A DNA stretch of 64,000 nucleotides, taken from the NCBI RefSeq assembly GCF_032714615.1, contig NZ_JAWDKA010000009.1, positions 1 through 64,000 on the forward strand. Reading direction: 5' to 3'. Made by a program: the position numbers and the translations under genes. Shown one piece after another: positions 1 through 64,000 of this stretch; position 1 is the stretch's first letter; each line of letters opens with the position of its first letter. The notes under the pieces were generated by a model. That model ran no database searches. It was not told the DNA's origin and saw only the letters and a program-made list of their open reading frames with translations. The stretch comes from Methanorbis furvi. Lineage in GTDB: Archaea > Halobacteriota > Methanomicrobia > Methanomicrobiales > Methanocorpusculaceae.

Positions 1-112
1 ATAGCAGAGAGGTTCCACCCGGACCCATTCCGAACCCGGCAGTTAAGCTCTCTTACGTCGGATACTGTACTGAGATACGCGAGTTCTCGGGAACTATTCA
101 ACGCTGCACCCC
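1..112 (+). rRNA. rrf: 5S rRNA, 3' part (5' end outside window)
   Basis: The window opens inside a 5S rRNA. The block CCGAACCCGGCAGTTAAGC near bases 31-49 is the highly conserved loop B/C region. The 3' strand ends near base 110 in CTGCACCCCC, followed by a T-rich stretch. The 5' end is missing, so the gene is partial. It is presumably the last gene of an rRNA operon lying to the left. Confidence 0.93.
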
Positions 113-195
113 CTTCCTTTTGATTGATTGTTTTGTAATGTTTTTTTATGAAGAGCGAGGAGCTTTTCAGTTTTGTCTGTGGTTTCGCTTGGAAT

Positions 196-437
196 AAAAC
201 GCGAATAACGCGAATCGCACGCCTGTGGCCTGCTCGCCGCTTCGCACGCCGTTCCGTCGTGCTCACTGCTTCGCAGCTTCGCGGAATAAAAAATCGCCAA
301 TGGCGATTTTCAGGATATTATTCTGGTTACGTTCTTTGGACGAATCTATTCGTTCAGGGGAGTACTGGTACTTCTTTATCTTTTGAAAAATCGCCATTGG
401 CGATTTTTTATTCGCGCTATTCGCGCTATTCGCGTTT
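196..437. repeat. Family A intergenic dyad repeat, copy 1
   Basis: The interval between the 5S rRNA and the first protein gene is filled by a dyad repeat. It starts AAAACGCGAATAACGCGAAT and ends TTCGCGCTATTCGCGTTT, with AAATCGCC..GGCGATTT palindromes inside both ends. The left part also carries a GC-rich block (CTTCGCACGCCGTTCCGTCG) that recurs near 8.6 kb. Further copies lie at 8532-8806, 10565-10722 and, shortened, 41107-41171. No gene is visible in 113-504. Confidence 0.8.
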
Positions 438-504
438 CCTTCAAACAACAAAATGAGAACTTGGTCAATACATCTATATCACAGAAACTCCGCAATAATA
501 TCAT

Positions 505-1890
505 ATGCCAGATCGAACCCACCATCTCCTCCTTGTTCTCACACTACTAACCCTCTTCGCCGCAATTTCAGGCTGCATCCTGACCCCGTCATCAGACGAC
601 CAGAGCAGATCAGCATTTTACATCGCAGAAAAAACCAAACTCATCGACCCAGCCGACCTGCAAAGCGAAGAAGCAATCAGCACCTACGGAGCACCCATTC
701 TTCTCCCTGACACCGGCGGCTACACCATTCAGACATTTGGCGACCTCTTCACCGAACGGCCGCAGACCTACCCGATCTCCTTCACCGTTTACGGCGACCC
801 CTACACAGTTATCCTTACCCGCGCCAACTGGGATATGATCGACGACGGCATCGACTCATACTCAGGCCAACTTGATCCCTCCGACTACCAGACAGGCATC
901 GTCCTCACCATCGCACAAAACAACGAAATTCGCGGATCCTTCGCCTACAAAAATCACCGCATCCACATCGAACCCCTTCACCTCTCGGCAAACGGCGGCC
1001 TGCCCTTGCACATCATCTATCAGGACACCTATCCAAAACTCCCGCCAATTCCTGCAACAAACAACTCAGCAGCCATATTCACCGTCGTCGGCCACACAAC
1101 ACTCATAGCCCCGGAAATCGTAAACTCAACCGCATTCTCAGACACCTACGGACCCGTGCACATCCCCTCCCCCATCACAAAATATGACATCGTATTCTTC
1201 CACGACCCAATCCCGCCGCTCGGAAGCGAAACTCTGGAAATTCCCATCACCATTCACGGCAACCCCTACACCATAACAATGCAGAGAACAGAACCCGAAG
1301 ACGCCGGAGCCTCCACCCCCATTCACTCCTACCTCGGTCAGCTCTCAGGCGCAGGCTCAAAAATATATCTCACCGAATACCCGGGAGGAAATATGGATAT
1401 CGGCGGACGCCTGAACACAGACTCCACAACAGCATTCGGTCTCTCCTTCCGAAACGGCACCCTTATCTCCGGCTCAGTTGCAGCCCCTGGAGAAACAATC
1501 GTCATTACTCCTCTCCAGACCAGCGAATACCTCAGCACCACCACTAACCCGCCATATCTTGTCTACTCATCACTTGACATCCTTCCTGCTGAACCATACT
1601 ATCTGACGAAAATTCCATCAGGCGAACTCAGATTAGTTCAGGTGTTTCCGATTGATTTCGTCGGTGAACATCCCATCCCTCTGACCGACGAGATTTTCAG
1701 CGAACACCCTGCGCTTCGCAGCATGATCTGGGGCATTCATCCTCCCATGAAAGCAGGAATCGAAGGAATCAGTTCCGGAGACTATACTGTGATGGTCACG
1801 CAGGATGAAGCCGACACACTCATCGCAAAGTTCGGATCAGAACAGTTTCTCACTTGGAACAGAGGAACCTACTATCTGATGAACGGGTAA
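505..1890 (+). CDS. Secreted lipoprotein with duplicated domain, function unknown
   Basis: The 461-residue product begins with a basic N-terminus, a hydrophobic stretch and the lipobox ISGC, placing the lipidated cysteine at residue 24. It should therefore be anchored on the outside of the membrane. Two related segments follow. Around residues 95-175 the pattern GDPYT..L.R, then SYxGQL, then I.PL is seen, and it recurs around residues 250-345 with GNPYT, SYLGQL and ITPL. This suggests an internal duplication. The remaining C-terminal part matches nothing I recognise. A TATA-like stretch lies near 468-476, so the message may have a short leader. Function is unknown. Confidence 0.82.
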   Translation: MPDRTHHLLLVLTLLTLFAAISGCILTPSSDDQSRSAFYIAEKTKLIDPADLQSEEAISTYGAPILLPDTGGYTIQTFGDLFTERPQTYPISFTVYGDPYTVILTRANWDMIDDGIDSYSGQLDPSDYQTGIVLTIAQNNEIRGSFAYKNHRIHIEPLHLSANGGLPLHIIYQDTYPKLPPIPATNNSAAIFTVVGHTTLIAPEIVNSTAFSDTYGPVHIPSPITKYDIVFFHDPIPPLGSETLEIPITIHGNPYTITMQRTEPEDAGASTPIHSYLGQLSGAGSKIYLTEYPGGNMDIGGRLNTDSTTAFGLSFRNGTLISGSVAAPGETIVITPLQTSEYLSTTTNPPYLVYSSLDILPAEPYYLTKIPSGELRLVQVFPIDFVGEHPIPLTDEIFSEHPALRSMIWGIHPPMKAGIEGISSGDYTVMVTQDEADTLIAKFGSEQFLTWNRGTYYLMNG

Positions 1891-1903
1891 AAAAAGAGGA
1901 TGA

Positions 1904-2137
1904 TCAATCATCCTTACTCTTCTTATCTCTCACAAAAGGCCGGACAAGACCGTGATTGCGGATCGCAGACCTCACTGCTCCCTCGCTGCACCCGACACGC
2001 TCAGCAATCTGCTGCTTCGTCATACCGGATGCAAGGAACTCGTAGAGCTCCCCGGAATCAGCTGTGGCCGCGGGTGTTGAGCCAATGAAGAACATGTCCG
2101 CAGAAGCAACAACGATGCCCCCTGTCACGCAGAGCAA
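1904..2137 (-). CDS. Small helix-turn-helix protein
   Basis: Residues 39-64 of this reading frame (MTKQQIAERVGCSEGAVRSA and onward) form a typical helix-turn-helix, with a basic C-terminal tail (RDKKSKDD). The protein is probably a small DNA-binding regulator. The start is uncertain: 2137 is a TTG codon, while an ATG at 2095 would give 63 residues. Neither has a good ribosome-binding site. It is convergent with the lipoprotein gene, 13 bases from its stop. It could be the C-terminal remnant of a longer regulator. Confidence 0.55.
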   Translation of the reverse strand: MLCVTGGIVVASADMFFIGSTPAATADSGELYEFLASGMTKQQIAERVGCSEGAVRSAIRNHGLVRPFVRDKKSKDD

Positions 2138-2214
2138 GCCATAGGCATGCGAGTGAGAGAGAACAACCTCTCTTTCCCATCTTACAAAATTATTTAAGCA
2201 TCGAAGGGGTATTA

Positions 2215-2440
2215 CATTAGTATTACGTTCGGTTTTCTCTGGGTGAAAACCAATTCGTCACCAACCAGCCGAACGTCGTCTGTTCAAACTAATTAATAGT
2301 TGCACCGGCGGCCGTAGATAATTCCGCGAGAAATGATGATCCAGATACTTTCATATAATTCCTCTCTGGAGTGGGCACACACACATACCCCACATAAAAT
2401 CACAGCACACACCACGGAATTATCTGCCGATACCGGTTAA
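2215..2440 (+). ncRNA. Candidate structured non-coding RNA (novel)
   Basis: No reading frame is convincing here, but nested complementary segments are dense. ACGTTCGG (2225-2232) pairs with CCGAACGT (2269-2276) and encloses TTTTC/GAAAA. A second stem pairs AGATAATTCCG (2316-2326) with CGGAATTATCT (2415-2425) and extends through CGGC/GCCG and CCGG/CCGG. It encloses two hairpins, CCAGA/TCTGG (2341-2369) and GTGGG/CCCAC (2371-2393), giving a three-way junction. A TATA-like TATTTAA near 2190 would place a start near 2215. The family is not recognised. The strand is inferred from that promoter only. Confidence 0.45.
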
Positions 2441-2885
2441 AACTTCCCAGTTCCCGAGTCATGCATCTTTGATTTTTGGAATTTATTCGCATCAGAGAGC
2501 TGATAGCAGCTCACAGAAAAGCCGTCGTTTTTTCATACAACTGCGCCATCTTGAGAGTGTATTAGTATCATATCCGGTTCTATTAGGGGACGAAGGCGCG
2601 GACTTAACCATTTTATTGAGACAAAATCGATCTCTCTCCCGAACATCTGCTTTGATGCTTACGTATTCTGACATTATCGCTATCTGCTGATGTGTACAGC
2701 AATCGTATTAGGGTTTTTCGGCGATCAGTGTTGAAGTATTATTTCTGTTATGGGCAGAAAACTGTCGAAAATCGCCCGCGAGCCCGCATTGATTATGCAT
2801 CCAAACAAATACTTCTCTGTTGCAAAGCGGCCGCTCCTGTAACACCCGAAATCCCACACAAAAAACCAAAGGAAAAAAACCACCA
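2441..2885. other. Intergenic region without recognisable gene
   Basis: About 445 bases hold only short open frames with implausible compositions (Ser/Arg/Cys-rich, no conserved motif). AAAGGA at about 2868-2873 probably serves the downstream gene at 2886. No repeat-family copy is present. Confidence 0.5.
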
Positions 2886-3377
2886 ATGCCACTCAACTTC
2901 ACCACCACCTCTATTCAGAAAGCTGCAAAACGTGTCTTCACGGTACCAATCACCAATGCTACCGCGTTTGATGCAAACATTGCAGCACTTAAAGACGAGA
3001 CCAATCCGCTTGGCACAACCGCAAACGGTATCACCACCACCGAGGAGTACTACAAAGCAACCATCGCCTACCTCAACCCGCTTGGAAAAGTTCTCGGTAC
3101 TATTGTTCTCACCGCCCCGACCCGCGAAATCTATGACTCCGTTATTGCGGACATCCTTGCAGACACCGCCATCTGCTCTGCGTTTGGTGAGAACACCATT
3201 GCCGACCGCAACAATGCCAAAGATAACTGGTATGTCAAACTCAAACTCCGTGACCCGACCGGCGAGACTTATTACCTCACCTTCAACAGAGAGGAGCTCA
3301 AGATCGGTTCTTACGGGGATGATGCCATCCTTGCCAAAGTTGATGAATGGGCGGACAACATCCAAAATCTCAACTAA
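2886..3377 (+). CDS. Hypothetical protein, about 163 residues
   Basis: This product has a natural amino-acid composition, no signal peptide and no membrane segment, so a cytoplasmic location is likely. I chose the ATG at 2886 (MPLNFTTTSIQKAAKRVF) rather than the in-frame extension to 2820, because an AAAGGA motif lies upstream and the extra residues look non-coding. The middle is rich in Thr and Asn (TNPLGTTANGITTTEEYY). The C-terminal half has alternating hydrophobic strands (WYVKLKLRDPTGETYYLTF). I do not recognise the family. Overlapping frames on both strands are shadows. Confidence 0.72.
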   Translation: MPLNFTTTSIQKAAKRVFTVPITNATAFDANIAALKDETNPLGTTANGITTTEEYYKATIAYLNPLGKVLGTIVLTAPTREIYDSVIADILADTAICSAFGENTIADRNNAKDNWYVKLKLRDPTGETYYLTFNREELKIGSYGDDAILAKVDEWADNIQNLN

Positions 3378-3389
3378 CCGCCCCGCTTC

Positions 3390-3440
3390 AATCCTAATGT
3401 GGGGGGTTTACCGCCGCAGGCGGTAAACCCCCACAGGATT
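3390..3440. terminator. Strong GC hairpin after the 2886-3377 gene
   Basis: AATCCT..GGGGGTTTACCGCC is followed by a three-base loop and its complement GGCGGTAAACCCCC..AGGATT, giving about 22 paired positions. It begins 13 bases after the stop of the upstream gene. No U-tract follows, so it may be a 3'-end stabiliser rather than an intrinsic terminator. The bases after it (3441-3600) contain the GCATGCCTTCGGCCTGCTT motif shared with several repeat copies. Confidence 0.6.
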
Positions 3441-3628
3441 AAACCGGCTCGGCATCAGTCGCATGCCGCTCCCGCGTCATGCTCCGCTCCCCTGCAAGCA
3501 GGGTCGCTCTCGTAATCGCATGCCTTCGGCCTGCTTTACGACTCCTTTCAGGAGTCGTCCCATCTGGCCTCGGTCTCACGGTTGATTGAGATATCACCAT
3601 TAGAACACAATTAAAAGGAGAAACAATC

Positions 3629-3778
3629 ATGGACACCATCACCACCATCCTCATCATCGGCATTGCTGCCCAAGGCATTACCGGCGCTGCCCTCATCCTC
3701 GCAGGACCCATTTACGCCTGGAACGACCGATGGCTTGACAGAACTCATCGGACAACTGCTGATGAAAATCGGGAGTAA
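3629..3778 (+). CDS. 49-residue single-span membrane microprotein
   Basis: A short frame encodes MDTITTILIIGIAAQGITGA and continues through LILAGPIYAW to a charged tail ending TADENRE. It has one hydrophobic segment (residues 4-30) followed by a soluble, charged C-terminus, so it should be a small membrane protein. A strong Shine-Dalgarno AAAAGGAG sits eight bases before the ATG, which is the main reason to believe it. The gene stands alone between a GC-rich repeat block and a lipoprotein gene. Its function is unknown. Confidence 0.65.
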   Translation: MDTITTILIIGIAAQGITGAALILAGPIYAWNDRWLDRTHRTTADENRE

Positions 3779-4020
3779 AATCCCAATCGTATTTTTTGCG
3801 CGAACCGCTCGTTTCCATACCGCATCCAAATTCTGCAAACTCCTCCTCCCTCCCCCTCCTCCGAAATCCTATTCATCCCCATTACCCTCCTTTCCCTCAT
3901 CAGTACGCCGCATGAAATTTCCTGAAATTTCATTTTATTTTGAAAAGCAACCTCATATAACTGAGAAAAAAATTGTAGTTAAGACTACCCTTTTAACCTC
4001 TACAGACCAACGATACAAGT

Positions 4021-5427
4021 ATGAAACGCACAGGACTTATGTTACTCGCCCTCATCCTCGTAGGCGGACTCGTCTTTGCAGCAGGCTGCATAACAGCCCC
4101 TGCATCCCAGCCCCAGTCCCCTGAGGGCAAATGGATCCTCACCGATTTCGGATCCAACGCGACCCCAGACCACCCGATGGGTGTCATCGACCTTCAGATA
4201 GCTGGCACCAACGTCTCCGGCAACAGCGGTGTCAACCAGTACTTCGGCACTGCCGTTATCGATGCAGCCAACGGAAAGATCAGCTTCGGTCCGTTCGGTT
4301 CCACCAGAATGGCAGGACCGGAAAACATGATGGCACAGGAACAGGCATACCTTGCAGCACTTGCCAACGTCACCGGCTACAAAATTACTGACGGTAACCT
4401 CATCCTGACAGACGCCGCCGGCGCAACAATCCTCACCTTCGCAGTAATGCCTGCCGTGACACTTGACGGAACCTCCTGGACTCTTGCTGAAGATAAAAAC
4501 GTCACCCTTGAGTTCACCGACGGCATATTCAACGGTCATGCTCCGGTTAACCTCTACTCAGGCGCATGGTATGTCACCGGAACAAACGGCATCGAGTTCG
4601 GCAACGTCATTTCCACCCTCATGGCAGGACCGACGGATGCAATGAACGCAGAGTCTGCGTACTTCAAAGCGCTTGCCAACGTCACCGGCTACAAAATCAC
4701 TGACGACTGTCTTCTTCTGACGGACGCCTCAGGAAACACCATCATGACCTTCAAGGAAAACATTGTTGAGATTGGTATCACCATCACCGGCAGCTGGACC
4801 CTTGCTGACGACAAAAACGTAACCATTGATTTCGACACATTTGGTGAAGTCAGCGGTAAGGCTCCGGTTAACTCCTACTTCGGCAACGTAACCATCACCG
4901 GCACCACCATCAGCTTCGGCCCGATCGGTTCCACCAAGATGGCAGGACCCGAATCTGCGATGAATGCAGAGTCTGCATACTTCGCAGCGCTCGCCAACGC
5001 CACCGGCTACAAGTACGGTTCATCCACTCTTGAGCTGACGGACGCCGACGGCAACACCCTTCTGACCTTTGTCAGAACGGTCAACGATGGCCCCATCTCT
5101 GCAAAAGCCCTGCCCGGCATGGAGAAGCATGGTCTTGTTAATGAGTGGTTCCTCACTGACGACAACGCTGTGACTCTCACCTTCAGTTCAGACGGCTTCT
5201 TCGGCGGTCACGCTCCGGTCAACTCCTACTCCGGTAGCTACACCGAGACCCCTGACAGCCTTATCCTCAGCGATGTTATCACCACCCTTATGGCAGGGCC
5301 GGAAGATGCAATGATTGCCGAGTCCGCATACTACGCAGCCCTCGGCAAAGTTGCCGACTACAGAGTCGTTGACGGCAGACTCTATCTGAACGATGCGGCA
5401 GGAAATACTCTGCTGACGTTTGTGTGA
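4021..5427 (+). CDS. Lipoprotein with four META-type domains
   Basis: The 468-residue product has a lipoprotein signal with the cysteine at residue 23 (VFAAGC). Four tandem repeats of about 100 residues follow. Each carries the pattern W-L-x-D..N-V-T, then NxYxG/NSYFG, then MAGPE/D..M-AE-AY..AL, then Y-x-I-x-D-x-x-LxLTDAAGNTLLTF. This is the META/HslJ domain, known from heat-inducible and secreted proteins of bacteria and archaea, whose biochemical role is poorly defined. Four copies in one chain is unusual because most members have one or two. The repeats start near residues 37, 147, 255 and 370. Surface exposure is inferred from the lipobox. Confidence 0.9.
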   Translation: MKRTGLMLLALILVGGLVFAAGCITAPASQPQSPEGKWILTDFGSNATPDHPMGVIDLQIAGTNVSGNSGVNQYFGTAVIDAANGKISFGPFGSTRMAGPENMMAQEQAYLAALANVTGYKITDGNLILTDAAGATILTFAVMPAVTLDGTSWTLAEDKNVTLEFTDGIFNGHAPVNLYSGAWYVTGTNGIEFGNVISTLMAGPTDAMNAESAYFKALANVTGYKITDDCLLLTDASGNTIMTFKENIVEIGITITGSWTLADDKNVTIDFDTFGEVSGKAPVNSYFGNVTITGTTISFGPIGSTKMAGPESAMNAESAYFAALANATGYKYGSSTLELTDADGNTLLTFVRTVNDGPISAKALPGMEKHGLVNEWFLTDDNAVTLTFSSDGFFGGHAPVNSYSGSYTETPDSLILSDVITTLMAGPEDAMIAESAYYAALGKVADYRVVDGRLYLNDAAGNTLLTFV

Positions 5428-5458
5428 ATATCATATCCCCCAATTTTTTCTTTTTTTG

Positions 5459-5807
5459 TATGGGAGTTACGCGGTGTTATTCTGCGACATGTGGTTTTAC
5501 TTGGAATAACCACGGAATGCACAGAGCAGACGGAGTTTCACGGAAAAAATGAAATTTCATCGCGAAAAATGCACGGAGAACGCCTGCGGCGCCGGAATGC
5601 ACGGAATATCTTTTTTTTCATATTTTGAGAATAAATAAAATAAATTATCTCGGAAATCTTTCCGTGCATTCCGGCGCCGCAGGCGTTCTCCGTGCATTTT
5701 ATTTCCGTGAAGCTCCGTGAAGCTCCGTGCATTCTGTGGTTACTCCAAGCGAGATCAAGGGCAGAAAAATCCCAAACAATGAAACTCGTCACCGCGTAAC
5801 TCCTATT
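5459..5807. repeat. Family C MITE-like inverted-repeat element, copy 1
   Basis: A dyad element fills the space between two convergent genes. Its right end is the complement of AATAGGAGTTACGCGGTG (5790-5807). The left end, TGGGAGTTACGCGGTG (5461-5476), is the matching terminal repeat. Inside, ATGCACGGAGAACGCCTGCG and its complement (5570-5605 versus 5655-5700) make a long hairpin. The 18-base terminus recurs exactly at 62695-62712. No coding capacity is seen, so it looks like a miniature non-autonomous element. Confidence 0.75.
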
Positions 5808-5828
5808 GTAGTTAAAAAAAGTATGAAT

Positions 5829-6476
5829 TCAGTTCTGCCGTCTTCGGATCAGAATAACACCGATCAGAATCACGACCATGATCACCAGAACAACATATGG
5901 ATTGATTGCGAACAGTTCTGTTGTCGGCAGGAAGCTGTAGAGCAGAAGAAACCCTGCGAGCACAACCATCACCCCGCCGTAGCCGAGAATCCGGTTTCTC
6001 CATACATGCTCTCCCGGCAGTCCCCAGACAACACGGGAAAGAAACCACATAACCGCAGTTCCGCAGACAATACCAAAGAGAATTGATGCAAAGAACGCCG
6101 GAGTTACTATCATCGCCGTTCCGGGCAGCGTGCCGTTGAGAAGAATTGTTGCGGCCAACAGCGCGATTCCGGTGTAGAGCAGAAGTTCGACAACATCCAG
6201 AACCTTGGTCAGCGGGGTCTTTTTTTTACCGTTTGTGATCAGTTCATTGCAGAACTGGGTGTAATCCTCGCCGATTACCTCTGCAAACGAATCATTTCGC
6301 TCCTGCGCCTCAAGTGCCATGCCGGTCAGATCCTTTCGGATGGTCTCCACCTCAAGGTCTGTTAAGGCAGACGCGGTCAGGTAGAAATACATCCGTGTGA
6401 CCAGACTGCTGTTCTCTTTTGTCAGTTCTTTTTCCAGTGCATTGTTCTCTTTTCTGAGTTCTGATAATTTTGACAT
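5829..6476 (-). CDS. Multi-span membrane protein encoded with PadR regulator
   Basis: The 215-residue protein starts MSKLSELRKENNALEKEL, a coiled-coil-like N-terminal region, and then has four or five hydrophobic spans between residues 95 and 210. It ends with RRRQN on the cytoplasmic side. The arrangement resembles the DUF1048/DUF1700-type membrane proteins that are cotranscribed with PadR regulators and often tune envelope or permeability functions. This comparison is from memory. The start at 6476 is one base after the stop of the padR gene, implying translational coupling. A longer in-frame start at 6644 would lie inside padR and is rejected. Confidence 0.8.
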   Translation of the reverse strand: MSKLSELRKENNALEKELTKENSSLVTRMYFYLTASALTDLEVETIRKDLTGMALEAQERNDSFAEVIGEDYTQFCNELITNGKKKTPLTKVLDVVELLLYTGIALLAATILLNGTLPGTAMIVTPAFFASILFGIVCGTAVMWFLSRVVWGLPGEHVWRNRILGYGGVMVVLAGFLLLYSFLPTTELFAINPYVVLVIMVVILIGVILIRRRQN

Positions 6477-6477
6477 G

Positions 6478-6804
6478 TTATTTTTCCTCGGTAAGTATGC
6501 GGTCAACTGCATGCGAAATCTCCTGCCAGGCAAGGACAAACTCTGCCGCAGTTTCACTGCCGGTTTTGGTGAGATGATAGTATTTTCTGCTCGGGCCAAG
6601 CGGTGACGTCCGGTACTCGGACTCGATGAGATTTTTCTTCTCAAGCCGCACCAGAAGAGGGTAAATTGTTCCCTCCCTGACGTCAGTAAATCCGTAATGG
6701 ATCAGTTTCTCCATTATTTCGTAGCCGTATGTGGTTTCCTGACCGATGATCTTCAGAATGCATCCTTCGAGCGTTCCTTTCATCAGCTGTGTTTTGTCAA
6801 ACAT
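6478..6804 (-). CDS. PadR-family transcriptional regulator
   Basis: The 108-residue winged-helix protein has the PadR signature ..YGYEIMEKL..........EGTIYPLLVRLEKKNLIES......PSRKYYHLTKTG. PadR proteins repress detoxification, envelope or efflux genes and release DNA on ligand binding. The start at 6804 follows a GGAAGA Shine-Dalgarno. The gene is directly coupled to the downstream membrane-protein gene, which is its likely target. A perfect 9-base inverted repeat lies 18-43 bases upstream of the start (6822-6847), consistent with autoregulation. Confidence 0.92.
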   Translation of the reverse strand: MFDKTQLMKGTLEGCILKIIGQETTYGYEIMEKLIHYGFTDVREGTIYPLLVRLEKKNLIESEYRTSPLGPSRKYYHLTKTGSETAAEFVLAWQEISHAVDRILTEEK

Positions 6805-6821
6805 TTCTCTTCCATCTATTA

Positions 6822-6847
6822 TGTATTGCAGGCTACATTGCAATACA
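6822..6847 (-). promoter_or_regulatory. Probable PadR operator
   Basis: TGTATTGCA, eight bases, then TGCAATACA forms a perfect inverted repeat directly upstream of padR. Known PadR operators often read ATGT-N8-ACAT. Here the geometry (8-base spacer, TGT/ACA flanks) is similar. It would overlap the promoter or leader, as expected for autorepression. Confidence 0.7.
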
Positions 6848-6908
6848 AGGTAGTGATCAGAAATAGGAAGTAAGATCCTAAATACGTTGTGGTTACTGAG
6901 GTGTTGCC

Positions 6909-7112
6909 AATAAATTCGTTTATTACTAGCTAACATTCATCGTAGCTCCGCCCACGAAAAAACAGAACACACGGAAACTTCACCGAAAAAAACATCACAG
7001 AGAGGCGTGAACATCACGGAAATGAATTTTTTTCGGATTCTGTGATGTTCACGTCTGCTCCGTGATGTTTTTCTGAGATATTCAGTGTGTTCCGTTTTTC
7101 CGTGGGCGGAGC
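6909..7112. repeat. Family B long inverted repeat, copy 1
   Basis: The copy begins with the AATAAATTCGTTTATTA leader motif and GCTCCGCCCACG. Two arms of about 75 bases follow (ATCACAGAGAGGCGTGAACA versus its complement around 7040-7065), ending CGTGGGCGGAGC. It lies between the 3' end of the agmatinase gene and the padR promoter. Other copies are near 12.6, 22.4, 31.9, 52.8, 55.6 and 62.1 kb. Confidence 0.85.
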
Positions 7113-7181
7113 AGTGAGCAGGCCGAGAGCATGTGAATCGTGGTCGAAGCAGGCAAAGCCCACAAAAAAAATAAAAAAAAA

Positions 7182-8036
7182 TTACTCGGTATGAGCGCAG
7201 TAATGCCCTGCAATGAACTCGCGGATCAGGTGCGCCGCAACAACAGCGGTCTGGCCGGAATCGTTTGGCAGAACCTCAACATAATCAAAACCAACCGCAT
7301 TCTTCGAAAAGCGTCTGATCACTGACCGCACATCCGCAGGCGTCAGCCCGAACGGCTCGGGCGTTCCAAGGCCGGGCGTCATACAGCAATCGATAGCATC
7401 CGCATCAATTGAAAGATACACCGAATCCTCGCCGATCATCTGCTCGACCTCATCCAGAACCGACCGCATTCCGCGTTCGAGCACATCGTCAGTCGTGTAG
7501 AGATGAAACCTCTCGCGTGCCTCGGCAAACTCATCCCGTGTTCCGCTGCGCGAACCAATGATCACAATGTTTTCCACGCTCTCAGAAACACGCGCCGTAA
7601 CACAGTCATGATTAAACCGGGACCCCCGGAACTCCTCAAGCATATCCAGATGCGCATCGCAGACAACATACCATTTCGGCGCAACCGCCCGCACCGCGCC
7701 AATAGTTATCGAATGCTCGCCGCCGATCATAACCGGAATCTTCTCATCCTTCAGCAGATCGCAGACTGCATCCTCAACCTGCCCGGAGACAAGATCCGGA
7801 ACACAGTCACAGTACATATCGCCCATATCATGGAACAAAATCTCCGGCATCTCAATGTCATAGAACGGCAGATAAGTCTCAACATTGTATGATGCAGCTC
7901 TGATTGCAGCCGGTGCATCACGCGCTCCGGCTTTAAACGTCGTAGTTGCATCAAACGGAACGCCAAATATCACATACTGGGCGTCCTGATACGTACTGTC
8001 TGCATCTGCGAAAAGAGTGTTGGAAAAAGACTGCAT
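7182..8036 (-). CDS. speB: Agmatinase (agmatine ureohydrolase)
   Basis: This 284-residue arginase-family enzyme should convert agmatine to putrescine and urea. Metal-binding motifs are visible: GGEHS (105-109), CDAHLDM (126-132) and SIDADAID (209-216). The length is normal for archaeal agmatinases. It lies 17 bases downstream of the eIF5A gene on the same strand. This pairing is common in archaea and makes sense because agmatine-derived polyamines feed the deoxyhypusine modification of eIF5A. Arginase or guanidinobutyrase activity cannot be excluded from motifs alone. Confidence 0.93.
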   Translation of the reverse strand: MQSFSNTLFADADSTYQDAQYVIFGVPFDATTTFKAGARDAPAAIRAASYNVETYLPFYDIEMPEILFHDMGDMYCDCVPDLVSGQVEDAVCDLLKDEKIPVMIGGEHSITIGAVRAVAPKWYVVCDAHLDMLEEFRGSRFNHDCVTARVSESVENIVIIGSRSGTRDEFAEARERFHLYTTDDVLERGMRSVLDEVEQMIGEDSVYLSIDADAIDCCMTPGLGTPEPFGLTPADVRSVIRRFSKNAVGFDYVEVLPNDSGQTAVVAAHLIREFIAGHYCAHTE

Positions 8037-8053
8037 GGGTGTATTGTGCAGTC

Positions 8054-8434
8054 TTAGAGGTCAAGCTTACGCTTGCCGAGGGATTCGATGTAAGGAACTT
8101 CCTGGGCTGGCTGGAAGGTTGCGACAATATCCTCGTCAACAACAAGTTCGAAGTTGTTGAAGTCTTTCATATCCATGAATGTAACAACATTTCCTGCGAT
8201 CGTCAGAATCTGACCGGTCTTGCGCTCCACAATTGGTGCGTAAACGGTCGAAGATGTCGGGGAAACGACCGAGCGTTTCTGTCCGTCAAAGAGACCGACA
8301 ACATCAAGTCTTGCTTTTGCTGCTCCATGCTTTCCCGGCTTGGAGATAGAGATGCTCTGAATTTTGCACGGCTCGTCGTCAACAACGACATAGCGGCCTT
8401 CCTTGAGCTTACCAACTTCTGTCTGTTCCTTCAT
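8054..8434 (-). CDS. eif5A: Translation initiation factor 5A
   Basis: The 126-residue protein is archaeal IF5A, which binds the ribosome near the peptidyl-transferase centre and relieves stalls at proline-rich stretches. The hypusination loop SKPGKHGAAKARLD is intact, with lysine 35 the modified residue. An N-terminal SH3-like barrel and a C-terminal OB-fold fit the length. It is the first gene of a two-gene operon with agmatinase. The start MKEQTEVGKL is supported by the usual family start. The spacing to the upstream repeat (about 100 bases) leaves room for its promoter. Confidence 0.97.
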   Translation of the reverse strand: MKEQTEVGKLKEGRYVVVDDEPCKIQSISISKPGKHGAAKARLDVVGLFDGQKRSVVSPTSSTVYAPIVERKTGQILTIAGNVVTFMDMKDFNNFELVVDEDIVATFQPAQEVPYIESLGKRKLDL

Positions 8435-8531
8435 AATTAACTCTGACTAATTATGTGAAGTAATTGCTTATGAGTGTTCCGACAGTGATTTTTGGAAAGC
8501 TGATACTCATGCTCGTTGGTCGTGTCTGGAG

Positions 8532-8806
8532 GAAACGCGAATAACGCGAATCGCATGCCTTCCACACGCCGTCCCGTCGTGTTTAGCTCCTCCTTTCAGG
8601 AGTCGCTTCGACATGCTCACCGCTTCGCACGCCGTTCCGTCGTGCTCACTGCTTCGCAGCTTCGCGGAATAAAAAAATCGCCAATGGCGATTTTTCAAAG
8701 GATAAGGAAATATTCAGTGTCTTTCTGAATGAGTAAATGTATCTAAAAAGAGTAATATTTTCTAAAAATCGCCTTTGGCTATTTTTTATTCGCGCTATTC
8801 GCGTTT
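8532..8806. repeat. Family A intergenic dyad repeat, copy 2
   Basis: GAAACGCGAATAACGCGAAT at the left and TTCGCGCTATTCGCGTTT at the right bracket the copy. Inner AAATCGCC..GGCGATTT segments and the CACGCCGTTCCGTCGTGC block are shared with copy 1. It separates divergent genes for eIF5A and FBPase. No gene lies within 8435-8867. Confidence 0.82.
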
Positions 8807-8867
8807 CAGATACCTGTTTCACCCACCGCTGATTTCATGAGGATGCCGCACTAATACCAATATATCT

Positions 8868-9659
8868 ATGGTAACGCCGTTTCAGTTTCTCTCCGCATGC
8901 GATGAAGTGGGAACAATCATGTCAAAAGAGCTTGCTCCGTTGATTGGGACTGCCTACGGCGGTGAAGAACTCTGCATTGGCGCTGACAACACGCCGACCG
9001 AGCGCATTGATCGGGTGGCAGAGGATATTGTGTTCACGCACTTTCGGGAGAAGAAGATCTGCCGCTCGCTTCTTTCCGAGGAGGCGGGGATGGTGGATAT
9101 TGGCGGGGAGTCCGGGATTGCATATCTTGATCCGGTTGACGGAACCTTCAACGCAGTTGCCGGCATCCCGTTTTATGCTCTCTCGATCGGTTTATCAGAC
9201 GGCGAAAAAATGGTCGCAGGGTATGTGAAAAATCTCTCGAACGGCGAGCGGTTTACGGCAATCCGCGGGGAAGGGGCATTTCTGAACGGGGAGCCGATTC
9301 AGGTTTCAACCGAGATTATGCTGGATCATTCAGCAATGAGTGTGTATGCGAAAAAGTTTGATATGACCAGAATGATGCAGCTTGGTCACAAGATTCGGCG
9401 CTGGAGGCTGCTTGGAGCGTCTGCTCTTGAGCTGTGTTATGTTGCCTGCGGCAGGCTGGACGGGTTTGTGGATATGCGCAACACGCTTCGGGTGACTGAT
9501 GCTGCGGCAGGTATTTTGATCTGTCAGGAGGCCGGCGGCCGTGTTTCTCTGCCGGACGGCAGTCCAGTGGTGTTTGCTGATAATGTTGTTTCAGGAACCT
9601 GTCTTGTTGCGACGAACCGCGTGATTCACCGAAAAGTGATTGAGTATCTGAGGTCATGA
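8868..9659 (+). CDS. suhB: Fructose-1,6-bisphosphatase / inositol monophosphatase (archaeal class IV)
   Basis: The 263-residue Mg-dependent phosphatase has the two family signatures EEAG (71-74) and DPVDGTFN (88-95), plus the C-terminal aspartate motif RVTDAAAG. In archaea such enzymes hydrolyse both fructose-1,6-bisphosphate (gluconeogenesis) and inositol phosphates, and some act on NADP. Its stop overlaps the start of the NAD kinase gene by four bases (ATGA). In Methanocaldococcus the two activities are fused in one chain. Here they are separate but translationally coupled, which argues for a linked NADP-phosphatase or FBPase role. Confidence 0.93.
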   Translation: MVTPFQFLSACDEVGTIMSKELAPLIGTAYGGEELCIGADNTPTERIDRVAEDIVFTHFREKKICRSLLSEEAGMVDIGGESGIAYLDPVDGTFNAVAGIPFYALSIGLSDGEKMVAGYVKNLSNGERFTAIRGEGAFLNGEPIQVSTEIMLDHSAMSVYAKKFDMTRMMQLGHKIRRWRLLGASALELCYVACGRLDGFVDMRNTLRVTDAAAGILICQEAGGRVSLPDGSPVVFADNVVSGTCLVATNRVIHRKVIEYLRS

Positions 9660-10477
9660 TGAAGGTCTGTGTTGTTTCCAGGGTTGATCTGAAGGAGCCT
9701 ATCGAAAATGCCCAGTCGCTTGGGTGGATGCTGCTTGAGAACGGGCACGAGGTGGTGTATGAGGATTCGGTTGCGTCAGAACTTGGGTACGAGGGGGTGT
9801 CTCTTTCTTCGCCTGATTTTTCTGCGGATCTGATTGTGGTGCTTGGCGGTGATGGGAGTGTGCTTCGTGCGGTCAGGATGCTTTCCCGGCAGGTTCCTGT
9901 TGTTGGGGTGAATCAGGGACGGGTTGGTTTTCTTACGGATCTGGAGCGGGAGCATGCGTGCGGTGTTCTTTCAACGCTTGAGCTGCCGCTTGCTGTTGAG
10001 CCACGGATGCGGCTTTCTATTGAGCAGGATGGGAAGCTGCTTGGTTCTGCGCTGAATGAGGCTGTTGTGGTGACGTCGCGGCCTGCGAAGATGCTTCAGT
10101 TTGCGACGTTTGTTGATGGTAATAAGATTGGGGAGTTCCGTGCGGACGGTTTGATTCTTGGGACGCCTACCGGTTCAACTGCATATGCGATGAGTGCGGG
10201 CGGCCCTATTGTGGATCCTTTGATTGAGGCGTTTGTGCTGGTGCCGCTTGCTCCGTATATGTTGTCTTCGCGTCCGTATCTGATCTCTTCGCAGAGTGAG
10301 ATTACTGTGCAGCTTGTGAGTAGTAAGCCTGCGCAGCTGGTTCTTGACGGGCAGATGCAGTTTGATTTAGGTGAGGAGGCGACGCTTGTGGTGCGCAAGT
10401 CTCTTGAGCCAGCGCTGTTTCTGAATGTTGGGCGGAGTTTTTTTGGGAAGGTTGAGCAGAAGCTCCGCCTTCTCTGA
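9656..10477 (+). CDS. nadK: NAD kinase
   Basis: The 273-residue protein carries the diagnostic GGDGSVLR (64-71) and GTPTGSTAYAMSAGGPIVDP. These bind ATP/polyphosphate and NAD, so it should phosphorylate NAD to NADP. Length and motif order match the archaeal/bacterial ATP-NAD kinase family. Either of two adjacent ATG codons (9656, 9659) can start it. The gene overlaps suhB by four bases, forming a two-gene operon. A family A repeat follows within 90 bases of its stop. Confidence 0.95.
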   Translation: MMKVCVVSRVDLKEPIENAQSLGWMLLENGHEVVYEDSVASELGYEGVSLSSPDFSADLIVVLGGDGSVLRAVRMLSRQVPVVGVNQGRVGFLTDLEREHACGVLSTLELPLAVEPRMRLSIEQDGKLLGSALNEAVVVTSRPAKMLQFATFVDGNKIGEFRADGLILGTPTGSTAYAMSAGGPIVDPLIEAFVLVPLAPYMLSSRPYLISSQSEITVQLVSSKPAQLVLDGQMQFDLGEEATLVVRKSLEPALFLNVGRSFFGKVEQKLRLL

Positions 10478-10564
10478 TTTTTTTGTTGGGGTCGTGTTCA
10501 TAAATTCGTATGGGGTTTATTGTGGGTGCTCGCTCGTTTTTTTTGTCCTTGGTTTTGCTCGAAA

Positions 10565-10722
10565 AAAAACGCGAATGGCACGAATAAAAAAATCACCAAT
10601 GGTGATTTTTCAAAAAAAACTATCTGTATTTTTTTGAACGGATGGGTATGTTTTGGCATGAATGATTTTAATAAATCTTCAAAAATCGCCATTGGCGATT
10701 TTTATTCGCGTTATTCGCGTTT
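10565..10722. repeat. Family A intergenic dyad repeat, copy 3
   Basis: AAAACGCGAATGGCACGAAT and an AAATCACCAATGGTGATTT palindrome start the copy. AAATCGCCATTGGCGATTT and TTCGCGTTATTCGCGTTT end it. The left core palindrome has matching changes on both sides (C to T and G to A), as if pairing were preserved. It lies 3' of nadK. Confidence 0.8.
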
Positions 10723-10791
10723 TATATTTCCACTTCTCTCACCACAGAAAAATGAGGAATGATTATATAACAGTCCCGCATATGTTCATGC

Positions 10792-11499
10792 ATGGAAGGT
10801 ATGAAATCAAACCCGAATTTTGCAGCGATTTCTGCTGTTCTCAAGGATAATCTGGATCTTATCGGTTCACCTGTCGCGGTCAGGGTCGCAACCTCGCCTG
10901 ATCAGGTTCCTGCGGGCATTCAGGAAATTGAGGAAACCGTCCGTCACTGCCGGATGATCTCTCTTGCCCGTGAGGGCCAAGTGTTCTATGCAACTGATGC
11001 CAAGCATCAGTGCGGCGGCGGCGCATGGGCGCTTGGATTCCGCGCAAAAAGCGAGTCTCTGAGAACCGGCGAGCATTACTACAAACTCGGCAAGTACGAA
11101 TCCATCTCTTCGAGCCGCAGAACCATGGATAGTGTTCCAAATCTTCCGCAGGAAACCTATGCAACCATCTATGCTCCGCTGGAAAAAGCTGAGTTTGCTC
11201 CAAGTGTTGTGCTGATCTTTGCAAAACCAAAAGCAATGCTCAAACTTGCCCAGACCGTACTTTTCCGACTTGGCGGCAGAATCTATCCACAGTTCTCCGG
11301 TATCCAGTCGGTCTGTTCCGACGCAACTGCGTATCCGCTTCTCAGCGGAAAGCCCAACTTCTCTCTTGGATGCGACGGCTCGCGAAAGTTCTCGGGCATC
11401 GCTGATGAGGAGATGGTTGTCGGGCTTCCGGTGGAAATTCTTACAGAAATTGCTGAGAGTCTTGCGACTGTGGTGAACGCCGCAGGCTCGAAAAAATAA
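10792..11499 (+). CDS. DUF169 family protein
   Basis: The 235-residue soluble protein matches the DUF169 pattern: an N-terminal LGSPVAVRV-like stretch (here LIGSPVAVRVATSPDQVPAG), then HCRMISLAREG..FYATDAKHQCGGGAWALG, and a C-terminal GCDGSRKFSGIADEEMVVGLP. This family is widespread in methanogens and anaerobes. Its conserved cysteines (HC, QCGGG, GCDGSR) suggest a metal or redox cofactor, but no function is established. A TATA-like TTATATAA at 10763-10770 places the transcript start near 10790, so the message may be leaderless. A second ATG at 10801 follows GGAAGG. Confidence 0.88.
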   Translation: MEGMKSNPNFAAISAVLKDNLDLIGSPVAVRVATSPDQVPAGIQEIEETVRHCRMISLAREGQVFYATDAKHQCGGGAWALGFRAKSESLRTGEHYYKLGKYESISSSRRTMDSVPNLPQETYATIYAPLEKAEFAPSVVLIFAKPKAMLKLAQTVLFRLGGRIYPQFSGIQSVCSDATAYPLLSGKPNFSLGCDGSRKFSGIADEEMVVGLPVEILTEIAESLATVVNAAGSKK

Positions 11500-11761
11500 T
11501 TTTTTTCCATTCATCCTCTTTCCACAGATAATTTTACCAGACTATTTTCCCCTTCAGTACAAAAAAATTTCATGAAGCCAACCTTTGAAAATCCAATCTG
11601 CTTTTGGTACTATCTCAATCTCTATTCATTCTGGCGATGATATACCTTTGCGGCAGTTCTGCCGTGTAGATCGTTTCACCAAGGACCATTGTCATCCAAT
11701 ACCTCCTCTCATCAAAGCAAAAAAATTCCTAAAAAAGATAAATACAAATATTTTTTTTTTA

Positions 11762-11787
11762 TTTGCGGCATCTTCATCTGCCGCAAA
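11762..11787 (-). terminator. Possible 3' hairpin of the membrane-anchored HTH gene
   Basis: TTTGCGGC and GCCGCAAA (8-base arms, 10-base loop) sit four bases beyond the stop at 11792 of the minus-strand gene. On that strand the hairpin is followed by A-rich rather than U-rich sequence, so it may stabilise the 3' end rather than terminate. The rest of 11500-11761 is AT-rich with no gene. Confidence 0.35.
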
Positions 11788-11791
11788 AAAC

Positions 11792-12439
11792 TCAGACGCC
11801 GCGCTTCATTGAATACACTTCATACACCATCATCAGCGCAAGAATCACCACACCTGCAACAAAGAATACCAGTACTGCATCATGCACCCAGAGCGGTATC
11901 GCAGAGTTAGCCGCATCAGTCATCACCTCTGTTGGCGACGCCGCAAGCAGAGTCGGCTGACCTACCTCAATGAAACCATTGCCGCTCTTGAGCGCCAGAG
12001 GCATTGTTTTGTCCGGCGTAGGCTGAAGAAACTCCAGCAGTGTTGACGGAATTGCAAGTCCCAGGGCACAGATAATTGCCAGTGCTCCTGCGGCAACACC
12101 ATAACGTTCCACAATTCCGCGGACATCCACCTTCTTCTTCGGTGCAAGAATCACCACCTGGTCCTTCACCGCATAGATCTTCATCTCGCGGCCCTTTGCA
12201 CTCCAGCGGGTATCCGTAACCTCAATCAGGCCTGCCGCCAGCATATTTTCCAGATGATACTTCACGGTCGTCAGGGGAAGGCCGCTTCGCTCTGCTAAAG
12301 CAGTTGCGCTCAGAGGGCAATCGGAAAGGGCATTGAACAGATCTGCCGAAGTCGGGGAAGACATTGCCTTCGCAATCTTTTGTGCCTCAGACGACCCCTG
12401 CTCAACAACCACAACATTCTCGTCTGTCACCGTTATCAC
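11792..12439 (-). CDS. Membrane-anchored ArsR-type transcriptional regulator
   Basis: The 215-residue protein has an N-terminal winged helix (residues 20-80: SPTSADLFNALSDCPLSATA, then LTTVKYHLENMLAAGLIEV). Two hydrophobic spans follow, one near residues 113-135 (AAGALAIICALGLAIPS) and one near 185-207 (DAVLVFFVAGVVILALMMVY). The DNA-binding domain would face the cytoplasm and about 50 residues would lie outside, suggesting a one-component membrane sensor. Such HTH-TM proteins are common in methanogens. The signal and target genes are unknown. No cotranscribed neighbour is visible. Confidence 0.87.
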   Translation of the reverse strand: MITVTDENVVVVEQGSSEAQKIAKAMSSPTSADLFNALSDCPLSATALAERSGLPLTTVKYHLENMLAAGLIEVTDTRWSAKGREMKIYAVKDQVVILAPKKKVDVRGIVERYGVAAGALAIICALGLAIPSTLLEFLQPTPDKTMPLALKSGNGFIEVGQPTLLAASPTEVMTDAANSAIPLWVHDAVLVFFVAGVVILALMMVYEVYSMKRGV

Positions 12440-12547
12440 GACTCGTATAGACTTACCACAAGATTGGACGCAAAATTATAAAACCTTCTGGTAAACTTCG
12501 AATACATTGGTAGTCAAGAAAAACTTCTGGGATTGGTCGCATTTCAG

Positions 12548-12724
12548 CCCGCGGAAAACACGGAACGCATGCCTTCGGCCTGCTTACTGCTTCGCAGGAG
12601 CACACGGAAATACGCACGGAAAAACATCACGGAAATGAATTTTTTTAAGATTCTGTGATGTTCACGTCTGCTCCGTGATGTTTTTTTCTGTGAAATTTCT
12701 GTGTGTTCTGATTTTCCGTGGGAG
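12548..12724. repeat. Family B long inverted repeat, copy 2
   Basis: CCGCGGAAAACACGGAACGC starts the left arm and TTCCGTGGGAGGC ends the right. The ATCACGGAAATG segment pairs with ATTCTGTGATGTTCACG. The left arm contains the GCATGCCTTCGGCCTGCTTA insertion found in other repeats. It lies 40 bases 3' of map. Confidence 0.82.
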
Positions 12725-12763
12725 GCAGAACTCAGGAGCCATCACTGAAAAATCAAAAAAAAG

Positions 12764-13642
12764 TTATCTGGTGGTCACAATGGGCCCATCTTCAGACACA
12801 ATAATCGTGTGCTCAAACTGAGCAACAAAACTCCCAGGCACATCCGAAAGGCAGTGATACACATACATATTCCCCTGTCTCAGAAGCGTTGGAAGTGCAA
12901 GCTCCGCCTTTGGCACATTCAGCCATCTGCGGGAAAACGGCAGGCCGTTCATAACCTCTGCACGCTTCATAATCTTTCGTGCGGTTGGCGACCGCACGGG
13001 CCCGTCTGCTACAACCTGATAAATCTCCGCACGCGGCGTCTCATGCACCATGCCGGTCCCGGTCGTTGCGAAGGGCTCAATTGCCACAACATTATCCTCG
13101 CGCAGAACTGCTGACCCAAACATGCCGGTGTTTGGAATTGAGGGGCCGTGATGCAGATCATATCTGGCCACACCGTGACCGGTCAGATTCAGAATCGGCT
13201 TGAATCCATAGGAAGTAATCGCCGCCTCAACTGCCGCGCCAATCTCGCTCACCACAACCTCAGGCCTCACAACACCAATGGCCGCCTCAAGCGCTGCCTG
13301 CGCAGCCTCGCACAGTTTCCCGTAATCGCCGCCGAGATCCACTGTAACCGCAGTATCTGCAATATATCCGTCGATGTGGGTACCAATATCCAGTTTCACC
13401 AGATCGCCTTCCACGAAGGTTCGCTCATCAACCGGCGACGGCGAGTCATGGGCCGCAACCTCGTTTAAAGAAATATTTGGCGGAAACGACAGCATTGCGC
13501 CCGCTGACTCGATTTGTTCAACAACCATATCAAAAATATCGCCCATCAGAACCCCGGGTTTTATCTCTGCTGCACAACTGTGCAGCACCTGCTTTGCAAC
13601 TTTCCCTGCTTCCAGATAGTTGTCCAGCTCGGCATCATTCAT
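12764..13642 (-). CDS. map: Methionine aminopeptidase, type II
   Basis: The 292-residue M24 enzyme removes N-terminal methionine cotranslationally. Visible landmarks are SLNEVAAHDSPSP (active-site His), KLDIGTHIDGYIADTAVTVD (metal Asps), GHGVARYDLHHGPSIPN (metal His), AIEPFATTGTG (metal Glu) and the final FEHTIIV. The insert between the last two blocks is typical of the type II (archaeal/eukaryotic) subclass. It overlaps the upstream pepQ gene by four bases, so two M24-fold peptidases are translated from one message. Confidence 0.96.
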   Translation of the reverse strand: MNDAELDNYLEAGKVAKQVLHSCAAEIKPGVLMGDIFDMVVEQIESAGAMLSFPPNISLNEVAAHDSPSPVDERTFVEGDLVKLDIGTHIDGYIADTAVTVDLGGDYGKLCEAAQAALEAAIGVVRPEVVVSEIGAAVEAAITSYGFKPILNLTGHGVARYDLHHGPSIPNTGMFGSAVLREDNVVAIEPFATTGTGMVHETPRAEIYQVVADGPVRSPTARKIMKRAEVMNGLPFSRRWLNVPKAELALPTLLRQGNMYVYHCLSDVPGSFVAQFEHTIIVSEDGPIVTTR

Positions 13643-14772
13643 ACTATCAATTGTTTCTCGAAGTTAGTAAACCTGTCAAATCCGTTTTCCGTAACAACAC
13701 CCATATCCTCAAGCCGGACGCCTCCTACTCCTGGGTAGTAGAGGCCTGGTTCAAGGGTTACAACGTTGCCGGGTTCCAGTATGCCGCCTGACATCGACAG
13801 CGACGGGCCTTCATGAATCTCAAGACCCACGCCGTGTCCGAGGCTGTGGATGAATCCTGACGAGCCTGCGGTTACATACCCATTTTCTGCAAAAAAGTCC
13901 ACCACTGCATTGTGTACTTCTGCTCCTGAAATACCGGGACGAATCATCTCCGCCGCCAGTTCCTTTGCCTCGTGCACGGCAGCATACATCTGTATGATCT
14001 CTTCGCGCGGCGCGCCTTTTGAGATGGTTCTGGTCATGTCGGCAAAGTATCCGTTTACCAGACTGCGGGGAAACACATCCATAACAATCGGCTGGTTTGC
14101 ATACAGCTGCCCTGTTCCAAGACAGTGCGGCATTGCGGTGTCGGTTCCGCACGAGATGATGGTGTCGCGCTCCTCGCACTTCCAGGGGCGAAGGGCTGCT
14201 GCAATAACGTCTCTGACCCGCTCTGAGGTCACGGGTTCATCTTCAAAGATCAAAGCGCCGTCCACGCGGGTCTCGGAATTTCTGATCATGTCCACTGCGC
14301 AGCGGGTGGCTTCCTCGTTTCTTTTCTGCACCTCTCGTATCAGTGCGATCTCGTCCGCAGACTTCACGGCACGCATCAAAGCAACTGTTCCCCGGTCAAC
14401 TGTAACGTCAGCGACGGTCATCAGCGTTTGGGCGAAACCTACCGGCATGGATTGCGGGACAAGGAGTTTTGTTCCGGCAAAATTTTTGATCATGTGGGCG
14501 GTTGCCGTCTCTATATTCTGGTACTCCTGTATGAGATCCGGGAGTCCTGCCGCGCTCCTTGTTACCACGTTGCATGTTGTCTCTCTGCGCGCACGCAGTT
14601 CCTCCATCGATGAAACAATTACTGTTCCCTCTCCTTCTTTCGGATAAATGTAGATGTAGGGGTCGGATGTCAAAAATCCCGCTAAATATCGCATATCTGC
14701 ATTTGCTGACGAGTCGTAGACAACGTATGCGTCACAGTTTTTTTCGGTTAGGGCATCTGCCAGATCTCTCAT
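13639..14772 (-). CDS. pepQ: Xaa-Pro aminopeptidase / prolidase (M24B)
   Basis: This 377-residue peptidase has the creatinase-type N-terminal domain (residues 1-130) and a catalytic M24 domain. Metal ligands appear in VMDVFPRSLVNGYFADMTRT, SLGHGVGLEIHEGPSLS and EPGLYYPGVGGVRLEDMGV. It should cleave Xaa-Pro bonds in dipeptides or at peptide N-termini. The gene precedes map with an ATGA overlap, a natural pairing for N-terminal peptide processing. The start MRDLADALTEKNCDAYVVYD lies close to the divergent gene at 14839, with the promoters shared in about 65 bases. Confidence 0.92.
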   Translation of the reverse strand: MRDLADALTEKNCDAYVVYDSSANADMRYLAGFLTSDPYIYIYPKEGEGTVIVSSMEELRARRETTCNVVTRSAAGLPDLIQEYQNIETATAHMIKNFAGTKLLVPQSMPVGFAQTLMTVADVTVDRGTVALMRAVKSADEIALIREVQKRNEEATRCAVDMIRNSETRVDGALIFEDEPVTSERVRDVIAAALRPWKCEERDTIISCGTDTAMPHCLGTGQLYANQPIVMDVFPRSLVNGYFADMTRTISKGAPREEIIQMYAAVHEAKELAAEMIRPGISGAEVHNAVVDFFAENGYVTAGSSGFIHSLGHGVGLEIHEGPSLSMSGGILEPGNVVTLEPGLYYPGVGGVRLEDMGVVTENGFDRFTNFEKQLIV

Positions 14773-14838
14773 AGTTCATCTACAGTTCTGTCGTAGAGAG
14801 ATGTAGTATTTATTGCTCGGACACAGATGTACATACTA

Positions 14839-15192
14839 ATGGACGATAAGGAACAGATGGTGTTTAAGGGGAAATTTACTATCCTCGTTGTTCTCCTCAA
14901 CATCATCATCTTCTCCGCTGCTGTTGCTATCTGCGTGTGGGCAATACTTGATGACAGTTACTGGTTCAAACTGCCGGTTGTTGTCGCTGCTGTTCTCATT
15001 TGCGCTGCATCTGTTCTGATTTTTGTTCCCCGCTACAAGGCAACCAAGGCATGGCTGCAGGTTCACGGGACAACGAAAGAGGAACGGCTCGCCCTCGCAA
15101 AGAAAGAGGACGACGAGTATCGTGCCCGTATTCGCGCAGAGCTGGAGGCCGAGATGCGAGAGGAAGAGAACAAAGATAAAGAGGGTCTTTAA
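14839..15192 (+). CDS. Two-span membrane protein with charged tail
   Basis: The 117-residue protein has two hydrophobic segments (about residues 14-36 and 45-63) and a long, highly charged C-terminal helix (KEERLALAKKEDDEYRARIR and onward) that should be cytoplasmic. I do not recognise the family. A TATA-like AGTATTTATT at 14805-14814 predicts transcription from near 14838, so the ATG at 14839 (MDDKEQMVFKG) is preferred and would be leaderless. An upstream ATG at 14827 is in frame. A winged-helix gene follows after three bases, forming a probable operon. Confidence 0.72.
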   Translation: MDDKEQMVFKGKFTILVVLLNIIIFSAAVAICVWAILDDSYWFKLPVVVAAVLICAASVLIFVPRYKATKAWLQVHGTTKEERLALAKKEDDEYRARIRAELEAEMREEENKDKEGL

Positions 15193-15195
15193 ACT

Positions 15196-15498
15196 ATGCT
15201 GAGCAAAATCAAAGGAGAAGTGGAGCTGCTTGAGCGTCATCTGTCGGTTATGCGTGTTGTTGCACGAAATGGCCCGATTGGGATTATGAAACTGACTGAG
15301 GAACTTAGCCAGCCCCAGCACCGGATTCGCTATTCTCTGCGGGTTCTTGAACAGATGCAGTACATCAAGGCGACTCCTTCGGGTGCTGTTGCAACGCCGA
15401 AGGCCTATGAGATGCTTGAACATTTTGATGAGGAGCTCGAGGTTCTGATCCGGCAGCTTGCTGCTCTTCATCAGGACAAAACCATCTCCAAATCATAA
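15196..15498 (+). CDS. Winged-helix transcriptional regulator
   Basis: The 100-residue protein carries a winged helix over residues 12-66 (LERHLSVMRVVARNGPIGIM, then LSQPQHRIRYSLRVLEQMQ and YIKATPSGAVATPKA), followed by a helical tail. Similar stand-alone wHTH proteins are common in Methanomicrobia and have no assigned target. It begins three bases after the membrane-protein stop, with GAGGG nine bases upstream inside that gene, so the two are coupled. Regulation of its own operon is plausible but not shown. Confidence 0.8.
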   Translation: MLSKIKGEVELLERHLSVMRVVARNGPIGIMKLTEELSQPQHRIRYSLRVLEQMQYIKATPSGAVATPKAYEMLEHFDEELEVLIRQLAALHQDKTISKS

Positions 15499-15569
15499 TC
15501 TTTAATACAATGGGTTACCTATGTATTTAGGCAAGACACGTGAGAAATACTCTCGAAACGTGTTCGATT

Positions 15570-15642
15570 GCCGCCATAACTCAGTTGGTAGAGTGGCTGG
15601 CTGTTAACCAGCATGTCACAGGTTCGAGTCCTGTTGGCGGCG
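15570..15642 (+). tRNA. tRNA-Asn (GTT)
   Basis: The acceptor stem pairs GCCGCCA with TGGCGGC. The D-arm has TCAGTTGGTAGAG, the anticodon arm reads CTGGCTGTTAACCAG with anticodon GTT, and the T-arm has GGTTCGAGTCC. It is 73 bases with no intron and no encoded CCA. A T-rich tract follows directly (CTTCTTTTGTTTTG), suggesting termination. Confidence 0.97.
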
Positions 15643-15996
15643 CTTCTTTTGTTTTGTTTGTTATGATTTTTTTTGTAAGGAAATTACGCACCTGTACGAA
15701 AAACTATTTTGAAAATACTTGGAATCATGTTTTCTCCAAAACAAAATTTCTCTGCCGCAGACCAGTACTCATTTTGTGAAACTGCGCCAGCATTCGTTTC
15801 GGCTGTCTATGATTGCGATTTCGGTTTTGCGCTTTTTTGTGTTTTCCTGATATTTTTCTGAAAATGTGTATTCCTGTAAGACTACTCACCCCTTGGAATC
15901 GCTTCTGAAAAGGAAATGATACGCGTCTGGATCAGCGTACTGCCGGTGTTTTTCACGGCCGATTGAGGGATATTTGAGAATAACTGTCCAATGATC
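15643..15996. other. Intergenic region left of the transposon
   Basis: After the T-rich tract behind tRNA-Asn there is no convincing gene. A minus-strand open frame reads into this region from the transposon's left end, but its start would lie inside the element. The region ends at the target duplication TTCCGAC (15997-16003). Confidence 0.5.
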
Positions 15997-16003
15997 TTCC
16001 GAC

Positions 16004-16107
16004 GGGCGTTGCACCTTTAATCTGAGTTCACAGTGAATATTAGTGCAAGCCTCAAAATAAAGGTGCAAAATACTGAATAAAAGTGCAAATCAATTTTGCA
16101 CCTTTAT
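16004..16107. repeat. Left transposon end: terminal repeat plus subterminal motifs
   Basis: GGGCGTTGCACCTTTAATC (16004-16022) is the terminal repeat. Further copies of the core are ATAAAGGTGCAA (16057-16068), ATAAAAGTGCAA (16077-16088) and TTGCACCTTTAT (16096-16107). A degenerate TTAGTGCAA lies at 16040-16048. The copies occur in both orientations, as expected of multiple transposase-binding sites. Confidence 0.85.
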
Positions 16108-16138
16108 TCCACTAATCAAAAAAAAAAGAAACAGAAGT

Positions 16139-17326
16139 TCAAACCTCAGCCGCATTTGAATCATTTTCGACTCTCAAGTTTACCGATAAGAAATCAGGTT
16201 GAACCTCATACATTAGCATAGCCTTGTTTACCACAGTGAGATTGTAGGCAATCAGCTTACAGTAAAGCTCATTGATCTGGGCACATTTATTTTTCGACTT
16301 CAATGTTTCCCCTAATTTCTCTTTTATACAAGAAAATGTAGTTTCTACATTTGATCTCAGATGATAGTGGGAATAGAATTCCTCTGGATTTTCCGTGAAC
16401 CTCTGATGGGCATGATACCATGCCGGAGAACCACGTGCAAGACTTCTATCACTTTTCCTAAATGGAATGAATGCCGCAATATCTCTATCCTCTGCAAACT
16501 GTAGATTATAGCGTGCGATGTAGCCCTTATCTGCATACACTTCAGCCGCATCAAAAATTTCCATAGTATTTCCAAGTAATTCTCTGAACTCAAGTACATC
16601 TGATGCATTTCCATCAGTAATTTTTGCATCGGTGATGATATTGGTCAGAACACCACTTGCGATATGCGCCTTTAACCACACATTTTTTACCTTTACACGA
16701 TGCTTTTCTGGCATCCATGAGTTGTAAGCAGTCGTTCTGAATCCTGACGAATCGATTGCAAACTTGGTCTCAAGAGGGCTTAGTGGTAAAGCAGACAAAC
16801 GCAACATATCCCTCAGATGAACCGTCACATCCTCCCTATTAAGGAATTTTGAGATGGCATTGAAGTGCGGAGCACGATTAATGATGCTCATATTTTCCAC
16901 CATCTCCATCAGACCTGCGGAATATCTGGATGCACGATTCGAATACACTTTCAGAATTGCACAGTAGAGGATGTCTTCGTTTTTCAGTTTTGGTCTTCCT
17001 CTTCCGGTCTTCTGTGGAATGTATTCTGCATCAATGGATGAATCACCCATTCTTTCCGCACCAACCTTACAAAGTTCTGGTAAAAGAACCTTGATGACGT
17101 GTTGGTGTTCTCTGACTTCTGCTTCATTGTATCTAGCCCAATCACGCCGCACATGCTCTCTTGATGGATTGGTATGCTTTGCCTTCTCTTCTTGTGCCTG
17201 TTTTTCTCGTGCAATTTGGTTTGCTTCCCTCATTTGTTCACGGTGAAGTTTTTCCTTCATGCGCGCGGCCTTCTTCATACGGAGTAAGCGTTCATACGAT
17301 TGGTCAATTGTAATTGAAATGGACAT
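16139..17326 (-). CDS. DDE transposase (IS5/IS1182-like)
   Basis: This 395-residue transposase has a long basic coiled-coil N-terminus (residues 1-75, rich in KK, EK and RE), a helical domain, and an RNase H-like core. The catalytic acids are visible in FAIDSSGF (first Asp), VYADKGY (second Asp) and SNVETTFSCIKEKLG (Glu with the Y/E-K spacing of DDE_Tnp_1). It looks intact, with a GAGGG Shine-Dalgarno seven bases before the ATG. It is encoded at the left end, reading toward that end. The 4.7-kb element is large for a single-transposase IS. The family assignment is from motif memory. Confidence 0.9.
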   Translation of the reverse strand: MSISITIDQSYERLLRMKKAARMKEKLHREQMREANQIAREKQAQEEKAKHTNPSREHVRRDWARYNEAEVREHQHVIKVLLPELCKVGAERMGDSSIDAEYIPQKTGRGRPKLKNEDILYCAILKVYSNRASRYSAGLMEMVENMSIINRAPHFNAISKFLNREDVTVHLRDMLRLSALPLSPLETKFAIDSSGFRTTAYNSWMPEKHRVKVKNVWLKAHIASGVLTNIITDAKITDGNASDVLEFRELLGNTMEIFDAAEVYADKGYIARYNLQFAEDRDIAAFIPFRKSDRSLARGSPAWYHAHQRFTENPEEFYSHYHLRSNVETTFSCIKEKLGETLKSKNKCAQINELYCKLIAYNLTVVNKAMLMYEVQPDFLSVNLRVENDSNAAEV

Positions 17327-17403
17327 TTTATATCCCTCAAATAACTATAATGTAGCTATTCATATTTATAATATCATATTGTGACAAAAACCACGATGGA
17401 TAT

Positions 17404-17421
17404 ATTTAATAGCTATTAAAT
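17404..17421. promoter_or_regulatory. Perfect palindrome in divergent transposon promoter
   Basis: ATTTAATAGCTATTAAAT is an 18-base perfect palindrome located between the divergent transposase and DUF2080-type genes. It overlaps a TATA-like TATATTTAA. It could be an operator for an element-encoded DNA-binding protein controlling both directions. Confidence 0.5.
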
Positions 17422-17444
17422 AGCATAAGGAAGTAGGGATAAAT

Positions 17445-17672
17445 ATGACAAATAGAGAGAAAGCGGAAATAAAATTGAGCGGTTATGCCATGGTGGAAAA
17501 AATGGTGAAAGCTGGAACGAACACATCAGGGCGTGTTTATGTTCCTAAATCATGGATTGGGAGAAGAGTAACAGTAGTTCTACTCGATGAGCCTGGGGAT
17601 GATGTGGTAGATGATCGGATGAGAAGAATGGTGTATGGGGAAGAAGATGATGGGTTTAGGAGGATGATTTAG
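17445..17672 (+). CDS. Transposon-associated small protein (DUF2080-like)
   Basis: The 75-residue protein has the core VKAGTNTSGRVYVPKSWIGRRVTVVLLDEP, which resembles AbrB/SpoVT-type swapped-hairpin proteins and the DUF2080 family of archaeal transposon-encoded proteins. Members are usually found beside IS transposases. A regulatory DNA-binding role is likely. It is divergent from the transposase with 118 bases between them, and GGAAGTAGGG lies before the ATG. It is the best candidate to bind the palindrome at 17404-17421. Confidence 0.8.
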   Translation: MTNREKAEIKLSGYAMVEKMVKAGTNTSGRVYVPKSWIGRRVTVVLLDEPGDDVVDDRMRRMVYGEEDDGFRRMI

Positions 17673-17715
17673 ACTTTACACCAACATGAAAAAATGTGCG
17701 AGTTTCTAATTTAGA

Positions 17716-18345
17716 TTAGAATGGATTCCAATCTGGATTAAAAAATACCATTTCGGATTCGTTTGGTGTTGATTTTCTTGAATTAGTTTTGTTATCAGAA
17801 GACTTAGTCTTTGTTGATGATTTAGGCTTATTTGACGTCGTTGGCGATTTAGGTTTGTTTGAGATAGTAGGTTTATTGCATTTGAGTTTTTCAAGATAAT
17901 CAGGGTCGCTGTGATTTCTCGAATCTATGACTTTCTTAAATAATTTGCCATGATAACTCCTATTTTCTAAAATGCAATCGTTGACATAACTGTATGTGTT
18001 TTTTTTCTTTTCATTTTTAGAGGGACGACTGTCATATATTAGCATACTTTCTGCCATATCAATTATTTCATTCATATCACATTTACTAATAGTTTCAACA
18101 ATACCCATCCTAACATATTTAGTACCACCACGATCATCTATCCATTCCTCATAATGGCGTTTCAATCTACCTCTTATCCCACTACCTCCGCTAGATTTTC
18201 CAATATATATTAATCGCTCATTTTCTCCTTTTTTTGAAGTAATACAATATAATCCTATGTGGATTGCATTGGGATCATCGATCACGTCACGAATCGGTCT
18301 AGGTTTTTTCCATGTCACTGTTATTTGTCTAAGTTTTGCACACAT
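17716..18345 (-). CDS. GIY-YIG nuclease-domain protein
   Basis: The 209-residue protein shows GIY-YIG landmarks in order: GLYCI (31-35), LIYIGKSS (about 44-51), RGRLKRHYEEW (about 57-67, catalytic Arg), a conserved Glu in DMAESMLIYD (about 93) and Asn in SYVNDCIL. The C-terminal 60 residues are low-complexity Lys/Ser/Thr/Pro repeats (KPKSPTTSNKPKS). The domain occurs in homing, repair and restriction enzymes. Here it is transposon cargo, so roles in target cutting, transposition or defence are all possible. Composition is AT-rich like the rest of the element. Confidence 0.75.
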   Translation of the reverse strand: MCAKLRQITVTWKKPRPIRDVIDDPNAIHIGLYCITSKKGENERLIYIGKSSGGSGIRGRLKRHYEEWIDDRGGTKYVRMGIVETISKCDMNEIIDMAESMLIYDSRPSKNEKKKNTYSYVNDCILENRSYHGKLFKKVIDSRNHSDPDYLEKLKCNKPTISNKPKSPTTSNKPKSSTKTKSSDNKTNSRKSTPNESEMVFFNPDWNPF

Positions 18346-18415
18346 GATATGCTCAAGTGAGTTATTGTGTCCACGACATATTTAAATGTATATTAGTTTT
18401 TGGTATTGAATAATT

Positions 18416-18733
18416 ATGACATCAGAAGAATTAACTCGTAAATTAACAAAAGATGAATTTTCAAAATATCATCGATTTGAAACGACATATTACGATACAG
18501 TAACACGAAAATATGATAGAATGAAGTGGGTTATTAAAAAGAATCCAAAAACTGGAAAATATACAGAAGGTGGTTATGAATATAATGAGCGTCTTGGAAA
18601 ATATGTTTTAATACAACCCTTTGATGAAAATAATGAAATGTCGGTAAGGGACACCATTAATAAGTGGATTGTGGGTGCTAAGAAAAAAAATATCCAGCAC
18701 GAAGCAGGTCATATTACAAAGGGTTATTATTAA
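18416..18733 (+). CDS. Transposon cargo protein, unknown (105 residues)
   Basis: The small basic protein (MTSEELTRKLTKDEFSKYHR and onward) has many Lys, Tyr and Glu residues and no membrane segment. It ends KNIQHEAGHITKGYY. HEAGH resembles the HExxH-type zinc-binding pattern of metallopeptidases, but the protein is too short and otherwise unlike them, so I do not claim activity. A TATA-like ATATTTAAATG lies near 18378-18388. It is divergent from the GIY-YIG gene with 70 bases between them. I do not recognise a family. Confidence 0.6.
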   Translation: MTSEELTRKLTKDEFSKYHRFETTYYDTVTRKYDRMKWVIKKNPKTGKYTEGGYEYNERLGKYVLIQPFDENNEMSVRDTINKWIVGAKKKNIQHEAGHITKGYY

Positions 18734-18910
18734 TCCATTATTCTTCGTTGATAATATTTCCACACACCTTTTTTACATATTCGGATCATCCTCGATTTCC
18801 TGAGCTATCCTCACCGACCTTGTACATAATGTGATCACTTTGCACATTAAGCCAAATTGTCCGTAAATTCACAAACCCATAAATAAGAAAAAAATGATTA
18901 TCCACACAAC

Positions 18911-19258
18911 TTATATTCCCATACGTTTCTCTTTGTCTGAACCCATATCATAGAGTTCCCTAATTTCCGATTCGTGTCCGGCTATGTAATAAGCATCAGT
19001 TATACATTTTTGCTTCAATGCGCGATACTGAGCATATCCTGTGGTTGACATCTCCTCGGTGGGATATACTCTACCATCGCAAAAACCATGTACATAACCA
19101 AAACCCATATGTGCAAGATATACAGCATCGAAACGATTCTCTCGCACAGCATGATTCATGATAAATGTCCAAATTCGCCCAGTAAGAATTTCATCCCCCA
19201 TGAGGGAAAGGTATTCTTCAGTAGTCAATTCTTGTTTCTTCTTTAAAAAACCCATCAT
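18911..19258 (-). CDS. Transposon cargo protein, paralogue 1 of a tandem pair
   Basis: The 115-residue protein begins MMGFLKKKQELTTEEYLSLM and shares a clear pattern with the next gene: KK..ELTxEE(Y/F)..LMG, then GRIW..(I/L)M..A...NRFD..YL...G..Y..GF, then YP.E..S..G.AQ...L...C...A.YIAG.E.EIR..Y. This points to a duplicated alpha-helical family. No known domain is recognised. The shorter copy lacks the C-terminal extension of its neighbour. Confidence 0.68.
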   Translation of the reverse strand: MMGFLKKKQELTTEEYLSLMGDEILTGRIWTFIMNHAVRENRFDAVYLAHMGFGYVHGFCDGRVYPTEEMSTTGYAQYRALKQKCITDAYYIAGHESEIRELYDMGSDKEKRMGI

Positions 19259-19290
19259 AATAAACTACCCAATTTATTAAATTTATAATA

Positions 19291-19749
19291 TTATTTATTA
19301 CATTTATCATTTTGTTTACTCTCCTCTATATCTGATTCTCTCAGATGTGATGTTAGAGCCTTTAAACGCTCCATATTGTCAATTATTCTCTGTTCTTCAT
19401 TTGCATCTGATTCTTTATGGGGTGAACTTAGGCGAAGGGTAGCATAGTGTAATCTAATTTCCAATTCGTTTCCTGCTATGTAGTCAGCAGAGGATTTACA
19501 CCGTTCGACCAACATCTGCCATTGAGCACTTCCCCTCGGTGATGACTTTTCACAGGGATATAACAAACCCCAGTAAAAACCACCCAGATAAGCAAGACCT
19601 ACAGTCGTAAGATACTCAGAGTCAAAGCGATTGTCATCGAGAGCAATAGTCATAAGACATCCCCAAATACGTCCAAGACGATTTTCATACCCCATAAGGT
19701 AAGAAAATTCTTCATTCGTTAATTCTCCTTTTTTCTTAAATAATTCCAT
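19291..19749 (-). CDS. Transposon cargo protein, paralogue 2 of a tandem pair
   Basis: The 152-residue protein is a paralogue of the preceding product, with the same LTxEE(F/Y)..LMG...GRIW core followed by a charged C-terminal extension of about 45 residues. I chose the ATG at 19749 (MELFKKKGELTNEEF), which aligns with the paralogue's start and follows GAGGTG, over a TTG five codons upstream. Its start lies 12 bases after the stop of the upstream membrane-protein gene, so the three minus-strand cargo genes form an operon. Function unknown. Confidence 0.7.
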   Translation of the reverse strand: MELFKKKGELTNEEFSYLMGYENRLGRIWGCLMTIALDDNRFDSEYLTTVGLAYLGGFYWGLLYPCEKSSPRGSAQWQMLVERCKSSADYIAGNELEIRLHYATLRLSSPHKESDANEEQRIIDNMERLKALTSHLRESDIEESKQNDKCNK

Positions 19750-19760
19750 GGTAAAGCACC

Positions 19761-20042
19761 TCAATTTTTCAGAATTTTTTCAATCTCTTTTTGTTCTTTT
19801 AACCACTGTCTAACATCGGATTTTCCAACTTCATAGTAAGCATGGCAAATGGGGCAATCGATTCTATATTTCGTGGAAATGGGAAATACAAAAATCGGAA
19901 TTATGAAGAAAACTAGAATAAAATACCAAGTGCGTTGACGTATAAATTTGTAATTCACATTATTATGACAATGTGTACAGTTACGATGGGATACATCTTC
20001 ACTAAGAATTCTCTCATAATGTCGTGTGAACCATATGATCAT
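19761..20042 (-). CDS. Transposon cargo membrane protein with two Cys pairs
   Basis: The 93-residue protein has CTHCHNN (about residues 22-28), one hydrophobic span (WYFILVFFIIPIFVFPIS) and then CPICHAYY. The two CxxC pairs flank the span in sequence and could form a zinc ribbon only if the chain folds back. Otherwise each may act alone. It is the first gene of the three-gene cargo operon, with a strong GGAGG eight bases before the ATG. Its link to the two paralogous downstream proteins suggests a small membrane-associated system. No family assigned. Confidence 0.68.
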   Translation of the reverse strand: MIIWFTRHYERILSEDVSHRNCTHCHNNVNYKFIRQRTWYFILVFFIIPIFVFPISTKYRIDCPICHAYYEVGKSDVRQWLKEQKEIEKILKN

Positions 20043-20251
20043 TTCTTATTCCTCCAGTAACGAATCAGTCCATCACGGCAAACACACACGTAATAACATC
20101 GTAAATATTCAGTTTGCGCATGATCGCCTCTCTATCATTATCATTGTCGGATTATGTCTAACGATGGATATACAAAACATGGTTGTTTGTTAAACATTAA
20201 ATAAACATCGTTTGACCTAAGATAATCTCCGTAACATGGCTATATGTATAT

Positions 20252-20554
20252 ATGGCAAAAGTGGAAATGATCGGTATCCGTGTTCCCACAGATTTATTGG
20301 ATAAGATAAATGCTCTAAAAGATGCAGAGGGGGTAGATAGAACCGCGATTATCCTCCGAGCGTTGAGGTATTGGGTTTCCATCGAGGGTAAAGTGACGAC
20401 TGACAATGAATATCTGAATAGAATAACATCCATTGATCAGAATGTAACTGAAGTTGCTTTGGGAGTAAAGAACATGCAGGAGTTGAAGGACTTGGTGATG
20501 GAGCAACAGAAAACTATCAACACACTGTTACGTTTGATCCCAAAAGAAGAGTAG
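20252..20554 (+). CDS. Ribbon-helix-helix protein (CopG-like)
   Basis: Residues 1-47 (AKVEMIGIRVPTDLLDKINA, then DRTAIILRALRYWV) match a ribbon-helix-helix DNA-binding domain. The C-terminal half is helical and may oligomerise (LKDLVMEQQKTINTLLRLI). It sits at the right end of the transposon, reading outward. It may regulate the cargo or bind the element ends. No toxin partner is adjacent, so a toxin-antitoxin role is not supported. A short AT-rich leader with TATATGTATATATGG precedes the ATG. Confidence 0.82.
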   Translation: MAKVEMIGIRVPTDLLDKINALKDAEGVDRTAIILRALRYWVSIEGKVTTDNEYLNRITSIDQNVTEVALGVKNMQELKDLVMEQQKTINTLLRLIPKEE

Positions 20555-20608
20555 ACTATTGATCTTTCTTTTTTCGTTGTTTGTTGTAGGCAAATCTGCC
20601 ATTGCCGA

Positions 20609-20683
20609 ATAAAGGTGCAGATTGGTGATTAAAGGTGCAAAATAGGGATTAAAGATGCAGACCTGAATAAAGGTGCAACGCCC
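20609..20683. repeat. Right transposon end: subterminal motifs plus terminal repeat
   Basis: Four copies of the core occur in one orientation: ATAAAGGTGCAG (20609-20620), ATTAAAGGTGCAA (20628-20640), ATTAAAGATGCAG (20648-20660) and ATAAAGGTGCAA (20667-20678). They are spaced about 19 bases apart. The terminal repeat ends in CAACGCCC at 20683. The regular array differs from the mixed-orientation left end. Confidence 0.85.
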
Positions 20684-20807
20684 TTCCGACGAACAGGTTT
20701 AAGTATACGTATGCCAAATATGATATGTTCTTCTGCAAGGGAACAAATTTCTTTCGGGAAGCAGATTCTTCTGCACTCCCATTTTCTGTATTAACTACCA
20801 TAGCATT

Positions 20808-20879
20808 GGGCCTGTAGCTTAGTGGTGGAGCGCCCGGCTCATAACCGGGTGGTCGTGGGTTCGAACCCCTCCGGGCCCA
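20808..20879 (+). tRNA. tRNA with CAT anticodon (Met elongator or Ile2)
   Basis: GGGCCTG pairs with CGGGCCC through one G-U pair. The anticodon arm is CCCGGCTCATAACCGGG, and the T-arm GGGTTCGAACCCC is canonical. The length is 72 bases with no encoded CCA. Initiator-specific consecutive G-C pairs are not in the expected orientation, so this is an elongator Met or a lysidine/agmatidine-type Ile2 tRNA. The sequence alone does not decide which. Confidence 0.93.
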
Positions 20880-20978
20880 TTTCAAGGAATGTATTTTCAC
20901 GTTTTTTCCGGTGTTGTACTTTTGATTCAGTAGATCACATCCCACATCATTTTAACCGGTGAGCGACTCATTATATAT

Positions 20979-21275
20979 GGGACTAGTCCGGGTGGCTTGG
21001 CGTCACCTGTAACCTGAAACAGCCAATATGCAGGGGACGAAGTTTGAGGACGGCTGTGGCAGTCCAACTGACGCGACATATTCTGACGTTGATACCTCGT
21101 CCTGTGAGGTCAGCGGCGATGACGGGCACATCCGGAGGGATGTGCTGGCATCTCGTCGTGGGCACCGGTTCAGGCCCGGAAGGGAGCAGACCTACTGTGA
21201 ACGCATGGCGCCCACAGGGTTGCGGGGCGGAGAAGGGGTATGTCAGAGAGGCTGGATATGCGCTTTCAACCGATA
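20979..21275 (+). ncRNA. ffs: Signal recognition particle (7S) RNA
   Basis: Archaeal SRP RNA is recognised by the helix 3/4 region GGCGTCACCTGTAACCTGAA and by the universally conserved SRP54-binding loop GGCCCGGAAGGGAGCAGACC near 21174-21193. It scaffolds SRP19 and SRP54 for targeting membrane proteins. The length of about 300 bases fits archaeal members. Ends are approximate: a TTTTAA at about 20951 and a TTATATAT at 20971 are competing TATA candidates. Confidence 0.93.
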
Positions 21276-21313
21276 ACATGTCCCATCTCTTTACTTTTAC
21301 GAGGTGTTTCTTT

Positions 21314-22279
21314 ACGGCAAAAGTGACTATCATTGGTGCAACCGGTCAGGTTGGTTCATATGCAGCCCACGCTGTATCCCAGTTTCCGCATGTTCAGGAA
21401 ATGTGCTTGTACGGCAGACCTGGAAATGAACAGTATCTCGACGGCCTTGCGCATGATATGATGGATTCGTTTGCCGCACGAGGGACCAACACAAGGGTTA
21501 CGTTTGGAACAAATCCCAAAGAGCTGCGCGGCTCTGATATTGTTGTTTTAACGTCGGGTGTTCCAAGGAAACCGGATCAGACGAGACTGGATCTTGCACT
21601 GGAGAATGCGAAGATTGTGCGCCACTTTGCCGAACAGGTTGGCCGCATGGCTCCTGATGCTATACTTCTTGTGGTGACAAATCCGGTGGATATTATGACA
21701 TCTGTTGCCCTGAAATATTCCGGTATGATGCCGCACCGTGTATTTGGTCTTGGTACGCATCTGGATTCAATGCGTCTGAAAGCCTGCCTTGCCGAGTTCT
21801 TTAATGTGCATGTGAGCGAGGTTCACACTCGTATTATTGGCGAGCATGGTGATACGATGGTTCCCATGTGGTCGGCAACGACTGTTGGCGGTATCCAGAT
21901 CGATAACATGATTGGTATTGCTAAACTACCGCGTGATGAGATGATTGAGCGGGTGAAAAACAGCGGGTCCTACATCATCAAAGCAAAGGGTGCGACTGTT
22001 TTCGGTCCTGGTGATGCAATTGCTACGCTTGTCAGAACGATTGTTGAGGATGAGAACCGCATGCTGACCGTTTCAACCCAGATCAGGCGCGAAATTTTCG
22101 GGTATGACGGCGTCTGCATCAGTGTTCCGACGAGAATTACTCGCGGTGGCGTCTTTCCTATTGCCGTCCGCCTGTCTCCGACAGAGACTACTCTGTTCAG
22201 CGAGTCGGTGAAGGTGATTAAGGAACTGACCGAGCGAATCTATGCCACTCTTGATGCTGAGTCATCAGGGAATGCATAA
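21314..22279 (+). CDS. mdh: Malate dehydrogenase (possible ACG start)
   Basis: The LDH/MDH-family enzyme interconverts malate and oxaloacetate in the incomplete TCA branch. Visible features are the dinucleotide loop GATGQVGS, PRKPDQTRLDLA, the catalytic histidine in IGEHGDTMVP and a typical length of about 321 residues. Related proteins begin MAKVTIIGA. Here the codon before AKVTIIGATG is ACG (21314), seven bases after GAGGTG (21301-21306), so initiation at ACG is likely. The alternatives are an ATG at 21278 (no Shine-Dalgarno, touching the SRP RNA) or a GTG at 21323. Enzyme identity is far surer than the start. Confidence 0.92.
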   Translation, partial: TAKVTIIGATGQVGSYAAHAVSQFPHVQEMCLYGRPGNEQYLDGLAHDMMDSFAARGTNTRVTFGTNPKELRGSDIVVLTSGVPRKPDQTRLDLALENAKIVRHFAEQVGRMAPDAILLVVTNPVDIMTSVALKYSGMMPHRVFGLGTHLDSMRLKACLAEFFNVHVSEVHTRIIGEHGDTMVPMWSATTVGGIQIDNMIGIAKLPRDEMIERVKNSGSYIIKAKGATVFGPGDAIATLVRTIVEDENRMLTVSTQIRREIFGYDGVCISVPTRITRGGVFPIAVRLSPTETTLFSESVKVIKELTERIYATLDAESSGNA

Positions 22280-22309
22280 CAATTCATTATTCTGTTTTAC
22301 GGGTATTTG

Positions 22310-22520
22310 CCCACAAATTCGTTTACCTGCAGCTAACGTTAGTCGTAGCTTCGTCAACGGAAAAGCGGAGTGCATGTATTCGGTTTGCTTACTGCTTTGC
22401 AGGAACACACGAAAAGGCATCCTGAAAATGAATTGTTTTTTAATTCTGTGATGTTCACGTCTGCTCCGTGATGTTTTTTTTTCGTGAAACTCCGTGTGTT
22501 CAGATGTTCCGTGGTCGGCA
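22310..22520. repeat. Family B long inverted repeat, copy 3 (degenerate)
   Basis: The CACAAATTCGTTTACCTGCA leader motif, a weakly matching left arm and the conserved right arm (TGTGATGTTCACGTCTGCTC to TTCCGTGGTCGGC) are present. The left arm has lost the ATCACGGAGCAGACG block, so this copy is decayed. It lies between the 3' ends of convergent mdh and aef1B. Confidence 0.75.
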
Positions 22521-22579
22521 AAACTTACATGAAAGTACAAATAAGCAGCCAAATTTGCAATGAAAAGAAAAAAAAGTAT

Positions 22580-22840
22580 TTAGAGCAGCCGGTTCAGAGA
22601 TTCAATCTCTGCACGATCGATGCCTGCAATGCCTGCAAACATACCTTCGATCTTGTCGCCGGAGCCTTCCTCATCCTCAGTGATCACCATGAGCTTGATT
22701 GCGGAAAGACCGAATCCAATCGGTTCCACTCTCATATCCTGAATGCCGGTGATCTTTGCCTTAATGTCGGCCTGAAGCTTTTCCATGTCAACGTCCGGGG
22801 ACTCCGGCATGACTTTGATGATTACTGCAACTTCGCCCAT
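22580..22840 (-). CDS. aef1B: Translation elongation factor 1-beta
   Basis: This 86-residue protein (MGEVAVIIKVMPESPDVDME and onward, ending EIESLNRLL) matches the archaeal EF-1 beta nucleotide-exchange factor, which recycles EF-1alpha-GDP to GTP. The length is normal (about 85-90). The ATG at 22840 is preferred to a GTG at 22849 because it starts exactly at the conserved MGEV. The Zn-ribbon gene upstream ends nine bases before it, an arrangement seen in many archaea. Confidence 0.95.
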   Translation of the reverse strand: MGEVAVIIKVMPESPDVDMEKLQADIKAKITGIQDMRVEPIGFGLSAIKLMVITEDEEGSGDKIEGMFAGIAGIDRAEIESLNRLL

Positions 22841-22849
22841 ATTATTCAC

Positions 22850-23011
22850 TTACGGTCCCTGGAATCCGCATTTCGGACAGGTGTATTTTACGCTCTGCTT
22901 GCGGCAGTATGCGCAGCGGTAAATTACTTCTCCACAGTCCGGGCACTTAAACTCGGTTGCGCCGCGCTCAGCGAGCGGGGCATTACATGACGTACATTTC
23001 GTAGCTGCCAT
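22850..23011 (-). CDS. Small zinc-ribbon translation-associated protein (HVO_2753-like)
   Basis: The 53-residue protein has four CxxC pairs in two zinc-binding knuckles: CTSC (6-9), CPDC (23-26), CAYC (33-36) and CPKC (45-48). This matches the predicted Zn-ribbon RNA-binding family (COG2888, HVO_2753-like), which sits next to EF-1 beta in many archaea. The gene reads MAATKCTSCNAPLAERG at the start and ends CGFQGP. It forms a tight operon with aef1B. A role in translation is inferred from context. Confidence 0.88.
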   Translation of the reverse strand: MAATKCTSCNAPLAERGATEFKCPDCGEVIYRCAYCRKQSVKYTCPKCGFQGP

Positions 23012-23075
23012 TCGATCAAACTCTCTAAATTATTAGTTCCCTACAATTATAAACGTGTGGCCTTCACCACTCTGA

Positions 23076-23660
23076 TCACGGCAGTCGTGTTCCCGGCACA
23101 TCCTCTCCGGACAGATACCGTCCAAGACGTCCTGGCCTTCGTCCGTTGAGTATTACTGCCTTTGTATGGTATTTTTTCAGAATCTGTATGCAGCAGGGAT
23201 CAATGACATCTGTGTCTGTATCGGGCGGGAATTTTGGCAGAAGCTCTCCATGTACAACGACTCCGTCCACTGACTTGAGAAGAATCAGCCGGCAGCCAAG
23301 CTGCCCTGCAATCCATGCAGAGATTGAGTCGGATGTTATGTCCCAGGAGTGCGGCAGGGGGTCGCATGCACGAAGAAATGTGTAGGGAAGAAAAATTTCC
23401 GCGCCGTCTTTTGGCATGGCACAAATATCTGTTGTTTTCAGACCAAAGTCTGACAAGTACCAGCCGTATTGATCCATCGCAGCAACTGCCATCCAGTGGC
23501 CTGCGTCTCCGTCAATACCGAGATCTCTGACATCATTGGCAAACACTCCTCCGCCCGGGATGATCAGTGCGGGCGTTTTTGCTTCTGCAAGTTCATGCAG
23601 AACGTCCCCTGCGACGTCCATGAGACTGCCGCCGATTTTTATCACAACTCCGCCGGTCAT
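23076..23660 (-). CDS. mfnE: Amino acid kinase family protein, probable MfnE
   Basis: The roughly 194-residue kinase starts MTGGVVIKIGGSLMD, with the glycine-rich phosphate-binding strand of the amino acid kinase fold, IIPGGGVFANDVR, and DITSDSISAWIAGQLGCRLI near the C-terminus. Small members of this size in methanogens are MfnE, which phosphorylates 5-(aminomethyl)-3-furanmethanol phosphate in methanofuran synthesis. The window also holds mfnB, which supports this. A start at 23687 would add nine residues. Neither start has a Shine-Dalgarno. It is divergent from the PLD gene with only 42 bases between starts. Confidence 0.8.
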   Translation of the reverse strand: MTGGVVIKIGGSLMDVAGDVLHELAEAKTPALIIPGGGVFANDVRDLGIDGDAGHWMAVAAMDQYGWYLSDFGLKTTDICAMPKDGAEIFLPYTFLRACDPLPHSWDITSDSISAWIAGQLGCRLILLKSVDGVVVHGELLPKFPPDTDTDVIDPCCIQILKKYHTKAVILNGRRPGRLGRYLSGEDVPGTRLP

Positions 23661-23702
23661 ATCTGCAATACTATTAATCTGTCTCATGACACAAAAACCA
23701 GT

Positions 23703-25382
23703 ATGGGATCATGGCCGGCGGCAGCAGTTCTTGTTCTTTTGTGTCTCGTCATCCCTTCCGTCTCCGCAGGGTTTCTCATCACCGAAATATGTCCTGACGG
23801 ATATGCGAAAGGTGATGGTGATGAGTATTTTGTTCTGTCTGGGACCGGAGGCCTTGACGGATGGGTGGTAACTGATGGTGAAGGGTCGGTTCGGTTTCCT
23901 GCCGGAACGTCATCATCCGATCCGCTGATTGTGGCACGCGAGGCTGCCGCATACTACGAGACTCATGGCGCTTATCCTGACTATGAGGTCTTGTCCACGT
24001 TTGATTTTGTTCCTGACGCTGTTTCCACCGGCCGTTTTCAGATGGCAAACACCAAGGATGATGTTACTCTGCTCTTTTTGGATAAACCTGTTCAGTCTGT
24101 TGCGTGGCCAGGGGATTTCTCTTCCAAAAACGGAATGATTCATGTTTTTTCCAATGGCATCTGGGATGAACGCGTGATGCGTATCGGTCAAAGCAGTGTT
24201 CTTCCGAGGACTTTTGTTGCCGACTCGGTCACGCTGTTTGTGTCTCCTGACTCTTCGTTTGAGGTGGTGAACGGGGTCATAACAGACACGCAGTCTGAGA
24301 TGTTCATCTCCATGTACGAGTTTACGCATCCTGAACTTGCCGAGTCTGTTGCTGACGCTGCTTTTCGCGGGGTGAATGTGACCCTGCTTGTCGAAGGAGG
24401 GCCTGTTGGAGGGATGAGTTCCGAGGAAAAAGGAGTGCTGAATTATCTGGTGAACTCCGGGGTGTCGGTCTACACGATTGAGAGCACTGATGCAAAACCT
24501 GCCAGATACCGGTATCTGCACACAAAATATTTTGTTTCAGATGATTTTGTTACGATTGTTCTCTCTGAAAACTTCAAACCGACCGGCATCCCTTTGCCCG
24601 GAACCCGCGGCAACCGGGGGTGGGGCGCTGCTGTCTACAGTGCGGATGTGGCGAAATATTTTGGCAGTGTGTTTTCTGCGGATCTTGGCGGATATGATAT
24701 CTATCCGTATGTTCCAACCTCTGATCCGTTCCCTGCTTCATGGTCTGATGAGGAGATTGTGGTTCATTTTCCTGCGCGCACCATTGAAAACGTTCTGGTG
24801 ACACCGGTCATTTCTCCTGATACCAGCCATCTTATTCCTGATCTTATCCATGATTCCCGGGAAAAAATTGTTCTTCAGCAGGCCTATATCTCTCCGTACC
24901 CAAATGGCGCGCGCAATATTTGGCTTGATTTGGTGCTTGATGCGGGGGGTCGCGGCATTGTGGTGCAGGTGATGCTTGACGGCATGTACTATAATACGGA
25001 CGCAGAGTCCGACAATGATGAGATTGTTGCACAAATCAATCGTCTTTCCCAAAACGATGCGATTTCTGCGGAGGCACGTCTGATGTTTCCCGGGAAGTCC
25101 ATCACCAAGCTTCACAATAAGGGGATGATAGTTGATATGAAATACGTATTGGTGAGTTCTGTTAACTGGAACTATAACTCACCAAATAATAACAGGGAAT
25201 CTGGAATTATCATCGAAAATGAAGATGCAGCCAGATATTTTTCAGATGTTTTTGAGTTTGACTGGGGTGGTGTTTCCGGTGAATTCCAGATCAACGCTCC
25301 CGGGGGTGTTGATTTACGTTACGCCGTAGTTGTCCTTATCATTGTGTTACTGTTTGTTATTTGGCGACTGAAACGAAAGTGA
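23703..25382 (+). CDS. Membrane-anchored phospholipase D-like protein with lamin-tail domain
   Basis: The 559-residue protein has a signal peptide (GSWPAAAVLVLLCLVIPSVS), a lamin-tail-like region (TEICPDGYAKGDGDEYFVLS) and two PLD half-sites, HTKYFVSDD..SENF (about 280-300) and HNKGMIVD..SSVNWN (about 477-495). A C-terminal membrane anchor with a KRK tail follows. Both HKD-type sites look intact, although the Lys-Asp spacing is loose in the first. An extracytoplasmic phosphodiesterase or nuclease is likely. The ATG at 23703 is preferred to an upstream extension because the signal begins there, and an ACTATTAATC about 30 bases upstream suggests a leaderless message. Confidence 0.88.
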   Translation: MGSWPAAAVLVLLCLVIPSVSAGFLITEICPDGYAKGDGDEYFVLSGTGGLDGWVVTDGEGSVRFPAGTSSSDPLIVAREAAAYYETHGAYPDYEVLSTFDFVPDAVSTGRFQMANTKDDVTLLFLDKPVQSVAWPGDFSSKNGMIHVFSNGIWDERVMRIGQSSVLPRTFVADSVTLFVSPDSSFEVVNGVITDTQSEMFISMYEFTHPELAESVADAAFRGVNVTLLVEGGPVGGMSSEEKGVLNYLVNSGVSVYTIESTDAKPARYRYLHTKYFVSDDFVTIVLSENFKPTGIPLPGTRGNRGWGAAVYSADVAKYFGSVFSADLGGYDIYPYVPTSDPFPASWSDEEIVVHFPARTIENVLVTPVISPDTSHLIPDLIHDSREKIVLQQAYISPYPNGARNIWLDLVLDAGGRGIVVQVMLDGMYYNTDAESDNDEIVAQINRLSQNDAISAEARLMFPGKSITKLHNKGMIVDMKYVLVSSVNWNYNSPNNNRESGIIIENEDAARYFSDVFEFDWGGVSGEFQINAPGGVDLRYAVVVLIIVLLFVIWRLKRK

Positions 25383-25426
25383 AAAAAAAAGTTGATTTTG
25401 TATTCTGTGATCTTTTCACAGGCAAC

Positions 25427-25666
25427 TTATGCTGATGCCGGCATGGTGCCGGTGGCAAGCTTTGGCTGATAAATTGCCTGTCTGGCATCACGGAAGTTGA
25501 ACTTCTCGATGATAAGGCCTTGTTCCTTCAGGCGCTTTAAAGCATATCGAACGGTACGCGGAGCAAGTCCGGTGCCCGCAACGATATCCTTGTGGGTCTG
25601 GGATCCAGTCCTTTCCAGGAGATGGTAAATCGTGATACACGATTGGGGCAAATTTGTTCTTTGCAT
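25427..25666 (-). CDS. Winged-helix regulator, paralogue 1
   Basis: The 79-residue DNA-binding protein starts MQRTNLPQSCITIYHLLERT, with the helix-turn-helix AGTGLAPRTVRYALKRLKEQ and a wing ending EKFNFRDARQAIYQP. It is a paralogue of the product at 25882-26121 (shared RTVRYALK/RTIRYALK, EKFNFRDARQ). Stand-alone proteins of this type are frequent in Methanomicrobia. The start at 25666 is chosen because it aligns with the paralogue. A near-perfect palindrome lies 43-60 bases upstream. Confidence 0.85.
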   Translation of the reverse strand: MQRTNLPQSCITIYHLLERTGSQTHKDIVAGTGLAPRTVRYALKRLKEQGLIIEKFNFRDARQAIYQPKLATGTMPASA

Positions 25667-25708
25667 ACAGAACAATTGTCTTCTAAGTATAAATAAATTT
25701 CCTATTTC

Positions 25709-25726
25709 GTTCGTATCAATACGAAC
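25709..25726 (-). promoter_or_regulatory. Candidate operator upstream of HTH paralogue 1
   Basis: GTTCGTAT-CA-ATACGAAC is an 8-base inverted repeat with a 2-base centre. It lies upstream of a TATA-like TTTATTTATA in the minus direction. A related TTGTTCG half-motif occurs just before the start of the second paralogue at 26121, suggesting both genes could be controlled by the same protein family. Confidence 0.5.
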
Positions 25727-25881
25727 AATGAAAAATTGTGCCAAAATTTCAGCGCTGATTGTTCTTTTATGATACTAAGGGCGGTGAATGATGAATCTGA
25801 GTGGAATGCGCAGGTTAATTTTTATATTTTGGAATTTTTGAAAAAAAGAAAATTTCTGGTGTTTTTCTCTCAATCCGCTGA

Positions 25882-26121
25882 TTATACCGTTGCCTGCGTG
25901 GGAGCAGCCGGAATCTTGGTTGAGTAGAGAATCTGCCGTGCATCACGGAAGTTGAACTTCTCGACGAGCATGTCGTGATCCTTCAGCTTTTTCAGTGCGT
26001 AGCGGATTGTTCTCGGAGATAATCCCGTTAATTGGGCTATTTCCTTGTGTGTCAGAGAGTTGTACGGATCAAGCACTGTGAGTACTTTGATCGATGACTT
26101 GGGGAGTTCTGTTTTAGTCAT
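25882..26121 (-). CDS. Winged-helix regulator, paralogue 2
   Basis: The 79-residue protein (MTKTELPKSSIKVLTVLDPY and onward) has the HTH HKEIAQLTGLSPRTIRYALK and ends with the same EKFNFRDARQILYS wing as its neighbour. The two genes are probably an old tandem duplication with a 215-base intergenic spacer. TATATAT at 26143-26149 (minus strand) lies about 25 bases before the ATG, so the message is probably leaderless. It is divergent from the small membrane-protein gene at 26215. Ligand and target unknown. Confidence 0.86.
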   Translation of the reverse strand: MTKTELPKSSIKVLTVLDPYNSLTHKEIAQLTGLSPRTIRYALKKLKDHDMLVEKFNFRDARQILYSTKIPAAPTQATV

Positions 26122-26214
26122 AACGAACAATCGACTTCTGCAGATATATAGTTATCCATGGTGTCAAGTGCAGCAACATACAAGTATGTCAGCATCCATA
26201 TATTGAAAATAGAC

Positions 26215-26574
26215 ATGCTGACTCAGCCGGAACGTCAGGCAATTTTTCTTCTTACCGTAGTGGCACTTCTTCTTTCGGCGTTTCATTTTGGAACAGTTCT
26301 TCTTGTACCGGACGGCGGGGCAGTAGCGTACTCAGCTGACATGCCGGACGGCATGCTGGTAACGCACACTGGTGTTGTTCTGGATATCACTTTTACGAAG
26401 ACCGGCGGTCATATGATTCTCAATGTATCAGGAACTGATGTGTTTGTTCCCGGCGGCGGATCAAAGCTCACCCTGCTTGTCGGTGACAATATAACACTGC
26501 GCGGCATTACCGAAACGTATTCAGGAAAAAAAGAAATTATTGTGGATAATCCTTCAGATATTGCGATAATTTAG
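26215..26574 (+). CDS. Small membrane protein with OB-fold-like domain
   Basis: The 119-residue protein has one N-terminal hydrophobic span (AIFLLTVVALLLSAFHFGTV) and an extracytoplasmic beta-rich domain (TGVVLDITFTKTGGHMILNV, then LTLLVGDNITLRGITETYSG). The strand pattern resembles an OB-fold nucleic-acid-binding domain of the YhcR/tRNA-anti type. The ATG at 26215 is preferred to 26158 because the extra residues look non-coding and a CATATATTG lies upstream. Its stop overlaps the stop of the convergent gene by four bases. Confidence 0.75.
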   Translation: MLTQPERQAIFLLTVVALLLSAFHFGTVLLVPDGGAVAYSADMPDGMLVTHTGVVLDITFTKTGGHMILNVSGTDVFVPGGGSKLTLLVGDNITLRGITETYSGKKEIIVDNPSDIAII

Positions 26575-26753
26575 TTCCGGTTAGCTTTGCCCGGAATGCC
26601 TTCACCCTCAATCACTTTGATCTGGCCACCGAGGGTTTTTTTCTTCGACTCTTCTGTCTCGCCCACCTTCGCGGACTTGATTTTGGATTTACGGCCTTCG
26701 ACACCGGCTCCGGTATCGCTGCCCTCGTGAATATCTGTAAATTTGATTCGCAT
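26571..26753 (-). CDS. Small basic conserved-looking protein, 60 residues
   Basis: The frame encodes a Lys/Gly/Glu-rich soluble protein (MRIKFTDIHEGSDTGAGVEG and onward) with no recognised domain. Its composition differs from shadow frames because it has few Ser, Arg and Cys residues, and it fits exactly between neighbours. The stop TAA overlaps the TAG of the convergent gene in the four bases TTAG. Coding is likely but not certain. No Shine-Dalgarno is obvious. Confidence 0.55.
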   Translation of the reverse strand: MRIKFTDIHEGSDTGAGVEGRKSKIKSAKVGETEESKKKTLGGQIKVIEGEGIPGKANRN

Positions 26754-26808
26754 AGTGATTCATTGACCCGCAACAATAAAGTCATTTGCCTCAATACTAA
26801 TACAGCAG

Positions 26809-27213
26809 ATGACACAGCTTCCCAATGTCGGAGAACGCATTGATGTCCTTGTGCTTCGTGATCTGCGGCAGACAGAACACATCAACGTCTATCTCTATAT
26901 GGATGAAGAGATTGCCAAAACTTCAGACCTTGCCGCTGACCTGCAGAAGTACCGGCTGGTTGATCCTGATTTCCGGCCGGTAATGGAGATTGAAGAATGG
27001 TTCAAAGTCATGCAGAAACAGATGCGTCAGATCGCAGGACCCAATGCAAAAATAGAAGAGATGTTTGCTGAAGAACCGCTGCATGCAGAAATACTCGGCA
27101 CCGGTTCCATTCAGACCGCTGTCGGCCCGAGGACGTACCTCAAAGCCCTGCTTCCCTATCTTGACGAGATGGAGGACATGCACTATTCAGATGCGAGCCT
27201 TCCAAGCAAATAA
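26809..27213 (+). CDS. Hypothetical protein, 134 residues
   Basis: A soluble acidic protein (MTQLPNVGERIDVLVLRDLR, then FRPVMEIEEWFKVMQKQMRQ) with a likely alpha/beta fold and no motif known to me. Composition and the clean start after a TATA-like region support coding. Its 3' end overlaps the convergent e-MtaB gene by 31 bases, an unusual amount, so the last ten residues of both proteins are mutually constrained. Probably a methanogen-specific conserved protein. Confidence 0.7.
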   Translation: MTQLPNVGERIDVLVLRDLRQTEHINVYLYMDEEIAKTSDLAADLQKYRLVDPDFRPVMEIEEWFKVMQKQMRQIAGPNAKIEEMFAEEPLHAEILGTGSIQTAVGPRTYLKALLPYLDEMEDMHYSDASLPSK

Positions 27214-28439
27214 TGCCGGCGATGTCCGGTGATCTCCACCCGTATTTTTGTTCCAATCGGAATTTCCTGCATCACCACAATATTCTGATACGTCCTGTCG
27301 CGGGCCGTAACACTTCCCGCCCGCACAACTTCAGTTACTACCGCCTCGACCGTTCTACCAATCCAGGCCTCGTTGTTTGCATCATACACCTGATTTGCCG
27401 CGTTCGTCAGTGCCCGTGACCGCTCCTTTTTTATCGGCTCAGGCAGTTTTTTCATCTTTGCCGCCGGCGTTCCGGGTCTCACCGAGAACCGCGTAATGTT
27501 CACCTTGCCGGGTTTTGTGCTGAGAATCTGATCCACCGACGCCTTGCCGTCCGCATCAGTCTCTCCGGAAAATCCTGCAATGTAATCAGTTGAGATGCGT
27601 ATGTCGGGGAACCGCTCCCGTGCCCTTCTGCAGATCTCCTCATACGCAGCTGACGTGTAGCGGCGCCCCATCGTTTTCAAAATCGCGTCAGACCCTGACT
27701 GCACCGGTACATGCAGAAACAAAAAGATCTTTGGGTCAGTTAATGCATCCAGAAAATCATCCAGAATTAGCAGAAGCGTATCAGGATTTGCCATACCTAC
27801 TCTGATATGAAAATCTCCCGGGATGTTGCAGAGCGACCGCAGCAGATCAGGCAGCCGTCGTCCTGAGGTCATATCCATTCCCCAGGAGCTCACATCCTGA
27901 GCGGTCAGCTGAATCTCTGCAACCCCTGCTTCCACAAACCGCTCAGCCTGAGCCACAATATCTTCTTCAGAAAAACTTACCAGTTTCCCTCGTGCAAGTC
28001 TCGTGATACAGTAGGTGCAGTGGCCGTTACAGCCTCTGGCAATCTGAAGAACTGCATGATCGCCCGAGCTCACGGTTCCAACTTCACGGTAACAGGAATG
28101 AATCAGATCTGGATCAATAATTCCTGCATCAGGACATGCTGCAAGCACCCGTTCAATGGAAATTCCCGGCAGACATCCGGTAACAATCAGAATTTTTCCG
28201 GCAAACAGACTCATGCGTTCATACATATGCTTCTCTGTTTTATCCACCACAATGCAGGTGTTGATCAAAACTGCGTCCGCGTCCTCCGCAGTATCCACAA
28301 CCGTGCAGCCCTGAGCCTTGGCTATCTCAATGATCTTTTCCGTATCGCCGGCATTGTAAGTACAGCCGTAGGTCTCGGCATACAGCCGGACATTTCTCAG
28401 CCGGTCAAGCGCTGCAGCTGTCAGAGCCGTTGAATCCAT
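27183..28439 (-). CDS. mtaB: tRNA t6A37 methylthiotransferase (e-MtaB)
   Basis: This 418-residue radical SAM enzyme converts t6A37 to ms2t6A37 in ANN-decoding tRNAs. It shows the N-terminal UPF0004 domain (YAETYGCTYNAGDTEKI), whose cysteines bind an extra Fe-S cluster, the radical SAM motif CNGHCTYCITRLARGK, and a C-terminal TRAM domain (WIGRTVEAVVTEV). The size fits archaeal/eukaryotic e-MtaB (CDKAL1-like). The gene lies alone on the minus strand, with 80 bases to the divergent ppk. Confidence 0.94.
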   Translation of the reverse strand: MDSTALTAAALDRLRNVRLYAETYGCTYNAGDTEKIIEIAKAQGCTVVDTAEDADAVLINTCIVVDKTEKHMYERMSLFAGKILIVTGCLPGISIERVLAACPDAGIIDPDLIHSCYREVGTVSSGDHAVLQIARGCNGHCTYCITRLARGKLVSFSEEDIVAQAERFVEAGVAEIQLTAQDVSSWGMDMTSGRRLPDLLRSLCNIPGDFHIRVGMANPDTLLLILDDFLDALTDPKIFLFLHVPVQSGSDAILKTMGRRYTSAAYEEICRRARERFPDIRISTDYIAGFSGETDADGKASVDQILSTKPGKVNITRFSVRPGTPAAKMKKLPEPIKKERSRALTNAANQVYDANNEAWIGRTVEAVVTEVVRAGSVTARDRTYQNIVVMQEIPIGTKIRVEITGHRRHYLLGRLASE

Positions 28440-28519
28440 TCTGCATACTAATCTGTAGCGAACTAAATAACTAAGTATCTCAGAATACCATAGTTTCTTT
28501 ATTCAGGCCGGAAACCACC

Positions 28520-30619
28520 ATGGGCAAGAAACACAAGAAAAAACAGAAGGAAGAAAAAAATTCCAAGTCCCTCGTTGAAAAAACGGCTCTCTGCGATGAC
28601 TGCGGCAGATACTTTAACCGCGAGCTGTCCTGGCTGAAGTTCAACGAGCGCATCCTTGAAGAAGCCCGCAGTATCCGTAACCCTCTGCTCGAACGGGTGG
28701 GATTCCTCGGTATCGTTGCAGGCAACCTTGACGAGTTCTTCATGGTGCGTGTTCCTGCATACCAGCGCGGCGCAACCCGGCAGAGTGATGAGTACGAAGA
28801 GGTGGTCGGCAGCCGCACCCAGCTTGAGATGATCTATGACCGAACCATCTTCATGATGAGAATCGCCTCCTGGGTCTGGGCAAAGGAGCTGAAGCCTGAG
28901 CTGGAAAAAGAGGGAATTGTCTTTCAAAAATATGCCAAGTGCAGCGAGTCAGAAAAGCATCAGCTCAGAAAAGAACTCTCTGCAATCCTTGCCGAAACGC
29001 CGGTTAATATTATTCGTGGCGACCGGTTTCAGGACATTGAGCAGAACGATTACCTCAAAGGCATGGGACTTCTCGCAAAGTCTGACAAAGGTCTTGCAGT
29101 AATTCCGGTTCAGGATATTTTAGACAAACACGGGCGGTTTGCAACCGTTGGAAAACGAAAAGTCTCCTATCTCTTCCGCGAGGATGTTCTGCGCAAAAAC
29201 TCTGATCTCTTCCTGCCCGGAGAGTCGACGAGTGCTGTTGTTCCCATCCGCATTACCCGCGACTCTGATCTGAACCTGAAAGGCGATGACGCAGATGATC
29301 TGATCTCAGCAATCAAATCTGCTCCCGAAACTCTTGCGAAAAAACTGCCGTCGCGTCTTGAAACCGAACAGTGGCTGCCTTTCGGATACACCACCCATCT
29401 CGTGGACGCTCTGTCACTCATTCCTGAACTGGTGTATGATGTTCCGTCTCCCATCGGTCTTGCAGACCTGAAAGCGTTCCCGGTCACGCGACCTGAACTG
29501 AAGTTTCCGGTATACGAACCCTCGCTGCCGGCCGGTCTGGCTGACACAAAGAAGATCTTTTCCCAGCTTGCGGACCGCGACATCATGCTGTTCACTCCGT
29601 ACGACAGCTTTGAAGGGCTGACAAACTTCCTGAATGCTGCGGCAAATGATTCCACGGTTCAGAAAATTCAGATGACTCTTTACCGGCTCGGCTCTGAGTC
29701 TCCGGTTGTTGATGCTCTGATAGCTGCTGCGAGGAACGGCAAGGATGTGACCGCTGTTATTGAACTCAAAGCAAGTTTTGATGAAGAGGAAAATTTCCAG
29801 TGGGCAACCACGCTTACAGACAACGGAGTCTCGGTGATTCACGGACTCCCTGATCTGAAGGTTCATGCCAAGTGCTGCCTGGTTACCCGTCTTGAAGATG
29901 ACAAACCGGTTCGGTATGCTACTGTTTCGACCGGCAACTACAATGCAAAGACCGCAAAGATCTACTCTGACATCTCGCTCTTCACTGCTGATTCGAGAAT
30001 CTGCCGGGATCTGTCTACGCTTTTCTCCTACCTTGCAGGTGATGAGAAGAAGCCTGAGTACAAGCAGCTGATCGTCAGCCCCGACTTTATGGAGGATGAA
30101 CTGCTCTCCCTCATCAGGCAGGAGACCGCTCATCACAAATCCGGCAGTCGCGGATACATTGTGCTGAAGACCAACTCGCTGACACACCGTCCTATCATCA
30201 ATGCTTTGTATGAGGCGTCGGATGCCGGCGTGAAAATTGATCTGATTGTTCGCGGTATCTGTATGCTCAGGCCCGGCGTTCCGGGTCTTTCGGAAAATAT
30301 CAGGGTGACTTCGGTTGTCGGCAGGTTCCTTGAACACAGCAGAATATTTTACTTCAGAAATGACGGCGATGAACTGGTGTTCATCGGAAGCCCTGACATG
30401 ATGTCAAGAAACTTAAAGCGCCGCGTTGAGATCATCTGTCCGGTTCACGACCGGCGAATCAAGAATGCCCTGATCAACAAAGTTCTGCCGACCTTCATCC
30501 GTGATACAGTGCAGGGGTATGTGCTTGAGCCGAACGGCGTGTACCTGCCTCCCAAACATTCTGTTTCACATATCGGGTCGCAGCAGCAGTTCATTGAAAT
30601 GAGAAACATCTGGTGGTAG
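28520..30619 (+). CDS. ppk1: Polyphosphate kinase
   Basis: The 699-residue enzyme makes polyphosphate from ATP reversibly. It begins after a Lys-rich stretch (GKKHKKKQKEEKNS) with the conserved RYFNRELSWLKFNERILEEA. The core has VIELKASFDEEENFQWA and two PLD-like catalytic histidines, in PDLKVHAKCCLV and in EHSRIFYF. Length and motif order match Ppk1. The Lys-rich N-terminal extension of about 25 residues is extra. The HD-domain gene starts 19 bases after the stop, so polyphosphate synthesis and a phosphohydrolase appear coexpressed. Confidence 0.95.
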   Translation: MGKKHKKKQKEEKNSKSLVEKTALCDDCGRYFNRELSWLKFNERILEEARSIRNPLLERVGFLGIVAGNLDEFFMVRVPAYQRGATRQSDEYEEVVGSRTQLEMIYDRTIFMMRIASWVWAKELKPELEKEGIVFQKYAKCSESEKHQLRKELSAILAETPVNIIRGDRFQDIEQNDYLKGMGLLAKSDKGLAVIPVQDILDKHGRFATVGKRKVSYLFREDVLRKNSDLFLPGESTSAVVPIRITRDSDLNLKGDDADDLISAIKSAPETLAKKLPSRLETEQWLPFGYTTHLVDALSLIPELVYDVPSPIGLADLKAFPVTRPELKFPVYEPSLPAGLADTKKIFSQLADRDIMLFTPYDSFEGLTNFLNAAANDSTVQKIQMTLYRLGSESPVVDALIAAARNGKDVTAVIELKASFDEEENFQWATTLTDNGVSVIHGLPDLKVHAKCCLVTRLEDDKPVRYATVSTGNYNAKTAKIYSDISLFTADSRICRDLSTLFSYLAGDEKKPEYKQLIVSPDFMEDELLSLIRQETAHHKSGSRGYIVLKTNSLTHRPIINALYEASDAGVKIDLIVRGICMLRPGVPGLSENIRVTSVVGRFLEHSRIFYFRNDGDELVFIGSPDMMSRNLKRRVEIICPVHDRRIKNALINKVLPTFIRDTVQGYVLEPNGVYLPPKHSVSHIGSQQQFIEMRNIWW

Positions 30620-30638
30620 TCTGAAGAAAAAAGATCTC

Positions 30639-31211
30639 ATGCTGGTGGGTGACTCGGCAAAAATTCTGAACGAGGATTTTTGCCATGCGGATCAGGTGAC
30701 CCGTCTGGCTCTTGCTCTCTACGATGATCTCGTTTCTGCGAAACGGTACGGCAAACAGACCCGGCGGCTTCTTACCGCCGCAGCACTTCTGCATGATGTG
30801 GGCTGGGGAATTACCGGTGATACTCATAATAAAACTGGCATGATGTTTGTTCTGCATGATCAGACCATGCCGTTCACTCCCCGCGAACGAATTCTGGTTG
30901 CTCTTGCTGTCAGGTATCATCGCGGGGCTCTTCCGAAGAAACGCCACTTTCTCTATGGTGATCTCAGTCGCCGCGATAAAAAAATCGTTGATCTTCTCTC
31001 AGGTATTCTTCGTGTTGCAGACGGTCTTGACCGGTCGCATGGTAGTGTTGTCCGATCTGTTTCTGCACAGATTTTGCAAAATACTGTTGTTATTTCCTGC
31101 GAGGGCTTGGGGAGAGGATCTCCTGAGCAGAGGACTGCCCTGAAAAAAGCAGATCTGCTGATGAAGGTGTTTTCCTCCGGTATCAGGATACGCTGGAAGA
31201 CGGTTAAATAA
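30639..31211 (+). CDS. HD-domain phosphohydrolase (Ppx/GppA C-terminal-like)
   Basis: The 190-residue protein shows HD features: H and HD in AALLHDVGWGI, a later HRGALPKKRHF and ADGLDRSHG. It resembles the helical C-terminal domain of Ppx/GppA exopolyphosphatases without the sugar-kinase-like catalytic part. Its position directly behind ppk1 suggests a role in polyphosphate or (p)ppGpp-type nucleotide hydrolysis. An alternative is a regulatory subunit for Ppk. Activity is inferred from context. Confidence 0.82.
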   Translation: MLVGDSAKILNEDFCHADQVTRLALALYDDLVSAKRYGKQTRRLLTAAALLHDVGWGITGDTHNKTGMMFVLHDQTMPFTPRERILVALAVRYHRGALPKKRHFLYGDLSRRDKKIVDLLSGILRVADGLDRSHGSVVRSVSAQILQNTVVISCEGLGRGSPEQRTALKKADLLMKVFSSGIRIRWKTVK

Positions 31212-31213
31212 TT

Positions 31214-31792
31214 TTACCGTTTCCAGAATCCTGACTTTTTTTGTGCGTCCTGTTCGCGGAAGTACTGTTCGAGTGATGCAATTTGGTCCCAGAGTGTGCG
31301 GACCTCGTTTCTGAGTGCTGCGACTTCTTCAGAGACTTTGGCAACTGCGTCAAGTACTGCGGTGTTGTCCTCAGCCATTTTTTCCCGAACTGCTGCCATC
31401 CGGTGATCCATGGTCTGAACGGCAGTCTGTGCTGATCTGACGGCAAGGATAAGTTCCTCTTCAGTTTCGGTACGCGGGACCGGTTTTGGCATCTCCTTTG
31501 GTGTTGCGGGCACGGACTCTATTCCCATCCGCTTCATGTCCTCGCGTGCCCGTTCTTCTAAGGATTTTCCTCCTTTGATGGCAGCAATGATCACTGGTTC
31601 AGGGAGTCCCTGACTCTGGAGGTCTGCGACTTTTCTGAATCTGTCGACCATGTTCTCATCATACACCCGTACTCTGCCGATTTTTTTGCAGGGGAGGATC
31701 TGTTCATATCGATCGGCAATGAGTCTGCACTCTTCTTCAGGAATTCCCAGTACTTCTGCAATGTCGGCAATTTTTCGTGTACTCTCGGTCAT
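31214..31792 (-). CDS. MerR-like HTH protein with coiled coil
   Basis: The 192-residue protein has an N-terminal MerR-type winged-helix (residues 8-70: IADIAEVLGIPEEECRLIAD, then RVYDENMVDRFRKVADLQSQ), a linker rich in Pro and Glu, and a long coiled coil (residues 110-185). It ends DAQKKSGFWKR. Such archaeal proteins could be transcription or chromosome-organising factors. It is convergent with the HD gene, with two bases between stops. Partner genes are not obvious. Confidence 0.75.
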   Translation of the reverse strand: MTESTRKIADIAEVLGIPEEECRLIADRYEQILPCKKIGRVRVYDENMVDRFRKVADLQSQGLPEPVIIAAIKGGKSLEERAREDMKRMGIESVPATPKEMPKPVPRTETEEELILAVRSAQTAVQTMDHRMAAVREKMAEDNTAVLDAVAKVSEEVAALRNEVRTLWDQIASLEQYFREQDAQKKSGFWKR

Positions 31793-31860
31793 AGCAGTAT
31801 CTACTTTTCTCTTGGGAGGGTGAGTGATAAAAGGTTTGGGATGTTGGTTGTTAGATCATG

Positions 31861-32036
31861 AGCCACCCACGGAAAAACGGAACACACAGATATTTCACGG
31901 AAAAACATCACGGAGCAGACGTGAACATCACGGAAATGTCTATTTGAATGCAATAAATTCTGTGATGTTCACGTCTGCTCCGTGATGTTTTTTTTCTGTT
32001 ATATTTCCGTGTGTTCCGTTTTTCCGTGGGCGGCTC
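31861..32036. repeat. Family B long inverted repeat, copy 4
   Basis: This is one of the best-preserved copies. AGCCACCCACGGAAAAACGG..ATCACGGAGCAGACGTGAAC (31861-31930) pairs with its complement ending CCGTTTTTCCGTGGGCGGCT. The loop is about 25 bases. It lies 79 bases 3' of the first DUF308 gene and upstream of the MerR-like gene. Confidence 0.87.
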
Positions 32037-32114
32037 ATCGCTTAATGTGTAAAACTCCGTAGGGAGCAGGCATAACATCCTGCATCTCAAAAAAAAGAAA
32101 AAATGAATTTTTGG

Positions 32115-32684
32115 TTATGCAGTCAGTTCTGCATACTCCTTCTTGTAGAGGTATGCCTGAACAAACGAGACAATACCTGCAATAACAAGAAGAATTCCTA
32201 AGACCAGTGCAAGGACAGGAGCCCCCTCGGTCGGGAACAGCAGGAAGAACAGACCGATGATGATACCAATAATACCAAGGATCAGCATCAGAATTCTCTG
32301 TCCCCAGGAAAGTCCGCGGCTGAATGCAAAGATCACATCCGTAACTCCGGAGATCAACGCAATAATTCCAATGAATACCGTTGCAATCCAGATCATCGTG
32401 TCAGGCGAGACAAAGGATATCAGTGCAATCACAATACCAATGATACCGAGAAGAATCATCCACCATGTGGCTTTTGGCTCACCGAATGCAGAAAATCCTG
32501 AGAACAGGGCTGCAATTGAGATAAAGAGCAGGAGAATTGCGATAATATATGCACTCACATTCAATGCCGCGAACGGGAATACAAGACAGAATATTCCAAG
32601 AACCAGAAGAACAATGCCTTTCAGGAGCAGCGTCTTCCAGGCTCCCGGAAGAAGTGTCTCCTCAATCACTACAATGTTTGTCAT
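32115..32684 (-). CDS. DUF308 (HdeD-like) membrane protein 1
   Basis: The 189-residue protein has six hydrophobic spans in three GxxxLVLGI..F-type repeats (LKGIVLLVLGIFCLVFPFAA, then GIIGIVIALISFVSPD). This is the DUF308/HdeD pattern of short tandem two-span units. In enteric bacteria HdeD is linked to acid resistance. No function is known in archaea. The ATG at 32684 (MTNIVVIEE) is preferred to the upstream extension. A paralogue lies directly upstream on the same strand. Confidence 0.88.
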   Translation of the reverse strand: MTNIVVIEETLLPGAWKTLLLKGIVLLVLGIFCLVFPFAALNVSAYIIAILLLFISIAALFSGFSAFGEPKATWWMILLGIIGIVIALISFVSPDTMIWIATVFIGIIALISGVTDVIFAFSRGLSWGQRILMLILGIIGIIIGLFFLLFPTEGAPVLALVLGILLVIAGIVSFVQAYLYKKEYAELTA

Positions 32685-32739
32685 ACTCAAATCTTGTCGT
32701 TCCAACCTATATAAGGTTCAGGTAGAGACAAAAAAAAGA

Positions 32740-33294
32740 TTAGGTGGTTTTTGCTGGTTTCTTTGCCATGAATCCCTCGACAATTGCGAGAATTCCAAAG
32801 ACCAGCAGGAAGATAGCAGTTACCTGTACAAGAACAATTGCGCCCGTGAACGGCATAAATATGAACAGGATACCAAGAATCACTCCAAGAACACCGGAGA
32901 TTGCGACAAGAATACGGTTTGCCTCACCGGTCTTGTTAGCAATTGCAATTGCAATATCTGTAAATCCGCTGATAAGAACAGTAATTGCAATCAGGTACAC
33001 GATATAGAGAGTCATCATTGCCGGGAAGACGAATGCAAGAATTCCTGCGATGATTGCGAGAATTCCTAAGAGAATTACCCACCATGTACGTTTATACTCT
33101 CCAAGGAATGTGGATCCTGAGGTCAGAAGCTGAATTCCAAGAATGATGAGCACAATGCCAAACAACAGTTCAATAGCAAGGATCGAACCGAAGGTAAAGA
33201 TCAGCATGATAATACCAAGTATTATCATCAGGATACCCTTCAGGAGAAGAGACTTGAAGATGTCTCCCCCAATTGGGGCTGAGGTTTCAGTCAT
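32740..33294 (-). CDS. DUF308 (HdeD-like) membrane protein 2
   Basis: A 184-residue paralogue of the preceding gene with the same repeated two-span units (LKGILMIILGIIMLIFTFGS, ILLGILAIIAGILAFVFPA, ISGVLGVILGILFIFMPFTG). It starts METH-like at 33294 (MTETSAPIGGDIF). An upstream ATG adds two residues. The two genes are 55 bases apart and probably cotranscribed or recently duplicated. It is divergent from the PH-like/Yip1 gene. Function is unknown. Confidence 0.88.
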   Translation of the reverse strand: MTETSAPIGGDIFKSLLLKGILMIILGIIMLIFTFGSILAIELLFGIVLIILGIQLLTSGSTFLGEYKRTWWVILLGILAIIAGILAFVFPAMMTLYIVYLIAITVLISGFTDIAIAIANKTGEANRILVAISGVLGVILGILFIFMPFTGAIVLVQVTAIFLLVFGILAIVEGFMAKKPAKTT

Positions 33295-33361
33295 ACACAT
33301 GAAAGTAGAGTGCAAATGCTATTAAATCCTTGTATCAAGGGAAAAAGTCATGTTTGACAAA

Positions 33362-33370
33362 TATTTATAA
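33362..33370 (+). promoter_or_regulatory. TATA box for the PH-like/Yip1 gene
   Basis: TATTTATAA is followed by AAGG. The predicted transcription start (about 25 bases downstream, near 33395) coincides with the ATG at 33398, so this large gene is probably translated from a leaderless message. Confidence 0.6.
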
Positions 33371-33397
33371 AAGGAAATCAAGAGTAATAAAGATACT

Positions 33398-35452
33398 ATG
33401 TCGCCTGTAGAGATGCATGCCGGTGAAGTGCGATACTACTCCTCCCCGGTCATGGTGAAAAATCAGCAGTACACTGGAACGTTAACCAGCGAACGGTTGA
33501 TTATCGATGGTGGATCGGCCCCCCGCGAGTTTAAAATCACGAATATTTCCGCTGCGGATCCGATCACTCTTCCCAGTGGCGAGCCTGGTCTGAAACTTGT
33601 TTTATCCACCCCGACCGGCCAGAAAGAAATGGTCTGGTCGTTTCCGGTAGGTGATATCTTCAAGGCGGGCGAGCAGCAGGCATGGGTGAATCAGATCCGT
33701 AAAGCGGTCGGTGAAAAGCCGTTTGCTGTTCCGGGAGCCCAACCCGCGGTTGCGCGCGCAGCCCCTGTCGCAGCACCCGCAGGTGCGATGCCTCCTTCAC
33801 CGGTATATGCTGCCGGCGAGATGGAGATCCTGAAAACCGCAGGAGTCAGGATCAAGCGGACATACTACACGCTGTATATGACGAACCTTCGCCTGATTCT
33901 TCAGAACATCTCGGGTCAAATCGGTCGTGAGTTTTCCATTGCGGAGTTGATGGACGCGTCCCGGATGGAGGGCGAGTCCGGCGAACCGTCGATTGCTCTG
34001 ACCATTGGTTCACAGACCGGTGTCAAGCAGATGATTCTGACGTTTCCGTCGCCTGGTTCCCGCGAGGCATGGATGGTGCAACTTTCCGCAAAACTGCCGG
34101 TTCATGCGATGCCTCATGTTCCTCAGATGGCAGCTCCCGCGATGGGCGGCGCTATGGGAGGAATGGGGTATGCTGCTCCCCAAAGCGTTCCGCAGATGCT
34201 TACCTTACAACCCGGAGAAAAAACCTACATGTCTTCTCCCGGCATCCGGGTAAAGCGTGATGTGTTTACTGCGTATCTGACGAACACGCGATTTGTGCTG
34301 ATGGGTAACTCAAACGGTATGCTTGCGATCGCCGGAGAGTTTTCAGTGAACACGCTGAAAAAAGCGATCCGCATTGCCGGCGAGATGGGTGAGCCCGGGA
34401 TCGGGTTAACCATTGCGTCCCGCGATGGTGTGAAGGATATGCATCTGCTTTTCCCGTCAATGGATCTGCGGGAGATGTGGATCTCGAAGTTCGAGGAGGT
34501 TATTCCGCCAGAGATGCCGCCAATGTACGGCGGTGCTGCGGCATCTGCTGCGCAGTACTCGGTTACGACGGTTGCACCCCCTGCACGCGGTAATGCACCG
34601 GTCAAGTACTGTACGGTCTGCGGAGCACGCAATCATCCTGATGACCGGTTCTGTGCGATGTGCGGTAAGCCTCTGGCCGAGACCGGAGCTGCTGCTGCGG
34701 CAGCCGTGTCAATGAGCGAGCCGTCGGTTCCGGACATGTTTGACGGCAGCGGCAGAAATGAGCCGTCCAGAAAACGTAAAGAAAAACCATCCAAGCGCGA
34801 GAAAAAATCCAGACGTGATGAGGGCGAGTATGATGAGCCGCGCACCAGACGCGAGCGCCCGCCAAAACGTGCGCGTGCACCCAAAGAGCCGAAGGTCAAA
34901 AAGCCGTACGAGGGAAGCATTGTTGGTTTCCTGACACGACCTGCTGATGCGTTTGAGTATTACGGACGCGAGGGTCCAAAGGATGCAATCGGTCTGTTCC
35001 TGATTTCAGGTATCGTCTGGGCGGTCATCTCAGTTGTGATGCTCGCATTTGTGCTGCCGAAATTCTTGCCGGTCACTGCATCAGAGTTCCCGATTTTTGG
35101 GGCACTGTCGTCGAATATGATGGCGATGGTGATGCTGATTCTGGTGATGTTTGTTCTCTGGATGGTCTTTGTGATGATTCAGGGAGTGCTGTCCGGCGTG
35201 TTTGCAAAAGTGTTCGGCGAGGATGCAAGCATTGGCGAGACCATTGCTGTTGTGATGCGAAGCTCGCTTCCTTATGCTGTTGTTGGATGGATTCCCGGAT
35301 TTGGTATTATCATTGCCGCAGTGTGGTCACTGATTGCAACGATGAAAGGATTTGGTGCAGCACTTGACATGCGCGGAGGAGCAGCTGCAGGATGCGCGAT
35401 TCTCGGTCTTGTTGTGGTTGCGGCGATTCTTGTTGCGATTGGGATGATCTGA
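33398..35452 (+). CDS. Three PH-like domains, Zn-ribbon and Yip1-like membrane domain
   Basis: The 684-residue protein has an unusual layout. Three related PH/GRAM-like beta domains occur at about residues 5-105, 135-235 and 265-370. Each contains a YYSSP/TAGVRIKR/SSPGIRVKR strand, a conserved LTI..TG(V/Q)K..xLxFPS and a terminal W(M/I)xxL/F helix. A Zn-ribbon YCTVCGARNHPDDRFCAMCG lies near 408-428. A Lys/Arg/Glu-rich linker (residues 450-510) follows, then about five membrane spans of Yip1 type (FLTRPADAFEYYGREGPKDA and onward). The PH-like part should be cytoplasmic and might bind lipid or protein. It precedes a PKD-protein gene with which it nearly overlaps. Confidence 0.82.
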   Translation: MSPVEMHAGEVRYYSSPVMVKNQQYTGTLTSERLIIDGGSAPREFKITNISAADPITLPSGEPGLKLVLSTPTGQKEMVWSFPVGDIFKAGEQQAWVNQIRKAVGEKPFAVPGAQPAVARAAPVAAPAGAMPPSPVYAAGEMEILKTAGVRIKRTYYTLYMTNLRLILQNISGQIGREFSIAELMDASRMEGESGEPSIALTIGSQTGVKQMILTFPSPGSREAWMVQLSAKLPVHAMPHVPQMAAPAMGGAMGGMGYAAPQSVPQMLTLQPGEKTYMSSPGIRVKRDVFTAYLTNTRFVLMGNSNGMLAIAGEFSVNTLKKAIRIAGEMGEPGIGLTIASRDGVKDMHLLFPSMDLREMWISKFEEVIPPEMPPMYGGAAASAAQYSVTTVAPPARGNAPVKYCTVCGARNHPDDRFCAMCGKPLAETGAAAAAAVSMSEPSVPDMFDGSGRNEPSRKRKEKPSKREKKSRRDEGEYDEPRTRRERPPKRARAPKEPKVKKPYEGSIVGFLTRPADAFEYYGREGPKDAIGLFLISGIVWAVISVVMLAFVLPKFLPVTASEFPIFGALSSNMMAMVMLILVMFVLWMVFVMIQGVLSGVFAKVFGEDASIGETIAVVMRSSLPYAVVGWIPGFGIIIAAVWSLIATMKGFGAALDMRGGAAAGCAILGLVVVAAILVAIGMI

Positions 35453-35462
35453 GGTGAGCGGG

Positions 35463-36989
35463 ATGAGAAAAATTCTCATGCTGCTTCTGGTCCTGGGGCT
35501 GGTGGCTGTGGGGGTGGTGAGTGCAGCGGAATTGACAATTACCGGTCCCACCACGGCAAAAGTCGGAGAAAAAGTGATCTTCTCTGTTACGCAAGGTGAT
35601 AACGTCACTTATTCCTGGACAATTGATGGTGCTAATGGTAAAAATGGTGCCTCTTTCGAAAAAACGTTTGATTCTGCCGGGAAATATACCGTTAAGGTGA
35701 CTGCATCGGGAACGAATGTATCATCTGAGGGTTCTAAAGAAATTACCATCAAACCTGTTGCATCATTTACAGCCTCTAAAGAGTCCGGTGAAACTCCACT
35801 TAATGTTACTTTTACGGGTAGTCCTGCGAGTGATGTGACTTATTTGTGGACATTCGAAAGCGGTAAAACCAGTGATAAAGCAAATCCAACATATAGTTTT
35901 ACGACTGCCAAAAAATATTATGTATCACTTGTTGTGACTCAAAATGGAATTACATCTGATGCTTATACGAAGGAGATTACTGCAACTGAAAAAACAAAAA
36001 TTGTTCCGGAAACCAAAATCAATGAAGTTAGTCCAAAAACAGGAACTGCTCCGTTAAAAGTAACTTTCAAAGCAACAGCTACCAACTCAGACTCTGTCAG
36101 ATGGGAATTTGGAGACGAAAAATCTGCCACAACTGCAGAAACAACGCATACTTATGAGAAACCAGGAACATATACTGCAAACTTCACCGCAACCAACACG
36201 AATGGAACTTCTGTAAAGAAATCAGAGACCATCACGGTAAAGGGAAATACATCCACATATAAGGTTGCCATTGATGCAACGCCGGTTAAAGGTGCCGTGC
36301 CTCTTACGGTCAAGTTCAAACTGAATACTACTATCCCTGAGACGGATATCTCAGATGTGAATTGGGAATTTGGTGTGGATTCTAATTCGTGGATTTCAAA
36401 AAATAATGCGACCTACAAAGCCCCCTCTTGGACGTATACTGAGGATGGGACATATACAGTAACGCTTGTGGTCACAGCCAATAATGAGCATTATAATGCG
36501 GAAACTAAGATTACTGTTTCTGATCTCGTTGCTTCCTTTGATGCCTCTAAAACATCCGGTGCAGCTCCCCTTGAGGTGAAATTTACCGACAAATCCAGTG
36601 GTCCCACCTCTTGGAGATGGACTATCTACAAGACTGATGATGGTTCCAGGACCGTTCAAAAGGAACTGATAAGCCAAAATATCACGTACACATTTGATCG
36701 AGAAGGAAAATATGAGGTTGAACTTGCGGCCATTAAAGGTTCAAAATCAGTAACCACCTACAAAACGATTACTGTCAGTGCCAAAGCAACAACTGCTCCG
36801 ACCACTGTTCGAACAACCGCAGCAACAACTGCCCCGACAACAACCGTAGCGACAACATCCCCGGCAGTACTGGCGGCTTCTCTTTCCGCTGATGATGAAC
36901 TCATCCCCAACCCCATGGATGTCATAGACGAATTTATCCGCCTTCTTCTGGCAATGATGAATCCGGAGAAGTATAACTTAGAGATATGA
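35463..36989 (+). CDS. Secreted PKD/Ig-like repeat protein with Thr-rich C-terminal linker
   Basis: This 508-residue surface protein has a signal peptide (MRKILMLLLVLGLVAVGVVS) and an N-terminal Ig-like repeat. Four PKD repeats follow, each with WxFG/WTFE and YxxxGxYxVxL features. A Thr/Ala/Pro linker (APTTVRTTAATTAPTTTVAT) and a short C-terminal helix (LIPNPMDVIDEFIRLLLAM) complete it. I chose the ATG at 35463 because GAGGTGAG lies just before it, in preference to a GTG at 35454. The C-terminal motif is shared with the next gene. There is no C-terminal transmembrane anchor of normal length, so attachment may use that motif. Confidence 0.9.
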   Translation: MRKILMLLLVLGLVAVGVVSAAELTITGPTTAKVGEKVIFSVTQGDNVTYSWTIDGANGKNGASFEKTFDSAGKYTVKVTASGTNVSSEGSKEITIKPVASFTASKESGETPLNVTFTGSPASDVTYLWTFESGKTSDKANPTYSFTTAKKYYVSLVVTQNGITSDAYTKEITATEKTKIVPETKINEVSPKTGTAPLKVTFKATATNSDSVRWEFGDEKSATTAETTHTYEKPGTYTANFTATNTNGTSVKKSETITVKGNTSTYKVAIDATPVKGAVPLTVKFKLNTTIPETDISDVNWEFGVDSNSWISKNNATYKAPSWTYTEDGTYTVTLVVTANNEHYNAETKITVSDLVASFDASKTSGAAPLEVKFTDKSSGPTSWRWTIYKTDDGSRTVQKELISQNITYTFDREGKYEVELAAIKGSKSVTTYKTITVSAKATTAPTTVRTTAATTAPTTTVATTSPAVLAASLSADDELIPNPMDVIDEFIRLLLAMMNPEKYNLEI

Positions 36990-37000
36990 GGTGATATAAC

Positions 37001-37504
37001 ATGAAAAAATATGTAATTCTTTGTGCAATCCTGCTTACGACAGCAGTGTTTGTAATCCCTGCGTCTGCTGCCATAACCGCTCACTTTGAGTTCAGCGTTG
37101 ACTCGTCCAACCCGATGACCATCCACTTTACCGACAAATCAACCGGCAATCCGGGCAACTGGTTCTGGACGTTCAACGATGGCGGTGCTATCTCCAATGA
37201 ACGAAATCCGACCCACACCTTCAGTGGTGAAGGTGATTTCCGGGTGGCTCTTGTCGCATCTGATGCAAACTACGGCAATGAGAACACAGCGATGAAATTT
37301 ATCAAGGTCACCCGTAGCGGGGTAACCGAGGATAACAGCGGCTCCTCCTCTTCCAGCGGAAGTTCCTCGGGCGGTTCATCAGGTGGTTTCAGCATGCCTG
37401 CGCTCTCCTTCGGCGGCATCACCATTCCAAACCCGCTGGATCTGATTGACGAGTACATCAAACTCATCCGCGTGATGATCATCCCGGCAAACTATAAGAT
37501 ATAA
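37001..37504 (+). CDS. Secreted single-PKD protein
   Basis: The 167-residue protein has a signal peptide (KKYVILCAILLTTAVFVIPA, then SAAITAHFEFSVD) and one PKD domain (residues 25-105, with NWFWTFNDGG and GDFRVALVA). A Ser/Gly-rich linker follows, then the C-terminal helix TIPNPLDLIDEYIKLIRVMI. Its end closely resembles that of the preceding product. GAGGTGAT overlaps the upstream stop, and the start follows by 11 bases, so both are one operon. Surface display or S-layer association is the likely role. Confidence 0.86.
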   Translation: MKKYVILCAILLTTAVFVIPASAAITAHFEFSVDSSNPMTIHFTDKSTGNPGNWFWTFNDGGAISNERNPTHTFSGEGDFRVALVASDANYGNENTAMKFIKVTRSGVTEDNSGSSSSSGSSSGGSSGGFSMPALSFGGITIPNPLDLIDEYIKLIRVMIIPANYKI

Positions 37505-37569
37505 TCTTACTTTTTTCAAATCGATCTTCGGTAGTTTGTTTGGTAAAAATAATTGAAAAAAAGAAAAAA

Positions 37570-39039
37570 TCAGAGTCCCGCACGGTAGTTCGGGGCCTCG
37601 TCCGTAATTAAAATATCATGTGGGTGGCTCTCTTTGAGACCAGCCGCAGTGATGCGCACGAAACGTGCATTTTTTCTCATCGTCTCAATATCCTTGCAGC
37701 CCGTGTATCCCATCGCAGATTTCAGGCCTCCGATCGTCTGGTAAATCACATCATTCACCGAGCCGACGTACGGAGTCGCTCCCTCCACTCCTTCGGGCAC
37801 ATACTTTGTTGCGCCAATGCCTTTCTTCTGGAAGTACCGGTCGCTCGACTGGCCGGAGGTCATCACGCCAAGAGAGCCCATACCGCGGTACTGCTTGTAG
37901 CGGCGTCCCTTCACCACAATGATCTTACCGGGCGCCTCATCGGTTCCTGCAAACATGCTGCCCATCATGACAGACGAGGCTCCTGCAACAATTGCCTTTG
38001 CCACATCACCGCTGTACTTCACGCCGCCGTCCGCAATGACCGGCACACCTGCCGGGTCTGCAATATCACAGACGTTTGCAATTGCCGTCACCTGCGGAAC
38101 ACCAACGCCTGCAACAATACGGGTTGTGCAGATGGAGCCAGGACCAATACCGACTTTGATACCGTCCACAAAGTCAATAAGTTCCTTTGCCGCCTCGGCA
38201 GTTGCAATGTTTCCTGCAACCACATCACAGGAGACAGATCCTTTGATGTCTTTTACGCCTTTGACCACATGCATATTGTGGCCGTGGGCACAGTCCACAA
38301 CAATTGCGTCAGCTCCAGCTTCAGCAAGCATCAAAGCGCGGTTCATATCAAACGGCCCGACCGCTGCTGCAACACGGAGGTTGCCTGACTTGTCGCGGTT
38401 TGCATTTGGGTACTGTTGTTTTTCCAGCAGGTCCTGCATGGTGATGATACCGGTCAGCTTTCCTTTGTCATCCACGACCGGCAGCCGCTCGACCTTTTTT
38501 GCATACATCATGTTGATGGCTTCGTCTGCAGTGATGTTGTCCTTCACCGTGATCGGCCGCTTGGTCATGATCGTCTGCACGGTCTCAGAACCCATTTTGT
38601 GGATAACTCCGCGCACGTCGCGGCGGGAGACAATACCAACCAGTTTTCCTTTCAGACCGACAACCGGAACACCGCCGATGCCGTGCATGTCCATCAGGTT
38701 TGCAACAAAGGCGATTGTTGTTTCCGGCGTGACGTAGCGGACATCACGTTCAATGACCTTCTCCGCATTTTTCACGCGGGTGAGAGAGGCAACCTCATGA
38801 TCCGGCGTACAGTTTCTGTGCAAAACTCCGATACCGCCGGCGCGTGCCATGGCGATTGCCATCGCCGACTCTGTGACCGTGTCCATTGCAGAACTCACGA
38901 GCGGGATTGAGAGCGGAATGTTTTTGGAGAATCGTGACTGCACATTCACGTCGTTCGGCTCGGTCCATGACTCAGCCGGTTCAATCAGCACGTCGTCGAA
39001 TGTTAATGCCGTTGGGATATTGAGTTTTTCACTGTACAT
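37570..39039 (-). CDS. guaB: IMP dehydrogenase
   Basis: The 489-residue enzyme converts IMP to XMP in guanine nucleotide synthesis. The catalytic Cys loop GPGSICTTRIVAGVGVPQ, the flap motif YRGMGSLGVM and tandem CBS domains (about residues 95-215) are all present. The length is typical. The ATG at 39039 (MYSEKLNIPTALTFDDVLIE) starts at the conserved N-terminus, and the extension to 39114 lies inside mfnB. mfnB ends five bases upstream, so the two genes are coupled. Confidence 0.97.
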   Translation of the reverse strand: MYSEKLNIPTALTFDDVLIEPAESWTEPNDVNVQSRFSKNIPLSIPLVSSAMDTVTESAMAIAMARAGGIGVLHRNCTPDHEVASLTRVKNAEKVIERDVRYVTPETTIAFVANLMDMHGIGGVPVVGLKGKLVGIVSRRDVRGVIHKMGSETVQTIMTKRPITVKDNITADEAINMMYAKKVERLPVVDDKGKLTGIITMQDLLEKQQYPNANRDKSGNLRVAAAVGPFDMNRALMLAEAGADAIVVDCAHGHNMHVVKGVKDIKGSVSCDVVAGNIATAEAAKELIDFVDGIKVGIGPGSICTTRIVAGVGVPQVTAIANVCDIADPAGVPVIADGGVKYSGDVAKAIVAGASSVMMGSMFAGTDEAPGKIIVVKGRRYKQYRGMGSLGVMTSGQSSDRYFQKKGIGATKYVPEGVEGATPYVGSVNDVIYQTIGGLKSAMGYTGCKDIETMRKNARFVRITAAGLKESHPHDILITDEAPNYRAGL

Positions 39040-39044
39040 GTTGT

Positions 39045-39734
39045 TTACCTGACCATCTGAATTGCTTTTGTCACCAACTCTGCTTTGACCATTGTTGTCC
39101 GGTCTCCGCCGCAAACCATGCCGCGGACACCGATGATCTCAGGATTGATCTCTTTGAGGACTGGAATGTCTTCAAACTTGAGGGAGCCTGCAAGTGCTGT
39201 TCCAAGGCCCAGAGATCTGTTCTGTTCGGTGAATGCTTTGAGGGCTTCCTTGTTCATAAATTCAAACGTGCTTTTTCCGTCTTTTGCACCGGTGTCAATC
39301 ATGGCAAAGTCTGCACCGCATTTTGCTGCGATGGGGGACATGATGTGCGGGGCAATGCTGCCGAGTCTGACGTAGTCAGAGTATGCAGCAATCACCACGG
39401 TTTTTTCCGGGAACGGTTCTTTGACTGCGCGAACGACGCTTTCGATCACTTCATGTGCAGCGGTTTTGTCGTTGAACATGAGTCCGATTTTTACAAAGTC
39501 TGCGCCGGCACATGCAGCACCGTATGCGGCAAGAGCTGCATTGCCCGGGGTCGGACCATAGTCTCCGATTGCGGCAGAGACCGGTTTGTTTCCGGCAAGT
39601 TTCTTAATTTCGCGGATGACCCACGGAAAATTAGCACCAAGCGACCCTTCAGCGGGACGCTTTACATCGATAATGTCAGCATCGAGGCAGAACTTTGCCT
39701 CTTCTATTGAACTTGGGCTGACTAAGAGTTTCAT
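39045..39734 (-). CDS. mfnB: MfnB, (5-formylfuran-3-yl)methyl phosphate synthase
   Basis: The 229-residue protein condenses two glyceraldehyde-3-phosphate molecules to the furan precursor of methanofuran. The active-site strand DIIDVKRPAEGSLGA carries the Schiff-base lysine at residue 25, and MIDTGAKDGKSTFEF carries the second lysine. Length and motifs match the DUF556 family. The ATG at 39734 is the only start consistent with the conserved MKLLVSP N-terminus. It forms an operon with guaB. The kinase MfnE of the same pathway is encoded 16 kb away. Confidence 0.95.
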   Translation of the reverse strand: MKLLVSPSSIEEAKFCLDADIIDVKRPAEGSLGANFPWVIREIKKLAGNKPVSAAIGDYGPTPGNAALAAYGAACAGADFVKIGLMFNDKTAAHEVIESVVRAVKEPFPEKTVVIAAYSDYVRLGSIAPHIMSPIAAKCGADFAMIDTGAKDGKSTFEFMNKEALKAFTEQNRSLGLGTALAGSLKFEDIPVLKEINPEIIGVRGMVCGGDRTTMVKAELVTKAIQMVR

Positions 39735-39809
39735 GGATATTATATGGTCTTTACCCCTAATAAGGGCATTCAATTTATCGATTCCTATGGCATATATGTG
39801 GTGAGAAGA

Positions 39810-40526
39810 ATGGATGTTGTACTCGCAGTAGATCTGAAAGGGGGTTATGTGGTGCACGGCAGCTGCGGCGACCGCGCAAATTATCTGCCGCTGAACTGGG
39901 GTCTGTCGCCGTCGGCTGAGCCGTCTGCATATATTTCGGTGATGAGACCGAGATATCTGTATGCGGCAGACCTTGATCGGATCGGATTTTCCGGGGATCA
40001 TACGAAGATGATTCTTCGTCTTGCGGATTTTGTTGATGGTCTGTGGGTGGATCGCGGGTGCAGTATTCCTGAGGAGTATCTTCACGGGTGCAACATTCAC
40101 AATATTGTGGGTACGGAAACGATTGATGCGCCTATGGATGAGTTTATGGGGGGTTTTCTGAGCGTGGATGTAAAAGACGGAAGCGTTGTTGCGAGGCAGA
40201 ATTTTTCCCAGCTTCTTCCTTCAGAGATTTCTGATCCGTCAGGTTTTTGTCCGGAGGATGTTCTTCGTCTGGCAAATGATACGAACTTTGCGGGGTGTAT
40301 TCTGTTGAATATTTCATCGGTCGGGACGTCTTCAGGTATTGATCCAGCCGTTGCTGAGAATCTTCGCAGCTGTTGTGAGAAGACGCTGTTTTATGGCGGG
40401 GGTGTGCGGTCTACTGAGGATCTGGCAACTCTTGCGGACGCCGGATTTGACGGGGCGATTGTTTCGACTGCTGTTCATAAGGGAACGGTGCCGCTGAAAA
40501 TTATTCAGGAGGGTTCGTTTTGTTAA
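39810..40526 (+). CDS. HisA/HisF-family (beta-alpha)8 protein
   Basis: The 238-residue barrel protein resembles HisA: MDVVLAVDLKGGYVVHG contains the first phosphate-sugar Asp, GFLSVDVKDGSV a second Asp, and FYGGGVRSTEDLATLADAGF the C-terminal phosphate-binding strand. Gaps in the usual HisA pattern suggest a paralogue rather than the histidine enzyme. Methanogens carry such HisA-like genes of unknown function. GGTGAG four bases before the ATG at 39810 supports this start. It is divergent from mfnB, so a methanofuran-related role is possible. Its end overlaps tmk by seven bases. Confidence 0.82.
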   Translation: MDVVLAVDLKGGYVVHGSCGDRANYLPLNWGLSPSAEPSAYISVMRPRYLYAADLDRIGFSGDHTKMILRLADFVDGLWVDRGCSIPEEYLHGCNIHNIVGTETIDAPMDEFMGGFLSVDVKDGSVVARQNFSQLLPSEISDPSGFCPEDVLRLANDTNFAGCILLNISSVGTSSGIDPAVAENLRSCCEKTLFYGGGVRSTEDLATLADAGFDGAIVSTAVHKGTVPLKIIQEGSFC

Positions 40527-41119
40527 TTACGCTTGAGGGTATTGACGGTGCCGGAAAGTCAACGCTGTATGCCGGACTGAAGAGCAGACTTCTTGATCTG
40601 GATCCGCTGTTTACCAGGGAGCCGGGAAGTCCGTATCTGGGTGATGCAGTGCGGCGTGCGATTGCGAAAAATGATGATCCGCTTGTTGAGGCTGCGCTGT
40701 TTGTGGCTGATCATGCGGTGCATCTTGCTGATGTTGTCCGTCCGGCACTCTCGAGCGGCAGGGTTGTTATCTCGGACCGGTACTCTGACAGCAGGTTTGC
40801 ATATCAGGAGGTTTCGCTTCAGAACGTTCATCCCAATCCAAGGCAATGGCTAACTGCAGTGCATGAGGGATGGTCGGTCCGGCCTGATATGACGATTCTT
40901 CTTGTGGTGCCTGTTTCTGTTGCGATGTCGCGACTTGCCGGCAGGCCTGAGCAGGAGCATTTCGAGCGGCAGGAGTTTTTGGAGGCTGTACAGAAAAATT
41001 ATCTGGCGCGTGCTGCTGAGGATCCTTCGCGATTTTTGCTGGTGGATGCAGCTCAGAGTCCGGAGACGATTCTCGATTTTGTGGAGAAGAGCATTCGTGC
41101 GAAATTGAAACGCGAATAA
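40520..41119 (+). CDS. tmk: Thymidylate kinase (TTG start)
   Basis: The 199-residue enzyme phosphorylates dTMP to dTDP. The P-loop EGIDGAGKST (residues 5-14), DR(Y/S) in VISDRYSDSRFAYQ and the LID-like segment RLAGRPEQEHFERQE are visible. The start is TTG at 40520, seven bases after GGAGGG. There is no nearby ATG. It overlaps the HisA-like gene. The stop codon TAA at 41117-41119 falls inside a family A repeat, so the C-terminus (KLKRE) is partly set by that repeat. Confidence 0.93.
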   Translation: MLITLEGIDGAGKSTLYAGLKSRLLDLDPLFTREPGSPYLGDAVRRAIAKNDDPLVEAALFVADHAVHLADVVRPALSSGRVVISDRYSDSRFAYQEVSLQNVHPNPRQWLTAVHEGWSVRPDMTILLVVPVSVAMSRLAGRPEQEHFERQEFLEAVQKNYLARAAEDPSRFLLVDAAQSPETILDFVEKSIRAKLKRE

Positions 41120-41171
41120 CGCGAATCGCATGCCTTCGGCCTGCTCACCGCTTCGCGTTATTCGCGTTTTA
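41107..41171. repeat. Family A intergenic dyad repeat, short copy 4
   Basis: GAAACGCGAATAACGCGAAT, GCATGCCTTCGGCCTGCT and TTCGCGTTATTCGCGTTTT give a 65-base copy without the inner GGCGATTT palindromes. It starts inside the last codons of tmk and contributes its stop. Confidence 0.8.
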
Positions 41172-41245
41172 AAATCTCATCCCCCTATTCACCAACATCT
41201 TCGAAGACAAGATAATCCCCGGCGTCCAATACATACCTCATAGAT

Positions 41246-42136
41246 ATGATCAAACTGCAGACACCGGCAGCAAAGATCGGAGGCGTTTCCCTCACAAATC
41301 ATATGCTCCTCGCCGCAGGAGTTCTCGGGACCACCGCCGCATCGCTGTCACGAATGCTTCGCCTCGGAGCAGGCGGAGTTGTTACCAAGTCCATCGGGCC
41401 TGAACCAAAGGATGGTCATCACGGCCCTTCCTTAATTCCGGTCGCCGGCGGCATCCTCAACGCCATGGGTCTCCCCAACCCGTCAAAAGAGTTCGCAGAA
41501 GAGATCTCCCCCCTGCTTGCCGCACAAAAACCGGTCGTTGTCAGCATCTTCGGCGGAACTCCTGCAGAGTTCGCCAAAGTTGCCGAGTGGCTCCCGACCG
41601 CTCAGGCATTTGAACTCAACCTCTCCTGCCCGCACGCCGAAGGATACGGCGCTGCGATTGGCGCAAACCCGCGTGTCGTGCGCGAGTGCACCGAAGCCGT
41701 GAAGGCATTCGGCAGACCGGTCTGGGTCAAACTCACGCCGAACGTTGCAGACATCGGTGTCATCGGCCGTGCCGCTGAAGAAGGAGGTGCTGACGCAATT
41801 GTTGCCATCAACACCGTCAAAGCAATGCGCATCTCAACAGGCATGCGCCGTCCGGTTCTCGGCAACAAGTTCGGCGGCCTTTCCGGGACTGCGGTCTTTC
41901 CGATCGCGGTCAGGTGCGTCTACGATCTCTACGAAGCATGCGACATTCCCATCATCGGCTGCGGCGGCATCTCCACCGCAGACAATGTGCTTGAGATGAT
42001 GATGGCAGGAGCGTCCGCAGTTGAGATCGGCAGCGCGGTTTACGACAACGTCAATGTCTTCTCTGACATTGCCGAGGATCTTTACGCGGCAGACGGAATA
42101 CCTGCCGAGGAAATTGTGGGGTGCGCTCATGACTGA
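41246..42136 (+). CDS. pyrD: Dihydroorotate dehydrogenase B, catalytic subunit
   Basis: The 296-residue FMN enzyme oxidises dihydroorotate to orotate in pyrimidine synthesis. NLSCPHAEGYGAAIG contains the catalytic cysteine of class 1B. VWVKLTPN, NTVKAMRI and IIGCGGISTADNVLEMMMAG are FMN-contact segments. It is followed by pyrK with an eight-base overlap, the usual heterodimer arrangement in which electrons pass to NAD. This gene starts a run of overlapping genes to gatE. Confidence 0.96.
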   Translation: MIKLQTPAAKIGGVSLTNHMLLAAGVLGTTAASLSRMLRLGAGGVVTKSIGPEPKDGHHGPSLIPVAGGILNAMGLPNPSKEFAEEISPLLAAQKPVVVSIFGGTPAEFAKVAEWLPTAQAFELNLSCPHAEGYGAAIGANPRVVRECTEAVKAFGRPVWVKLTPNVADIGVIGRAAEEGGADAIVAINTVKAMRISTGMRRPVLGNKFGGLSGTAVFPIAVRCVYDLYEACDIPIIGCGGISTADNVLEMMMAGASAVEIGSAVYDNVNVFSDIAEDLYAADGIPAEEIVGCAHD

Positions 42137-42890
42137 AGAACACATGCCGACAGTAACCACCATCACCGCGATAATCGATGAAACACCGACGGTGAAGACT
42201 TTCGTCTTCGATGAACTCTTCAACTTCAGACCTGGCCAGTTCTGCATGGTCTGGATACCGGGCGTTGATGAAATACCGATGGCGTTCTCTGCGGCAAACG
42301 CAATCACCGTGATGAAAGTGGGCGACGCAACGTCTGCCCTCTTCAACTGCAAAGCAGGCGACAAGATTGGTATCCGGGGACCGTTCGGCAACGGATTTTA
42401 TCCGACCGGCCGCGTGCTCGCTATTGGCGGAGGCATCGGGGTCACACCGCTCTTCACCCTTGCCGCGACCGGCGAGGTTGACACCTTTATCCTTGGTGCA
42501 CGAACTGCTGCCGAGCTTGTTTTCCCTGACGAACTTGCAGGCGTTACCGACCTGAAGATTGCGACTGATGATGGAACCCGCGGCTATCATGGTTTTGTCA
42601 CCGGCATTCTCGACCAGCTTGACGTCACCGGGTATGACACTATCTGCGTCTGCGGTCCTGAGATGATGATGAAAGGAATTCTCGACCGGCTTGTTGCCAA
42701 AGGAATCGAATCACGCGGTCAGTTCTCCATGCACCGGTACATGAAATGCGGAGTTGGTGTCTGCGGCTCCTGCTGCATGGACCATGAAGGCCTTCGCGTC
42801 TGCCGCGACGGCCCGGTTTTTACCGGTGACGTCATCAAAGACAGTGAGTTTGCCCACCATCACAGAGGACCGAGCGGAAGAAAGGAGTAA
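42129..42890 (+). CDS. pyrK: Dihydroorotate dehydrogenase B, electron-transfer subunit
   Basis: The 253-residue FAD/[2Fe-2S] protein passes electrons from PyrD to NAD. RPGQFCMVWIPG and the GGGIGVTPLFTLA segment bind FAD and NAD. The cluster cysteines are in KCGVGVCGSCCMDHEGLRVC. The ATG at 42129 overlaps the pyrD stop, and an earlier in-frame start (42021) inside pyrD is rejected. The next gene starts four bases after this stop. Confidence 0.95.
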   Translation: MTEEHMPTVTTITAIIDETPTVKTFVFDELFNFRPGQFCMVWIPGVDEIPMAFSAANAITVMKVGDATSALFNCKAGDKIGIRGPFGNGFYPTGRVLAIGGGIGVTPLFTLAATGEVDTFILGARTAAELVFPDELAGVTDLKIATDDGTRGYHGFVTGILDQLDVTGYDTICVCGPEMMMKGILDRLVAKGIESRGQFSMHRYMKCGVGVCGSCCMDHEGLRVCRDGPVFTGDVIKDSEFAHHHRGPSGRKE

Positions 42891-42894
42891 AGTC

Positions 42895-43545
42895 ATGAAA
42901 CCAGTAGTAAAAACCATTACCTGCCCAAAATGCGGATCAAAGCAGGACTTCACGATGTATCCAAGCATCAACGCCTCCTCTGATCCCGGTCTTGCAGAAA
43001 AATATACCGAAGGCAGCCTCACTATGCTCTCCTGCAATGAGTGCGGCTTTTCCGGCAAAGTTGAGTATCCTATGCTCTACCATGATCTTGACCGGAAGTA
43101 CTCGGTGTTCTTTGCTCCGGATACTGAGGACCGCGAGGTAAAACTCCCGAATGTTCTGCCTGCCCATCTGCTGCCTGAGATGCAGCTGCGGCTGACCCAC
43201 AGCTCAGACGATCTGCGTGAAAAAACATTCATCTTCCGCGATCATCTTGACGACCGGATTGTTGAAACCATGAAGGACTCCATCCTTCGCGAGATGGCTG
43301 CGCGGCATGAGGAGATGCTGCCGGACAAGCTCTACTATGCAGAGGATCTGTTTGAGTGCGCCGGCAGGTCGCTGATTTTTGTTCCGCGAAAGGGCGATGA
43401 GTTTCTTGAACCGATCAAGGTCCCGTTCGATACCTATGAAAAGATCAAGATGCTGATGCACGGCATCTGGGACCGTCCGGTCTTGGGCTACTCGGTAGTT
43501 GACAGCATCTGGGTGCAGTCCGCAGCACCGAAGGAGCGATCATGA
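42895..43545 (+). CDS. CpXC-domain protein 1
   Basis: The 216-residue protein begins KPVVKTITCPKCGSKQDFTM, with a Zn-binding CPKC plus CNECG (about 48-52). It matches the CpXC domain, a Zn-ribbon-containing family of unknown function found in anaerobes. An alpha/beta region (residues 60-216) follows. AAAGGAG precedes the ATG at 42895. The next gene encodes a paralogue and overlaps by four bases. The role of this pair between the pyrimidine and arginine genes is not apparent. Confidence 0.85.
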   Translation: MKPVVKTITCPKCGSKQDFTMYPSINASSDPGLAEKYTEGSLTMLSCNECGFSGKVEYPMLYHDLDRKYSVFFAPDTEDREVKLPNVLPAHLLPEMQLRLTHSSDDLREKTFIFRDHLDDRIVETMKDSILREMAARHEEMLPDKLYYAEDLFECAGRSLIFVPRKGDEFLEPIKVPFDTYEKIKMLMHGIWDRPVLGYSVVDSIWVQSAAPKERS

Positions 43546-44261
43546 TCACCGAAGAAGATTCCATCATCTGTCCTGACTGCGGTCATGAGCAGCAGATCAC
43601 CATCTGTCCTTCGGTGAATGTGACTACCGATCCGGAACTGCGGGAGAAGGTTCTCTCCGGCGAGATTTTTCTTTTCACGTGTGATGAGTGCGGCTGCACC
43701 GGTTTTGCCGGACATCCGTTTGTCTACGAGGACAAAGAAACAGCAGGCGGGTTTCTGATTTATCTTGAACCAGACTGCCCAGACCGTGTTGTCGGCATTG
43801 ACGGCGATATTGCTGATCAGGTGATTTACCGCGAAAAACCGATGCGGCTGGTTGCAGATCTGAATGCACTGAAGGAGAAGATCTTCATCTTCGAAGCAGA
43901 TCTCGATGACCGCGTGATGGAGCTTTTCAAGATGCTGACCTTAACCAAACTGAGCTCCGATAACCCTGATCAGGTGCCTGACCATCTGCTTTTCACGAAA
44001 ATTCAGGAGAATGAGGAGGGCAGGCAGATTGTTCTTGCGGCGTTTAAGGAAAACAAATATCTTGGCGTTCTCGAACTGCCGTACTCGCTGTATCAGACTT
44101 GCGTTGTGACCGGCGGTCCTATCTGGGATGTGCCGACCGTTGACTGCATGGCTGTGGATCAGGAGTGGATAGCCGAGCGGCTGAAGTGCTGCGAAGAGGA
44201 AGAGATCGAGGAAGAGGAAAAAGAAGAGGGATGCGGGGAGAGCGGTCATGCAGAGCAGTGA
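43542..44261 (+). CDS. CpXC-domain protein 2
   Basis: This 239-residue paralogue of the previous product has CPDCGHEQQI near the start and CDECGCTG around residues 47-54, giving the same Zn-ribbon geometry. The C-terminus is a long acidic tail (CCEEEEIEEEEKEEGCGESG) that the first copy lacks. The start overlaps the previous stop (ATGA), and the end overlaps argH by 14 bases, so expression is coupled to both. The tail cysteines could bind metal. No catalytic motif is seen. Confidence 0.85.
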   Translation: MITEEDSIICPDCGHEQQITICPSVNVTTDPELREKVLSGEIFLFTCDECGCTGFAGHPFVYEDKETAGGFLIYLEPDCPDRVVGIDGDIADQVIYREKPMRLVADLNALKEKIFIFEADLDDRVMELFKMLTLTKLSSDNPDQVPDHLLFTKIQENEEGRQIVLAAFKENKYLGVLELPYSLYQTCVVTGGPIWDVPTVDCMAVDQEWIAERLKCCEEEEIEEEEKEEGCGESGHAEQ

Positions 44262-45729
44262 TCAGATCCGTAAAGGCCGTCTCGGCGGCGACCGGAGTTC
44301 TGCTGTTGCAGAGTTTCTTGCATCGATGGATGCTGACCGACGGATGGCGTACTGCGACATCCGTGTGGACATGGCACACATTCTGATGCTTCTCCGAGAA
44401 AATCTCATCGACAAAAAATCTGCGCAGCTGCTTTTATCACATCTTCACCGGTACCGGACTGAGGGTCTTCCTGAGTCGGTGTTTGATCCAAACCATGAGG
44501 ATATTCATGCAGGAATCGAAGCGCAGCTGATCGCTGATGCCGGCGCTGATGCCGGCGGAAGAATGCATCTTGGCCGCAGCAGAAACGATGAGGTTGCGAC
44601 CTGCCTTCGCATGCAGACCCGCGAGGACATTCTGGAGATTCTTGCGGGCCTTGCAGCCCTTCGCCGCGCTCTGATTGATCAGGCTGCGCATCATGCAACA
44701 AGCATCATGCCCGGCTTCACGCACTTCCAGCATGCGCAGCCGACAACGCTTGCGCATTATCTGCTTGCGTATGAAGCGGTGTTTGCGCGGGATTTTAGCC
44801 GGCTGACCGATGCATACCGCCGCCTCAACGAGTCGCCGCTCGGCTCGGCAGCGTTTGCGGGAACCGGTTTTGCAATTGATCGTGCGCTGACCGCAGCGTA
44901 TCTTGGATTCTCTGCTCCCATGACAAACTCCATGGACGGTGTTGCGTCCCGGGACTTTATTCTTGAAGTCCTCTCTGCTCTCTCGATTCTGATGACAAAT
45001 GTCAGCCGCCTGTGTGAGGAGCTGGTGCTCTGGAGCAGTGCGTTCATCAGGTTTGTGGACCTGGATGATGCCTACTGCTCGACGAGCTCGATCATGCCGC
45101 AGAAGAAAAATCCTGACACCGCGGAGATTATGCGCGGCAAATCGGGTGTTGCGTCAGGAGAACTGATGGCAGGCATCACGCTGATGAAGGGTCTGCCGAT
45201 GAGCTACAACCGCGACATGCAGGATTTAACGCCGCATCTGTGGCGGAGTCTTGATGCGGCAGAGTCCTCACTGCCGATTCTTGCGGATATGATTCAGACC
45301 GCGTCGTTCAATACTGCGCGGATGGCAGAAGAGTCTGACCGCGGCAACTCAACTGCGACTGAACTTGCTGATCTTATGGTCCGGGAGTTTGGCATGCCGT
45401 TTAGAACTGCTCACAACATCGTCGGCCGTGCGGTCAAGCTCGGCGGTCTGTCGCTTGAGATTGTTGAGACTGCCGGAAAAGAGATATGCGGCTGGTCACT
45501 GATAGAGAAAGGACTGACCAAGGAGCACATCGACCGTGCACTCTCTCCACTTGAAATGGTTGAAGCAAAACAGAGTGCCGGCGCTCCAAGTCCTGCGATG
45601 ATGAGAACTGCTGTTGCACACGCGGCTGCGGCTCTCGACCGCGACGAGTCGGCTGCTGCCGCTCTTCGTGCCGCGCTGTCTGCGGCCGATGACAAAATAG
45701 AATCTGATTACATGAGGTTAACTGCATGA
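44248..45729 (+). CDS. argH: Argininosuccinate lyase
   Basis: The 493-residue enzyme cleaves argininosuccinate to arginine and fumarate. The family signature SSIMPQKKNPD lies near residue 280, and HLGRSRNDEVAT and GFTHFQHAQPTTLAHY carry active-site His and Ser/Thr residues. Length is normal for the fumarase/aspartase superfamily. It overlaps both neighbours (14 bases with CpXC 2, four bases with gatD), so arginine synthesis, tRNA amidation and pyrimidine genes share a message. Confidence 0.96.
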   Translation: MQSSDQIRKGRLGGDRSSAVAEFLASMDADRRMAYCDIRVDMAHILMLLRENLIDKKSAQLLLSHLHRYRTEGLPESVFDPNHEDIHAGIEAQLIADAGADAGGRMHLGRSRNDEVATCLRMQTREDILEILAGLAALRRALIDQAAHHATSIMPGFTHFQHAQPTTLAHYLLAYEAVFARDFSRLTDAYRRLNESPLGSAAFAGTGFAIDRALTAAYLGFSAPMTNSMDGVASRDFILEVLSALSILMTNVSRLCEELVLWSSAFIRFVDLDDAYCSTSSIMPQKKNPDTAEIMRGKSGVASGELMAGITLMKGLPMSYNRDMQDLTPHLWRSLDAAESSLPILADMIQTASFNTARMAEESDRGNSTATELADLMVREFGMPFRTAHNIVGRAVKLGGLSLEIVETAGKEICGWSLIEKGLTKEHIDRALSPLEMVEAKQSAGAPSPAMMRTAVAHAAAALDRDESAAAALRAALSAADDKIESDYMRLTA

Positions 45730-46967
45730 CATTTTCCAATAGCGATCCTGTGAACGTGGCGTTTGCAGGTCTTGAACTCCACGGGATGTACATCTCCGGC
45801 GCAAACGGCAACGCTGTCGTGAAACTTTCGAGCGGCTACAACATCTGTGTGCCTGAGTCCGTCTGCACACCCGCCCCGGAACGTTCGGCCGCCGCTCCCG
45901 CAAAAGCTGCGGTTGAGCCATTGAAACAGGATGCAAAACTGCCGCTGCTTGCAATTGTCTCCACCGGTGGAACGATTGCGAGCACGGTTGACTACCGGAC
46001 GGGCGCTGTCTCTTCCAAGTTCACCGCTGAAGATATCGTCCGCTCAATCCCGGAGCTCGCAGACATTGCCCGCTACCACACACTCCAGCCGTTCAATGTT
46101 CTTTCGGAGAACATGAATCCTGCGATGTGGCAGGAGCTTGCCCGTGCGGTCCATGATGAGATTGCAGCAGGTGCAAAGGGTGTCATCGTAACCCATGGAA
46201 CCGACACGATGCTGTACAGCGCTGCGGCGCTGTCCTTCATGCTTGAGACGCCGGTGCCGGTAATTTTTGTCGGAGCCCAGCGGTCTGCCGACCGACCGAG
46301 CAGTGACAATGCGATGAATGCCATCTGTTCGGTGAAGGCAGGCATCTCTGATCTCGGCGAGGTTGTTGTCTGCATGCATGCAACGTCAGATGATGTTGCG
46401 TGCGCCCTTCACCGCGGAACACGCGTCCGGAAAAATCACACCTCCCGCCGCGATGCGTTCCAGAGCGTTGGCAGAGGGCCGGTCGGTGTGGTTTCCTATC
46501 CAGACGGAAATGTCAATCTGAATGGTGATGCAGTGCTTCGCGGCACGCACGAGCTGCGGCTGTTTGACCGACTTGAGCCGAACTGCGGCCTTCTCCAGTA
46601 CTATCCGGGAATGAATCCAAATCTCTTTGATGCATTTTCCGGCTGCCGCGGGCTTGTGATCTCAGGAACCGGTCTTGGCCATGTGGGTACCGACTGCATC
46701 GAAAAGATAGCTGCGTTGAGCGCTTCCGGGACCTTTGTTGTGATGACGTCCCAGTGTCAGGCAGGCGAGGTATGCGACCGCGTGTATGAGACCGGCCGCG
46801 ACCTTCTTGCGGCAGGTGTTGTCGAGGGCGGTAGTATGCTGCCTGAGGTTGCGCTCGTGAAGCTGATGTGGGTCCTTGGTAACACTTCGCGCCCTGAGGA
46901 TGCGGTTCGGATGATGCAGACGAACCTGAAAGGGGAGCTTGATTATGATCTGTGGAGGGAGATGTAA
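45726..46967 (+). CDS. gatD: Glu-tRNA(Gln) amidotransferase subunit D
   Basis: The 413-residue asparaginase-like subunit releases ammonia from glutamine or asparagine for the archaeal GatDE enzyme. Catalytic residues lie in VSTGGTIAS (about 76-84) and VTHGTDTM (about 157-164). The N-terminal 60 residues form the archaeal AnPRT-like domain. It starts in an ATGA overlap with argH and ends flush with the gatE start, so the subunits are produced stoichiometrically. Confidence 0.96.
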   Translation: MTFSNSDPVNVAFAGLELHGMYISGANGNAVVKLSSGYNICVPESVCTPAPERSAAAPAKAAVEPLKQDAKLPLLAIVSTGGTIASTVDYRTGAVSSKFTAEDIVRSIPELADIARYHTLQPFNVLSENMNPAMWQELARAVHDEIAAGAKGVIVTHGTDTMLYSAAALSFMLETPVPVIFVGAQRSADRPSSDNAMNAICSVKAGISDLGEVVVCMHATSDDVACALHRGTRVRKNHTSRRDAFQSVGRGPVGVVSYPDGNVNLNGDAVLRGTHELRLFDRLEPNCGLLQYYPGMNPNLFDAFSGCRGLVISGTGLGHVGTDCIEKIAALSASGTFVVMTSQCQAGEVCDRVYETGRDLLAAGVVEGGSMLPEVALVKLMWVLGNTSRPEDAVRMMQTNLKGELDYDLWREM

Positions 46968-48806
46968 ATGACCGACTTCGATTACGCGTCCCTTGGCCTG
47001 AAGGCGGGAATTGAGATTCACCAGCAGCTGAACACCAAAGAGAAGCTGTTTTCGCACACGCCGACACTCATCCGCGACTCAGCGGATCACACCGGCGAAG
47101 TTCGCCGGTATCTGCGCGTCGCAACATCAGAGATGGGCGATGTGGACCGTGCGGCAAAGGAGGAGATGATGCAGGCGCGGTTGTTTACGTATTACACGTA
47201 CGACACGACCGGCCTTGTAGAGATCGACGAGCAGCCGCCTGCTCCGATGAATCCTGATGCGCTGGATCTTGTGCTGACGATTGCCAAGATGTTTGGCATG
47301 ACGCCTCTGCCGCAGATTCACACGATGCGCAAGATGATTGTGGACGGCTCTGCCACAAGCGGTTTTCAGCGGACTGCGCTTGTTGCGCTGAACGGTGCGA
47401 TTGACAACACCTGCCGGATTGAGACCGTCGCTGTTGAAGAGGATGCCTGTCAGCGCGTGACCGACGAAGTGTTTTCGGTTGACCGTCTTGGCATTCCCTT
47501 AATTGAGATCACAACCGCCCCGTGCATGAAAACACCTGAGCAGGTGCATGATGTTGCCCAGTACATCGGTATGACGCTTCGTTCGACCGGTCGCGTGAAG
47601 CGCGGTCTCGGCACGATTCGTCAGGATGTGAATGTGTCCATCCGTGACGGCGCACGTGTTGAGATCAAGGGCGTGCAGGAACTTGATCTGATTGCCGAGG
47701 TCGTCCGTCGCGAGGTACAGCGCCAGCTGTCGCTTCTTGCAATCAAAGACGAGCTTGCGGCACGCAATGCTCTGGTGAACGGCGAGGTGTATGATGTGAC
47801 CTCTGTCTTTGCCGGCACGCAGTCGCAGGTGCTGAAGAAGGCGAAGGTGATTTTGGGAACGGTGCTTCACGGCTTTGCGGGTCTTGTCGGTATGGAGATT
47901 CAGCCGAACCGTCGGCTTGGGTCTGAGATGTCGGATTATGCAAAGAAGTGCGGGGTCGGCGGACTGTTTCATACCGACGAGCTTCCGGCGTACGGTGTGA
48001 CGAAGGAGGAGGTTTCTGTCCTGAAGGAGACTCTTGGCGCAGGCGAGTCTGATGCTGTGGTCATTGTTGCGGCAACGGAACAGAAGTGCAGATGCGCGAT
48101 TCAGATGGTTATCCGCCGTGCGAAGATGGCGATGGAGGGTGTTCCTGAGGAGACGCGCAAGATGCTTGAAGGCGGGTCCACTGCCTACATGCGTCCCCTT
48201 CCGGGCGCGGCACGAATGTATCCTGAGACCGATATCCTTCCAGTACCGGTGTCTTCCTCATACTGGGAGAGCATTGCGATACCTGAGCTTCTGACCGACA
48301 AGGCGGAACGGTTTGTTGCCGAGTATGGTCTTGACGCCGGTATGGCGCGCCAGATGGCGTTCTCTGAGAAGCTGCCGCTGTTTGAGCGTGCGGTTGCTGA
48401 GGGTATTCGTCCGGTGTTTGCCGCGCGTACAATTCTTGCGTCTCTTAAGGAGCTCTCCCGCGCAGGTGTGACTGCTGACGCAGTGCCTGATGATTCGGTG
48501 ATTGCGGTGATGAAGGCTGTTGAGGCGGGTCATGCAGCAAAGGAGGCGGTTTCAGATATTTTGTCTGCATGCGCCCGCGGCATGACGCTTGATGAGGCAG
48601 TTTCAACGGTTGCCCCGGCGTTTTCCCGCGAGGAGCTGCAGACGCTTGTCCGCGGTATTGTGACTGAGCGTGCTGAGTTCATCAAGTCACGCGGGAAGGC
48701 GGCTCTTGGCCCGGTGATGGGTGTTGTGATGAAGGAAGTACGTGGAAGGATCGATGGAAAGGTGGTTTCCGAGGTGCTGGATGAGGAGCTCGGGCGGATT
48801 GTCTGA
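46968..48806 (+). CDS. gatE: Glu-tRNA(Gln) amidotransferase subunit E
   Basis: The 612-residue subunit activates misacylated Glu-tRNA(Gln) and amidates it with GatD ammonia. The N-terminal region has GLKAGIEIHQQLNTKEKLFS and LVEIDEQPP, with the GatB/E cradle. The archaeal-specific AspRS-like insert and the C-terminal YqeY-like tail (from about residue 470) are present. Length matches archaeal GatE. It is the last gene of the block that began at pyrD. Confidence 0.96.
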   Translation: MTDFDYASLGLKAGIEIHQQLNTKEKLFSHTPTLIRDSADHTGEVRRYLRVATSEMGDVDRAAKEEMMQARLFTYYTYDTTGLVEIDEQPPAPMNPDALDLVLTIAKMFGMTPLPQIHTMRKMIVDGSATSGFQRTALVALNGAIDNTCRIETVAVEEDACQRVTDEVFSVDRLGIPLIEITTAPCMKTPEQVHDVAQYIGMTLRSTGRVKRGLGTIRQDVNVSIRDGARVEIKGVQELDLIAEVVRREVQRQLSLLAIKDELAARNALVNGEVYDVTSVFAGTQSQVLKKAKVILGTVLHGFAGLVGMEIQPNRRLGSEMSDYAKKCGVGGLFHTDELPAYGVTKEEVSVLKETLGAGESDAVVIVAATEQKCRCAIQMVIRRAKMAMEGVPEETRKMLEGGSTAYMRPLPGAARMYPETDILPVPVSSSYWESIAIPELLTDKAERFVAEYGLDAGMARQMAFSEKLPLFERAVAEGIRPVFAARTILASLKELSRAGVTADAVPDDSVIAVMKAVEAGHAAKEAVSDILSACARGMTLDEAVSTVAPAFSREELQTLVRGIVTERAEFIKSRGKAALGPVMGVVMKEVRGRIDGKVVSEVLDEELGRIV

Positions 48807-48842
48807 TGTTTCTGGGTTTGGCGAATCGGGAATGTCATTGAG

Positions 48843-48852
48843 ATATATTTAA
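48843..48852 (+). promoter_or_regulatory. TATA box for the small basic protein gene
   Basis: ATATATTTAA is a good archaeal TATA-like element. The start about 25 bases downstream leaves a short leader with AAGGAG (48875-48880) and the ATG at 48887. The gene is therefore independent of the gatE message. Confidence 0.65.
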
Positions 48853-48886
48853 GTGAATTAGGCACGAACAAGATAAGGAGTTCAAT

Positions 48887-49156
48887 ATGGGAAAGACAGG
48901 CAGCGTTAACTGGCACCAGATAAAAGGTGTTAACGGTCAGATCAGACTCGTTCCCCAGAAAGAGGGAGAGGTTAAGAAACCGGGACCGAATCAGAGATTT
49001 AAGAGATCAAGCATTGTTACTAAGATCGAAAGCCGCATGGCAAACACCCAGCAACAGGGACGCCGCGGCCCGAAGATCGCCGACCAGCGCATTCGCCGCC
49101 GGATCCGCAGATCCAAGAAGTCCATGATGGGCGCAAAGGCAAAGGCAAAGCGCTGA
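48887..49156 (+). CDS. Small highly basic conserved protein, possible ribosome-associated
   Basis: The 89-residue protein starts GKTGSVNWHQIKGVNGQIRL and ends in a cluster of Arg/Lys (IRRRIRRSKKSMMGAKAKAK). Its pI must be very high. It recalls a conserved methanogen family (possibly DUF5350; this name is from memory), and a nucleic-acid or ribosome partner is likely. It has its own strong promoter, AAGGAG and a following terminator, consistent with high expression. No enzymatic motif is seen. Confidence 0.82.
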   Translation: MGKTGSVNWHQIKGVNGQIRLVPQKEGEVKKPGPNQRFKRSSIVTKIESRMANTQQQGRRGPKIADQRIRRRIRRSKKSMMGAKAKAKR

Positions 49157-49186
49157 TATTGTCTTAACAATAATCTCATCATTAAT

Positions 49187-49210
49187 AATGGCGGGTATTA
49201 TTCCCCCATT
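49187..49210 (+). terminator. Intrinsic-type terminator after the small basic gene
   Basis: AATGGCGGG-TATTATT-CCCCCATT forms a hairpin with one bulge, followed by CCAATTTTTTTGG and further T-runs. It lies 30 bases after the stop. Confidence 0.65.
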
Positions 49211-49300
49211 CCAATTTTTTTGGTTTGTTTTTGTTTTTGTGACTTTTTTGACATCTCAACCCTTCATAACCCTGCAGCGCCAAATACATGAGTAACAAAT

Positions 49301-50539
49301 ATGGTGCATCTCACAGTTGACATTGGCGGGCGTCCCGGAGCTGACTGCCGGGGATTTTGTGCCTACTGTTATTTCAAGCACGCAAAGGATGTACCTGCAT
49401 TCGGCTGCCGGTACTGTCTCCCGTTTCTGAAAGGCTGTGACTACTGCACCCGCGGCGTAAAAGAAGAGTATGCCGGATTCATCCCTCTTCAGGATGTCGC
49501 CGCTGCATTCCTTGCAGACCTCCAGTCAGTAACCGGTGACGTCACCCGCATCACCATTTCCGGCGGCGGCGACCCAAGCTGTTACCCTGAGTTCACCGAT
49601 CTCATCGAACTGCTTGGAACACTCGAAGTACCGCTGCATATCGGATACACCAGCGGCAAAGGATTTGACGACCCGGGTATTGCAGAGTTTCTGATCGCAC
49701 ACAACCTCCGGGAAGTGTCATTCACCGTGTTTGCCGCAGATCCTGCTCTCCGCCGCGAATGGATGCATGATCCAACACCCGAATCCTCGCTTGAGATCAT
49801 CCGCCGCCTTGCAGCAAAAATCGAAGTCTATGCAGCGGTTGTAATTCTGCCTGGCATAAACGACGGCGACGTTCTCACCCAGACACTCACATGGCTGCGT
49901 GAGATCGGGGTTAAGGGCGTTATTCTCATGCGGTTTGCAAACACTCCCGAACAGGGTCTGATTCTTGAGAACGCACCAATTCTTCCCGGACAGCGGACGC
50001 ACACCGTTGAAGAGTTCAGAGAAATCGTCTGCAAAAGCGCGGCTGCATATCCTTCTCTGCGGATATCAGGAACCCCGTTGTATGACCCTGCGTTTGACTC
50101 CCCGTTTGCGCTGCGGAATATGCCGGATCTTTTGGAACATCTCCCAAAAATTCATAAAAAGGCAACACTTATAACCGGAGCGGTTGCAACTCCTTATATC
50201 AAGTCAGTCGTATCAGCATGCGGCGGCGATCCTTCTTCGGTTGTCGGCGTAGCAAAAGAAATCGCATGCCTGATAACCATTGATGATCTCAAACAGCTTG
50301 ACTTGTCTGCCGTTGAGAGTACGGTAATCATTCCCGGCCGCGCATTTCTGCATGATGCGGAGGCTGAGAAGATCCTTTCAAGCGACGGTGTTTACCGGAC
50401 CGTCGTCCGGGGACCTGAGATGCTCTCTGCCGACGGGGAGACAAGTATGGGTATGAGCGAAACCGACGTCCTTACCATGGAGATGGAAGGATTTTCCGCT
50501 CTTATCCGGCTGATAAATCAGTATGGGAACTCTACATGA
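49301..50539 (+). CDS. mmp10: Mmp10, MCR arginine C-methyltransferase (radical SAM)
   Basis: The 412-residue B12-dependent radical SAM enzyme methylates an arginine of methyl-coenzyme M reductase. DCRGFCAYCYFKHAKDV contains the CxxxCxxC-type cluster motif, and FGCRYCLPFLKGCDYCTRGV supplies the additional Cys residues typical of Mmp10. The C-terminal half (from about 290) carries the glycine-rich GAVATPYIKSVV segment. It overlaps the RNase III gene by four bases. A second MCR-modification cluster (ycaO-tfuA) lies 9 kb away. Confidence 0.92.
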   Translation: MVHLTVDIGGRPGADCRGFCAYCYFKHAKDVPAFGCRYCLPFLKGCDYCTRGVKEEYAGFIPLQDVAAAFLADLQSVTGDVTRITISGGGDPSCYPEFTDLIELLGTLEVPLHIGYTSGKGFDDPGIAEFLIAHNLREVSFTVFAADPALRREWMHDPTPESSLEIIRRLAAKIEVYAAVVILPGINDGDVLTQTLTWLREIGVKGVILMRFANTPEQGLILENAPILPGQRTHTVEEFREIVCKSAAAYPSLRISGTPLYDPAFDSPFALRNMPDLLEHLPKIHKKATLITGAVATPYIKSVVSACGGDPSSVVGVAKEIACLITIDDLKQLDLSAVESTVIIPGRAFLHDAEAEKILSSDGVYRTVVRGPEMLSADGETSMGMSETDVLTMEMEGFSALIRLINQYGNST

Positions 50540-50979
50540 CGTATACAAAATTATATGATAAAATAGGATACACGTTCAAAAATGAAGAGTATCTCAATCA
50601 TGCAATGACACGGACAGCGTATGCCCGCGAGCATGAGATTCCAATGAGTGAAACGATGGACTCGTTTGCGGTACTTGGGGATGCAGTGCTGGATCTTGTG
50701 GTGATTAGAGAAATTATTGCTGACGGTGAGTATGACAAAGGCGAGATCACCCGTAAAAAAATCGACTCGGTCAACATGACTGTTGTCCGAAAAATCGCCG
50801 AAGAACTGGACCTCCCCTCCTACATGCGGTGGGGCAAGGGTGAGATCCGCATGCAGATCTGGACGAGCGGTCGTGTTTCTGCGGAATGCTTCGAGGCACT
50901 TGTCGGTGCGGCATATATGGACGGCGGTATCGACGCTGCCGCAAAAATTATCGGAACCGTTCGTCACACCCGCGCCTGA
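50536..50979 (+). CDS. Ribonuclease III-domain protein
   Basis: This 147-residue protein is a stand-alone RNase III catalytic domain. The signature region ETMDSFAVLGDAVLDLVV (residues 34-51) and SAECFEALVGAAYMDGG (residues 115-131) contain the metal-binding acidic residues. The dsRNA-binding domain is absent, as in Mini-III-like enzymes. RNase III is sparse in archaea. It is coupled to mmp10 by ATGA. Substrates could be rRNA, tRNA-like or the hairpin repeats, but this is speculation. Confidence 0.88.
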   Translation: MTYTKLYDKIGYTFKNEEYLNHAMTRTAYAREHEIPMSETMDSFAVLGDAVLDLVVIREIIADGEYDKGEITRKKIDSVNMTVVRKIAEELDLPSYMRWGKGEIRMQIWTSGRVSAECFEALVGAAYMDGGIDAAAKIIGTVRHTRA

Positions 50980-51148
50980 CGGCCGGTCCTGCCTTTTGCA
51001 CTGGCAGGTGGTGATGGTCTTATTATTTCAACTGACCACGACATTCTTTTTTCAAATATTTCGCCGCATGTGTTTCATCTGACTTGCCACTGTCAAACAG
51101 TCATCATATCATAATTTATTTCTTCGGAATGCGATACACTATTGTACT

Positions 51149-51430
51149 ATGGTGAGGGTGAAAGCATCGCATATTCTGGTGAAGACCGAGTCTGAAGCCA
51201 AACAGTTAATGAAACAGATCTCTGACGGAGATGATTTTGCAAAACTCGCAAAGCTTCACTCGCAGTGCCCTTCCGGAAAGTCCGGCGGCGACCTTGGATA
51301 CTTTGGTAAAGGACAGATGGTAAAACCGTTCGAGGATGCAGCGTTTAAGGCAAAGGCCGGCGAGGTTGTGGGTCCGGTAAAGACACAGTTCGGCTGGCAT
51401 CTGATCAAGGTTACCGATGTGAAAAACTAA
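51149..51430 (+). CDS. Parvulin-type peptidyl-prolyl isomerase
   Basis: The 93-residue cytoplasmic protein is a single rotamase domain: RVKASHILVKTESEAKQLMK, CPSGKSGGDLGYFGKGQMVK and FGWHLIKVTDV carry the typical parvulin residues. There is no signal peptide, so it assists folding inside the cell. Length is that of stand-alone Par10-type enzymes. A TATA-like AATTTATT lies about 35 bases upstream. The HEAT-repeat gene follows 20 bases later. Confidence 0.93.
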   Translation: MVRVKASHILVKTESEAKQLMKQISDGDDFAKLAKLHSQCPSGKSGGDLGYFGKGQMVKPFEDAAFKAKAGEVVGPVKTQFGWHLIKVTDVKN

Positions 51431-51450
51431 AAGATCTTCTGGTGTTGTGA

Positions 51451-52545
51451 ATGGATCCTGCTACCTTTTTGTGCTGCGTTGAGGCGATAAAGAGCAGTGA
51501 TGCTGCTGGTCAGGAGGATGCGGCAAATCAGATTGCGGGTCTGAGTGACCCGTCCATGCTGCCGCAGATTTGGCATCATGTATCTGATGACAGTCCGCTG
51601 GTCCGTCGGGTGATGCTCTGGACGCTCAGGAATTATTCTTCGCAGATTGAGTACTCACCCCTGCTTTCCTGTCTGCGTGATCCTGACATGGCAGTGCGCG
51701 AGGCTGCCCTTCTGCTGTTCATGGAAGGCGGCAGTTCGTCAACCGGTGCGCTTGTTGATGCCGTGTCTTCAACAGATGATGCGCTGCGGTTTTCCGCTGT
51801 CGAGGCACTTGGTCAGTTCCGGACACCGGAGGCGGTTAATCCTCTGATGAATGCGGCAATTTCGGATAATCCTGATATCCGCGAGGTTGCGATTCTGTCT
51901 CTTGGCGTGTATGCGGATGCATGCGTTGTTCCAACGCTTGTCGCAGCACTTGACGATGAGCCTCAGATTCGTCTTGCAGCGCTTGAGGGACTCAAGACCC
52001 GCCCGCTTTCTCCTGCCGATGCAGAGAAGGTGTCAGTCTGTGTATCTGATGCTGATCCTGCGATCCGGACAGCTGCGGTCGCAGTCCTTGGCAAGCATGT
52101 TCCAAAATCCTGTGCTGATGATGAGAGTTCGTCTGTTCGGCGGACGACTGCGGCGGTTATTGCGTCTCCCGAGATCCTTGGAAAGCTGTGCTGCGATGCT
52201 GATCCTTCGGTCAGGATGGCAGCAGCTGAGGCTGTCGGCAAACGAAAGTATGCAATGGAGGATGTTCTGCTGCCTCTGCTTTCTGATGAGGTGCCGGGCG
52301 TCCGCCGCGCTGCGGTGACCGGGCTTGCTTTTTCCAAAAGGCCGGATGTTGTTCCCGCGCTGATTCGATGTCTGTCTGATCCAAAGCCCGGCGTGCAGGC
52401 AGCTGCTGCGACGGCGTTAGGCGAGATCGGCGGCGATGAGGTAATTGCGGCGTTGTCTGCTTCATCCCAGAGCGGTAATGCGATTCTTCGCGGAATTATA
52501 AAGAACGCGCTGTCTGCGGCGATGAAGAAGTCGTCGCCTGAATGA
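51451..52545 (+). CDS. HEAT/PBS-lyase repeat protein
   Basis: The 364-residue protein is built from about ten 30-residue HEAT-like repeats (DPDMAVREAALLLFMEG, DPSVRMAAAEAVGKRKYAME, DEVPGVRRAAVTGLA, DPKPGVQAAAATALGEIGGD). Such alpha-solenoids act as scaffolds. Phycobilisome-lyase homology is only structural. It is in an apparent operon with parvulin. The interaction partner is unknown. Confidence 0.87.
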   Translation: MDPATFLCCVEAIKSSDAAGQEDAANQIAGLSDPSMLPQIWHHVSDDSPLVRRVMLWTLRNYSSQIEYSPLLSCLRDPDMAVREAALLLFMEGGSSSTGALVDAVSSTDDALRFSAVEALGQFRTPEAVNPLMNAAISDNPDIREVAILSLGVYADACVVPTLVAALDDEPQIRLAALEGLKTRPLSPADAEKVSVCVSDADPAIRTAAVAVLGKHVPKSCADDESSSVRRTTAAVIASPEILGKLCCDADPSVRMAAAEAVGKRKYAMEDVLLPLLSDEVPGVRRAAVTGLAFSKRPDVVPALIRCLSDPKPGVQAAAATALGEIGGDEVIAALSASSQSGNAILRGIIKNALSAAMKKSSPE

Positions 52546-52636
52546 TCTGTCGGCTCTGTGCCGCGAAAAAATTTCATCGGGTATTTTTTTCTGACAAAAT
52601 TTATGCGATGACTCCTATTGAAAAATCGGGTTTGAT

Positions 52637-52905
52637 CATAAATTCGTTTATTGGTAACTAATGTAATCGCTGTAGCTCCGCCCACGGAAAAACGGAACAC
52701 ACGGAAATTTCACTGAAAAAAACATCACGGAGCAGACATGAACAACACGGAAATGAATCGTTTTTGAAATTATTATTCGCCTTCAGTGTTGTTCACGTCT
52801 GCTCCGTGATGTTTTTTTCAGTGAAATTTCCGTGTGTTCCGTTTTTCCGTGGGCGGAGCCGATCAATCCCAAACTGTGTTTGCAATAAACGATTTTATGG
52901 GCAAA
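52637..52905. repeat. Family B long inverted repeat, copy 5 (with outer arms)
   Basis: This copy shows the full architecture. AAATTCGTTTATTGGTAACT at the left, GCTCCGCCCACGGAAAAACG..ATCACGGAGCAGACATGAAC, the loop, the complement and then GGGCGGAGCCGATCAATCCC..CAATAAACGATTTTATG at the right. The outer pair adds about 45 bases beyond the core hairpin. It lies between convergent HEAT and SPFH genes. Confidence 0.85.
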
Positions 52906-52942
52906 GCCTGAAAAAATAAAAAAAAAGTTTTGAACTCTGCTC

Positions 52943-54139
52943 TCAGATCTTCTGCCCGCACTCAGAACAGAATTTTGTTCCTGCCGGGAGTTCGGCACCG
53001 CAGGCAGGACACTTTGGTGACCCGGTCGGTGTTCCGCACTCCGGGCAGAACTTTGCACCTGCGGTGAGTGCTGCACCGCACTTTGCGCATTTGCCTGCTG
53101 CTGCGGGTGGTGCCATAGCTGTTCCGCACTCAGGACAGAACTTTGTACCTGCCGGAGCCGCAGTCCCGCATTTCGGACACTGAATCTGCGATGCGCCCGG
53201 CTGACCACCGAACGGAGCAGGCTGACCTGCCGCCATTCCTGCCATCCCCTGAGCCATCATATTACCCATACCAACACCGGCCCCCATACCTGCGCCCATC
53301 ATCGCAAAACCTGCGCCTTCGCCGCCGCCCTGCGCAGCACCTGCACCAATCCCCTCAATCGCCTTACCGGACTGGTACTGGATATAGTTCACGCCAAGAG
53401 CCGACATTGCGCCGCGCTTGTTGATCGCCTCCTGAACCTCCTCAGGCATATTGATGTTCAGACCGGCAAACTTCATGATCTTTACACCGTAAATCTCGGT
53501 CTCGCGACCAAGCTTTGCGAGGCAGAGCTGCTCAATCTCCTGCAGGTATGCAGGCATATCAAGAACGCCCATCTGCTTCTTTGCCTTCAGTTCGCCCAGC
53601 GTATCATTGAGGACGACCACAATCTGCGCCTTTAACCAGTCCACAATCTCCTCAGACTTTGTCAGACCCTTTGTTCCGACAAACTCGGTGATCAGCAGGA
53701 GCGGTGCGACAATTTTGTACGAAAACTGACCAAAAATTCTCAGCTGCACAACACCGAAGTCCACGTCACGGAATGCCAGCGGCTGACTCGTCCCGAACTT
53801 GTCCCGGAACTCCCGCTTCTGCACCCAGAAGAACTCGCCGATCTGCACATTACCAAGAACCGTTCCTGCGATATCCTTCAGCACCGGAATGTTCTGGGTC
53901 GTCAGCGCATACCGGTCAGGCCGGTCAAAGACTGCAAGAGCCTTTCCGTCGCGGAAGAAGATACCGTACTCATCCTCACGGACAAGAACGTTGTCGTTCC
54001 ACATCACGTTTCTGGGGAGGCGCCACATTACATTGTCGCCTTTCTGGTCCTCAACCCAGTAGAAACCTTTCCGGGAGTCGGCACCCTCGATATCGGAGCC
54101 GGACCCGATTTTTTTGTTAACTTTCGAAAATAATGCCAT
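52943..54139 (-). CDS. SPFH-domain protein with multiple C-terminal zinc ribbons
   Basis: The 398-residue protein has a YdjI-like SPFH/band-7 domain (residues 25-260: NVMWRLPRNVMWNDNVLVRE and onward), a Gly/Met/Ala-rich linker, and several zinc-ribbon knuckles at the C-terminus (CPKCG..CPECG, CAKCG..CPECG, CPACG..CSECG). SPFH proteins form membrane-associated rings. The ribbons may bind a partner. The gene begins at the TAATG overlap with the upstream gene. The three upstream genes appear to be one operon with it. Confidence 0.9.
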   Translation of the reverse strand: MALFSKVNKKIGSGSDIEGADSRKGFYWVEDQKGDNVMWRLPRNVMWNDNVLVREDEYGIFFRDGKALAVFDRPDRYALTTQNIPVLKDIAGTVLGNVQIGEFFWVQKREFRDKFGTSQPLAFRDVDFGVVQLRIFGQFSYKIVAPLLLITEFVGTKGLTKSEEIVDWLKAQIVVVLNDTLGELKAKKQMGVLDMPAYLQEIEQLCLAKLGRETEIYGVKIMKFAGLNINMPEEVQEAINKRGAMSALGVNYIQYQSGKAIEGIGAGAAQGGGEGAGFAMMGAGMGAGVGMGNMMAQGMAGMAAGQPAPFGGQPGASQIQCPKCGTAAPAGTKFCPECGTAMAPPAAAGKCAKCGAALTAGAKFCPECGTPTGSPKCPACGAELPAGTKFCSECGQKI

Positions 54140-54675
54140 TACAATGCACCAAGCCCTGCCATTGTCGTAATCCGTTTCTCAAACACTGACGATAACTCAG
54201 AAAGCCCTGAGCGGATATCGCGGAGATCTGCTTTCACCAGACCGAAGTCTCCGGCATCACTTGACGCAAGAGCAGTTTTGCAAAGCTCGCCGAGACCGTT
54301 GATCCCTTCAACGAGAGCCAGATCAAACTCGTAGAGCGTATTCAGCTCAACGTCTGTGACCCGGTATGCAGGAGAGATTCCTGAGTAGCCCTGCTCTGCA
54401 TGGCGGACCCTGCTCTCCGCGGTCTTTGCCGCAGAAATGACGGTTGCAATGTCATTCATCATATCCAGTTCAAGTGCATTGCCTGCCCGCTCGCGAATCA
54501 GTTCAAGCGGTTGCAGGACATCAGACTTCAGAAGATCTGCAATCTGCACCCGAAGCAGGGAATCTGCAATGCGCAGATCCTCTTTCTGCCGGTATCCGCG
54601 AAATCCCGGAATGCCCAGCTGAATCTTTTTTAAGAGTCCGCGGTCATCCTCAACTTTGTTTCGTAAATCTGTCAT
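54139..54675 (-). CDS. Helical protein encoded with SPFH protein
   Basis: The 178-residue protein (MTDLRNKVEDDRGLLKKIQL and onward) is predicted largely helical, with regular heptads and no membrane span, and may assemble with the SPFH product. The ATG at 54675 is preferred to the extension to 54723 because of the conserved-looking MTDLRNKV start. Its stop shares one base with the SPFH start. No known domain is recognised. Confidence 0.75.
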   Translation of the reverse strand: MTDLRNKVEDDRGLLKKIQLGIPGFRGYRQKEDLRIADSLLRVQIADLLKSDVLQPLELIRERAGNALELDMMNDIATVISAAKTAESRVRHAEQGYSGISPAYRVTDVELNTLYEFDLALVEGINGLGELCKTALASSDAGDFGLVKADLRDIRSGLSELSSVFEKRITTMAGLGAL

Positions 54676-54703
54676 ATTTTCAAACTCGTCTGATATACAT
54701 TTG

Positions 54704-55030
54704 TTATTTCTTTGCCGCCACATATACTATTGCCGCAAGGGCGATACCAATCAGTGCTCCGCCGAGGACCAGCAGCATGTCCGCTCCTGAGTAGAGCAGA
54801 ATGAATATTGCGCCAATGACTGCGAACAGTGCTCCTCCTCCTGTGATTACCGGCTCTCTTTTACCGACTGCAAAGGATAATGCAATCATTATGAGGCCGG
54901 TGCCAAGAAGGAACACGCCTGCCGCAGCCAGAAGGCCGGTACCTAAGTATCCGACCAGAACTGCGATGCCAAGCATCAGGATAACACTCAGCCAGGCGAT
55001 CTGAAATCGTTTGTCTTCTGTTTTTCCCAT
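54704..55030 (-). CDS. Four-span membrane protein in SPFH operon
   Basis: The 108-residue protein has about four hydrophobic spans (IAWLSVILMLGIAVLVGYLG, LLAAAGVFLLGTGLIMIALS, GGALFAVIGAIFILLYSG, LVLGGALIGIALAAIVYVA) with short loops, and ends AKK. The family is not recognised. The ATG at 55030 starts MGKTEDKRFQ, with the extension to 55060 rejected. It lies 28 bases upstream of the helical gene. It may be the membrane anchor for the operon's SPFH assembly, which is inference. Confidence 0.75.
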   Translation of the reverse strand: MGKTEDKRFQIAWLSVILMLGIAVLVGYLGTGLLAAAGVFLLGTGLIMIALSFAVGKREPVITGGGALFAVIGAIFILLYSGADMLLVLGGALIGIALAAIVYVAAKK

Positions 55031-55096
55031 GACTTTTTTCCGCTGGATATCTGTTTTCAAAATTGGATACTGCGAGGCAAAGAACTTTCCTCGAAT

Positions 55097-55426
55097 TCAG
55101 TTCTGTGAGAGTTCGCCAAGCCTGATGCGGCAGGCGGCCACCTTCTCAAACTCACCGCGTGCTTCATAGCATCCTGCAAGTCCTTCAAGAGCGTCCTGCG
55201 CGTCGGGCCGCAGAACGAGTGACCGTTCAAACGAGGCAACTGCGTCCCCGTACCGCTCAAGGCCCGCGAGTGCCTGCCCAAGTCCGCACCATGCATCCGC
55301 ATCGTTTGGCGTTAAATCACACAGCTGCTGAAATGCGGCGGCTGCTTTTTCAAATCGCTTTGCCGCAAGAAGTTCGTCAGCAGTCTGCTTCCAGAACACC
55401 GGATTGTTGGTTGGGTGAAACGTCAT
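55097..55426 (-). CDS. Tetratricopeptide-repeat protein
   Basis: The 109-residue protein is made of about three TPR units (AADELLAAKRFEKAAAAFQQ..., DADAWCGLGQALAGLERYGD..., PDAQDALEGLAGCYEARGEF...), so it should mediate protein-protein contacts. I preferred the ATG at 55426 (MTFHPTNN) over a GTG at 55447. It is the first gene of the likely four-gene SPFH operon, 66 bases before the next start. Its binding partner is unknown. Confidence 0.8.
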   Translation of the reverse strand: MTFHPTNNPVFWKQTADELLAAKRFEKAAAAFQQLCDLTPNDADAWCGLGQALAGLERYGDAVASFERSLVLRPDAQDALEGLAGCYEARGEFEKVAACRIRLGELSQN

Positions 55427-55485
55427 GCCAGATACATCAACCCGCACGGCAAAAAAACAAACTGATTGCAGAGGTTTTGCACCTA

Positions 55486-55716
55486 AATTCGTTTATTGGC
55501 AAACACAGTTTGGGATTGATTGGCTCCGCCCACGGAAAAACGAGACGCATGCCTTCGGCCTGCTTACCGCTTCGCGGGACCACACGGAAATCTCACAGAA
55601 AAACATCACGGAGCAGACGTGAACATCACGGAACTCATATTTAATACGATATTTCTGTGATGTTCACGTCTGCTCCGTGATATTTTTCCGTGTACTCCGA
55701 TTTTCCGTGGGCGGTC
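55486..55716. repeat. Family B long inverted repeat, copy 6
   Basis: AAATTCGTTTATTGGCAAAC and GGGATTGATTGGCTCCGCCC precede the core. The left arm carries a GCATGCCTTCGGCCTGCTTA insertion. The right end is TTTCCGTGGGCGGTCC. The outer segment matches the right flank of copy 5 in reverse. It lies between the TPR gene's start and tRNA-Glu. Confidence 0.83.
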
Positions 55717-55765
55717 CATGGATTAAGGATGTAAAACAGGTTAAAGAATCAAACAAAAGGAAAAG

Positions 55766-55838
55766 TGCTGATATCGGGATTCGAACCCGAGTCGCTGGCG
55801 TGAAAGGCCAGCATGATTGGCCACTACACTATATCAGC
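55766..55838 (-). tRNA. tRNA-Glu (TTC)
   Basis: On the minus strand GCTGATA pairs with TATCAGC, the anticodon arm CTGGCCTTTCACGCCAG has anticodon TTC, and GGGTTCGAATCCC is the T-arm. The length is 73 bases with no CCA and no intron. Confidence 0.97.
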
Positions 55839-55906
55839 AGGGCAGTCTTGCCTATAGAGGTTGACGTTGGCAAATAAAAAGATTATGATTAGCCTCTGAG
55901 ATAAAC

Positions 55907-56770
55907 TCAGTAAGCGTCGCCTTCGTTTTTCGTGACTTCCTGGAATGCAGGAATCAGTTTGCGGTAGACCGCTCCCGGCTTCCCGTTACCGATAACGCGA
56001 CCGTCAATCTTGGTGATTGCACAGATCTCTGCAGCGGTTCCTGTCACCATCACCTCATCTGCGGTGTAGAGATCAAAGAGACCAAGTTCGCAGACCTCGT
56101 AAGGCACACCGATCTTATCCAGAAGCTCAAGAAGCACCTGACGGGTGATTCCTTTGAGGTTGTTGATGGTTGGCGGCGTGTAGAGTTTGCCGTTCTTCAC
56201 CAGATAGATGTTGTCGCCTGAGCCTTCGGCAAGCTTTCCGGTGCGGTCGAGGAAAATTGCCTCGTCGCCGCCCTTGTAGTTGGCCTCAATTTTCCCAAGA
56301 ATATTGTTGAGATAGTTCAGTGACTTGATGTTTGGCGGAAGCGAGTCCGGCGTGTTTCTGCGGACGCACACGGTCACTGCCGTCAGACCTGTCTCATAGA
56401 GATCGCCGTACATTGCGCCCCACTCGGTTGCTGCACAGATTACACTCGGCTTTGCACATCGGTGCGGGTCAAGACCCATCGAACCTACCCCGCGGCTGAT
56501 GATCGGGCGGATGTAGGCATTCTTCAGATTGTTTTTGCGCAGCGTCTCTTTAATGATCTCTGCCATCTCTTCCTTTGTCACCGGCGGCACAAGATCAATC
56601 GCCTTTGCTGAGTCAAACAGACGGTCCACGTGCTCGGCAAGCCGGAACACACGTCCGTTGTAGGCACGGATTCCCTCGAACACACCATCGCCGTAGAGGA
56701 AACCGTGATCAAAAATGGACACCTTCGCCTCGTTTTCGGGGAAGAATTTTCCATCGATATATACGAACAT
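55907..56770 (-). CDS. ilvE: Branched-chain amino acid aminotransferase
   Basis: The 287-residue PLP enzyme performs the last step of Val, Leu and Ile synthesis. The IV-type fold shows [20 protein letters not shown] and [18 protein letters not shown] at the N-terminus, the PLP lysine in [17 protein letters not shown], and [20 protein letters not shown]. The length is standard. It stands alone on the minus strand. Confidence 0.96.
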
Positions 56771-56819
56771 GAAAGTATTATTGTTGGTTCTTCGTTATAA
56801 TTCCTATCCTCTTATTTTT

Positions 56820-56898
56820 TCTGTGTTTGTGGTTATTCCAAATGAAACCAAGATGGAAAAATTCCCGACACTACAACTCACCACCACGTAACCCTGTT
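56820..56898. repeat. Right-end remnant of a family C element
   Basis: TTTGTGGTTATTCCAAATGA and CACCACGTAACCC match the right end of the 5459-5807 element (GTGGTTACTCCAAGCGAG.. CACCGCGTAACTC). No left half is found, so this is a solo end, probably left by deletion. Confidence 0.6.
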
Positions 56899-56907
56899 TG
56901 AGGAGAG

Positions 56908-57163
56908 TTTTGTTGCCGGGAGTGCGGCAACAAAATTATGCCTGTAAAATCATTAAAAGGGGATAATATCCTCATATAATAGGAATTCATATTTTTGTTG
57001 CCGATGTTGCCGCTAAAACCGTATTCTGTATATGAATAATTTTTTACTTACAAACACAATGTCAAAACATCGGCAACAAAAAATAAAAATCCACAGTATT
57101 CGGTTTGAATCAAAAATAACTCATGAATATGGGTCAGTTTTGTTGCCGCATGATGCGGCAACA
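56908..57163. repeat. Cluster of TTTTGTTGCCG hairpins
   Basis: Four related motifs lie in 250 bases. TTTTGTTGCCG-GGAGTG-CGGCAACAAAA (56908-56935) and TGTTGCCGCA-TGA-TGCGGCAACA (57141-57163) are perfect hairpins. Between them TTTTTGTTGCCGATGTT (about 56993-57009) and its exact complement (57067-57083) are about 60 bases apart. No gene is visible. This could be a regulatory region, a small RNA or a mobile-element end. Confidence 0.65.
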
Positions 57164-57190
57164 TATCATGGAAACTGATCTCAAAGAGAT

Positions 57191-57592
57191 CTATGCGCCG
57201 TGAACCCAATCGCCTTTGCGGTCGCCGGTGATCTCCTGCTTCCAGATAGGAACTCTCTCCTTCAGCCGCTCGATGATGTAGCGCGAGCCTTCGTATGCCT
57301 CAGGACGGTGGCCGGCACCGACAATAATCACCACAATGGTCTCGCCAAGACTGAGTCTGCCGTAACGGTGGATGATGTCCACCGAGTTCAACTGAAACTT
57401 CTCTTTTGCTTCAGCAGCAATCTCTGCAAGATCCTTTTTTGCGACCGGAACAAACGCCTCAATCTCGAGAGCATCCATGCCGTCATCACGAACGCAGCCG
57501 ATAAACACAATCTGTGCACCATCCGCATGCGTCCGCGATGCGGAGATCAGTGCACCGATATCAATATCCTCTTGTTGTACTGCAAGTACCAT
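57191..57592 (-). CDS. moaE: Molybdopterin synthase large subunit (MoaE)
   Basis: The 133-residue subunit inserts sulfur from the MoaD thiocarboxylate into precursor Z in molybdopterin synthesis. VFIGCVRDDGMD, GHRPEAYEGSRYIIERLKER and the active-site WKQEITGDRKGDWVHG are all present. The ATG at 57592 (MVLAVQQEDID) is preferred to an upstream extension. It lies seven bases after the moaD stop, last in the ycaO operon. Formate dehydrogenase and formylmethanofuran dehydrogenase need the cofactor. Confidence 0.93.
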   Translation of the reverse strand: MVLAVQQEDIDIGALISASRTHADGAQIVFIGCVRDDGMDALEIEAFVPVAKKDLAEIAAEAKEKFQLNSVDIIHRYGRLSLGETIVVIIVGAGHRPEAYEGSRYIIERLKERVPIWKQEITGDRKGDWVHGA

Positions 57593-57599
57593 TTTTTCT

Positions 57600-57878
57600 T
57601 TATCCTCCCGAGACCGGCGGGTAAAGCACGATCTCATCACCGTCACGTACGATGATCTCTCCTGCCTCTTCTGCATCGATGCGTTCGCGGTTGTGCATAA
57701 TAATCACATGACCGCGAAGTCTGTTCTCTTCAAAAAGTTCGCCGCATGCTGCGGGAACAGTTTGTGCGAACCTCTCAAGCGCTGCGAGAATTGTTGCGTT
57801 GGAATCTGTCGTGACGATATTTTTTTCGCCGAACAGTTCGCGAAACTTTGCAAACGCCAGTATTGTTACTTCAGTCAT
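57600..57878 (-). CDS. moaD: Sulfur-carrier protein (MoaD/ThiS-like)
   Basis: The 92-residue beta-grasp protein ends in VLYPPVSGG. The C-terminal diglycine is adenylated by an E1-like enzyme and converted to a thiocarboxylate. TILAFAKFRELFGE and the DGDEIVLYPPVSGG end are typical of MoaD. The start at 57878 overlaps the E1 gene by eight bases. It could serve MoaE and also supply sulfur for the TfuA/YcaO pair upstream. Confidence 0.92.
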   Translation of the reverse strand: MTEVTILAFAKFRELFGEKNIVTTDSNATILAALERFAQTVPAACGELFEENRLRGHVIIMHNRERIDAEEAGEIIVRDGDEIVLYPPVSGG

Positions 57879-58605
57879 GGTTTTCCTCAATAGTAATTTT
57901 TTCTGAACAGACAGAACATCTCGGACTTTTCTTCACCGAGAAAACATCCATGCGATTCACTGCCCCGTCCCAGAGCAGGAGTTTTCCTGCGAGCGTGTCC
58001 TGGGCGCCGGTCAGGTACTTTATGGTCTCCTGCGCTTCAATGGACCCGATAACTCCCGCGGTTGATCCAAGAATCGGTGTGCCCTTCGTGGTCTGGGCAT
58101 TTGGAAATATGCAGGACAAACACGGAGTAATGCCTGGGATTATCAGTGTTGCCTGACCTGAGAGGCCTGCGACTCCTCCGTGCACAAGAGGGATTTTCGA
58201 CTTTTGCGAAAACTCATTGAGCACATACCGCGCTGCAAAGTTGTCCATCGCATCAACGATGATGTCGGCATCGCCGATTAATTGCGGTGCGGTTTTCTCA
58301 TCGATAAACGAGGAGAACGCGGTCACTTCAATGTCAGGGTTGAATGCTTCAAGCGTCAGCTTTGCAGACGCTGCTTTTGGCATGCCGATCCGGTCCTGCC
58401 GGTGCAGAATCTGGCGGTTCAGATTGGTGATTTCCACCACATCGCAGTCAGCAACTCTGATGTGGCCGACGCCTGCTGCTGCAAGATAGAGTGCGACCGG
58501 TGAGCCGAGTCCTCCTGCTCCTGCGAGAAACACGGTTGCCTCGTCAAGTTTTTTCTGGCCGGCCTCACCGATGACCGGAATTTGTCGGATGTATCGCTCG
58601 TTCAT
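57871..58605 (-). CDS. moeB: ThiF/MoeB-family E1-like adenylyltransferase
   Basis: The 244-residue enzyme activates the C-terminus of a sulfur carrier. It has the nucleotide-binding GAGGLGSPVALYLAAAGVG, NRQILHRQDRIG, and the Zn cysteines CLSC and CSVC. A rhodanese domain is absent, so the sulfur donor is separate. The start overlaps tfuA by four bases (ATGA). Placed between TfuA and MoaD, it is the logical activator of that MoaD. Confidence 0.94.
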   Translation of the reverse strand: MNERYIRQIPVIGEAGQKKLDEATVFLAGAGGLGSPVALYLAAAGVGHIRVADCDVVEITNLNRQILHRQDRIGMPKAASAKLTLEAFNPDIEVTAFSSFIDEKTAPQLIGDADIIVDAMDNFAARYVLNEFSQKSKIPLVHGGVAGLSGQATLIIPGITPCLSCIFPNAQTTKGTPILGSTAGVIGSIEAQETIKYLTGAQDTLAGKLLLWDGAVNRMDVFSVKKSPRCSVCSEKITIEENHD

Positions 58606-59240
58606 AACATATCCCTCACTGTTTTCAGGCATTCGATTGCGTCATGGCGCTTCTGATCCACGGCGTTTGTTTTCAGCCACTGGGAAAGTGCGGACTTTGT
58701 CTCCTCTGCAACCTCTGCTTCACGGAGAATCCGCCGGTAGGTGCGGTCAGGATAGTAGAGCGCCTTGCAGGCACGAAGAAGCTCTGTCTCCTCTTCATCA
58801 GTGATAATTTTGGCCGCTTTTGCTGCGGCACAACTTGCGCGGATGTTGACCATCGGTTCAGAAAGGGCGGTCTGGGTCTCTGGGTCATAGACGAGACCAA
58901 CTTCATCATCGGCATTGATTTTTCCGTCTTTATACCAGCGGTAAATCTCGCCGACCCCGATCATTCCAAGCGTGTCCATCTCCGACGCCCGCAGTGCTCC
59001 CATCGATGACGAGCCGACCACTTTGATGCCGGACCGAAGCGCTGCAAGAATTTCGCGGTGACCTACTGCGCGATCCTGAAAGAACACGCCGTCGATTAAG
59101 ACGATTGTCTTCGCCCCTGCGGCTGCCGCTGCGGTCAGGTCTCCGCGCTTTGCCGGAGGCAGATACTCTGCGTCCGGCAGAATTTTCTTCGCCTCTTCAG
59201 GCGGCAGACTTGGGCCGATGAATATGACGGCGCTCGGCAT
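58602..59240 (-). CDS. tfuA: TfuA-type MCR glycine-thioamidation partner
   Basis: The 212-residue TfuA-domain protein (MPSAVIFIGPSLPPEEAKKI, then GVFFQDRAVGHREILAALRS and VVGSSSMGALRASEMD) works with YcaO to convert the McrA glycine to thioglycine. Published work on TfuA reports hydrolysis of a carrier thiocarboxylate to release sulfide for YcaO (recalled from memory). The ATG at 59240 lies inside ycaO, which it overlaps by 44 bases. It is followed by a carrier-activating enzyme and carrier, which fits that role. Confidence 0.92.
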   Translation of the reverse strand: MPSAVIFIGPSLPPEEAKKILPDAEYLPPAKRGDLTAAAAAGAKTIVLIDGVFFQDRAVGHREILAALRSGIKVVGSSSMGALRASEMDTLGMIGVGEIYRWYKDGKINADDEVGLVYDPETQTALSEPMVNIRASCAAAKAAKIITDEEETELLRACKALYYPDRTYRRILREAEVAEETKSALSQWLKTNAVDQKRHDAIECLKTVRDML

Positions 59241-60423
59241 CAGTGCACCTCTTACCTCTGCGTTCATTGTCAATCGTAAAGCACTCAAGCCCCGGCACAA
59301 TCACGCGGACCACCGGAACTCCAAGGTCAGGATCGGTGAGATCATACACAATCACTCTCGCAAGGCCTGCGGCCTTCAGCCGTTCGATGATCGCGAGAAT
59401 GTCGGTCGTAAAGTCCGGTGTTGCGCAGCCCGCAATCTCAGAGAATTGTTTTGTAGACTCGGTCTTGAACCAGTAGGCATTCATCCGCTTCACGCGATCA
59501 TAGCCCATCATTTCGCGGAACGATGCGATGGTTGCATCCTCGCGTGCTCCGTGAATCTGCGTTGCCCGGCTCTGTGCAACCTCGGAGAGTGCACGAATCA
59601 CGGCAATCTCAGGATTTGTGTGGGTCCCCATTCCAATCGTCAGAAGCCGCGGATCTTTGAGGGTGACATCGTCGGAGACCGCTGCGATCGTCGGGATGCC
59701 GAGGTCTGAAGTGATGTCCTTCAGTGTGACTTCAACTCCTGCCGCCGTAAACTTTGCCAGCATCTCGGATGCATGACCGGTGAGTCCGGTTATGGCAGGT
59801 CCCGTGTCCCGCGTTGTTTCGACAAGCGACCATGAGTCGCGTTCAATCACCTCAGTCAGGGCGTAAAAGATCGCCTCCTCGATCGTGTTGCCGGATGCAA
59901 TCCCATTGGAGCTGGACCGGAAGAGTCCCGGAAGGTAGTGGGGGTTTGGATGAATCACTGCGCAGAGCGGAACTTTTACGGAACAGTTGTTTGCAATGTC
60001 CCATGCGTCCACCCAGGGCAGCTCCATGTCGGCGTCGTTCGTCCGCGGAAGAATGAGGTCTCTTGGATTGATGCAGTCCTCGGTGAGCGAGAGCATCTTG
60101 TACGAAGTTGCAGCAAGGTCGCGCGGCATGGCTTCTGCTGAGTAGCGTTCTATTCCTTCCATGATTCCTGCAACGCGTGCTTCTGCTTCGGTTCCTCCTT
60201 TTCCGTTATACACGGAGATTGCACCGTCAGCTGCCGTTGGCCGGATACAGGAGTAGACCGGAACTCCGATCCGGTCAAGGTCGGTAATGTCTGCAACCCG
60301 CGTGATACCCGCAATCTGTACCAGCGGTTCGATGGATGCAAGCGTCTCTTCAGGAGTTTTGCTGCGTTCGGTCTGGCCGCAGTAGACTTTTGGAGACGGC
60401 TGGAGCTCTATCATTGTATTCAT
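59197..60423 (-). CDS. ycaO: YcaO-type MCR glycine-thioamidation enzyme
   Basis: The 408-residue YcaO enzyme phosphorylates a peptide backbone amide with ATP and lets sulfide replace oxygen, forming thioglycine in the active-site subunit of methyl-coenzyme M reductase. The ATP-binding elements GKGGTEAEARVAGIMEGIER, SNGIASGNTIEEAIFYALTE and VIERDSWSL are seen. It is the first gene of the operon ycaO-tfuA-moeB-moaD-moaE. The ATG at 60423 is used, with a second at 60414. Divergent from fdhD. Confidence 0.94.
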   Translation of the reverse strand: MNTMIELQPSPKVYCGQTERSKTPEETLASIEPLVQIAGITRVADITDLDRIGVPVYSCIRPTAADGAISVYNGKGGTEAEARVAGIMEGIERYSAEAMPRDLAATSYKMLSLTEDCINPRDLILPRTNDADMELPWVDAWDIANNCSVKVPLCAVIHPNPHYLPGLFRSSSNGIASGNTIEEAIFYALTEVIERDSWSLVETTRDTGPAITGLTGHASEMLAKFTAAGVEVTLKDITSDLGIPTIAAVSDDVTLKDPRLLTIGMGTHTNPEIAVIRALSEVAQSRATQIHGAREDATIASFREMMGYDRVKRMNAYWFKTESTKQFSEIAGCATPDFTTDILAIIERLKAAGLARVIVYDLTDPDLGVPVVRVIVPGLECFTIDNERRGKRCTDAERRHIHRPKSAA

Positions 60424-60472
60424 AATCGTTCGGGAACGCTATTGAGGATTTCGTTCAGAGCGTTCGCATGAT

Positions 60473-60516
60473 TTTATATGTTGGCCCCGCAAACATATGA
60501 ACATTCACACTGTGAA
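60473..60516 (+). promoter_or_regulatory. fdhD promoter with palindrome at the start site
   Basis: TTTTATATG at about 60472-60480 is the TATA element. The predicted start is near 60500. TTCACA-C-TGTGAA (60504-60516) is a 6-base inverted repeat at or just after that start, a candidate operator. The region also faces the divergent ycaO operon. Confidence 0.5.
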
Positions 60517-60535
60517 ATATAATCGGGGATACTAT

Positions 60536-62038
60536 ATGCATACAAACCTCCTTACGTCCTGCAAAGGTTACCGGTATGAGAACGGGGATGTTGCTGAGAT
60601 CGATGATGCTGTGGTCAGTGAAGAGGTTATCACACTTTATCTCAACGGGGCAGAGCATCTGAAAATTGTTGCAAGCAATGAACATCTCACCGAGTTTGGT
60701 GCAGGTTTTTTCATCGCATCAGGAGTTGCAGAAAAAATTCTCTCGGTCAGCGTCCAAGGGACGAACATTTTCGTGGACGCGGTAGTTTTGGATGCGTCTG
60801 CCGAAAAAACTGAGAGATGTGTCAGTAATGGCGGAACAATTACTCCTGATGAGATCTTTTCTCTCCGTGAAGCTTTGAATGCTGAAGCATGGCGCAAGAC
60901 CGGTGGTCTGCACTGCGCGGCGTTGTGGTACAATCACTCCTGTGCGTTTGTGGCGTCCGACATCGGCAGACACAATGCGGTCGACAAGGTGATCGGATGG
61001 ATGGTGCTTCAGGGGCTGTCCTCTACTCACTGTGCGATCGGCTGCACCGGCAGACAGCCGGCAGGAATGGTTGCAAAAGCGGTGAATGCAAACATTCCAA
61101 CAATCGTATCCCGTGCTGCGGTAACACTGAAAGGAGCAGAGCTCGCAAAGTCGTCAGGTGTTACGCTGATCGGTTTTGTGCGTGAAGGCAGGTTCACCGT
61201 CTACTCGCATCCCGAACGAGTTGCCGGTCTGAATCCAAAAGATGGTGAACCAAAACCTGCCAAAAGCTGTGGTACTCTTGCCTCCCCGCTTCGCGGTCTC
61301 CGCTACCGCGACGATGCGGCAGTGCCGGTTGAGGATGCAGCAGTTGCCGAGGATATCGTGACGCTGTATCTGAACGGCAGTGAGTTTATCAAAACCGTTG
61401 CAAGTCTTGAGCACCTCCCTGAGTTTGCAGTAGGATTTTTTGTGGACGCAGGCCTTGTCTGTTCTGCTTCAGATATCAGATCAGTGATAGTAAAAGGATC
61501 ATCTGTGTATGTGGACGCGGTCTGCACTGTTTGTGTTGCAGGAGAGATGGAGTCTTCTGGAGGATTTGCCCCGCACAAACCCCGCGGTCATGCCGAGGCC
61601 GGCGGCAGCATCACGGATGAAGAGATCTTCATTATTCGCGAAGCCATCAATGCTGAGGTGTGGGATGCGACCGGCGGTCTGCACTGTGCGGTGCTGTTCC
61701 ATGATCACCGCGTGGTGTTTCTTGCGTCAGATATCGGCAGACACAACGCGGTTGACAAGGTTATCGGGTATATGATTCTGCATAACATTCCCCCAACCGA
61801 GTGTGCGATCGGCAGCACCGGCAGACAACCGGCAGGAATGGTAACAAAAGCTGCGAACGCCGGCGTTCCGATCATTGTGTCCCGTGCCGCTGCAACGGAG
61901 AAGGGGATTAGGACCGCGCAAACCTTTGGCGTGACACTCATCTGTTTTGTCCGCCCGCCGCGGTTTACGATCTATACGCATCCGGAACGTGTTGTAGTGA
62001 AATCGGCTTTACCCATAAATTCGTTTACTGGCAACTAA
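60536..62038 (+). CDS. fdhD: Tandem-duplicated FdhD (formate dehydrogenase sulfurtransferase)
   Basis: The 500-residue protein consists of two FdhD domains (about residues 5-240 and 255-490). FdhD carries sulfur to the molybdenum/tungsten cofactor of formate dehydrogenase. Both halves have (D/S)EEVITLYLNG/EDIVTLYLNG, EHLxEFxxGFF, GGLHCA, ASDIGRHNAVDKVIG and GxTGRQPAGMV. Only the second has the CxxC (CTVC) expected at the sulfur-transfer site. The first has a single Cys at that position. The ATG at 60536 is preferred because the TATA box puts transcription start near 60500. The last eight codons (PINSFTGN) derive from a repeat. Confidence 0.93.
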   Translation: MHTNLLTSCKGYRYENGDVAEIDDAVVSEEVITLYLNGAEHLKIVASNEHLTEFGAGFFIASGVAEKILSVSVQGTNIFVDAVVLDASAEKTERCVSNGGTITPDEIFSLREALNAEAWRKTGGLHCAALWYNHSCAFVASDIGRHNAVDKVIGWMVLQGLSSTHCAIGCTGRQPAGMVAKAVNANIPTIVSRAAVTLKGAELAKSSGVTLIGFVREGRFTVYSHPERVAGLNPKDGEPKPAKSCGTLASPLRGLRYRDDAAVPVEDAAVAEDIVTLYLNGSEFIKTVASLEHLPEFAVGFFVDAGLVCSASDIRSVIVKGSSVYVDAVCTVCVAGEMESSGGFAPHKPRGHAEAGGSITDEEIFIIREAINAEVWDATGGLHCAVLFHDHRVVFLASDIGRHNAVDKVIGYMILHNIPPTECAIGSTGRQPAGMVTKAANAGVPIIVSRAAATEKGIRTAQTFGVTLICFVRPPRFTIYTHPERVVVKSALPINSFTGN

Positions 62039-62186
62039 TGTTCGCCGTAGCTCCGCCCACGGAAATTTCACAGAAAAACATCACGGAGCAGACGTGAACA
62101 GCACGGAATTCTAAAATTCTATTTCTGTGATGTTCACGTCTGCTCCGTGATATTTTTCCGTGTGCTCCGCTTTTCCGTGGGTGGCA
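62010..62186. repeat. Family B long inverted repeat, copy 7, overlapping fdhD
   Basis: CCCATAAATTCGTTTACTGG starts inside the fdhD coding sequence. CTCCGCCCACGGAAATTTCA follows, with ATCACGGAGCAGACGTGAAC pairing with its complement, and TTTTCCGTGGGTGG ends it. It is slightly shortened relative to copy 4. It lies between the convergent 3' ends of fdhD and the next gene. Confidence 0.83.
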
Positions 62187-62229
62187 GGACTTAATAGGCA
62201 ACACCAGTGAAATGAATAAAAAAAGATAT

Positions 62230-62574
62230 TTAGTCTTCAGCGTCAGCGGCCTTCTTCGCCCGCTTTACCCTCTCTTTTGTGGTAAAGCCGGTGATGAGGT
62301 CAAGATACTGACGGAATCTTTTGTTGGTGTCGAGAATTATTTTGTCTGCCTCTGCGTCCGGCATTGCGAGAACTTCTTTGTTGGTCTCGGTGTCAACGAT
62401 GACAGTTTTGTTTTTCTCTCCGGCCCAGACCTCAAGACGCGACATGCTCCCGTACGAGACCATGTAGTGCCCGTCCTTTTCTGTTGGTTTTACTTCAAAG
62501 ATGTCGGAAAATCCTGCGGCAATGCGGTCAGGCAGATCCTTGGTCATTCCACGCTTAACTTCATATTCCTGCAT
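62230..62574 (-). CDS. Small conserved methanogen protein (DUF5611-like)
   Basis: The 114-residue protein (MQEYEVKRGMTKDLPDRIAA and onward, ending ERVKRAKKAADAED) has two beta-rich stretches (HYMVSYGSMSRLEVW, KTVIVDTETN) and a basic helical tail. It recalls DUF5611, a family of unknown function in Methanomicrobia, an assignment from memory. It is a lone gene between two repeats. No signal peptide is seen. Confidence 0.78.
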   Translation of the reverse strand: MQEYEVKRGMTKDLPDRIAAGFSDIFEVKPTEKDGHYMVSYGSMSRLEVWAGEKNKTVIVDTETNKEVLAMPDAEADKIILDTNKRFRQYLDLITGFTTKERVKRAKKAADAED

Positions 62575-62694
62575 TGTACTGTAACTCTATTTGACGCGGG
62601 AATTTAAGTATTTGTCAATTGGGGCTTTGTAATTTTATTGATTGGGCACCTGTGAAACGCATCCTTGCGGCCTTGGGTTTTCCGGGTGGCTTAG

Positions 62695-63231
62695 AATAGG
62701 AGTTACGCGGTGTGATATTATGAGGTGGTAAGACTGCTGTGTTGTATTATGAAAAATGTTGATCGGGAAAGTGGCAAGCGTGGCCTCGTGGAAAAAAGAA
62801 CCGCAAATCCACGCAAATCTCGCTCGCTTCGCTCGCTCCGCAAATCGCGTTTGCGAACCGCTGCTCTCCGTCTGCCGGAGCCGGCAGTAACGGAGTCGCT
62901 ATCGCGACCGCAGCTGCAAACACTGGACGGCGCCAGTCGGGCGCCGTCTGAGGTAACTGGATAATCTCAATGCATTTTGGATCAACATCTTCAACAATGG
63001 CGGCGCCCGAATGGCGCCGTCCAGCGTTTGCCGGAGCGGTTGCGATAGCAACGAGCCCGCCGGAATCCGGCGGGATGAGAGCGACGATAAGCAAACGCGA
63101 TTTGCGGAGCGAGCGAAGCGAGCGAGATTTGCGTGGATTTGCGGTTTCTTTTCCCCATAATTCCCAATTGCCACTTTCCCGATCAACATTTTTCATAAAT
63201 ACAAAATATTCACCACCGCATAACTTCCATT
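62695..63231. repeat. Family C element, copy 2, with about 200-base arms
   Basis: AATAGGAGTTACGCGGTG (62695-62712) and a 15/18 matching right end (63214-63231) enclose a very long hairpin. ATGAAAAATGTTGATCGGGA (62749) pairs with its complement at 63196. The arms contain AAATCTCGCTCGCTTCGCTC and CGCAAATCGCGTTTGC segments in inverted order. The hairpin spans about 450 bases with a 45-base centre. Open frames inside are repetitive artefacts. Confidence 0.8.
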
Positions 63232-63313
63232 AGAAATAAAAAAACACGGTGTTGTTCATCGAAATAATTTGCACGATGAGAACCTTTATTCAAATTCAGG
63301 AGTATGTATCCTT

Positions 63314-64000
63314 ATGGATGTAACCGAAGCCGTCCGCGTGGAGTCTCCTGCGCCGACAGCAAAAGAGATTGTGCTTCTAACCGGTTTTCCCGGCTCCGGT
63401 CTTGTAGGGAGTATTGCCTTACAGTACCTTGTGGAAACCGCAGGTTTTACTCATTTCGGCAATGTCACAAGCAGATTTCTGCCGCAGATATCTCTTGCCA
63501 CCAACGGCATCGCCCAGGCACCGGTCCGGCTGTATGAAAAGGACAACTTTGTTGCAGTCCTTGCCGACGTGCCGGTTCCCCCGCAGATATCCTATGAGTT
63601 CGCCGCAGCTCTGATTGCATGGTTTTCGAAAAAAACCACCATAACTGATCTCGTGGTTGTCGGCGGGGTCGTCTCCGGCGGTGAAGGCGAGCGGGTGTTT
63701 GGCGTTGCAACAACCCCTGACGCGCTGGAAAAGATCAAGGATACAGCGATCGTTCTCCCCGCACTCAGCATCACCGGCGTGTCCGGCAGTCTCATCATCG
63801 AAGCCCAGCTCCGCGGAATTCCCGCGACCGGATTTTTAGTGGAGACGAACTTCAATGTTGATCCGCGTGCGGCAATTGAAGCGCTGAAAGCTCTCAACAG
63901 CAGGTACGGATTTGATGTCGATACTGCTCCGTTAATGGAGCAGGCCGATCAGGTGGAAGCCATGATGCACCAATTGGCAAATGATGTACAGGAGCAGGAA
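63314..64000 (+). CDS. Proteasome assembly chaperone family (PAC2) protein, 3' end missing
   Basis: A 229-codon frame runs from the ATG at 63314 to the window end without a stop. It reads MDVTEAVRVESPAPTAKEIV, then LLTGFPGSGLVGSIALQYLV, ADVPVPPQISYEFAAALIAW and DLVVVGGVVSGGEG. This matches the PAC2 family, members of which help build the 20S proteasome in eukaryotes and occur in archaea with uncertain function. The C-terminal helical tail is cut off by the window. A short AT-rich leader precedes it. Confidence 0.88.
   Translation, partial: MDVTEAVRVESPAPTAKEIVLLTGFPGSGLVGSIALQYLVETAGFTHFGNVTSRFLPQISLATNGIAQAPVRLYEKDNFVAVLADVPVPPQISYEFAAALIAWFSKKTTITDLVVVGGVVSGGEGERVFGVATTPDALEKIKDTAIVLPALSITGVSGSLIIEAQLRGIPATGFLVETNFNVDPRAAIEALKALNSRYGFDVDTAPLMEQADQVEAMMHQLANDVQEQE

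Follow-up and report, generated by a model that had tools for sequence, protein, structure and literature searches.

The element and its boundaries

The window, the whole 64,000-nucleotide stretch analysed here from the genome of the methanogenic archaeon Methanorbis furvi, contains a transposon with one transposase gene, a small divergent companion gene and several cargo genes, set between ends that carry repeated copies of a 12-bp motif. The features are as follows (offsets in bp; motif matches out of 12).

15996–16004, unstranded: left 9-bp target site duplication, CTTCCGACG (from sequence; single copy at the empty site)
16005–20682, unstranded: whole transposon, 4678 bp (ends from duplication and terminal repeat)
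16005–16022, plus: left, transposase-proximal terminal inverted repeat, containing a motif site at offset 4 (16008–16019)
16038–16049, minus: inverted motif site, offset 34, weak (8/12), family canonical position
16058–16069, minus: inverted motif site, offset 54 (11/12), family canonical position
16078–16089, minus: extra inverted motif site, offset 74 (10/12)
16095–16106, plus: extra direct motif site, offset 91 (11/12)
16139–17326, minus: DDE transposase, 395 aa, D192, D266 and E328 (PF01609 1e-16; alignments, tree, model)
17445–17672, plus: DUF2080 companion, 75 aa, divergent from the transposase (PF09853 8e-5; NF033496 2.6e-9)
17716–18345, minus: possible GIY-YIG nuclease, 209 aa (PF01541 E=0.018, under cutoff)
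18416–18733, plus: cargo ORF, 105 aa, without Pfam or NCBIfam match
18911–19258, minus: cargo ORF, 115 aa, paralogue of the adjoining 157-aa ORF (48% identity)
19291–19764, minus: cargo ORF, 157 aa, paralogue of the 115-aa ORF
19761–20042, minus: zinc-ribbon-like protein, 93 aa (PF17032 3e-4, under cutoff)
20252–20554, plus: ribbon-helix-helix (CopG) protein, 100 aa (PF01402 1.1e-5, over cutoff)
20610–20621, minus: extra direct motif site, distal-end offset 62 (10/12)
20630–20641, minus: direct motif site, distal-end offset 42 (11/12), family canonical position
20650–20661, minus: direct motif site, distal-end offset 22 (9/12), family canonical position
20665–20682, minus: right, distal terminal inverted repeat, containing a motif site at offset 4 (20668–20679)
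20683–20691, unstranded: right 9-bp target site duplication, CTTCCGACG (from sequence; single copy at the empty site)

The original prediction of a cargo-carrying transposon was borne out by this 4678-bp element with its own duplication. The duplication, predicted to be 7 bp, is 9 bp long, a point settled by the exact 9-bp duplications of 44 related elements; 7 bp is another way of reading these junctions. The predicted 19-base terminal repeats are nearly identical as claimed, with their length corrected: the repeat reads GGCGTTGCACCTTTA(A/T)TC and agrees at 17/18 positions between the two ends. The orthologous site in a Methanocorpusculum relative (G070, locus L042) is empty and reads ATGATCAACCGACGAACAGG, and the alignment is continuous over the joined flanks. 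At the level of sequence, the element is thus shown to have inserted at its present site, generating the 9-bp duplication. Its G+C content is 36.8%, against 48.5–48.8% in the flanks. It is present once in its own genome, where a motif search found no second copy; one perfect motif match (G000:C6:86618) was rejected as a further copy, being a lone site without an element.

A PF01609 transposase is the only recombinase of the element, within which we found no TnsB-type transposase, TnsC ATPase, MuB-like gene or other AAA+ gene. The predicted resemblance to Tn7- or Mu-type elements therefore holds as an analogy but not by gene content. Of the predicted single IS5/IS1182-like DDE protein, the IS5 part stands: the transposase carries PF01609 and an IS5-type profile, and its best NCBIfam model is IS5_2 (132 bits, slightly under the naming threshold of 140). 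The IS1182 profile fits far worse (36.7 bits, cutoff 270), and that part was dropped. The DUF2080 companion is probably an antitoxin-type small protein acting as a regulator. As for the cargo, the possible GIY-YIG nuclease has no homologue among the genomes sampled from the order, and the sole homologue of the 115-aa ORF in the same sample is its 157-aa neighbour. A defence role for the window cargo was rejected, as none of it gave a PADLOC match.

The motif arrays at both ends proved real. The ends (194 bp) hold 8 motif sites at ≥9/12 against 0.09 expected from the rate in the rest of the window, and a chance origin (about 0.1 site expected) was rejected. At the right end four copies lie in the same orientation at offsets 4, 22, 42 and 62, as predicted. 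The left end has the predicted mixed orientation but four internal copies instead of three, inverted at 34, 54 and 74 and direct at 91. Such multi-site ends support the view that they are unlike those of simple IS elements.

A family with conserved end geometry

An alignment-based scan of genome contigs returned 337 transposase relatives, a single-sequence scan returning zero. Starting from the transposase homologues, we delimited 44 elements, each bounded by a GGCTTTG-type terminal repeat and flanked by an exact 9-bp duplication. In the family boundary search strong terminal matches concentrated at the 9-bp duplication length. The elements are 2462–7338 bp long and all 44 carry cargo; related ends flanking a transposase alone, which would make this an ordinary IS, were found in 0/44 (smallest 2462 bp), in favour of the original prediction. 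The predicted distinct archaeal transposon class with cargo survives as a cargo-carrying clade but not as an archaeal one: hosts span many archaeal lineages and some bacteria, and contigs that carry members but were binned as Acidobacteria, Nitrospira, Eremiobacterota, Myxococcota and others show that the class is not limited to archaea. Some insertions of the family lie in tandem or next to each other (L064, L086).

The elements share an asymmetric arrangement of sites. At the distal end, upstream of the transposase, direct copies of the element's own terminal motif lie at about 22 and 42 bp, and at the transposase-proximal end inverted copies lie at about 34 and 54. Across the 44 elements 143/176 of these canonical sites are filled, compared with a mean of 4.6 and a maximum of 10 for random offsets, and the 89 distal-direct and 76 proximal-inverted matches compare with about 7 and 6 in shuffles. 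The same proximal layout was seen in 16/69 held-out loci (control maximum, 12). The window element fills 4/4 canonical positions at 8/12 or better; 12/44 elements retain two or fewer at the cutoff used. Array spacing and the opposite orientations at the two ends are kept in archaeal and bacterial members alike, over 27 clusters whose transposases are less than 60% identical. In the terminal repeat, positions G2, C3, T6 and G7 are invariant across the clade, the window element reading GGCGTTGCACC. All transposases contain PF01609 (45/45), and most an N-terminal SWIM zinc finger (40/44 by pattern, 32/45 by Pfam), which is absent from the window transposase. The arrays are kept there nonetheless.

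The family catalytic domain is homologous to that of IS903 of the IS5 family (E~1e-21), the closest of the simple IS elements that we compared. Further features in common are the 9-bp duplication, found in the window and 43 other elements and checked in IS903 itself, and a terminal repeat of the type GGCTTTGTTG...AAAT; the IS903 ends, GGCTTTGTTGAATAAATC, fit the clade terminal consensus. In contrast, IS903 and its relatives ISSod12, ISPpa3, ISPko1 and ISPpa8 are about 1.05 kb long and consist of a transposase only, with simple terminal repeats and without arrays or SWIM, whereas the window element has 4678 bp, arrays and cargo. In a tree with few outgroups (IS903 plus these four ~1-kb IS5-family relatives), the five form an outgroup clade of their own, supported at 100% and set off by a long branch, and the window transposase falls outside it, in the IS903-related clade. 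As the best explanation, with a probability of about 0.8, we place the window element in a distinct clade of cargo-carrying DDE transposons that are related to IS903 and have asymmetric multi-site ends, which the transposase itself would bind.

Candidate readers of the arrays

Internal sites agree with the terminal motif of the element in which they lie at 8.05/12, against 6.24, the maximum in 1000 permutations being 6.68. Motif distance tracks transposase distance (Mantel r=0.53, 0/2000), a correlation that may partly reflect shared descent. As the sequences stand, the motif differs along with the transposase and the array geometry is constant. Between L061/L064a and L063/L064b, 15/24 fixed differences in the transposase fall within aa 151–250, a suggestive hint that this putative helix-turn-helix and start of the catalytic domain may be linked to motif reading. 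The SWIM domain is unsupported as the motif reader, since near-identical SWIM sequences occur in groups with different motifs.

We infer that the transposase would bind the end arrays. In this model its N-terminal DNA-binding part would bind terminal and subterminal sites cooperatively and differently at each end, producing an asymmetric paired-end complex that would cut the ends and join them into a 9-bp staggered target. If several sites are needed at both ends, a transposase consisting of one protein could locate two dissimilar ends far apart and bring them together, and such pairing could permit transport of kilobases of cargo.

The arrays might instead be operators, at which a divergent regulator (DUF2080, AbrB or RHH) represses transposition by covering the ends while the transposase uses the terminal repeat alone, as in IS903. 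A small DNA-binding-type gene does lie divergent from the transposase in many elements, a slot occupied in many relatives, and IS903 functions without arrays. However, companions of different folds, namely DUF2080 (L055), RHH_5 (L057) and AbrB-like (L059, L084), accompany the same motif and transposases 81–90% identical; the companion fold switches while motif and transposase stay, and the companion is therefore not the motif reader. Array distances from the cut ends are fixed. We rejected a promoter-operator role for the motif, since the divergent promoter shows no enrichment (21 matches against 24 expected). We regard the operator explanation as unlikely; more tentatively than for the arrays, the small divergent gene may still be an antitoxin-type regulator of the transposase.

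The arrays might otherwise bind an architectural or regulatory protein of the host, or be functionless relics of repeated end duplication. This would fit the one or two sites missing in some elements, but sits badly with exact spacing and opposite end orientations over the 27 clusters and with site sequences that change jointly with the terminal repeat. We consider it very improbable, because neither a host factor nor decay would yield element-specific motifs. A composite structure, in which an older insertion was split by unrelated IS ends, draws on the orphan, low-G+C cargo and on the adjacent insertions known in the family. Against it, the element has one transposase, one matching end pair in the canonical asymmetric geometry and a single 9-bp duplication, and its interior is missing as one unit from the G070 empty site, on which ground we rejected the nested explanation as scarcely credible and found for the original prediction.

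Cargo and comparison with known systems

As the original prediction proposed to check among copies, cargo differs nearly entirely between elements with 79–91% identical transposases and end geometry is conserved, showing, in terms of gene content read from sequence, that cargo is exchanged freely among family elements. About 20/44 elements encode a DNA methyltransferase, and family cargo may often be defensive. Related elements often carry antiviral restriction-modification genes, and the family therefore looks like a so far unnoticed means of transferring defence genes among microbes, its varied cargo with many restriction-modification systems masked by the label 'IS5 family transposase'. Fixed end geometry gives a simple rule for locating element boundaries and hence cargo. 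As the motif varies on a constant geometry, the way in which a one-protein transposase recognises its ends can be tested directly.

We found no description of an array-ended family in the open-access literature, with ISfinder listings outside the comparison, and on that literature this family of cargo transposons is apparently undescribed. Transporter IS (tIS) likewise combine an IS-type transposase with passenger genes between IS-type ends. The family differs from tIS in that all 44 bounded elements carry cargo and have specialised arrays as ends. A 2019 survey of thaumarchaeal mobile elements reported composite DNA transposons with passenger genes as undetected in archaea (PMC6563490). The eukaryotic hAT element Hermes uses a single transposase, whose N-terminal DNA-binding domain binds zinc, and has subterminal repeats rigidly spaced on asymmetric ends (PMC10368747). 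The likeness in single transposase, rigid spacing and asymmetry is one of working principle only, as Hermes belongs to another transposase superfamily and the window member no longer has the zinc finger.

Tn7-like elements have asymmetric ends, built of arrayed transposase sites of about 20 bp, and restriction-modification-rich cargo (PMC8649781, PMC13370975), and the family shares both the asymmetric array ends and a cargo often including restriction-modification. Unlike Tn7-like elements, which use TnsB with TnsC and others, it relies on a single PF01609 transposase, and its proximal sites are inverted relative to the terminal site. In a 2021 survey, archaea yielded no Tn7-like transposases (PMC8649781). 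We give even odds to the proposal that this single-transposase, multi-site-ended class fills the archaeal counterpart of the Tn7-like role, moving restriction-modification and other defence genes by means of a rigid asymmetric paired-end architecture with interchangeable specificity.

Boundaries and contents of the window element

The element is a transposon that lies between two tRNA genes, closely upstream of the archaeal SRP RNA gene, in the following order:

Window 15570-15642, tRNA gene, not interrupted
Window 16005-20682, transposon, 4678 bp, bounded by two copies of CTTCCGACG
Window 20808-20879, tRNA gene, not interrupted
Window 20976-21287, archaeal SRP RNA gene

Because the terminal bases and the target share letters, this copy can be parsed with a duplication of 7 or 9 bp. 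The original prediction had chosen 7 bp (16004-20683), and homologous elements decided for 9 bp. An empty site, which the original prediction had proposed to look for, was found at the orthologous position of a same-genus genome (G070), where the sequence is ATGATCAACCGACGAACAGG and the flanks (L042) align continuously with those of the window element over the junction at 86% identity. The element occurs as a single copy in its genome, with a G+C content of 36.8% versus 48.5-48.8% in the flanks. The transposase has 395 aa with a DDE_Tnp_1 domain, and divergent from it lies a small companion gene, here a DUF2080 gene labeled by NCBIfam as transposase-associated. The cargo comprises:

Possible GIY-YIG nuclease (match below cutoff)
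Two related ORFs of unknown function
Zinc-ribbon-like protein
RHH protein
One further ORF of unknown function

None of the six window cargo proteins was matched by PADLOC, and the GIY-YIG protein and a 157-aa ORF had no homologue in the other genomes sampled from the order (150 searched, own included).

Array geometry across the family

Homologues of the transposase were collected from genome searches, from a GTDB-based set of 337 relatives, of which 80 were kept, and from IMG/VR (24); most are MAG contigs, whose host assignments, bacterial above all, may contain mis-binning. Boundaries were sought for each homologue through exact 6-10 bp direct repeats flanking an inverted terminal match. With terminal matches of at least 14/18, 52 loci had 9-bp duplications, while lengths of 8 and 10 bp had 2 loci each; among the 7 loci with 6 bp and the 12 with 7 bp there may be 9-bp elements parsed with shifted ends, as in the original parse. 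This yielded 45 distinct bounded elements (L109 and L145 accepted on weaker terminal matches), and dropping one orthologue left 44 for analysis, with lengths of 2462-7338 bp. At both ends the terminal repeat has invariant G, C, T and G at positions 2, 3, 6 and 7, while positions 8-12 vary among elements.

Arrays were scored only after the duplication and terminal repeat had fixed the ends. When the window element is scored with its terminal motif, GTTGCACCTTTA, direct copies appear in the distal (right) end at offsets 4, 22, 42 and 62 bp. The proximal (left, transposase-side) end has, besides the terminal copy at 4, three inverted ones at 34 (8/12), 54 and 74 and one in direct orientation at 91. 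Sites matching at least 9/12 number 8 in the two ends, against 0.09 expected. The same layout recurs among the 44 elements, with distal direct copies at 22 in 41 and at 42 in 35, and proximal inverted copies at 34 in 37 and at 54 in 30. These four canonical sites were occupied in 143 of 176 cases, while random offsets gave a mean of 4.6 and a maximum of 10; distal-direct and proximal-inverted hits (89 and 76) compare with about 5-7 per class in shuffled controls. The geometry is kept in 27 clusters below 60% transposase identity, all four sites being present in some member of 15. Furthermore, 16 of 69 held-out loci had the proximal layout (scores 16-22; best control 12), among them another element from the same genus (L019), its terminal repeat likewise starting with GGCGTTGC.

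Several loci hold more than one transposase or element. In L064:54-10647, two different family members are adjacent, with the target TAACTCTTA before, between and after them and the transposase of the first interrupted. L086:110-5042 is a tandem pair of 2462-bp copies, each flanked by TCATGCAGA, which argues against strong target immunity, an assembly artefact excepted. A same-genus element found at the same site in two goat-gut MAGs (L017:8344-13059 and L018:8238-12749) holds two different transposases, of which only one has a SWIM zinc finger; between these copies one cargo ORF differs (40% identity) next to near-identical transposases.

Cargo, companions and recognition of the sites

The original prediction had raised the question of whether cargo varies between copies. 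It does: elements with transposases 79-91% identical have practically no cargo in common, the exceptions being a few distant matches (20-35% identity), mainly between R-M proteins. Counted inside elements alone, the top Pfam families among 127 ORFs were N6_Mtase (10), N6_N4_Mtase (7), Eco57I (7), HSDR_N_2 (6) and Methylase_S (5), methyltransferases also ranking high by PADLOC, and 20 of 44 elements had a methyltransferase motif in an ORF 200 aa or longer (by pattern only, one or two maybe false). HNH, MamI and GmrSD nucleases were also present. Two related cargo proteins (L061:11095-11922 and L064:239-1054, 38% identity) resemble by eye proteasome-beta-like Ntn hydrolases; PADLOC gave no match for the former.

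Internal sites match the terminal motif of their own element more closely than those of other elements, and motif distance correlates with transposase distance (Mantel r=0.53). The companion fold switches among DUF2080, RHH_5 and AbrB-like (ten companions were run against Pfam, 3 scoring above a cutoff, the remaining classes being assigned by eye) while the motif stays constant between transposases 81-90% identical, and the divergent promoter showed no motif enrichment. The simplest reading we infer from these sequence comparisons is that the arrays would be bound by the transposase itself. One DUF2080 protein is a validated antitoxin of a nuclease toxin (PMC10440598), a precedent suggesting that the companion descends from antitoxin-type regulators. 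Another companion, a zinc-ribbon protein with the signature CP(K/N)..C.SPYWN.PR, stands beside the transposase in archaeal and viral/bacterial contigs; the two tested had no Pfam family above cutoff:

L079:7407-7601, zinc-ribbon companion, minus strand
L115:7498-7659, zinc-ribbon companion, minus strand
L138:7222-7476, zinc-ribbon companion, minus strand
L139:7361-7549, zinc-ribbon companion, minus strand
L159:6918-7100, zinc-ribbon companion, minus strand

Relation to known elements

No description of the clade was found in the open-access literature. IS903, retrieved from IMG/VR via its terminal repeat, is 1057 bp long with 9-bp duplications in most copies, and the clade profile detects its catalytic domain (E about 1e-21). 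In the tree, IS903, ISSod12, ISPpa3, ISPko1 and ISPpa8 form an outgroup with 100% support on a long branch. IS903 has no array at the canonical places, whereas the clade has arrays and cargo, and most of its members have a SWIM zinc finger (40 of 44 by pattern, 32 of 45 by Pfam). The window transposase lacks SWIM, as does the second one of L017, and both lie at the poorly resolved base of the tree. Most of the catalytic domain is confidently predicted (mean pLDDT 83-84), and among PDB entries the ISCth4 transposase matches best, at E=1.8e-5 but with a low TM-score.

Tn7-like elements share asymmetric arrays and R-M cargo with the clade (PMC8649781, PMC13370975); however, they use TnsB plus partner proteins, and a survey found none in archaea (PMC8649781). 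For a one-protein system, the nearest mechanistic parallel would be Hermes, in which N-terminal zinc fingers act on subterminal repeats at rigid positions (PMC10368747).
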